Shown here one piece after another: positions 1 to 22,666 of a stretch of 22,666 nucleotides of DNA (positions are counted from its first letter, which is position 1; the number at the start of each line of letters is the position of its first letter). The position numbers were made by a program, and so were the translations under genes. The stretch lies in IMG/VR virus record IMGVR_UViG_3300036945_000353, positions 1 to 22,666 of that record; one strand, 5' to 3'. The notes beneath the pieces were generated by a model that made no database searches, was not told where the DNA came from, and saw only the letters and a list, made by a program, of their open reading frames with translations. This DNA is from a virus.

Positions 1-2
1 CA

Positions 3-449
3 TTAGGTCTAGCGACAAATGCGGCTAGAGATTTGACTGTTGCGAACACATTTTATCCACTCGTCTCTATTAGATTGAAATCAACTACACCGGATTGCAT
101 AGTAGTTCCTACAAGTTTTTCGTTACTTGGGGTCAGCACTGGCAACTATCGTTACAAATTAACAAGAGACGCGACAATTACTGCTGGCGCTTGGGTTGAT
201 TTAGCTGACAGTAACATTCAATATAATATTACTGCCACTGGAATGAGCGGCGGTGAAGATATGGATACAGGCTACTTTGCAACATCAAACCAATCAACGG
301 GCGCAATCCCTTCACAAAGCGATTTGTTCAAATATCAATTAGAACGAAACAGTTTTGATGGGACTTATTTTACATTTACACTTGGGTGTTGTTCTAATGG
401 CGCTGGCGATGATATACTAGGTTCAATTAGTTGGCAAGAAATTACTTGA
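3..449 (+). CDS. Virion structural protein, C-terminal part (5' end outside window)
   Basis: The reading frame is open from the first bases of the window, so this is the 3' end of a longer gene; an internal TTG at 33 is not a real start. The visible ~148 residues are rich in Thr, Ser, Gly and Asn, have alternating beta-type patterning and no charged helices. They contain a stretch of the type PLVSIRLKS near the start and end in SISWQEIT. From memory this resembles the C-terminal domain shared by tail-fibre, baseplate or head-associated structural proteins of marine T4-like phages, where it is usually annotated only as 'structural protein'. It ends 120 bases before the next gene. The structural role is inferred from composition and position next to other late genes; the exact virion location is unknown. 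Confidence 0.6.
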   Translation, partial: LGLATNAARDLTVANTFYPLVSIRLKSTTPDCIVVPTSFSLLGVSTGNYRYKLTRDATITAGAWVDLADSNIQYNITATGMSGGEDMDTGYFATSNQSTGAIPSQSDLFKYQLERNSFDGTYFTFTLGCCSNGAGDDILGSISWQEIT

Positions 450-519
450 GTGATGTGATCTATGCTATAGCCGAATACCGGGTATACCTAAATGTCTATA
501 TACATCTGTGTGATAATGT

Positions 520-527
520 GATAAATA
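520..527 (+). promoter_or_regulatory. Possible late promoter box (GATAAATA)
   Basis: The box differs from TATAAATA at one position and lies about 45 bases upstream of the DUF1127 gene. A short hairpin (GTTGTC 533-538 with GACAAC 545-550) lies between the box and the gene. Only the box and its position support the call. Confidence 0.35.
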
Positions 528-572
528 TGGTTGTTGTCAATGGGGACAACTTACACATCACAGAGGTTAAAA

Positions 573-800
573 ATGACCACTACATATGTACTTCCACAAA
601 ATGTTTTTGTGAAGGTTTATAACTCAATCCAAAACTTTATGACTGAAGTTTCAAATCGTAGAGCTAAGACAAAACTAATCAAAAAGACAGTTAAACAACT
701 TAACGAACTAACAGACCGCGAGTTAAGAGATATTGGACTTTCACGTTATGATATCGAACAGGTCGCAAAAGAATATATGAAAGAACTTAACACAAAATAA
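573..800 (+). CDS. DUF1127 (YjiS-like) small protein
   Basis: The 75-residue product ends in a C-terminal segment with the hallmark of the DUF1127 family: L-x-x-L-x-D-R-E-L-x-D-I-G-L-S-R-x-D-I (about residues 47-65), preceded by a basic helix. The ATG at 573 is chosen because AGAGG lies 6-10 bases upstream; the longer frame back to 531 would start within a hairpin and has no ribosome-binding site. DUF1127 proteins are short, Arg-rich proteins common in alpha- and gammaproteobacteria. Some have been linked to RNA metabolism and stress responses, but no general biochemical function is settled. A copy in a phage, between a structural gene and a strong terminator and behind a late-type box, looks like an acquired host gene. 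Family assignment is firm; its role in infection is unknown. Confidence 0.75.
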   Translation: MTTTYVLPQNVFVKVYNSIQNFMTEVSNRRAKTKLIKKTVKQLNELTDRELRDIGLSRYDIEQVAKEYMKELNTK

Positions 801-826
801 TTCAATAAATTTGTATTGAATCGAAT

Positions 827-851
827 AAAGGCGGGCTTAATGCCCGCTTTT
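827..851 (+). terminator. Rho-independent terminator after the DUF1127 gene
   Basis: GGCGGGC and GCCCGC pair around a 5-base loop (TTAAT). The stem is extended by A-U pairs and followed by a T-rich tract (TTTTCTTTT). It separates the DUF1127 gene from the late promoter at 858. A weaker hairpin (TTCAATA/TATTGAA, 801-820) precedes it. Confidence 0.85.
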
Positions 852-857
852 CTTTTA

Positions 858-865
858 TATAAATA
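858..865 (+). promoter_or_regulatory. Late promoter box TATAAATA
   Basis: A perfect match to the T4-type late promoter octamer lies directly after a terminator and 45 bases upstream of the first gene of a run of virion and lysis genes (911-7157). It is the likely start of that late transcript. Confidence 0.7.
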
Positions 866-910
866 ATACTAATGTAGTAAGGCTACGGCAAACCTATGAA
901 TGGAGACAAA

Positions 911-3643
911 ATGAAACTTGATAAAAACAAGCCTGTTAAAAAGGCTGATAAAGAACTTGTTAAGAATACTATTGAAATCAATCCCACATTAAAAGAAGCT
1001 TCCGGTAAAACTGCCGTTATTGCGTGGGGTCGCATGAATCCAATTACTGTTGGACATGAGAAGCTTGTCGACAAAGTTTTAGAAGTAGCTCGTAAATCTA
1101 AAGCTGATCCTATGGTATTCCTTTCACATACGCAGGATCCAAAAAAGAATCCACTTTCATATGATGATAAATTACGTCTTGCAAAAACTGCATTTGGTTC
1201 TATTATCAAAAGTTCTGCTTCAAAAACAATCATTGATATTATGAAGCAACTACAAGGTCAGTATGACAATGTTATTCTTGTTGCTGGTCAAGACCGAATC
1301 AATGAATTTCAAGCACTCCTAACAAAGTATAATGGTAAAGACTATACTTTTGACTCAATCACAGTAGTATCGGCTGGTGAACGTGACCCTGATGCTGATG
1401 ATGTAACAGGCATGTCTGCATCAAAGATGCGTGCATTGGCCCTACAAGGCGATCAGGCAGCATTTACAAAAGGTCTTCCTAAAAAGCTACAAGCACATGC
1501 CGCGGATGTATATAAACTTGTGCGTGCTGGTATGCGGATTGCTGAAGGTCTTGAACTTGAAGAAGCAGTATTGACCATTGCACAAAGACTTAAGAGAGCA
1601 CAAGTTCTTCGTAGAAATGAACCAAAATTAAAAGCAGCAAGACTCAGAGCGGCTAAAAGAATGGCTGCTCAACCAAAACTAATTAATCGTGCACGTAAAA
1701 AAGCAATTGAACTAATTCGTGCCAGAGTTGCTGGTGAACGCGGTGCTAACTATCATGATTTATCGGCAAGTGAAAAGATCCAAATTGATAAACAAGTTGA
1801 AAAGCGTAAAAAAGCAATTGGTAAAATTGCGGCAAGATTACTTCCATCCGTAAGAAAGGCTGAAATGATTCGCTTTCAACATGCCACACACGGTAATGTT
1901 GAAACTGTTAAAGTAAATGAATCATTTGAAGCTTTTATGGAAGCATCAATGGCTGATACCAAACCAAAGAAAAGATTCCATGATCTGTTTAAAAAAGACA
2001 AAACTGTAAAGTTTGATAAAAGATTTAAATTTAACCGTCATGTCAATGAAGAGGTAGAATCTGATCTTGAGTTGTTGGAACTTATTGACGAAGCCTTTGT
2101 ATCATTTAAATTACAAGAACAGAAAAGTATGTCTGCTCTCTTAAAGAAAGCAGAACTTGCAAATGTTGACTTTGATGTTGTATTATCAGTATATCACGAA
2201 GGTCTTAATGAAGAACATGGTAGTCATTTAACTGATGAACAGTATGCATTTAACAAAGTAAATAGTTTTGTTGCTGAAGCATCAACAAGAATGCCACATC
2301 TGTTAAATCCTGGATTGTCTCTTAAACAACAATTAGTACATGGTCTAACACATCGTGATCTTGACATAGACGGTGATGTTGATAGTTTAGATAAAACAAC
2401 ACCTTCAGATATTACAGGTATAGAAAAAAATGTCTATAACAAGATGATGAAAAAATATGCAGGTGAAAAGAAACACACTGCTGCCGGTAAACCTGCATAT
2501 GAATCAGCTGGGTTATGGGCAAATATTAATGCTCGCCGTAAACAAGGTTTACCGCCTAAAAAGCCTGGCGAAAAAGGTTATCCAACAACATTAAAGATTG
2601 AAGGTGTAAATGATCCATCAATCTTTAAAGCAGTATTTCTTGCTGGGGGTCCTGGATCAGGTAAGTCATTTATTGTAGGTAAGACTGCATTGACAGCACT
2701 TGGTTTTAAAGTAATTAATTCAGATGACATCTTTGAAAGAGCATTGGCCAAGGTTAATCTGAAACCAACACCAGAAGACATCTATTCACCATTAGGCCAA
2801 CAGACAAGAGACCAAGCAAAAGTTGTTACTGGTAAGAAACTAGAATTGGCCATTTCTGGTCGTCTTGGACTTGTCATTGATGGTACTGGTAAAGACTATG
2901 CAAAGATTGAAAAACAGGCTGATAAACTTCGTGCTATTGGTTACGAAGTTGCAATGATCTTTGTTAATACCGACCTTGATACTGCATTGGCTAGAAATAG
3001 AATGAGAGCTCGTTCACTTCCAGATGATGAAGTATCTGCAATGTGGAAAGATGTTCAAAAGAATCTTGGTAAGTTTCAAAATTTCTTCCGTCAGAAAATG
3101 TTTATCATTGACAACTCAGAAGGTTCTAATTATGAAGGTGCTGTGTTATCAACCTATCGTAAAATTGCTGGATGGGCTAAAACAAAACCTGAAACCAATG
3201 CAGCTAATGATTGGATCAAAGCAAAGACTGTAAAAGAAGAATCTGTAAATGAAGCATTTGAATCTATGTTGACTGAAGAAACTCAGTGTGCACTTATTAC
3301 ACAAGCAGACATTCGTGAACTTGAAAAGTTTGCCGATGATCTATTAGCAAAATATGGTATTGATATTGAATTCACAAAGCACTTTGGTGACCGTATGTCA
3401 GATGAGCGTAACACACCATGTATCAATGTCAAGGAATTAAAAGACTTCTTCCGCAAAGTATATGCAAATGCAGGTGCAAAGATCAAAGGTAATGTTGGTC
3501 TTGAAGTTGTTATTAAAGATCTACAAAAGTCCTTAAATATGCCTGTTGTGATTGACCGCAAAAAAGGTGAAGTTGAAGTGACTTTTAAAACCATTATGAG
3601 AAAAAAGAACTTTACATCATCATCAAAAACAGTACAATATTAA
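911..3643 (+). CDS. Nucleotidyltransferase plus P-loop kinase, multidomain phage protein
   Basis: The product has 910 residues. The ATG at 911 is preferred over 896 because GGAG ends five bases before it. Residues ~35-200 form a cytidylyltransferase/NMNAT-like domain: G-R-M-N-P-I-T-V-G-H (40-49, HIGH-type motif) and a later M-S-A-S-K-M-R motif of the ISSTxxR type. A basic helical region follows. Around 483-494 lies a dockerin/EF-hand-like loop (D-L-D-I-D-G-D-V-D-S-L-D). Residues ~570-740 form a P-loop kinase like zeta-toxin/polynucleotide-kinase folds, with Walker A G-G-P-G-S-G-K-S near 578-585. The last ~120 residues match, from memory, a phage-specific domain with F-T-K-H-F-x-x-R. Segments at 335-349 and 779-790 resemble T4 gp21 cleavage sites and divide the protein into three parts. 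The substrates are unknown; NAD or RNA-end metabolism is inference. Confidence 0.75.
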   Translation: MKLDKNKPVKKADKELVKNTIEINPTLKEASGKTAVIAWGRMNPITVGHEKLVDKVLEVARKSKADPMVFLSHTQDPKKNPLSYDDKLRLAKTAFGSIIKSSASKTIIDIMKQLQGQYDNVILVAGQDRINEFQALLTKYNGKDYTFDSITVVSAGERDPDADDVTGMSASKMRALALQGDQAAFTKGLPKKLQAHAADVYKLVRAGMRIAEGLELEEAVLTIAQRLKRAQVLRRNEPKLKAARLRAAKRMAAQPKLINRARKKAIELIRARVAGERGANYHDLSASEKIQIDKQVEKRKKAIGKIAARLLPSVRKAEMIRFQHATHGNVETVKVNESFEAFMEASMADTKPKKRFHDLFKKDKTVKFDKRFKFNRHVNEEVESDLELLELIDEAFVSFKLQEQKSMSALLKKAELANVDFDVVLSVYHEGLNEEHGSHLTDEQYAFNKVNSFVAEASTRMPHLLNPGLSLKQQLVHGLTHRDLDIDGDVDSLDKTTPSDITGIEKNVYNKMMKKYAGEKKHTAAGKPAYESAGLWANINARRKQGLPPKKPGEKGYPTTLKIEGVNDPSIFKAVFLAGGPGSGKSFIVGKTALTALGFKVINSDDIFERALAKVNLKPTPEDIYSPLGQQTRDQAKVVTGKKLELAISGRLGLVIDGTGKDYAKIEKQADKLRAIGYEVAMIFVNTDLDTALARNRMRARSLPDDEVSAMWKDVQKNLGKFQNFFRQKMFIIDNSEGSNYEGAVLSTYRKIAGWAKTKPETNAANDWIKAKTVKEESVNEAFESMLTEETQCALITQADIRELEKFADDLLAKYGIDIEFTKHFGDRMSDERNTPCINVKELKDFFRKVYANAGAKIKGNVGLEVVIKDLQKSLNMPVVIDRKKGEVEVTFKTIMRKKNFTSSSKTVQY

Positions 3644-3653
3644 GGATTTTAAA

Positions 3654-4514
3654 ATGACTTTTGAACTAAAAAAAGAACATGTGGCAGAAATGCTGAAAGG
3701 TAACAAGAATATTGATGGGTGGTATAATGCCATGGTCAAGATTCTACCAAAATATGAAATCAACTCACCGAATAGAATTGCAGGATTTATGGCACAGTGT
3801 GGCCATGAATCAGTTAACTTTACAGTACTTGAAGAGAACTTAAATTATAGTGCTGAAACACTTGAAAAACTATTCAGTAAATACTTTTCAAAAGCTGGAC
3901 GGAATGCTGCAGATTATGCAAAAAAGCCTGAAAAGATTGCTAATATAATTTATGCATCACGTATGGGTAATGGTGATACTGCTTCTGGTGATGGATGGAA
4001 ACATAGAGGTCGTGGTATCATTCAACTTACAGGCAATGAAAATTATACTAACTTTGGCAATTCAATCGGCAAATCGGTTGATGAAGTCATTGAATATCTT
4101 AAAACAATTGAAGGTGCTCTTGAATCGGCATGCTGGTATTGGAACTCTCGTAAGATCAATGCTGTCTGTGATGCAAATGATATTACAAAAATGTCTAAAC
4201 TTGTGAATGGTGGTACTATTGGTCTTGCTGAACGTAAGAAACATTATGATCATAATCTTACAGTACTTGTCGGAACCACAAATGTTGTTTCCATAAAAAA
4301 GACAAAAATAACATCTGGTTCTGATCTGACAACTGCATTGAATGTTGGATCAACTGGTGATACTGTAAAAGCACTTCAGATAAAACTTGGTTTGAATGCT
4401 GATGGTACATATGAATTAAGAACAAAGCGTGCCGTAAAAGATTGGCAAGCCAAAAATGGACTTACTGCTGATGGTGTGGCAGGACCTATAACCCTTAAGA
4501 AACTGTTAGGATAA
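3654..4514 (+). CDS. Endolysin: GH19 lysozyme/chitinase-fold domain plus peptidoglycan-binding domain
   Basis: The product has 286 residues. Residues ~1-205 are a glycoside hydrolase family 19 domain of the kind phages use to cut peptidoglycan: the Q-C-G-H-E-S motif places the likely catalytic Glu at 52, followed by the L-E-E-N-L-N-Y-S segment (residues 59-66), then G-R-G-I-I-Q-L-T-G and an A-C-W-Y-W segment. Residues ~220-286 are a PG_binding_1 domain with L-N-V-G-S-x-G-D-x-V-K-x-L-Q and a repeated D-G-x-x-G-P-x-T pattern. No signal peptide is visible, so release would need a holin; a membrane protein at 8881 is a candidate. AAGGA precedes the ATG at good spacing, and the gene starts 10 bases after the large upstream gene in the same late operon. 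The order, with the cell-wall-binding domain at the C-terminus, is common in large phages. Confidence 0.9.
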   Translation: MTFELKKEHVAEMLKGNKNIDGWYNAMVKILPKYEINSPNRIAGFMAQCGHESVNFTVLEENLNYSAETLEKLFSKYFSKAGRNAADYAKKPEKIANIIYASRMGNGDTASGDGWKHRGRGIIQLTGNENYTNFGNSIGKSVDEVIEYLKTIEGALESACWYWNSRKINAVCDANDITKMSKLVNGGTIGLAERKKHYDHNLTVLVGTTNVVSIKKTKITSGSDLTTALNVGSTGDTVKALQIKLGLNADGTYELRTKRAVKDWQAKNGLTADGVAGPITLKKLLG

Positions 4515-4518
4515 CCAA

Positions 4519-5175
4519 ATGAAAACCTTTAATGAATTTACTGAAGCTTATGTCGGCCAAGCTGTTAATTCGTCTGACAAAAAAACCATTAAGGTAACTG
4601 GTCCTGATGGCAAACCTTATTTTAAACAAGTTCCTGCTAAGCGTAACCTGACTCAGGAAGACACTCAACTTGATGAAATTCAGGTCAATTGGTCACATAG
4701 TACTCAAAAGTATCACACCATCAAACATCCTGATGGTAGTCATTATGGTGTATTTGATCACGGAACGTATGGCACTAAAGGTCATGAGATTCGCAAAATC
4801 AAAGACTCTGATGGAAATGTTGTAAAAGCAAAAGATAGTAGAAAACAAAGTGATCGTTATAAATCAGGTATGGGATCACCATCAGAAGCTGCCAAAGCTT
4901 GGACCAAAAAGAATGGTGGAACTATTATAAATCATAAACTTAAAGAAGAAGCTGAGTATGATGAATATACTGAAATGACTCGTTCTGAACTTAAGATTGC
5001 AATTAATTCTGCAAAAAAGATCCTTGACATGATGGACGATGATGTTGAAATTGAAAGATGGCAGATTAGTGAGATCGTAACAGCATCTGATAGTTTAGCA
5101 ACTGTATATCAGAACCTATTGGCTGATAACATGGATGAAGAAGATGAATATGACTCAGAGGAAGATTACGCATGA
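4519..5175 (+). CDS. Virion-associated protein with T4-like capsid-targeting N-terminus
   Basis: The 218-residue product is charged and hydrophilic. It begins M-K-T-F-N-E-F-T-E-A, which closely resembles the capsid-targeting sequence of T4 internal head proteins (M-K-T-Y-Q-E-F-I-A-E-A), cut by the gp21 prohead protease after Glu. Further candidate cleavage points include Q-L-D-E-I near residue 55 and the E-E-A-E-Y-D-E stretch near 150. A central Gly/His/Lys-rich segment and a very acidic C-terminus (D-E-E-D-E-Y-D-S-E-E-D) stand out. It follows the endolysin by 4 bases and overlaps the next gene by ATGA, implying translational coupling. No enzymatic motif is recognised. Packaging in the head is inferred from the N-terminal motif alone. 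Confidence 0.65.
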   Translation: MKTFNEFTEAYVGQAVNSSDKKTIKVTGPDGKPYFKQVPAKRNLTQEDTQLDEIQVNWSHSTQKYHTIKHPDGSHYGVFDHGTYGTKGHEIRKIKDSDGNVVKAKDSRKQSDRYKSGMGSPSEAAKAWTKKNGGTIINHKLKEEAEYDEYTEMTRSELKIAINSAKKILDMMDDDVEIERWQISEIVTASDSLATVYQNLLADNMDEEDEYDSEEDYA

Positions 5176-5978
5176 AATCATTTAAGTCTTTTATTGAAAA
5201 CATATATGAAAGTGCTGATGAAGGACTGAAAGCAAAAGCAGATAAATCTGGTGTATCTCTTGGAATACTCAAAAAGGTATATAGTCGTGGTGTTGCAGCT
5301 TGGAACTCAGGCCATAGACCAGGTACTACTCCACAACAATGGGGTATGGCTCGTGTGAACTCTTATATCACAAAAGGTAAAGGCACATATTATGGTGCTG
5401 ATAAAGACCTTCACGAAGAACAACTAGATGAAAAGACCAGAAGAGATAAAGAATCTGGTTTACCGCAAAAGTATGTGGCTGGTGTATCTGTTGCAACAGC
5501 AAAGGCAAGAGCAGCTCATTGGAAAAAGATGGATCAAAAGAGTGATCGTGATCCTTCGGCATATGAACCAGCGCCTGGCGATGCCACCGCAAAAACAAAA
5601 CCAAGTGAACATACATTAAAGTATCGTAAGATGTATGGTGAAGAACATAATAAATGTGGAACACCAGATTGCTGTGGTCAGTGCAATGAAGAACTTATTA
5701 TTGAGGAAGCCGAATATCAAGGCAAAAAAGTCAAACTGAATGATCCTATTCGAACATCAGAGAATCCAAATAAAAAGTTCAAGGTCTATGTAAGAAATGA
5801 TCAGGGTAATGTTGTCGTAGTTCGCTTTGGTGATCCAAATATGGAAATCAAACGTGATGATCCTGCACGCCGAGCATCATTTAGAGCAAGACATAATTGC
5901 GATAATCCAGGACCGAAGTGGAAAGCAAAATACTGGTCTTGTATGCAATGGCGTGCAGGTGCCAAAGTAGATAACTAA
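5172..5978 (+). CDS. Virion-associated protein with DUF5824-like and phage 'RARHNCD' domains
   Basis: The product has 268 residues in three blocks. The N-terminus M-K-S-F-K-S-F-I-E-N again resembles a capsid-targeting and cleavage signal. Residues ~15-70 match a family I recall as DUF5824 (S-G-V-S-L-G-I-L-K-K-V-Y-S-R-G-V-A-A-W and G-T-T-P-Q-Q-W), seen in many large phages. Residues ~95-160 hold a Lys/Ala/Pro segment around K-Y-V-A-G-V-S, S-A-Y-E-P-A-P-G-D and T-K-P-S-E-H-T, also recurrent in phage proteins. The C-terminus contains S-F-R-A-R-H-N-C-D-N-P-G-P-K-W-K and Y-W-S-C, a common phage virion module with two conserved cysteines; a separate C-x-x-x-x-C-C-x-x-C cluster lies near residue 162. 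LDE and IEE sites separate the blocks. Functions of these domains are not established; packaging is inferred. Confidence 0.65.
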   Translation: MKSFKSFIENIYESADEGLKAKADKSGVSLGILKKVYSRGVAAWNSGHRPGTTPQQWGMARVNSYITKGKGTYYGADKDLHEEQLDEKTRRDKESGLPQKYVAGVSVATAKARAAHWKKMDQKSDRDPSAYEPAPGDATAKTKPSEHTLKYRKMYGEEHNKCGTPDCCGQCNEELIIEEAEYQGKKVKLNDPIRTSENPNKKFKVYVRNDQGNVVVVRFGDPNMEIKRDDPARRASFRARHNCDNPGPKWKAKYWSCMQWRAGAKVDN

Positions 5979-5984
5979 TAAATA
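5977..5984 (+). promoter_or_regulatory. Possible late promoter box (AATAAATA)
   Basis: A one-base variant of TATAAATA overlaps the stop codon of the upstream gene and lies 30 bases before the next start. It could give extra late transcription of 6015-7157. The evidence is sequence similarity only. Confidence 0.3.
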
Positions 5985-6014
5985 CTTAAAACAATAACGT
6001 AATAGGAGTCAAAA

Positions 6015-6680
6015 ATGAAATTAGATCCAGTAGATCAAAAAGCACTTAAAGGTCCACATTCAAGTGCTAAGGACAAAGACATCAACAATGATGGTAAAGT
6101 AAACTCATCTGATGAGTATCTACATAAGCGTCGTCAGGCTGTTTCAAAAGCACTTGGCAAGTTGAAAGAAGCTGCTCTTGAAGAAAAGAAACTTACTGAT
6201 AAGCAAGTAAAGAATGCTCTTGCTTCAGCAAAGGCAAAGCCAAAAGAGATGGTGTCACTTAAAAAGCCTCCTTTCAAAATGGATGAAGAAGCTGAAGAAC
6301 TTGATGAAGTGTCTGCTTCAACATTGGGTTCTTACATTCGCAAATCATCAAAAGATGCAGATGCTTCAATGAAAAAGCGTGATAATGCTCTTGATAATGA
6401 TGATGGTGAAACCGCACGTAAGATGGGCAGAATAGCTCGTAAGCGTGATAAAGGTACAGACATGGCAATGGACAAACTAAAAGGCACTCGTTATGCAAAA
6501 GTTCATGCAACTGAAGAAGCTGACCTTGATGAAGCTAAAAAACCAAAGCCTGGAAATAATGCTATGGTAATGGCAAAGAATATCGGCAAAGTTCTTTCAG
6601 CAGTGAAAAAAGAAGAAGCACCGATGAATGGTGAAAAACCATTGCGTATGAAATTAGCTCAATTCAGAAATCAAGAATAA
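6015..6680 (+). CDS. Lys/Glu-rich virion-associated protein with dockerin-like calcium loop
   Basis: The product has 221 residues, is highly charged and likely largely helical or disordered. Residues ~22-33 form D-I-N-N-D-G-K-V-N-S-S-D, a close fit to a dockerin/EF-hand calcium loop, followed by the basic helix E-Y-L-H-K-R-R. The remainder alternates basic segments with acidic motifs ending in Glu (A-A-L-E-E, E-E-L-D-E-V, A-D-L-D-E-A), which fit the T4 gp21-type rule of a hydrophobic residue two before the cleaved Glu. Cleavage would release several basic peptides, as happens to T4 internal and scaffold proteins. An AGGAG ribosome-binding site lies upstream with good spacing. No homologue of known function is recognised; assignment as a processed internal head protein is inference from motifs and neighbours. 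Confidence 0.6.
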   Translation: MKLDPVDQKALKGPHSSAKDKDINNDGKVNSSDEYLHKRRQAVSKALGKLKEAALEEKKLTDKQVKNALASAKAKPKEMVSLKKPPFKMDEEAEELDEVSASTLGSYIRKSSKDADASMKKRDNALDNDDGETARKMGRIARKRDKGTDMAMDKLKGTRYAKVHATEEADLDEAKKPKPGNNAMVMAKNIGKVLSAVKKEEAPMNGEKPLRMKLAQFRNQE

Positions 6681-6707
6681 GTATAACCCAATAAAGGAGT
6701 AACCGAA

Positions 6708-7157
6708 ATGGCACTATGGGGAAATAAAGACACTAAGGCTGTAACAGGCACAGTTGCTGCAGCAAATTCATCCGCTACAGTAACTGGTACAGGAACAGCA
6801 TTTACAACTGAACTCAAGGTTGGCAACTCACTTGTTATTGCAACTGTGCCTTATGGCATCGTGGCAATTGCAAATACTACATCTTTGACGCTTGCAAGTG
6901 TTTATGCTGGTACAACTGCAACTGGTCTTACAGTGACTGCAAACGAATCACCTGCATCTATTACAAATGGTGATAAGGCAAAGATTTTTGGTGTTGACAC
7001 AACAGAAGCTGCTATAACAAAACAGATTACACATGCTGGTTGGGTTCAACAAACAACTGGTACTGGTGGTCGTTCAGGTCGTGTTACATATGAAACACTT
7101 GTTGCTATGGGAACTATTTCTGGTGATGCTGAAGATACAGCATTCCCTGACGCTTAA
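6708..7157 (+). CDS. Small virion structural protein (Thr/Ala/Gly-rich, beta-structured)
   Basis: The 149-residue product begins M-A-L-W-G-N-K-D, a start I recognise from small structural proteins of T4-like marine phages. The body is a repetitive Thr/Val/Ala/Gly beta-rich sequence (V-T-G-T-G-T-A-F-T-T-E-L-K-V-G-N-S-L) typical of head-decoration, fibre or Ig-like surface proteins, and the C-terminus carries G-G-R-S-G-R-V-x-Y-E-T-L-V-A-M. A strong AAAGGAG ribosome-binding site precedes it and a terminator follows directly, so it is the last gene of the late unit that starts at 858. No enzymatic residues are apparent. Structural role is likely; the exact particle component is not known. Confidence 0.7.
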   Translation: MALWGNKDTKAVTGTVAAANSSATVTGTGTAFTTELKVGNSLVIATVPYGIVAIANTTSLTLASVYAGTTATGLTVTANESPASITNGDKAKIFGVDTTEAAITKQITHAGWVQQTTGTGGRSGRVTYETLVAMGTISGDAEDTAFPDA

Positions 7158-7167
7158 TAAGCATACC

Positions 7168-7193
7168 GAGAGGGGATCAATTCCCCTCTCTTT
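7168..7193 (+). terminator. Rho-independent terminator ending the late virion block
   Basis: A perfect 9-bp stem (GAGAGGGGA/TCCCCTCTC) with a 5-base loop is followed by a short T run (CTTTACA). It lies 10 bases after the stop of the structural gene ending at 7157. The T run is short, so some read-through is possible. Confidence 0.75.
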
Positions 7194-7216
7194 ACATATA
7201 ATAAATGGTGCTCATA

Positions 7217-7591
7217 ATGATCCTTGACGAAAAATCTTTTTTAATATATGCGGCCAAACATTATGATCTAAAAAGATCGTCAGGTGTAGAAGAATTTTAT
7301 GATGACTTAAAACGGTTTCAGTATTTAAAAAGACTTTTTAAACGTTATGAAGAAGATAATGATATTAGACTCAGACTTATCTTGAATCATGTGATTGTAT
7401 TATATAACTGTTTTGGTGTTGCTGCTACAAATATGTTGTTTTTCAAACTAAAAGAACATCATAAATACTTAAAACCATTTGTGATCTTTTTAAACTATAT
7501 GCCAGATTATATAGAATATGAAAATGAACTTATATTGAATAGTGATATATCAATGGATCAACGTATAATAGAAGAGCTGAGAAAAGTATGA
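7217..7591 (+). CDS. Conserved phage protein of unknown function
   Basis: The product has 124 residues, is mainly helical and rich in Tyr, Phe, Leu and Lys: M-I-L-D-E-K-S-F-L-I-Y-A-A-K-H-Y, then an R-L-I-L-N-H-V-I-V-L-Y-N-C-F-G core and L-K-P-F-V-I-F-L-N-Y-M-P. From memory, proteins of this pattern occur widely in T4-like marine phages next to the following gene, without known function. I start it at 7217 because recalled relatives begin M-I-L-D; an in-frame ATG at 7205 is possible, and neither has a good ribosome-binding site. It ends with an ATGA overlap onto the next gene, so the two are probably translated together. Confidence 0.7.
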   Translation: MILDEKSFLIYAAKHYDLKRSSGVEEFYDDLKRFQYLKRLFKRYEEDNDIRLRLILNHVIVLYNCFGVAATNMLFFKLKEHHKYLKPFVIFLNYMPDYIEYENELILNSDISMDQRIIEELRKV

Positions 7592-8085
7592 TTGTAGATC
7601 TTTATCTCGTATATCAATTTCTTAAAAGACTGACTATGTCATTTGACTCATGGCCTTCATTTAAGACAGGCGTCATTAATGATAAAGGTGAAATCCTGAT
7701 TAAGAAACAGAATAGATCACGTGAGCAAAATGACTCATTTGGTAAATTTGATCTTATGATTCTAAAACTCAAGAAATTATTAGCTAAAATTCCTGGTGGT
7801 TCTACCAAACTAGCATCGTACGCTGCAGCATTATGGCTTATCAAAGAGAATAATGCATATGTAGATGAAGCGCTTATGGAACAACAGTTAGTATCATATA
7901 TGCACTATATCAAAGAAAATGTAGATGTCAATAAAAAGTTTGACTTGATCTTTGAAGATGTGATTATTAATTCAGTTGGTTCTGGTAAAATTGACGGTAT
8001 TGGTATTGGACCAAGAGGTGAGCCTGGATTGACCAAATCACAGATGAATAAATATAAGAAAATGACATTAAAGGATAAAGCATAA
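7588..8085 (+). CDS. Conserved phage protein of unknown function
   Basis: The 165-residue product is Lys-rich with a helical N-terminal part (D-L-Y-L-V-Y-Q-F-L-K-R-L), a central S-x-K-L-A-S-Y-A-A-A-L-W-L-I-K-E helix and a Gly-rich tail (G-S-G-K-I-D-G-I-G-I-G-P-R-G-E-P-G). The Gly-rich segment ends S-Q-M-N-K-Y-K-K. I recall this family as conserved in T4-like marine phages, usually as 'hypothetical' or possibly virion protein. It overlaps the upstream gene by ATGA and its stop is immediately followed by the ATG of the i-spanin gene, so it is the middle gene of a coupled set. No catalytic motif is recognised. Confidence 0.7.
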   Translation: MIVDLYLVYQFLKRLTMSFDSWPSFKTGVINDKGEILIKKQNRSREQNDSFGKFDLMILKLKKLLAKIPGGSTKLASYAAALWLIKENNAYVDEALMEQQLVSYMHYIKENVDVNKKFDLIFEDVIINSVGSGKIDGIGIGPRGEPGLTKSQMNKYKKMTLKDKA

Positions 8086-8544
8086 ATGGGTATGAAACTT
8101 GCCGCAATAGTTGGCGCTTTGTTATTGGTAATGTCTGCTTTATTCTATTGGTATTATAATGATACGCAGTCAAGAATGGCTGTATATAGTGAGAATAATG
8201 CTCGACTTGAGGTTGCAGTACAAACAAATCAACAAGCAATTTCTGAGTTAAAGTTACAAAACTATTTGGCCAATGCAGAATTGAAAAAAGTAAATACGGC
8301 ATTTTCGGCTTCAAGAGAACAAAATAGACAATTAGTAGATAGACTATCAAAACATGAAATTGGTGTATTAGCTGCAATCAAACCAGCTTTGGTTGAAGGT
8401 ATCATCAACAATGCCTCAGCTAAGGCTCTAAGATGTTTTGAAATATTAAGTGGTAGTCCACTCACAGATAAAGAAATGGATGCAAAAGATGCAAAAGCGT
8501 TTAATAGTGAATGTCCTTGGTTGTGGGTTAGTGTTACTCCTTAG
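8086..8544 (+). CDS. Inner-membrane spanin (Rz-like i-spanin)
   Basis: The 152-residue product has a single N-terminal transmembrane helix (residues ~5-23, A-A-I-V-G-A-L-L-L-V-M-S-A-L-F). A periplasmic coiled coil rich in Gln, Leu, Asn and Ala follows (about 30-90: A-R-L-E-V-A-V-Q-T-N-Q-Q-A-I-S-E-L-K), then a small globular tail with two cysteines. This is the standard architecture of an Rz-type i-spanin, which pairs with an outer-membrane lipoprotein to fuse the two membranes after the endolysin acts. An o-spanin gene with a lipobox starts inside its 3' end in another frame, which strongly supports the call. Membrane topology N-in/C-out is expected from the family. Confidence 0.85.
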   Translation: MGMKLAAIVGALLLVMSALFYWYYNDTQSRMAVYSENNARLEVAVQTNQQAISELKLQNYLANAELKKVNTAFSASREQNRQLVDRLSKHEIGVLAAIKPALVEGIINNASAKALRCFEILSGSPLTDKEMDAKDAKAFNSECPWLWVSVTP

Positions 8545-8857
8545 TGCTTGTGCACAGCCAAAACCAATTGAAATATCATCTAAGCCTATTGACAAACCAG
8601 CATTGGTTTTGCCAACGGCTGACACGTTAAATCTTCGTGAAGTAAAATGGATTATAATTACACCTGAAAATGCAGAGCAAGTATTTAAAACATTACCAAC
8701 AACAGGCGGCAAAGTTGCTGTTTTTGCACTTACTGATAAAGGTTATGAAAATCTTTCTTTGAATATTAATGATTTAAGAACATATGTGCAGCAGTTACAA
8801 TCTATTATAGTTGCATACGAAGGATATTATTCCGCCGGTGTTAAGGCATATCAGTAA
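8480..8857 (+). CDS. Outer-membrane lipoprotein spanin (Rz1-like o-spanin)
   Basis: The product has 125 residues. The N-terminus is a lipoprotein signal peptide: basic M-Q-K-M-Q-K-R, hydrophobic L-I-V-N-V-L-G-C-G-L-V-L-L, then lipobox L-S-A-C with the acylated Cys at residue 24. The mature part starts A-Q-P-K-P and is Pro/Lys/Ile-rich, as is typical of Rz1 proteins. It overlaps the i-spanin gene by 65 bases in the +1 frame, the usual overlapping spanin design. ATG 8480 is chosen; an ATG at 8489 is equally possible, since only weak purine-rich sequence precedes either one. It is longer than lambda Rz1, and the C-terminal ~90 residues have no recognised motif. Confidence 0.85.
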   Translation: MQKMQKRLIVNVLGCGLVLLLSACAQPKPIEISSKPIDKPALVLPTADTLNLREVKWIIITPENAEQVFKTLPTTGGKVAVFALTDKGYENLSLNINDLRTYVQQLQSIIVAYEGYYSAGVKAYQ

Positions 8858-8880
8858 CATAAAAGTTGGAGTATCCTAAA

Positions 8881-9171
8881 ATGTCAGAAGCATCAGATGA
8901 AAAACGATTAGATCGTATTGAAGAAAAAATTGATAGACTATCAGAAGCAATGGTACTGATTGCTAGAACCGATGAAAAGTTGGTTGCTATGGAGCAAAAA
9001 TATGGTGCCCAGTATGAACGTATGAATAGATTTTCTACCAAACTTGATGACATTGAGAGACAAGTAATTCTCAATGCCCAGGTATCTCGTAACATATCCA
9101 CATTGTTTTGGATTTTGGTTACAGCAGTAACTGGCGGTGTTGCAACAATGTTAATGCAATTTTACAACTAA
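8881..9171 (+). CDS. Coiled-coil protein with C-terminal membrane helix (holin or XhlA-like candidate)
   Basis: The product has 96 residues. Residues 1-70 form an amphipathic, charged coiled coil (E-K-R-L-D-R-I-E-E-K-I-D-R-L-S-E-A-M), and residues ~74-92 form one hydrophobic transmembrane helix (I-S-T-L-F-W-I-L-V-T-A-V-T-G-G-V-A-T-M). This layout resembles XhlA-type membrane-associated lysis proteins, which have an N-terminal coiled coil and a C-terminal membrane anchor. It sits directly after the spanin pair and in the same region as the endolysin, so it is the best holin candidate in the window. The ATG at 8881 follows GGAG by 9 bases. The lysis function is inferred from architecture and neighbours. 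Confidence 0.65.
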   Translation: MSEASDEKRLDRIEEKIDRLSEAMVLIARTDEKLVAMEQKYGAQYERMNRFSTKLDDIERQVILNAQVSRNISTLFWILVTAVTGGVATMLMQFYN

Positions 9172-9184
9172 GTGCTCTTTTTAG

Positions 9185-9212
9185 TTGACATTTATCTACA
9201 TGATGGTATAAT
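9185..9212 (+). promoter_or_regulatory. Strong sigma-70-type promoter for the primase-thyX-nrdBA block
   Basis: TTGACA (9185-9190), a 16-base spacer and a perfect TATAAT (9207-9212) with TGG just before it. It lacks the AAAATAG upstream extension seen in the other early promoters of this phage. It lies 13 bases after the previous stop and 35 bases before the primase start. Confidence 0.8.
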
Positions 9213-9246
9213 GAATTAATGGTTCAATATATTATTGGAGACAATA

Positions 9247-10263
9247 TTGCATTACATTGATTATAAGTATGTTAACATGTTATCGGTAAGGCTTGATAGG
9301 TTTACTGTCAAGTCTACCAATCCATATAAGGTGAACTTTAGATGTCCTATCTGTGGTGATAGTCAAACATCCAAAACAAAGACCAGAGGATGGATTCTTG
9401 AAAAAGATAATAAAGCCATGTTCCATTGTTTTAACTGTAGTACAAGTCTTGGTTTAAAAAATCTATTACGATCGGTTGACATCAATCTATATAATAACTA
9501 TATTATTGATTTTAAAATGGATCTAGGACAAGTTGTCAAAGAAGAGATTCAGTCTCCTATTGATACGCTTGTTCATAAGGTGCCACAATTCAAAAAGGCT
9601 AATTCGCCATTACTTAAGATTAAAAAAATTAGTCAGCTGCAACCAGATCATCCTGCCAAAAGATATGTAGAGAATCGTAAGATCCCTACTTCAAGCCATT
9701 ATAAACTATACTACACACCTAAATACAATGCCTGGGTAAATACTATTCTTCCAGACAAACTGAATGCTAAAATGGATGAACCACGACTTGTCATTCCGTT
9801 TATTGATAAAAATGGTATCTTGATTGGTTTTACTGGACGATCATTTAAGAAGGATGGTCTGCGCTACCTTACCATAATGCTTGATGAAAGTAAACCAAAG
9901 ATTTTTGGTCTGAATACTGTTGACTTTACTCGGCCTTACTATATCGTTGAAGGGCCAATTGATAGTCTGTTTATTGATAATGCAATTGCGACTGGTGATG
10001 CTGGTGGTAGTGATTTGGCTCTTGAAAACACAGAGAATGCTATCTATGTGTTTGATAATGAACCACGGAATAAACAGATATGTGATCGTATGGAAAAACT
10101 GTTAGATAAAGGATATAAATTGTGCATTTGGCCAACTAATTTGGTTGACAAAGATATAAATGATGCTATAATGTCTGGATTGGATCCTAAAGCGATCATT
10201 GAAAAGAATATATATAGTGGTTTGGTCGGCAAACTACAACTCAGCCATTGGAGAAAATGTTAA
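9247..10263 (+). CDS. DNA primase, T4 gp61-like
   Basis: The 338-residue product has a CHC2-type zinc-binding domain at the N-terminus (C33-P-I-C36 and H60-C61-F-N-C64). A TOPRIM-like catalytic domain follows, with acidic residues at E235 in Y-I-V-E-G-P-I-D and D270 in V-F-D-N-E. This fits the primase subunit of T4-like phages, which works with a gp41-type helicase to make RNA primers for lagging-strand synthesis. I start it at the TTG at 9247, because GGAG (9237-9240) lies 6 bases before it and the upstream TTG at 9235 overlaps that site; this gives M-H-Y-I-D-Y-K-Y-V-N. Its stop overlaps the thyX ATG (TAATG). The strong promoter at 9185 drives it. Confidence 0.9.
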   Translation: MHYIDYKYVNMLSVRLDRFTVKSTNPYKVNFRCPICGDSQTSKTKTRGWILEKDNKAMFHCFNCSTSLGLKNLLRSVDINLYNNYIIDFKMDLGQVVKEEIQSPIDTLVHKVPQFKKANSPLLKIKKISQLQPDHPAKRYVENRKIPTSSHYKLYYTPKYNAWVNTILPDKLNAKMDEPRLVIPFIDKNGILIGFTGRSFKKDGLRYLTIMLDESKPKIFGLNTVDFTRPYYIVEGPIDSLFIDNAIATGDAGGSDLALENTENAIYVFDNEPRNKQICDRMEKLLDKGYKLCIWPTNLVDKDINDAIMSGLDPKAIIEKNIYSGLVGKLQLSHWRKC

Positions 10264-10928
10264 TGAAGGTCAATCTATTTGCCTATTCACAACCTGTTAA
10301 AGATCGTATTATTGGCCTAGATGATATTCAAGATATTATTGCCTATTGTGCTAAGGTATCAAATCCACAATTTCAAACAAACTTTGAAACATCAGAAAAA
10401 CTATTAAAATATCTTATTGCAAATGCTCATTGGTCTCCATTTGAAATGGTTTCAGCTACTATTGAGATTGAAACCACTCGTGATATTGCTCGACAAATGC
10501 TTCGCCATCGGTCGTTCTCATTCCAAGAGTTTAGTCAACGCTATAAAGAAGTTGATGCTTTGGGTAATTCATTTGTTATCCGTGAAGCTCGTTTACAACA
10601 TCCAACCAATCGTCAAGACTCAATTGAAACTGACGATGAAGAATTGCAGCATCAATGGGCTGCAGCACAACAAAGTGTGATTGATCTTTCTAAAAAAGCA
10701 TATGACTGGGCATTAAAGAATGGTATTGCTAAAGAGGTGGCACGCTCAGTTCTACCAGAAGGTAATACTGTATCACGTTTATATATGCAAGGTACTATTC
10801 GTTCATGGATTCATTATATTACTCTACGTTCCGCCAATGGAACACAAAAAGAACACATGGAACTTGCGGTAGAAATTGGTAAGGCAATTGCCGAAATCTT
10901 CCCACTTTCTAGTCAAATCACACAATAA
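10263..10928 (+). CDS. thyX: Flavin-dependent thymidylate synthase ThyX
   Basis: The product (221 residues) converts dUMP to dTMP with methylene-tetrahydrofolate, FAD and NADPH. The signature R-H-R-x7-S appears as R-H-R-S-F-S-F-Q-E-F-S-Q-R-Y at residues 81-94. The upstream H-W-S-P-F-E segment and the C-terminal R-S-W-I-H-Y-I-T-L-R segment are also typical. I choose the ATG at 10263, which overlaps the primase stop (TAATG) and lies 9 bases after GGAG; ATG 10257 would add two residues. It is followed by nrdB and nrdA, forming a nucleotide-supply block. The length is normal for ThyX and all key residues are present. Confidence 0.96.
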   Translation: MKVNLFAYSQPVKDRIIGLDDIQDIIAYCAKVSNPQFQTNFETSEKLLKYLIANAHWSPFEMVSATIEIETTRDIARQMLRHRSFSFQEFSQRYKEVDALGNSFVIREARLQHPTNRQDSIETDDEELQHQWAAAQQSVIDLSKKAYDWALKNGIAKEVARSVLPEGNTVSRLYMQGTIRSWIHYITLRSANGTQKEHMELAVEIGKAIAEIFPLSSQITQ

Positions 10929-10940
10929 AGAGGTACGTAA

Positions 10941-11912
10941 ATGCTTTTCGAAGAACAAATTTCAAGAAAGCCGGATCTATATCCATGGACTAAACAGTTT
11001 ATGGATGCTATTTGGCAAGGGTTTTGGACACCCGACGAGTTTAATTTTAGATCAGATTATTCACAATACAAAAATGATCTATCACCAGAAGAGCAACAGA
11101 TCGTTGTTCGTGCACTGAGTGCTATTGGTCAGATTGAAGTTGCTGTTAAAACATTTTGGTCAAATATTGGCGATAAGATGCCGCACCCATCAATCCGTGA
11201 CCTAGGTTATTCTATGGCTAACTCAGAAGTCATTCATAACCTTGCATATGAAAAACTACTTGATGTTCTACATTTGACACATATCTTTGAAGAAAACCTA
11301 AATGAAGAAGTCATTAAAGGTCGTGTTAACTATCTTCGTAAATATTTGAAAAAAGCATATTCAAACGACAAAAAGCAATATATCTATTCCATTATTTTGT
11401 TTACACTGTTTGTAGAGAATGTTTCTCTTTTCAGTCAGTTCTATATTATCATGCACTTCAATCGTAACCGTGCAGTATTAAAAGATTGTGCACAACAAGT
11501 ACAATATACTCGTAATGAAGAAATGCTTCATGCTCAAGTTGGTGTTAAGTTAATTAATACACTTCGTGAAGAATATCCAGACTTGTTTGATGCTGAACTT
11601 GAGGAACGTATTGCACATGAATGCATTGATTCTTTAAAAGCAGAGTCAAAAGTTATTGATTGGATTATGGGTGATTATAATATTCCAGGATTAAATGCTG
11701 AAATTCTGAAATCATTTATTGCAAAGCGTATGAAAGACTCTCTTGATCAAATTGGATTTAATTCAAGTGAGATTCAATATAATCCACAACACATCGAACA
11801 AACATATTGGTTTGATGAAGAACTACTTGGTGCAAATATGACTGACTTCTTTCAGAAACGTCCCGTTGAATATGCCAAAGGTAAAGGCATTGATGCTGAT
11901 GATCTGTTTTAA
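10941..11912 (+). CDS. nrdB: Class I ribonucleotide reductase, small (beta) subunit
   Basis: The product has 323 residues and is the ferritin-like subunit that makes the tyrosyl radical for NDP reduction. Metal ligands are visible: E66 (I-G-Q-I-E, where E. coli has Asp84), E96-x-x-H99, E159 in L-F-V-E-N, and E194-x-x-H197 in N-E-E-M-L-H. The radical Tyr is at 103, four residues after H99, as in E. coli NrdB (H118/Y122). An AAAGAGGT ribosome-binding site lies upstream. The Glu in place of the first Asp ligand is a known variation among class I subunits. It is adjacent to nrdA in the order B-A, the reverse of E. coli. Confidence 0.95.
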   Translation: MLFEEQISRKPDLYPWTKQFMDAIWQGFWTPDEFNFRSDYSQYKNDLSPEEQQIVVRALSAIGQIEVAVKTFWSNIGDKMPHPSIRDLGYSMANSEVIHNLAYEKLLDVLHLTHIFEENLNEEVIKGRVNYLRKYLKKAYSNDKKQYIYSIILFTLFVENVSLFSQFYIIMHFNRNRAVLKDCAQQVQYTRNEEMLHAQVGVKLINTLREEYPDLFDAELEERIAHECIDSLKAESKVIDWIMGDYNIPGLNAEILKSFIAKRMKDSLDQIGFNSSEIQYNPQHIEQTYWFDEELLGANMTDFFQKRPVEYAKGKGIDADDLF

Positions 11913-11924
11913 GGAGAAGAAAGA

Positions 11925-13601
11925 ATGATTGATACAACAAAAAATTGGTGGTGGGCGAATGATGACTCTCGGACATTCCTATCACGTGGATATATTGATG
12001 GTAATATGACCGCAGAGGAACGCGTTCGGGAGATTGCTAAGACCGCAGAACGTATTCTTGACATGGAAGGTTTTGCCGACAAGTTTTATCACTATATGAG
12101 TCGTGGATATTATTCACTTTCATCACCTGTCTGGAGTAACTTTGGTACCAAAAAAGGTCTTCCTATCTCGTGTAATGGAGTATATATTGATGACTCTATT
12201 GAAAGTATTTTAACCAAAGTAGGCGAAGTCGGAACACAAACAAAGAGCGGCGCCGGCACAAGTGGTTATCTTGGCAGCATTCGTCCAAGAGGTTCTATCA
12301 TTAAGAGTGGCGGTAAAGCTGACGGACCTGTTCACTATGCAAATATGTTTGAAACTACAGTCGATATTATCAGCCAAGGCAATGTTCGCCGCGGTTCAAT
12401 GGCTGTTTATTTGGATATTGAATCGCCTGACATTATGGAATTTCTTGATGCACGTGAGGAAGGATCGTCAATTAAGAACTTGTCCTTAGGTGTTTGCATT
12501 TCAGATAAGTTTATGCAAGAAATGATTGACGGTGATGTAGCTAAAAGAACTGTCTGGGCAAGAGTACTTCGTAAGCGCCGTGAGTCCGGTTATCCATATC
12601 TGTTCTTTTCTGATACTGTTAATAACAATAAGCCTCAAGTTCTTAAAGACAAGAATAGAACTATTTGGGCCTCTAATCTGTGTTCAGAAATTGCATTGCC
12701 TTCATCAAACGATGAGTCATTTGTTTGTAACTTGGCCTCTATGAATGCTTTGACATATGATGAATGGCAGAACACCGATGCTGTTGAAACCATGATTTAT
12801 TTTCTTGATGCTGTTATGGAAGAATATATTGAGAAGACAAAAGACATTCCATTCATGGAAGCATCATATAACTTTGCTGTTCGTTGGAGAGCATTGGGTC
12901 TGGGTATTCTTGGATGGCATACTTATCTACAATCAAAGATGATTGCATTTGAATCATTTGCTGCTCATATGGAAAACATCAAAATTTCAAAATTCATTGA
13001 TGATAAATCAATGATTGCAACTAAGGAACTTGCACTTGAATATGGTGAACCATCAGGAATGCTTGGATATGGTCAACGAAATCTTACACGTTGTGCTATC
13101 GCTCCTACTACTTCTTCTAGTTTTATATTAGGTCAGGTAAGTCCAAGCATTGAACCATTGGCCTCAAATTATTTTACAAAAGACCTAGCAAAAGGTAAGT
13201 TCACCTACAAAAATCCTTATCTAGACTCTGTGATACAGGATCATGTGAGTCATGGTGACACTGCAATGGGTTATAAAGAAATTTGGGAATCAGTCTTGAA
13301 ACGTGGTGGTTCTGTTCAACATCTTGAATTCTTGAGTCAAGATGAAAAAGATGTATTTAAAACATTCTCTGAAATTACACCATTGACTATTGTTCAACAA
13401 GCTGCGGCAAGACAAAAGTATGTTGATCAGGCACAGTCATTGAACCTTCTTATTCACCCAGATGTATCAGCAAAGGATGTAAATGCGTTGCTTATCGAAG
13501 GCTGGAAACTTGGAGTAAAAACATTCTATTACCAACGTTCTGCCAATCCTGCACAAGAATTGGTGAGAAATATTCTGGAATGTAGTACGTGTGAAGCTTG
13601 A
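11925..13601 (+). CDS. nrdA: Class I ribonucleotide reductase, large (alpha) subunit, compact form
   Basis: The product has 558 residues; E. coli NrdA has 761. The catalytic set is complete: C83 in I-S-C-N-G-V, N251-L-C253-S-E255, the second redox Cys in F-V-C-N-L-A-S (about 268), the radical-transfer pair Y535-Y536 in F-Y-Y-Q-R-S, and a C-terminal C-S-T-C redox tail for glutaredoxin or thioredoxin reduction. It begins directly at the catalytic core with no N-terminal ATP-cone, so it should lack dATP feedback on overall activity, which favours runaway dNTP synthesis during infection. AAGGAG precedes the ATG. A strong terminator follows 22 bases downstream, ending the primase-thyX-nrdB-nrdA unit. 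Confidence 0.95.
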   Translation: MIDTTKNWWWANDDSRTFLSRGYIDGNMTAEERVREIAKTAERILDMEGFADKFYHYMSRGYYSLSSPVWSNFGTKKGLPISCNGVYIDDSIESILTKVGEVGTQTKSGAGTSGYLGSIRPRGSIIKSGGKADGPVHYANMFETTVDIISQGNVRRGSMAVYLDIESPDIMEFLDAREEGSSIKNLSLGVCISDKFMQEMIDGDVAKRTVWARVLRKRRESGYPYLFFSDTVNNNKPQVLKDKNRTIWASNLCSEIALPSSNDESFVCNLASMNALTYDEWQNTDAVETMIYFLDAVMEEYIEKTKDIPFMEASYNFAVRWRALGLGILGWHTYLQSKMIAFESFAAHMENIKISKFIDDKSMIATKELALEYGEPSGMLGYGQRNLTRCAIAPTTSSSFILGQVSPSIEPLASNYFTKDLAKGKFTYKNPYLDSVIQDHVSHGDTAMGYKEIWESVLKRGGSVQHLEFLSQDEKDVFKTFSEITPLTIVQQAAARQKYVDQAQSLNLLIHPDVSAKDVNALLIEGWKLGVKTFYYQRSANPAQELVRNILECSTCEA

Positions 13602-13623
13602 TTACTGAAAAATAGATGAGATA

Positions 13624-13664
13624 AATAAGCGGTAGGACATAAAGTCTTACTGCTTATTTTTTTT
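13624..13664 (+). terminator. Strong Rho-independent terminator after nrdA
   Basis: A 15-bp stem (left arm from AATAAGC, right arm ending GCTTATT, with two G-T pairs) and a 5-base loop ATAAA are followed by a run of T. It closes the nucleotide-metabolism operon. The GATAAATA at 13620 overlaps its base and is more likely part of the stem than a promoter. Confidence 0.9.
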
Positions 13665-13676
13665 GGAGAATGACAT

Positions 13677-13838
13677 ATGACTAAAGAGGAAATTATTTGC
13701 CCTTCATGTGAAGCAGAGTTTTATATTGAATCTGATAATGAAGTGCTTTTTTGTGCACACTGTGGTACCGCACTTGATGAATCAACAGAATCTGATGATT
13801 TTTGGGAAGCATTTGAAGAAGATTCGGACGAAGAATAA
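13677..13838 (+). CDS. Small zinc-ribbon protein
   Basis: The product has 53 residues. The N-terminal half has two cysteine pairs, I-C-P-S-C-E (residues 8-11) and F-C-A-H-C-G (residues 25-28), spaced as in a zinc ribbon. The C-terminal half is very acidic (D-D-F-W-E-A-F-E-E-D-S-D-E-E). A GGAG lies 9 bases before the ATG, just after the terminator T run. Its stop overlaps the next ATG (TAATG), so it is coupled to the GIY-YIG gene. Acidic-tailed zinc ribbons may bind nucleic acid or proteins such as RNA polymerase, but nothing here decides the function. Confidence 0.75.
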   Translation: MTKEEIICPSCEAEFYIESDNEVLFCAHCGTALDESTESDDFWEAFEEDSDEE

Positions 13839-14260
13839 TGTGGTTCTATGAAGGGAAGCCATTCTCTTCAGAAGATTTAGATGATAGTCACATTGGCTTT
13901 ATTTATGAGATTACTGATACTGTGAATGGTAAAAAATACATAGGTAAGAAAAAACTTATCTCAAAACGAAGATTAGCTCCTTTGAAAGGACAGAAGCGTA
14001 AGCGAACTGTTATCAAAGAATCTGATTGGGGAACGTATTATGGTTCTAGTGAAGAACTCAAATCTTTAGTTCAAGAGTTTGGTGCTGAAAGATTTACTAG
14101 AATCATTCTTAGATTTTGTACGACTACCGCAGAAATGAGTTATTATGAAGCCAAAGAGCAATTTGTGAGAGAAGTACTACTTAAACCTGATGAATACTAT
14201 AATGCTTTTATAGGATGTAAGATTCATCGCAATCACGTAAAGCATCTTAAAGGTGAGTAA
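13838..14260 (+). CDS. GIY-YIG domain protein (putative endonuclease)
   Basis: The product has 140 residues. GIY-YIG core: G-F-I-Y-E-I-T (residues 19-25) and K-Y-I-G-K-K (about 33-38). An Arg-containing helix region and W-G-T-Y-Y-G-S-S follow, then the helix with the metal-binding Glu in M-S-Y-Y-E-A-K-E-Q-F and the terminal Asn in Y-Y-N-A-F-I-G. The full catalytic layout is therefore present. It has no NUMOD DNA-binding repeats and is short, unlike the homing endonuclease at 17117. From memory it belongs to a stand-alone family often seen in T4-like marine phages. It may be a nuclease for host or competitor DNA, or a domesticated mobile gene. It overlaps the zinc-ribbon gene and is followed after 5 bases by the next gene. 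Confidence 0.8.
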   Translation: MWFYEGKPFSSEDLDDSHIGFIYEITDTVNGKKYIGKKKLISKRRLAPLKGQKRKRTVIKESDWGTYYGSSEELKSLVQEFGAERFTRIILRFCTTTAEMSYYEAKEQFVREVLLKPDEYYNAFIGCKIHRNHVKHLKGE

Positions 14261-14265
14261 GAATC

Positions 14266-14508
14266 ATGAGTACATATGTCAGTAGAGTTGCCATATCATT
14301 TTCAATATTACTAAATTCAATCTTTGGTGGAAAACATAACCAAACATTGTCTGCTACACAATATAGTCGTAAGCGTGAAGGTAAGTTTAATATTTGTTGG
14401 CTTATTGACATATTGTTTTTCCATGAGAAAGATCATTGTGCTGAATCTTGGATCAAGTGGATGATCATTCATGAAGCCATAGACAAATATGACAAGATAG
14501 GAAAATAG
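14266..14508 (+). CDS. Conserved small phage protein of unknown function
   Basis: The product has 80 residues. A short hydrophobic N-terminal stretch (R-V-A-I-S-F-S-I-L-L-N-S-I-F-G-G) is followed by the polar segment N-Q-T-L-S-A-T-Q-Y-S-R-K-R-E-G-K and a C-terminal part C-W-L-I-D-I-L-F-F-H-E-K-D-H-C-x-E-S-W-I-K-W. From memory, highly similar small proteins occur in many large phages without function. The conserved Cys/His-containing K-D-H-C-x-x-S-W segment is the most distinctive part. The stop codon TAG lies inside the conserved upstream element (AAAATAG) of the next promoter. Confidence 0.7.
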   Translation: MSTYVSRVAISFSILLNSIFGGKHNQTLSATQYSRKREGKFNICWLIDILFFHEKDHCAESWIKWMIIHEAIDKYDKIGK

Positions 14509-14511
14509 TTG

Positions 14512-14540
14512 TTGACATTTGCTTTTATTTGATTTATAAA
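14512..14540 (+). promoter_or_regulatory. Early promoter, AAAATAGTTG-TTGACAT family
   Basis: TTGACA (14512-14517), a 17-base spacer and TATAAA (14535-14540), with the shared upstream sequence AAAATAGTTG. It drives the small-gene run beginning at 14567. Confidence 0.8.
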
Positions 14541-14566
14541 GTAAATATAACCAACAGGAGTTGACA

Positions 14567-14887
14567 ATGATTACCATCTACCAAAACCGTTGCAAAGAGT
14601 TTACTTCAGAACTTCAGAAAGAGGCTAAGTATGCAATGATGCTTGGTGCAAAACAATGGGAGACTGACTTTGCTCAGTACTACACTCCTGTATATGAAGT
14701 TAACACTAACGATCTTGAAGAAGCTTTTGAGTTGACAAATCTGTGGAATGACATGAATAAAATCAACTTATGTGCTGATCCAGGTCCAAGTTCCTCTGTT
14801 GGTGACATCTTTGTTGATTGGATTGGTCAATGTTTCATTGTTGATAACATGGGTTTCACACAAATCCCAAACCCATTTGAGGTCTAA
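14567..14887 (+). CDS. Small phage protein of unknown function
   Basis: The product has 106 residues, begins M-I-T-I-Y-Q-N-R-C-K-E-F-T-S-E-L and is acidic in the middle (N-D-L-E-E-A-F-E-L). It ends in a hydrophobic Asp/Gly/Phe segment (S-V-G-D-I-F-V-D-W-I-G-Q-C-F-I-V-D-N-M-G-F). The ATG at 14567 is chosen because AGGAG lies 6 bases upstream; starting at the TTG at 14561 would leave no room for a ribosome-binding site. It is the first gene behind an early promoter, which suggests early expression. No family of known function is recognised. Confidence 0.75.
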   Translation: MITIYQNRCKEFTSELQKEAKYAMMLGAKQWETDFAQYYTPVYEVNTNDLEEAFELTNLWNDMNKINLCADPGPSSSVGDIFVDWIGQCFIVDNMGFTQIPNPFEV

Positions 14888-14888
14888 T

Positions 14889-15092
14889 ATGTTTACATCT
14901 GATCATGACTTTGATATTCTTGAAGAGATCACTATCGGTGATGGTGCTAAACTTCGGTTGATCAAAAACACCCGTAGCAAAAATCTTGCAATCCAATCGT
15001 GGGGTCCTATGCAACAAACATGGGTCACCACGTATCGGTATAATGTTGAAGAAAACTGGAACAAATGGAAATATATTCAAAATAGTTGTTGA
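14889..15092 (+). CDS. Small protein of unknown function; stop codon lies in the next promoter
   Basis: The product has 67 residues (M-F-T-S-D-H-D-F-D-I-L-E-E-I-T), with a Trp-rich second half (S-W-G-P-M-Q-Q-T-W-V-T-T-Y and W-N-K-W-K-Y). The GAGGTCTAATATG leader is the same as that of the gene at 16806. The TGA stop is inside the TTGACA -35 box of the next promoter, and the last codons (Q-N-S-C) are encoded by the conserved promoter extension, so coding and promoter sequence overlap. No function is recognised. Confidence 0.7.
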   Translation: MFTSDHDFDILEEITIGDGAKLRLIKNTRSKNLAIQSWGPMQQTWVTTYRYNVEENWNKWKYIQNSC

Positions 15093-15117
15093 CATATGTT
15101 TCTGGTTGTGTTAAGTT
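15089..15117 (+). promoter_or_regulatory. Early promoter, AAAATAGTTG-TTGACAT family (weak -10)
   Basis: TTGACA (15089-15094), a 17-base spacer and TAAGTT in the -10 position. The upstream extension AAAATAGTTG is identical to four of the other copies. The -10 is the poorest of the set. Confidence 0.6.
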
Positions 15118-15145
15118 GTCTATGAGGAAACAAAAAGGGTTCACT

Positions 15146-15337
15146 ATGAATATTCATTCTGCTCTTGAGATTGCTAAGAAACTGCGTAAACTGGCTCACA
15201 TGGGCGACTATGGCTATGACAAGTCGGACATGATCTTGGAGTTGATTGCTATGGCTGATGACTATCAGGATCTTGCCGAAGCAATGGAAATGGAAATGAT
15301 CGTTCAAATGCAACGTGACTGGGTGGAGGCTAACTAA
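15146..15337 (+). CDS. Small helical protein of unknown function
   Basis: The product has 63 residues (M-N-I-H-S-A-L-E-I-A-K-K-L-R-K-L). It is helical and acidic in the C-terminal half, with a Met/Glu-rich run (A-M-E-M-E-M-I-V-Q-M). I start it at the ATG at 15146 because AAAGGG lies upstream at usual spacing; the in-frame ATG at 15122 has no ribosome-binding site and would sit close to the transcription start. The stop overlaps the next ATG (TAATG), and GGAGG within its last codons acts as the ribosome-binding site of the following gene. Confidence 0.7.
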   Translation: MNIHSALEIAKKLRKLAHMGDYGYDKSDMILELIAMADDYQDLAEAMEMEMIVQMQRDWVEAN

Positions 15338-15612
15338 TGGAATTTGTCGAATATGAAAATGGTAATGGTATGCAGTTGGGTCCACTACTTACTACTTTTG
15401 CCAGCAGTTCCAAACCTGGCAAATCAATTATGATGGACCGTGTGATGGCTGATGAAATTGCTCGGATCAACCCTGTTGAGGTATTGAGTGAGTTTGAACA
15501 AGATTGCCAAGGCGCTATCGTCTATTGGATGCTTAACACAACTTCTGTCAACACGTATGGTATGGACATGAAAGAAGTGATTAAACTCTTTTGGAACGAA
15601 AGGCTGAACTGA
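15337..15612 (+). CDS. Small protein of unknown function ending in ERLN
   Basis: The product has 91 residues. It has a Gly/Ser-rich N-terminus (Y-E-N-G-N-G-M-Q-L-G-P-L) and a helical C-terminal part (M-D-M-K-E-V-I-K-L-F-W-N-E-R-L-N). It overlaps its neighbours at both ends (TAATG upstream, TGATG downstream). The C-terminal F-W-N-E-R-L-N almost repeats the end of the next protein. The AAAGG coding for part of that tail is also the ribosome-binding site of the next gene. No function is recognised. Confidence 0.7.
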   Translation: MEFVEYENGNGMQLGPLLTTFASSSKPGKSIMMDRVMADEIARINPVEVLSEFEQDCQGAIVYWMLNTTSVNTYGMDMKEVIKLFWNERLN

Positions 15613-15854
15613 TGACTCCTGATGCAAAAGTCTCGTATGATCGTTTCCTAAAACGTAAGGAATTAATGGATATTGAATGGGATGATACTACTCTGCAAGA
15701 GTGTGCTCGTGTCCGTGCTAGAGATGTTCGATCAGACTTTGAGATCCAAGTCAAGCAAGAAATTGATGCTTGGATCAAGAAACAACCTGCTCACAGATCG
15801 TGGGCTACTCCTGCAAAATCTGCACAAGAATTCTGGAAAGAAAGGCTAAACTAA
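15612..15854 (+). CDS. Small charged protein of unknown function ending in ERLN
   Basis: The product has 80 residues, rich in Arg, Lys, Asp and Glu: M-T-P-D-A-K-V-S-Y-D-R-F-L-K-R-K, then E-C-A-R-V-R-A-R-D-V-R-S-D-F-E-I. Its end, E-F-W-K-E-R-L-N, mirrors the upstream protein. The ATG at 15612 is chosen over 15591 because it overlaps the upstream stop and follows AAAGG. The stop overlaps the next ATG (TAATG). It is probably translated by coupling; the function is not recognised. Confidence 0.7.
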   Translation: MTPDAKVSYDRFLKRKELMDIEWDDTTLQECARVRARDVRSDFEIQVKQEIDAWIKKQPAHRSWATPAKSAQEFWKERLN

Positions 15855-16066
15855 TGGCAAATCAAGTAAACAACAATAACAATAGTGGAATTGGCTTTTT
15901 GGGCCTGTTGACTATTCTGTTTATTGGGCTTAAACTGACTGGGTACATCACTTGGTCGTGGTGGTGGGTGCTTTCCCCATTGTGGATCGGCTTTGCAACA
16001 GCGCTCGGAATTGTTGTTTTTGCATTTATTATTGCCTTTGCTTGGGCATATGTCACTGGTAAGTAA
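15854..16066 (+). CDS. Small membrane protein with two transmembrane helices
   Basis: The product has 70 residues. After a polar start (M-A-N-Q-V-N-N-N-N-N-S-G) it has a first membrane helix (I-G-F-L-G-L-L-T-I-L-F-I-G-L-K-L), a Trp-rich turn (I-T-W-S-W-W-W-V-L-S-P-L-W) and a second helix (A-L-G-I-V-V-F-A-F-I-I-A-F-A-W-A). From memory, similar Asn-led, Trp-rich two-helix proteins are common in tailed phages and unassigned. It is not near the lysis genes, so a holin role is unlikely. It is translationally coupled to the gene before it. Confidence 0.75.
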   Translation: MANQVNNNNNSGIGFLGLLTILFIGLKLTGYITWSWWWVLSPLWIGFATALGIVVFAFIIAFAWAYVTGK

Positions 16067-16597
16067 ATGTTAACAGATCCTAAAGCGATTGAAGTGTTTA
16101 ATGTTTTGATTAAAGCTGGATTAATTCCCAGCGAAGGTCAGTTTGAAATTACAGAAGAAATATTGCAAGCTTCATATGAGACTTATCCAAAACTTTATCC
16201 ACCCAAAACATATAAACAACTAAAACCAAAAGAGATTGATTACATCAAACGTTTAGCTGCTATGAATTTAACTAAATTAAACAAGCAGAGGGCAAATGAT
16301 GAGTCTGTAGTTAAAACTTCAAGCGGTCGGTTGTCTATAGAGTGTGGCTTTGTTTATGTCATTTCAAACCCTGCTTATGAAGGTTATTATAAAGTTGGGA
16401 TTACAAACAACATTCAAAGCCGATTAGCATCTTATCAAACCTATGATCCTTTAAAAAGATTTAAAGTGGAGCATTATAGGTTTGTGTCTAATAGGCGAGA
16501 AGTCGAAAAACAAATTCTACAATCTTTCAATAAAGACCTTGTTAAAGGTGAGTGGGTTAATAGCGATGAAGTAAAAGCTATTATCGTCGGCTTATAA
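16067..16597 (+). CDS. T5orf172/MUG113-type GIY-YIG-related protein
   Basis: The product has 176 residues. The N-terminal ~85 residues are helical and Lys/Pro-rich. The C-terminal half begins C-G-F-V-Y-V-I-S-N-P and continues Y-K-V-G-I-T-N-N-I-Q-S-R-L-A-S-Y-Q, the GIY-YIG-like core with the conserved Arg. A later Glu lies in R-R-E-V-E-K-Q-I-L, and the end K-G-E-W-V-N-S-D-E-V-K-A-I-I is typical of T5orf172/MUG113 domains. The domain is a nuclease fold found in many phages and in abortive-infection genes. The N-terminal part could confer DNA binding. The start follows the membrane-protein stop directly, and a late box overlaps its stop. Catalytic activity is plausible but unproven. Confidence 0.75.
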   Translation: MLTDPKAIEVFNVLIKAGLIPSEGQFEITEEILQASYETYPKLYPPKTYKQLKPKEIDYIKRLAAMNLTKLNKQRANDESVVKTSSGRLSIECGFVYVISNPAYEGYYKVGITNNIQSRLASYQTYDPLKRFKVEHYRFVSNRREVEKQILQSFNKDLVKGEWVNSDEVKAIIVGL

Positions 16598-16600
16598 ATA
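16593..16600 (+). promoter_or_regulatory. Late promoter box TATAAATA at the head of the tRNA cluster
   Basis: A perfect octamer overlaps the stop of the preceding gene and lies 15 bases upstream of the first tRNA-like element. It may make the first part of the tRNA cluster a late transcript. Confidence 0.55.
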
Positions 16601-16614
16601 GATTGTAACAAATT

Positions 16615-16702
16615 GCTTCCTGTCCCACCATGGTCGTTCTAAGGCCTTGACGTTAAATAGGTGGATGGACGTCACGGGGTTCGATGCCTCCAGGGAGCTC
16701 CA
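16615..16702 (+). tRNA. tRNA-like element, probable anticodon TCT (Arg), no normal D-arm
   Basis: A 7-bp acceptor (GCTTCCT/AGGGAGC) with encoded CCA and a T-arm with loop TTCGATG define the ends. Inside, GGTC-GTTCTAA-GGCC forms an anticodon arm with TCT. Only nine bases separate it from the acceptor, so there is no D-arm, and a long hairpin (TGACGT/ACGTCA) takes the variable-loop position. CCACC near the 5' end could instead pair with GGTGG. It is either a highly derived tRNA or a tRNA-like RNA. Confidence 0.5.
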
Positions 16703-16710
16703 ATAACAAT

Positions 16711-16786
16711 GCCCGTGTAGGCCAAAGGTAGAGTCAGAAGACTTAAAATCTTTACAGTGTCGGTTCGAGTCCGACCACGGGTACCA
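16711..16786 (+). tRNA. tRNA with anticodon TAA (Leu by anticodon)
   Basis: Acceptor GCCCGTG/CACGGGT, anticodon stem GAAGA/TCTTT with loop CTTAAAA, T-arm GTCGG-TTCGAGT-CCGAC, and encoded CCA. Anticodon TAA reads UUA. The variable loop has only five bases, whereas bacterial tRNA-Leu normally has a long variable arm, so charging by LeuRS is not certain. Confidence 0.8.
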
Positions 16787-16805
16787 AATTTAAATGAGGT
16801 CTAAT

Positions 16806-16943
16806 ATGTCTAGTACAGAGTATGCCGAACTTGCAGGTCTGAAAATTGCACTTAGCAATATTATGGTAAACCATAAATCAGATAGTCAATGTGCAGCTGA
16901 TTGGATTAAAGGTCGTATTAAACAACTTGAAAGTATGAAATAG
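16806..16943 (+). CDS. Small protein of unknown function between tRNAs
   Basis: The product has 45 residues (M-S-S-T-E-Y-A-E-L-A-G-L-K-I-A-L-S-N-I-M), is helical and contains a single Cys and Trp (Q-C-A-A-D-W-I-K-G-R-I-K). GAGGT lies 5 bases upstream of the ATG, in the same GAGGTCTAATATG leader as the gene at 14889. Its last codons and stop lie within a perfect 20-bp tandem duplication. It sits between a tRNA and a tRNA-like element. No function is recognised. Confidence 0.65.
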   Translation: MSSTEYAELAGLKIALSNIMVNHKSDSQCAADWIKGRIKQLESMK

Positions 16944-16970
16944 AAATTACAAGTATGAAATAGAAATTAC
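16931..16970 (+). repeat. Perfect 20-bp tandem duplication
   Basis: AAGTATGAAATAGAAATTAC occurs twice head to tail. The first copy contains the last codons and TAG stop of the gene at 16806; the second copy abuts the tRNA-like element at 16971. It looks like a recent replication-slippage or insertion event. Confidence 0.95.
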
Positions 16971-17058
16971 GGAAGTGGGCGTTAGACGCAAGAGGGCCTT
17001 ATACACCCTTCAGCAGTAGATGACTGTTCTCGACTAGGAGCGTAACCTAGCACTTCTA
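16971..17058 (+). tRNA. tRNA-like element with long variable arm, anticodon uncertain
   Basis: Acceptor GGAAGTG/CACTTCT, D-stem GCG/CGC, a 6-bp variable arm (AGCAGT/ACTGTT) and a T-stem CTAGG/CCTAG. The T-loop is AGCGTAA, not TTCGANN. The anticodon stem closes as GGG/CCC around a nine-base loop CCTTATACA, so the anticodon could be TAT or TTA. CCA is not encoded. It is tRNA-shaped but may not be a working tRNA. Confidence 0.45.
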
Positions 17059-17063
17059 CATAG

Positions 17064-17123
17064 AGAACAAGATTTGTATAAATAGTACTGAATAGGTAAA
17101 CCTAGGAGTACAAATCTTGTTCT
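17064..17123 (+). promoter_or_regulatory. Hairpin with internal late promoter controlling the homing endonuclease
   Basis: A perfect 15-bp inverted repeat (AGAACAAGATTTGTA 17064-17078; reverse complement 17109-17123) encloses a 30-base loop. The right arm contains the TTG start codon (17117) and the loop end holds the AGGAG ribosome-binding site (17104-17108). A TATAAATA late box (17077-17084) spans the end of the left arm. Long transcripts can fold and hide the start; transcripts from the late box would begin after the left arm and leave it open. This mirrors T4 I-TevI control. Confidence 0.8.
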
Positions 17124-17632
17124 ATACAATCTACCAGATCACTAATCTTCTTGATGGTAAGGTCTATATTGGTAAACACCAGACTAAAACCCTTAACGAT
17201 GGTTACATGGGCTCTGGTAAGCATCTAAAACACTCTCAGGCCAAACACGGAATCGAGAACTTCAAGAAAGAAATTCTCTTCCAATTTGATAATGAAGACG
17301 AGATGAACGCCAAAGAAGCTGAACTTGTGACAGAAGAGTTTTGTTTAAAAGAAGACAACTACAATCTTTGCCCTGGTGGGCAAGGTGGTTGGGGTTACAT
17401 CAATCAAAATAATTTAACACCACGAATGTTGGGAAAAAAACAGAGTGATAAACAAAAGGATATTTCGTCCTCTTTAATCTCTGAGAGAAACAAAACCGGC
17501 AAAACTTCTGAGTCAATGAAGAAATATTATGCCAATAATGATCATCCTTGGGTTGGTCGCAAGCACAGTGAAGAAACAAAAGCTAAAATGCGTGAAACTC
17601 GTAGACTTAAGAAACTTGGTTCTCTGGTGTAA
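17117..17632 (+). CDS. GIY-YIG homing endonuclease with NUMOD3 repeats (SegA/SegE type)
   Basis: The product has 171 residues. GIY-YIG core: Y-T-I-Y-Q-I-T-N (residues 3-10), V-Y-I-G-K-H, G-Y-M-G-S-G-K-H, the catalytic Glu in A-K-E-A-E-L-V and the terminal Asn in N-Y-N-L-C-P-G-G-Q-G-G. Two NUMOD3-type DNA-binding motifs follow (M-L-G-K-K-Q-S-D-K-Q-K and V-G-R-K-H-S-E-E-T-K-A-K-M-R-E). The start is a TTG, preceded by AGGAG at 8 bases and locked in a hairpin. The last five codons including the stop are also the first 15 bases of tRNA-Met. The gene lies between tRNA-type elements, consistent with a freestanding homing gene that inserted beside a tRNA. Confidence 0.9.
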   Translation: MFYTIYQITNLLDGKVYIGKHQTKTLNDGYMGSGKHLKHSQAKHGIENFKKEILFQFDNEDEMNAKEAELVTEEFCLKEDNYNLCPGGQGGWGYINQNNLTPRMLGKKQSDKQKDISSSLISERNKTGKTSESMKKYYANNDHPWVGRKHSEETKAKMRETRRLKKLGSLV

Positions 17633-17693
17633 AGGTTAGCACTAAGCGCTCATAACGCTTCAGGTCAGAGTTCGAGTCTCTGGGGAACTACCA
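17618..17693 (+). tRNA. tRNA-Met (anticodon CAT)
   Basis: Acceptor GGTTCTC/GGGAACT, D-stem GTGT/GCAC, anticodon arm AAGCG-CTCATAA-CGCTT, T-arm CAGAG-TTCGAGT-CTCTG, CCA encoded. The 5' acceptor strand overlaps the 3' end of the homing endonuclease by 15 bases. CAT could also be an Ile tRNA if the C is modified to lysidine. Confidence 0.88.
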
Positions 17694-17731
17694 GCTCTTG
17701 ATCGTAGGTTCAAATCCGAGTGGGAGCACCA
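17694..17731 (+). pseudogene. tRNA remnant: acceptor and T-arm only
   Basis: GCTCTTG pairs with TGGGAGC (three G-U pairs), followed by A and CCA; between them lie only three bases and a T-arm-like segment (GTAGG-TTCAAAT-CCGAG, two mismatches). D and anticodon arms are absent. It follows the CCA of tRNA-Met directly and is probably a deletion scar, though the minihelix could still be processed. Confidence 0.55.
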
Positions 17732-17737
17732 TAAATA
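17730..17737 (+). promoter_or_regulatory. Possible late promoter box (CATAAATA)
   Basis: A one-base variant of TATAAATA follows the tRNA remnant and precedes the gene at 17764 by 27 bases. The evidence is similarity and position only. Confidence 0.35.
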
Positions 17738-17763
17738 CTCTTGTATATAACAGGAGGTCTATT

Positions 17764-17934
17764 ATGCCAAAATATGCTATCGAACGTAATGATGAATTAG
17801 TTTGTCAAGTTGTATTTCTAGGAAAAGGTTTATATAGACAAAAAGATATAGTGACTCTACTGTTTGATGATATGAAAAAAGCACAAGAAATTTCTATTAT
17901 TTTAAATGGCAAAGTTGTTGAATATAAAGTATAA
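17764..17934 (+). CDS. Small beta-rich protein of unknown function
   Basis: The product has 56 residues (M-P-K-Y-A-I-E-R-N-D-E-L-V-C-Q-V-V-F-L-G-K-G-L), followed by D-I-V-T-L-L-F-D-D-M-K-K-A-Q-E-I and ending N-G-K-V-V-E-Y-K-V. A strong AGGAGGT at 17752-17758 fixes the ATG at 17764; the longer open frame upstream runs through the tRNA remnant and is not real. It lies 12 bases before the Dps-like gene, so the two are probably one transcript. No family is recognised. Confidence 0.7.
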   Translation: MPKYAIERNDELVCQVVFLGKGLYRQKDIVTLLFDDMKKAQEISIILNGKVVEYKV

Positions 17935-17946
17935 GAAGGAAATATC

Positions 17947-18381
17947 ATGGAACCACTAGTCGAACAATTGAAAGTAGTACAAGCAACTGCTTTTTCACTC
18001 TATCTAAAAGCACATAATTTTCATTGGAATATAACTGGTCCTGATTTTATTCAGTATCATTCATTTCTACAAACTGTCTATGATCAGATCTTTGAATCAG
18101 TAGATGCATATGCAGAAAAGGTCCGAACATTAGATGCATTTGTGCCTGGATCATTGCAACGTTTTTCTGATTTGACTAAAATACAAGACACGTTTGTCGT
18201 ACCATCAGCTTTAACTATGTTAATGATATTGGCTTCAGACAATGATATTCTTATCACAGAACTATATAAGACTGATGTAATTTGTGAAGCAATGAATCAA
18301 CGCGGTATTCAGAACTTTATTCAAGGTCAGATTGAAGCACATGAAAAACTTCGTTGGATGCTAAAAAGTTTTAACAAATAA
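17947..18381 (+). CDS. Dps/ferritin-like protein
   Basis: The product has 144 residues. The first helix has K-A-H-N-F-H-W-N-I-T-G-P-D-F (His23, His26), the Dps signature. H38 follows in Y-H-S-F, then D53 and E57 in V-D-A-Y-A-E-K-V-R, matching the intersubunit ferroxidase ligands H, H, D, E; the Asp usually found four residues after the second His is Gln42. Known Dps proteins form 12-mers that oxidise and store iron and shield DNA from peroxide. A Lys-rich N-terminal tail for DNA binding is absent. AAGGA precedes the ATG. An early promoter begins right after the stop. A role in oxidative protection of phage DNA or iron handling is plausible. Confidence 0.85.
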   Translation: MEPLVEQLKVVQATAFSLYLKAHNFHWNITGPDFIQYHSFLQTVYDQIFESVDAYAEKVRTLDAFVPGSLQRFSDLTKIQDTFVVPSALTMLMILASDNDILITELYKTDVICEAMNQRGIQNFIQGQIEAHEKLRWMLKSFNK

Positions 18382-18392
18382 CAAAATAGTTG

Positions 18393-18421
18393 TTGACATC
18401 CGAACAAATTTAGTATAAATA
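18393..18421 (+). promoter_or_regulatory. Overlapping early (TTGACA) and late (TATAAATA) promoter
   Basis: TTGACA (18393-18398) with the AAAATAGTTG extension is followed by TATAAATA (18414-18421), which is both a late octamer and a -10 match. The spacer to TATAAA is 15 bases rather than the 17 of the other copies. It drives a short unit ending at the terminator near 18600. Confidence 0.7.
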
Positions 18422-18447
18422 GATATATGAAATACACAGAGGTAACA

Positions 18448-18537
18448 ATGCTTTCCCATCAACCAAATATGATTAAACGCTCATATCGTCCGACACAGTG
18501 CGGCGAGTGGTTTATGGTACAAGAGGGCAATATGTAA
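18448..18537 (+). CDS. Candidate 29-residue microprotein
   Basis: The ORF encodes M-L-S-H-Q-P-N-M-I-K-R-S-Y-R-P-T-Q-C-G-E and a short Trp/Phe-containing tail (W-F-M-V-Q-E-G-N-M). AGAGGT lies 5 bases upstream of the ATG. An in-frame ATG at 18427 would add seven residues but lies at the expected transcription start. It is the only ORF in a short unit bounded by its own promoter and terminator, so the RNA may instead be a small regulatory RNA. Coding is supported by the ribosome-binding site and the frame only. Confidence 0.5.
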   Translation: MLSHQPNMIKRSYRPTQCGEWFMVQEGNM

Positions 18538-18563
18538 ATATAGGTTAAGAATTACCTTATTAC

Positions 18564-18602
18564 AAAGCCCTCCGGACACACAGTCTTGGAGGGCTTTTTT
18601 AT
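18564..18602 (+). terminator. Strong Rho-independent terminator
   Basis: AAGCCCTCC pairs with GGAGGGCTT, with a second inner stem (GGAC/GTCT), followed by six T. It ends the short unit started at 18393 and insulates it from the tRNA cluster downstream. Confidence 0.92.
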
Positions 18603-18604
18603 AC

Positions 18605-18676
18605 GGTGACACCAAGTGGTTTGGACAGGTCTCTCATAAGGATCTAGGAAGAGCTCGACTCTCTTTGTCACTACCA
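18605..18676 (+). tRNA. tRNA-like element, anticodon CAT (Met or Ile), abnormal D-arm
   Basis: Acceptor GGTGACA/TGTCACT with encoded CCA, anticodon arm with loop CTCATAA (CAT) and T-arm AAGAG-CTCGACT-CTCTT. The D region is short: CCAA/TTGG directly after the acceptor, with no 8-9 linker. T-loop position 54 is C. If functional with lysidine at C34 it would read AUA. Confidence 0.65.
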
Positions 18677-18686
18677 AAAATAGTTG

Positions 18687-18715
18687 TTGACATATGCTTT
18701 TAAATGATATATGGT
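18687..18715 (+). promoter_or_regulatory. Early promoter for the main tRNA cluster
   Basis: TTGACA (18687-18692), a 17-base spacer and TATGGT (18710-18715), with the AAAATAGTTG extension. Transcription should begin near 18722, at the start of a structured leader. Confidence 0.8.
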
Positions 18716-18721
18716 AACAAT

Positions 18722-18804
18722 GTAGGGAACGAAGAGATCATATCAATCTTCCCTTGCTCTTTTAAAATTTAGAAATAGTCTTAGAGGAAACTCGATAATA
18801 GACT
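18722..18804 (+). other. Structured RNA leader without a gene
   Basis: The expected transcript start is followed by a hairpin AGGGAA (18724-18729)/TTCCCT (18749-18754), then by AGTCT (18777-18781)/AGACT (18800-18804) enclosing GAG-GAAA-CTC with a GNRA tetraloop. No ORF with a ribosome-binding site is seen. It leads directly into the long-stem RNA at 18813. Confidence 0.5.
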
Positions 18805-18812
18805 GGAAACAG

Positions 18813-18923
18813 ATTCTGTTTTCACATGCACAATAAGCCCATTGTAGCTACTGGGTAGTGGAACTATATAGTCATTGACAAGAAAACACGTTCGATTCGT
18901 GATTGTGCAGCTGAAAACAGAAT
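18813..18923 (+). ncRNA. Long-stem RNA enclosing a tRNA-like core
   Basis: ATTCTGTTTTC at the 5' end pairs with GAAAACAGAAT at the 3' end (11 bp), then one more pair, two mismatches and a 7-bp stem TGCACAA/TTGTGCA. The core has a CCCA/TGGG hairpin, a self-complementary ACTATATAGT and a T-arm-like CACG-TTCGATT-CGTG. No convincing anticodon and no CCA. It lies one base before tRNA-Cys. It may be a degenerate tRNA or a tRNA-like non-coding RNA. Confidence 0.6.
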
Positions 18924-18924
18924 T

Positions 18925-19006
18925 GGTCGGTGGCCCGGATGGTAAGGGGCGGGATTGCAAATCCCAGGCACGAAAGTAGTGAGTTCAATTCTCACATCGA
19001 CCTCCA
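18925..19006 (+). tRNA. tRNA-Cys (anticodon GCA)
   Basis: Acceptor GGTCGGT/ATCGACC, anticodon loop TTGCAAA on stem GGGA/TCCC, T-arm GTGAG-TTCAATT-CTCAC, discriminator T and encoded CCA. The variable region is about 12 bases, longer than normal for tRNA-Cys. Confidence 0.88.
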
Positions 19007-19012
19007 AGATAT

Positions 19013-19086
19013 GTTGGTAAAGTGTTATGGTAGCACGGCGGTCTCCAAAACCGCAAGCCAGAGTTCGACTCTCTGTACCTTCGCCA
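19013..19086 (+). tRNA. tRNA-Trp (anticodon CCA)
   Basis: D-arm GTG/CAC, anticodon arm GCGGT-CTCCAAA-ACCGC, T-arm CAGAG-TTCGACT-CTCTG, discriminator G and CCA. The acceptor GTTGGTA/TACCTTC has two T-T mismatches at pairs 2-71 and 3-70. Confidence 0.82.
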
Positions 19087-19093
19087 AAATTGT

Positions 19094-19168
19094 TGGGAAG
19101 TAGCCAAGTGGTAAGGCAACGCACTTTGAATGCGTGTATCGTAGGTTCGACCCCTACCTTCCCAGCCA
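19094..19168 (+). tRNA. tRNA-Gln (anticodon TTG)
   Basis: Perfect acceptor TGGGAAG/CTTCCCA, anticodon arm ACGCA-CTTTGAA-TGCGT, T-arm GTAGG-TTCGACC-CCTAC, discriminator G and CCA. The structure is fully regular. Confidence 0.93.
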
Positions 19169-19177
19169 AATAATAAT

Positions 19178-19254
19178 CAGTCCGTAGCTCAATTTGGTGG
19201 AGTGCCGCCCTTGGAAGGCGGAGGTTGGAGGTTCAAATCCTCTCGGACTGACCA
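19178..19254 (+). tRNA. tRNA-Pro (anticodon TGG)
   Basis: Perfect acceptor CAGTCCG/CGGACTG, anticodon arm CCGCC-CTTGGAA-GGCGG, T-arm GGAGG-TTCAAAT-CCTCT, discriminator A and CCA. Confidence 0.93.
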
Positions 19255-19271
19255 CTGACCAAAAATAGTTG

Positions 19272-19300
19272 TTGACATTGTGTTTTGTCTGTGTTATAAA
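19272..19300 (+). promoter_or_regulatory. Early promoter, AAAATAGTTG-TTGACAT family
   Basis: TTGACA (19272-19277), a 17-base spacer and TATAAA (19295-19300), with the AAAATAGTTG extension, directly after tRNA-Pro. It drives three small genes and probably the following tRNAs. Confidence 0.82.
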
Positions 19301-19324
19301 GTAAATGTAACAGAGGATATGAAG

Positions 19325-19471
19325 ATGAACAACAATGATCAAACAGTTCGGATTAACGAATTGCTAATGCAAGATTTAAAAGATATGTATCTAGGTAAAA
19401 TTATCTATGCATCTATTGCAAGTGTTTCATTGATGATTAATGTTATTCTTTTATATCTCTTAATGTCATAA
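19325..19471 (+). CDS. Small single-pass membrane protein
   Basis: The product has 48 residues: a polar N-terminus (M-N-N-N-D-Q-T-V-R-I-N-E-L-L-M-Q-D-L-K-D-M) followed by a hydrophobic C-terminal helix (I-Y-A-S-I-A-S-V-S-L-M-I-N-V-I-L-L-Y-L-L) ending at the stop. AGAGG at 19312-19316 gives good spacing to ATG 19325; the ATG at 19319 is too close. Tail-anchored topology is expected. It is the first gene behind the early promoter at 19272. No family is recognised. Confidence 0.65.
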   Translation: MNNNDQTVRINELLMQDLKDMYLGKIIYASIASVSLMINVILLYLLMS

Positions 19472-19486
19472 CAACAAGGAAAGAAA

Positions 19487-19663
19487 ATGACATATCGCAA
19501 CTTGACTGTCTATCCGATTAAAATTGAGTCAGACATTTACCAATACGGCGAAGGTGTGTTTGTGTGGTTTGACGAGACCGGTGGTGTTGGCGGTGCTTCA
19601 AACTATCTTGAAGAGGCAAAAGCACAGATGCATAGATATGCGGAGAGCATGAATGAAACCTAA
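19487..19663 (+). CDS. Small protein of unknown function
   Basis: The product has 58 residues (M-T-Y-R-N-L-T-V-Y-P-I-K-I-E-S-D-I-Y-Q-Y-G), with a beta-rich first half, an aromatic/acidic stretch (V-F-V-W-F-D-E-T-G-G-V-G-G-A) and a helical end (Y-L-E-E-A-K-A-Q-M-H-R-Y). AAGGAAAG precedes the ATG by a few bases. It overlaps the next gene by 11 bases in another frame, so the two are coupled. No family is recognised. Confidence 0.65.
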   Translation: MTYRNLTVYPIKIESDIYQYGEGVFVWFDETGGVGGASNYLEEAKAQMHRYAESMNET

Positions 19664-19802
19664 ACAAAAGGAACTGCCGAAGGCACGAAATCCGTTCGTC
19701 CTTCATCTTTCCAAACGCCCATCAGGCGCACACGGAAAGGCACACAAAGTTCAACGCCGTGATGACAAGATGGCGCTGAAGCAAAATGCGCCCGTAGCTT
19801 AG
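19653..19802 (+). CDS. Small basic phage protein of the 'KARNPFV' type
   Basis: The product has 49 residues and is very basic: M-K-P-K-Q-K-E-L-P-K-A-R-N-P-F-V-L-H-L-S-K, then S-G-A-H-G-K-A-H-K-V-Q-R-R-D-D-K. From memory, small proteins with this P-K-x-R-N-P-F-V and G-x-H-x-K pattern are among the most widespread unassigned proteins in tailed phages. The start lies inside the preceding gene and the last 15 bases are also the 5' acceptor region of tRNA-Lys. A DNA stretch inside it (19664-19692) is echoed in the tRNA-like element at 21288. Confidence 0.75.
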   Translation: MKPKQKELPKARNPFVLHLSKRPSGAHGKAHKVQRRDDKMALKQNAPVA

Positions 19803-19864
19803 TTGGCCAAAAGCATCCGACTTTTAATCGGTGATCCTGGGTTCAAATCCCAGCGGGCACACCA
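19788..19864 (+). tRNA. tRNA-Lys (anticodon TTT)
   Basis: Acceptor GCGCCCG/CGGGCAC with one C-A mismatch (pair 2-71), D-arm GCTT/AAGC, anticodon loop CTTTTAA, T-arm CTGGG-TTCAAAT-CCCAG, discriminator A and CCA. The 5' end overlaps the small basic protein gene by 15 bases. Confidence 0.9.
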
Positions 19865-19976
19865 TTACTTTGATGATACACTGACGCCGTGTGGTTACGG
19901 CAATACAACTAGGCTTACCGCAATCTAATAACCATAACGATTGAGTTGAGGTTGAGCAGTGTATCTTCTAAGTAAT
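19864..19976 (+). ncRNA. Long-stem structured RNA filling the gap between tRNA-Lys and tRNA-Phe
   Basis: ATTACTT (19864-19870) pairs with AAGTAAT (19970-19976), and GATACACTG (19875-19883) with CAGTGTATC (19957-19965). The bases between add two pairs and two T-T mismatches, giving an almost continuous 20-position stem. Inside are a GCCGT/ACGGC hairpin and a nested CAACT/AGTTG plus CAATC/GATTG stem. No ORF, no anticodon arm and no T-arm are seen. It spans exactly from the last A of tRNA-Lys to the base before tRNA-Phe. Confidence 0.65.
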
Positions 19977-20051
19977 GCCTCGGTAGCTCATTGGTAGAGC
20001 GTTCGCCTGAAGAGCGGAGCGTAGGGAGTTCGATTCTCCCCCTTGGCACCA
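19977..20051 (+). tRNA. tRNA-Phe (anticodon GAA)
   Basis: D-arm GCTC/GAGC, anticodon arm TTCGC-CTGAAGA-GCGGA, T-arm GGGAG-TTCGATT-CTCCC, discriminator A and CCA. The acceptor GCCTCGG/CCTTGGC has two internal mismatches (pairs 4-69 and 5-68). Confidence 0.85.
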
Positions 20052-20057
20052 ATATAT

Positions 20058-20131
20058 CCTCTCTTAGCTCAATGGTAGAGCAGGCGACCGATAATCGTCA
20101 GACAATGGATCGTTACCATTAGAGAGGACCA
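20058..20131 (+). tRNA. tRNA-Ile (anticodon GAT)
   Basis: Acceptor CCTCTCT/AGAGAGG, D-arm GCTC/GAGC, anticodon arm GGCGA-CCGATAA-TCGTC, T-stem AATGG/CCATT, discriminator A and CCA. The T-loop is ATCGTTA (A54, T58) instead of TTCGANN, and position 33 is C. Confidence 0.82.
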
Positions 20132-20137
20132 AAGTTT

Positions 20138-20220
20138 GGGCAGGTAAAGCAGATGGTTTCTGCATCGAGTCTGTAAAACTCGTCTGAAAGGGAGTGGATC
20201 GTAACCGCACCTGCCCACCA
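20138..20220 (+). tRNA. tRNA-Tyr (anticodon GTA)
   Basis: Perfect acceptor GGGCAGG/CCTGCCC, D-stem GCAG/CTGC, anticodon arm CGAGT-CTGTAAA-ACTCG, an extended variable region as expected for bacterial tRNA-Tyr, and CCA. The T-loop is ATCGTAA (A54, T58). Confidence 0.87.
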
Positions 20221-20225
20221 ATAAT

Positions 20226-20302
20226 GTCCCCATAGATTACGTTGGCTAGATCATTGCCCTTTCAAGGCGAAGAAGCGGGATCGACACCCGCTGGGGATAC
20301 CA
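20226..20302 (+). tRNA. tRNA-Glu (anticodon TTC)
   Basis: Acceptor GTCCCCA/TGGGGAT (one G-T), anticodon arm TTGCC-CTTTCAA-GGCGA, T-arm GCGGG-ATCGACA-CCCGC and CCA. T-loop position 54 is A. Confidence 0.9.
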
Positions 20303-20325
20303 AAATAGGTACTTGCCGGTACCTT

Positions 20326-20478
20326 GACAACAAGTCTTTCTTTTTGTTACTTCCAATGGGACGGCAATCCTAACTACGAAAAGGACTTGAAGATTGTTAC
20401 ACATGGTCTAATGGATATGACGCTTGCCGTGCAGGCAGGAGATATGGGTTCGAGCCCCATTGTGTTCTACTTGTTGTC
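20326..20478 (+). ncRNA. Long-range stem enclosing the tRNA-Ala-like element
   Basis: GACAACAAGT (20326-20335) pairs perfectly with ACTTGTTGTC (20469-20478), enclosing 133 bases with a 5' domain and the tRNA-Ala-like element at 20397. Alternative pairings in the 5' part include TTGCCG (20313-20318)/CGGCAA (20362-20367) and CAAGTC/GACTTG. No ORF is seen. It could be a precursor whose ends pair or a separate RNA. Confidence 0.5.
20397..20468 (+). tRNA. tRNA-like element, anticodon TGC (Ala)
   Basis: D-arm GTC/GAC with TAATGGATAT loop, anticodon arm CTTGC-CGTGCAG-GCAGG (anticodon TGC, but position 33 is G, not T), T-arm ATGGG-TTCGAGC-CCCAT. The acceptor is partial: ACACA/TGTGT with two unpaired positions at the end, and CCA is not encoded. 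Confidence 0.6.
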
Positions 20479-20488
20479 AGAAATTCAT

Positions 20489-20562
20489 ATTCTTGTCGTC
20501 TAATGTAAGGACACTATCTCGACACGATAGGGGCAATGGTTAGATTCCATTCAAGAATACCA
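20489..20562 (+). tRNA. tRNA, apparent anticodon GAC (Val)
   Basis: Perfect acceptor ATTCTTG/CAAGAAT, D-stem GTC/GAC, anticodon stem CTATC/GATAG with loop TCGACAC, T-stem AATGG/CCATT, discriminator A and CCA. Position 33 is C instead of T, the D-loop lacks the GG pair, and the T-loop is TTAGATT. Confidence 0.7.
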
Positions 20563-20567
20563 ATAAT

Positions 20568-20640
20568 GCTTCTGCCGGCGGATCCGGTGGCGGGTCTACG
20601 AAGCCTGCTTACGAATGTTCAACTCATTCCAGGAGCACCA
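20568..20640 (+). tRNA. tRNA-Arg (anticodon ACG)
   Basis: Acceptor GCTTCTG/CAGGAGC, anticodon arm CGGGT-CTACGAA-GCCTG, T-arm GAATG-TTCAACT-CATTC, discriminator A and CCA. The D-arm is irregular (CCGG/CCGG). Confidence 0.8.
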
Positions 20641-20647
20641 AAATAAT

Positions 20648-20723
20648 GCCGTGACAAGTGTAAGTGGAAGCATATCTCACTGTGACTGAGATGGAATGGG
20701 ATCGAAGCCCATGCACGGTACCA
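20648..20723 (+). tRNA. tRNA-His (anticodon GTG)
   Basis: Acceptor GCCGTG/CACGGT (six pairs, seventh mismatched), anticodon arm TCTCA-CTGTGAC-TGAGA, T-arm ATGGG-ATCGAAG-CCCAT and CCA. The base before the 5' end is T, so the G-1 of bacterial tRNA-His is not encoded; discriminator A and a T-loop with A54 are also unusual. Confidence 0.78.
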
Positions 20724-20740
20724 AATCAAAAGGATATATG

Positions 20741-20920
20741 ATGGTTAAAGTTGTTTCAACACCTAATATGCAAACAACATGCTATAAATGTAAATCCGTC
20801 TTAGAGTATACATTCCAAGACACAAAAGAAAAAACTACTACAGATTATCTTGGTGGTCGTGATACATATCGTGGGTTTGTTTGCCCAGTATGTGGATCAT
20901 TTGTGTCTGTTGAAATTTAA
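20741..20920 (+). CDS. Small zinc-ribbon protein
   Basis: The product has 59 residues. Two Cys pairs, T-C-Y-K-C (residues 13-16) and V-C-P-V-C-G (about 48-51), flank a beta-rich middle (S-V-L-E-Y-T-F-Q-D) and form a likely zinc ribbon. I start it at the second of two adjacent ATGs (20738, 20741) because AAAAGGA then has normal spacing. The leader AAGGATATATGATGGT is repeated at the next gene. It may bind nucleic acid or protein; function is unknown. Confidence 0.7.
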   Translation: MVKVVSTPNMQTTCYKCKSVLEYTFQDTKEKTTTDYLGGRDTYRGFVCPVCGSFVSVEI

Positions 20921-20929
20921 GGATATATG

Positions 20930-21184
20930 ATGGTCAAAGTTCTAATCTACAGTTCAAAAGAAATCTACGATACTGCTTCCTATGAAGGTCGAGCAGAAGC
21001 AGACTTGGTTGCCTATCAAGAAAATGGCTGGTATCAGATTGTGAAGAACAGAACTCGTCGCTATATGGGCCCTTATACAACCTTCCATGGATTGCAACTT
21101 GAGCTTAACTGGATTGAACGTGATGAGTTGAACAAAGAGTTTGATGACTACCGTTTTGCTCAGGAAAATACTAAACTTGCATGA
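20930..21184 (+). CDS. Small protein of unknown function
   Basis: The product has 84 residues (M-V-K-V-L-I-Y-S-S-K-E-I-Y-D-T-A-S-Y-E-G-R-A-E-A-D), with a central Arg/Tyr-rich part (K-N-R-T-R-R-Y-M-G-P-Y-T-T-F-H-G) and a helical acidic end (W-I-E-R-D-E-L-N-K-E-F-D-D-Y-R-F). AAGGA lies just upstream; the ATG at 20927 is an alternative. The leader and first codons match those of the gene before it, although the proteins are otherwise different. No family is recognised. Confidence 0.7.
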   Translation: MVKVLIYSSKEIYDTASYEGRAEADLVAYQENGWYQIVKNRTRRYMGPYTTFHGLQLELNWIERDELNKEFDDYRFAQENTKLA

Positions 21185-21199
21185 ATACGAAAATAGTTA

Positions 21200-21228
21200 T
21201 TGACATTGTAAGTTACATATGTTATGGT
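21200..21228 (+). promoter_or_regulatory. Early promoter upstream of the DUF2828 gene
   Basis: TTGACA (21200-21205), a 17-base spacer and TATGGT (21223-21228); the extension is AAAATAGTTA, one base off the family consensus. The expected start near 21235 gives a ~250-base leader with two tRNA-like elements before the coding region. Confidence 0.8.
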
Positions 21229-21287
21229 GACTATATGAAGAATAAATTGGATGTCTTAGCGGACAACATCATCCAGACTAAATTATA

Positions 21288-21362
21288 GGATCGTTACAGC
21301 ATCTTAGAGCTCGTTAGAGCATTTGACTTGTAATCAAAAGGAACGCCGCAAGGCACGATCCT
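21288..21362 (+). tRNA. tRNA-Thr-like element (anticodon TGT) with a tetraloop T-arm
   Basis: GGATCGT pairs with ACGATCC as acceptor, a D-arm GCTC-GTTA-GAGC and the anticodon arm TTTGA-CTTGTAA-TCAAA are clear. The T-arm is replaced by a short GCC-GCAA-GGC hairpin with a GNRA loop, about ten extra bases lie before the D-arm, and CCA is absent. The total length is still 75 bases. Confidence 0.5.
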
Positions 21363-21386
21363 GAATATACTATGAAACCGAATTGG

Positions 21387-21467
21387 TTGGTTTCAGCTAA
21401 CAAATGGAAAACAATCTGTCTTTCAACAGATCAAAAGTGGTTCAAATCCACACTTTAAACCCAACCA
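21387..21467 (+). tRNA. tRNA-like element before the DUF2828 gene, anticodon uncertain (TTC?)
   Basis: Acceptor TTGGTTT/AAACCCA with one mismatch and encoded CCA, anticodon stem ATCTG/CAGAT with an eight-base loop TCTTTCAA, T-arm GTGG-TTCAAAT-CCAC with extra bases on its 3' side. The D-arm is unclear. TGGTTGG (21384-21390) can alternatively pair with CCAACCA at the 3' end. Confidence 0.45.
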
Positions 21468-21482
21468 GAAAAGGAATATACT

Positions 21483-22666
21483 ATGTCTTTCGTAAATGCA
21501 GTTAAACAATCTAAGACCAAAGCAGTCGCCCGTACCGCAAACGGTATGAAGGCTAAAGCCACTTCGGCATCACTTGTTTTGGACTTGTTCGGTATCATTG
21601 GCTCTGCCCGTGGTACTGACATTACCAAACAATTCGTTACTTCATTCGTTGAGAATGCCGATCTTACTATGCGTATGCTACAGTGGGTTCGTGACATTCG
21701 CGAGGGTGCAGGCGAACGTGCTACCTTCCGTAATCTGCTATCAGCGCTAGAGTCTACCGACCCAACTCTTGCTGGTAAGTTGATGCACAAAATCCCTGCG
21801 CTTGGTCGTTGGGATGACCTGTTTGCATACAAAGATGCTACCAATCGTAATCAGGCGTTTGCTTTGATTGCAGAAGCTCTTGAGGCAAAGAATGGTCTGG
21901 CAGCAAAGTGGTGTCCACGTAAAGGTCCGGTCGCTGTTGAACTAACTCGCTACTTAGGTCTGTCTCCAAAGGCATACCGTCAGTTGATTGTTGGTTTGAC
22001 CAATGTTGTTGAAACTCAGATGTGTTCTAAGGAATGGGAAGCTATCAACTTCTCGCATGTTCCTTCTGTTGCATCTGCTCGTTACCAAAAGGCTTTCGGT
22101 CGTAATGCAAAAGAGTCTTACTCTGCTTACATTGCTGAATTGAAGAAGCCTCAAGCAGAACGTGATCCAAAGGTCAAGATTAACGCTGGTGCGGTATATC
22201 CGTATGATGTTGTGAAGTCTGTGATCAAGGGTAACAAGGCTGTCGCTGATGAACAATGGAAGGCTCTGCCTAACTATATCGGTGACGCAAAGGTTCTGCC
22301 TATGGTCGACGTCTCTGGTTCTATGGGTTCGCTTCACTACTCAACAGGTAGCGCTCTACAACCAATCGACATTGCTGTTTCCCTTGGTCTTTACTGTGCC
22401 GATAAGAACACTGGTGCTTTCAAGGACTTGTTCTTGACTTTCTCTGCTTCGCCAAAGATGGAGTATCTAAAAGGCACTCTGTCGCAGAAGATGGATCAAA
22501 TGTCAAAATCTGAATGGCAAATGAATACTAACCTGCACGCAGCTTTTGATGAGATTCTCAAGATTGCTGTCAAAGGTAAAGTTGCTCAAGAAGATATGCC
22601 TGACATGATGTTGGTATTGTCTGACATGCAGTTCGATTCTTGCACTAAGTATGATGACACTGCAAT
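21483..22666 (+). CDS. DUF2828-type protein with von Willebrand A domain, Ro60/TROVE-like (3' end outside window)
   Basis: About 394 residues are visible. The N-terminal part matches the DUF2828 family: R-D-I-R-E-G-A-G-E-R-A-T-F-R (residues 73-86), I-P-A-L-G-R-W-D-D-L, then F-S-H-V-P-S-V-A-S-A-R-Y. A vWA domain follows from about residue 270: the metal site is D-V-S-G-S-M, T in M-N-T-N-L-H and D in L-S-D-M-Q-F-D, so the MIDAS is complete. Ro60/TROVE proteins share this helical-repeat plus vWA layout and bind misfolded or Y-type RNAs; that DUF2828 does the same is inference. AAGGA precedes the ATG. Codon usage is richer in C/G-ending codons than the neighbours, suggesting high expression or separate origin. 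It lies behind an early promoter and two tRNA-like elements. Confidence 0.8.
   Translation, partial: MSFVNAVKQSKTKAVARTANGMKAKATSASLVLDLFGIIGSARGTDITKQFVTSFVENADLTMRMLQWVRDIREGAGERATFRNLLSALESTDPTLAGKLMHKIPALGRWDDLFAYKDATNRNQAFALIAEALEAKNGLAAKWCPRKGPVAVELTRYLGLSPKAYRQLIVGLTNVVETQMCSKEWEAINFSHVPSVASARYQKAFGRNAKESYSAYIAELKKPQAERDPKVKINAGAVYPYDVVKSVIKGNKAVADEQWKALPNYIGDAKVLPMVDVSGSMGSLHYSTGSALQPIDIAVSLGLYCADKNTGAFKDLFLTFSASPKMEYLKGTLSQKMDQMSKSEWQMNTNLHAAFDEILKIAVKGKVAQEDMPDMMLVLSDMQFDSCTKYDDTA

Follow-up and report, generated by a model that had tools for sequence, protein, structure and literature searches.

In bacteriophage T4 and related phages, several homing endonuclease genes are kept from early translation by RNA structure. 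Control by a hairpin together with a late promoter has been described for I-TevI, with similar control for I-TevII, I-TevIII, T4 segB and mobE of Aeromonas phage Aeh1 (2010 review, PMC2988022). For the three intron-encoded enzymes of T4 (I-TevI, I-TevII and I-TevIII), the ribosome-binding site is hidden in early and middle transcripts but becomes accessible in those that start at a late promoter within the structure (PMC2988022, PMC3014915); the purpose of late restriction, protection of intron splicing, has been worked out for the intron case of I-TevI alone. An RNA hairpin that hides the ribosome-binding site of the free-standing Aeh1 mobE was demonstrated experimentally (PMC2988022 and PMC3014915, citing Gibb and Edgell). 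Late genes of T4 itself, namely e (lysozyme), soc and 49, have early long transcripts that fold over the start, and the late promoter box TATAAATA forms part of the 5′ strand of this fold (PMC3014915). Earlier accounts in the literature searched treat single cases. Here, we describe what is very probably a timing switch of this type, built into a mobile, free-standing homing endonuclease cassette that lies among the clustered tRNA genes of a T4-like phage.

The DNA analyzed (hereafter the window) was a 22.7-kb IMG/VR fragment (22,666 nucleotides) of a T4-like phage, whose primase matched those of Sinorhizobium phages phiM7/M12/M19/N3 (47%) and cyanophage gp61 (45%); all features given below lie on its plus strand. 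The endonuclease gene (17117-17632) encodes a Seg-like GIY-YIG homing endonuclease of 171 amino acids with a C-terminal NUMOD3, as assigned with Pfam (PF01541, PF19835 and NUMOD3 above cut-off), PHROG (PHROG 314, E = 1e-48) and alignment. It is free-standing within a tRNA cluster, with tRNA-Leu upstream and tRNA-Met (CAT; 17618-17693) overlapping its last codons, and its relatives are placed alike. The TTG at 17117-17119 is the sole usual start codon in frame after the upstream stop, and it is very likely the correct start, because aligned relatives (44-65% identical to the window endonuclease) mostly have ATG at the same residue. Three related endonuclease genes (L014:2501, L023:2501 and L147:282) have ATC where relatives have ATG and keep long hairpins; no in-frame upstream ATG, GTG or TTG was found in L014 and L023, which lie on one contig, and AUC starts are possible in all three.

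The original prediction placed a perfect 15-bp inverted repeat across the TTG start, and inverted-repeat search and folding located it exactly there, with left arm AGAACAAGATTTGTA at 17064-17078 and right arm TACAAATCTTGTTCT, which holds the start codon, at 17109-17123. The arms are separated by a gap of 30 nt and are 94% complementary when lengthened to 18 nt. No other perfect repeat of ≥15 bp with a spacing of 3 to 60 nt occurs in the window (mean of 0.017 in 60 first-order Markov sequences), and the RNA fold of 17040-17150 (−25.8 kcal/mol; z = −3.8) was matched in stability by 0 of 200 shuffles. A search of the hairpin region against Rfam returned tRNAs and nothing else. The T4-type late promoter box TATAAATA, also predicted across the end of the left arm, is present at 17077-17084 and overlaps the final 2 nt of that arm. 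The Shine-Dalgarno sequence AGGAG (17104-17108) lies in the loop as proposed, abutting the right arm with TTG 8 nt after it, but is not fully free: A104 and G108 take part in pairs when the long transcript is folded in silico, so that repression in the window would rest mainly on the buried start codon.

T4 late promoters carry the box at about −13 to −6. With this geometry, the putative late transcription start falls in the loop at ~17090 (17088-17092). We infer the following sequence of events. Read-through transcripts from upstream (from early promoters and tRNA transcription) would carry both arms and fold into the hairpin, burying TTG and clamping AGGAG at the top of the stem, and the endonuclease would stay untranslated. 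Late in infection, RNA polymerase with the phage late sigma factor gp55 would initiate at TATAAATA inside the hairpin, and the transcript starting at about 17090, without the left arm, would be translated into late endonuclease protein. The predicted cost of opening −16 to +3 around the window start was 11.8 kcal/mol in the long transcript and 4.4 kcal/mol in the transcript from 17090, in which TTG is predicted to pair still, weakly, with the transcript's own 5′ end.

Upstream transcription was judged from promoter-like patterns. The element TAGTTGTTGACAT occurs in five perfect plus-strand copies in the window (14506, 15083, 18387, 18681 and 19266) and with one mismatch at 21194, and these repeats are likely early promoters of the phage. 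The copy nearest upstream of the endonuclease, an early-type element by pattern only, is at 15083-15095; no terminator-like site was found on the plus strand between it and the endonuclease, so early read-through into the gene is plausible. The TAGTTGTTGACAT copy at 18387 is followed by a TATAAATA box, and early and late boxes may therefore overlap.

By comparison of sequences, the closest precedent is T4 segB (NC_000866), which the original prediction did not name. It had cited I-TevI and mobE as T4 precedents; the hairpin-regulated mobE belongs to Aeh1 (PMC2988022). Like the window gene, segB is a free-standing GIY-YIG gene in a tRNA cluster, located after tRNA-Ile, with a stem (AGAACATAAATA...TATTTATGTTCT) over its AUG in the same register and on the same stem foot (AGAACA...TGTTCT), and with a late promoter box in the left arm. 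The two differ in that the segB box lies wholly within the stem whereas the window box overlaps the left-arm end, and in that segB has AGGAG in the right side of the structure and an AUG start, whereas the window has AGGAG in a 30-nt loop and a TTG start; apart from the foot, the stem sequences differ. The other systems are more distant: the window gene, unlike I-TevI, I-TevII and I-TevIII, has no intron; Aeh1 mobE is of the HNH family and sits in a ribonucleotide reductase gene rather than among tRNAs; and e, soc and 49 are the phage's own late genes, whereas the window gene belongs to a mobile element. The arrangement is thus not new in kind, being known from T4 segB.

Conservation of the pairing was assessed in relatives picked by endonuclease similarity, with near copies removed at 75% identity; related sequences remain in this sample, so the swap and control comparisons are more telling than the raw counts. 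In ten alignable start regions with a start-covering stem, 98.9% of pair cells held standard pairs. Five pairs of this same-stem alignment had changed on both sides, with 15 double-change cells versus 5.8 in shuffles (0 of 500 reached this number), and sliding the partners by 1 to 3 columns lowered pairing to 32-48%. Stems of the wider family share little sequence and could not be aligned for that reason. Their left and right arms were instead compared as duplexes, for which a mean of −13.4 kcal/mol was obtained with each relative's own arms versus −8.1 kcal/mol with swapped arms (best of 10,000 permutations, −9.9 kcal/mol). The late motif (≤1 mismatch) was found in the start regions of 75 of 104 distinct relatives, and 37 of these 75 had a strong stem (score ≥10) placed against box and start, compared with 1 of 72 control genes that have the motif upstream and 21 of 3,750 shuffled versions. 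About half of the relatives, many with TATAAATA, are without such a stem, so the family can do without the lock. Among 32 hairpin carriers, the median predicted cost of opening the start region fell from 18.3 kcal/mol (long transcript) to 4.3 kcal/mol (late transcript); because the carriers were selected for having stems, the drop on truncation alone is the informative part. Compensatory changes, arm swaps and controls thus lend strong comparative support to the proposal that the hairpin would hide the start on long transcripts and that the internal late promoter would bypass it.

Many hairpin-less leaders behind a tRNA share a different element, a short stem (TTGAGTC...GACTCGA) that immediately precedes the late box and leaves the Shine-Dalgarno sequence untouched (L021, L027, L038, L047, L129, L134, L144, L145, L148, L161, L170 and L175).

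Signs of late promoters were sought in the leaders and in the contigs that carry the hairpin. TATAAATA was present in the leaders of 58 of 104 relatives versus 0.9 in shuffles, and the left arm typically extends as far as the 5′ half of the box, which sets the predicted start site in the loop. Homologues of T4 gp55 were found in 7 of 10 carrier contigs, gp55 being absent from the 22.7-kb window fragment itself, and in 4 of 6 such contigs TATAAATA precedes gp23 by 28 to 40 nt. In a 195-kb carrier, 36 of 41 TATAAATA sites lie on the same strand as gp23 and the endonuclease (13 sites in all for a reversed-pattern control).

Two registers of the hairpin were distinguished. In register 1 (the window, L003, L005, L006, L099, L107, L083 and T4 segB), the right arm lies over the start codon; in register 2 (L004, L008, L014, L023, L105, L111, L112, L159 and others), it stops before reaching the start, with the Shine-Dalgarno sequence inside the right arm in 18 of 34 counted and no Shine-Dalgarno-like word found in 15. 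L004, whose endonuclease shares 87% N-terminal identity with that of the window, belongs to register 2 and is nested among register 1. On the endonuclease tree, which has few columns and many open forks, the hairpin was strongly clustered (19 changes versus 36 in shuffles); T4 segB fell outside the group of the window in this poorly resolved N-terminal tree. The original prediction had taken the hairpin for convergent control of a selfish gene. The sequences do not establish convergence. Hairpins are most frequent in a single region of the tree, and their foot coincides with the point where the mobile cassette starts; an inherited, continually re-paired stem fits this as well as independent invention or better.

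Empty sites in two relatives, L084 (flanks ~85% identical) and L085, place the 5′ edge of the inserted cassette at 17060-17063, where it adjoins the 3′ end of a tRNA; in both relatives the same tRNA-like gene is followed directly by tRNA-Met and the endonuclease is absent. The additional DNA of the window begins at ~17060, the foot of the hairpin, and similarity of the copies in L004, L005 and L083 begins at 17056-17058. A second, independent site is occupied in L083 (~92% identical in the region) and uninterrupted in the window at ~18676; the L083 copy (5723-6465) follows a tRNA-like gene at L083 5660-5726 and begins with CATAGAGAAC and its own hairpin. Since the inserted DNA starts at the hairpin foot at two sites, the lock travels with the gene. 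Occupied and empty sites in L083, L084 and L085 point to a mobile endonuclease gene that would spread by homing. Three endonuclease copies lie on the L083 contig, and each of them has a separate hairpin.

Directly upstream of the cassette is a class-II tRNA-like gene (16971-17058; acceptor stem GGAAGTG/CACTTCT, anticodon loop CTTATAC), recognized from the sequence and the aligned L084 and L085 relatives; neither ARAGORN nor Rfam called the window copy, which has an unusual T arm (loop AGCGTAA). Its counterparts are at ~4614-4704 in L084 and ~4790-4882 in L085 (loop CTTATAA/C, anticodon UAU as read), and L004 has a called tRNA-Ile(TAT) of 91 nt. At the other end, the endonuclease stop codon lies inside the intact tRNA-Met, which is directly followed by a 3′ remnant of a second tRNA-Met at 17694-17731, as if the cassette had brought its own tRNA-Met and the resident copy had decayed. 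Same-isotype tRNAs flank the endonuclease in 8 of 45 relatives with two flanking tRNAs (2.5 expected; 11 of 5,000 shuffles as high), a hint of tRNA duplication or exchange upon insertion.

The proximity of tRNAs raises a different explanation, that the inverted repeat acts mainly on the upstream tRNA, either by directing its 3′ processing or stabilizing it or by terminating its transcript ahead of the endonuclease gene, and that hiding of the start is incidental. A tRNA does end ≤110 nt before the hairpin in 64 of 103 relatives, and RNase E processing has been reported for T4 segB transcripts (PMC2988022). Hairpin-less relatives, however, equally sit behind tRNAs, and the stem is positioned against the late promoter and start codon, with register changes that still hide either the Shine-Dalgarno sequence or the start. 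An intrinsic terminator was rejected because no U- or T-run follows 17123, and the stem was not scored as a terminator. We regard a tRNA element as very unlikely to be the main explanation, and the hairpin may have a dual role, serving the tRNA and hiding the start.

The palindrome could also act as DNA, either as an operator through which the endonuclease represses its own gene or as its recognition site. The late promoter and the repeat overlap, and I-TevI represses its own late promoter through an overlapping operator (PMC2988022). Stems among relatives with similar endonucleases, the window and L004 included, are nonetheless almost wholly different while the pairing is kept, as expected of RNA pairing and not of a protein-binding site; the operator was rejected on this ground, and we give a DNA site of either kind hardly any credence. 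It is also conceivable that the hairpin is real and the late box unused, with expression of the gene held down by a weak start codon and the structure of its leader, given that the window start is TTG, that the promoter at the box is a predicted one, and that chance alone would yield two perfect TATAAATA copies in the window. Most relatives, though, use ATG, the excess of boxes in their leaders is placed so that a late transcript would lose the left arm, and carriers have both gp55 and late boxes ahead of gp23, which makes an idle box very improbable. The preferred reading remains a start hidden on long transcripts and exposed on late ones.

What is new, as read from the sequences compared, would be that this control is kept across dozens of distant relatives although the lock sequences have changed almost completely. 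The family-wide picture (dozens of stems, two registers and a cassette edge at the hairpin) was not found in the literature searched, which covered few subscription papers, so this absence is weak. On balance, we favor the broader view that the switch is a mobile, self-contained regulatory cassette on tRNA-cluster endonucleases of many environmental T4-like phages, in which the stem turns over, the target shifts between start codon and Shine-Dalgarno sequence, and the timing logic is what is selected. If true, selfish nuclease genes of phages would commonly move with their own timing lock, silent in early transcripts of the tRNA region and active only late, which would explain how they land in early operons with little harm. 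The natural variants (stems turned over completely, both registers and matched relatives that lack the hairpin) would then form a ready set for testing why late restriction is selected.
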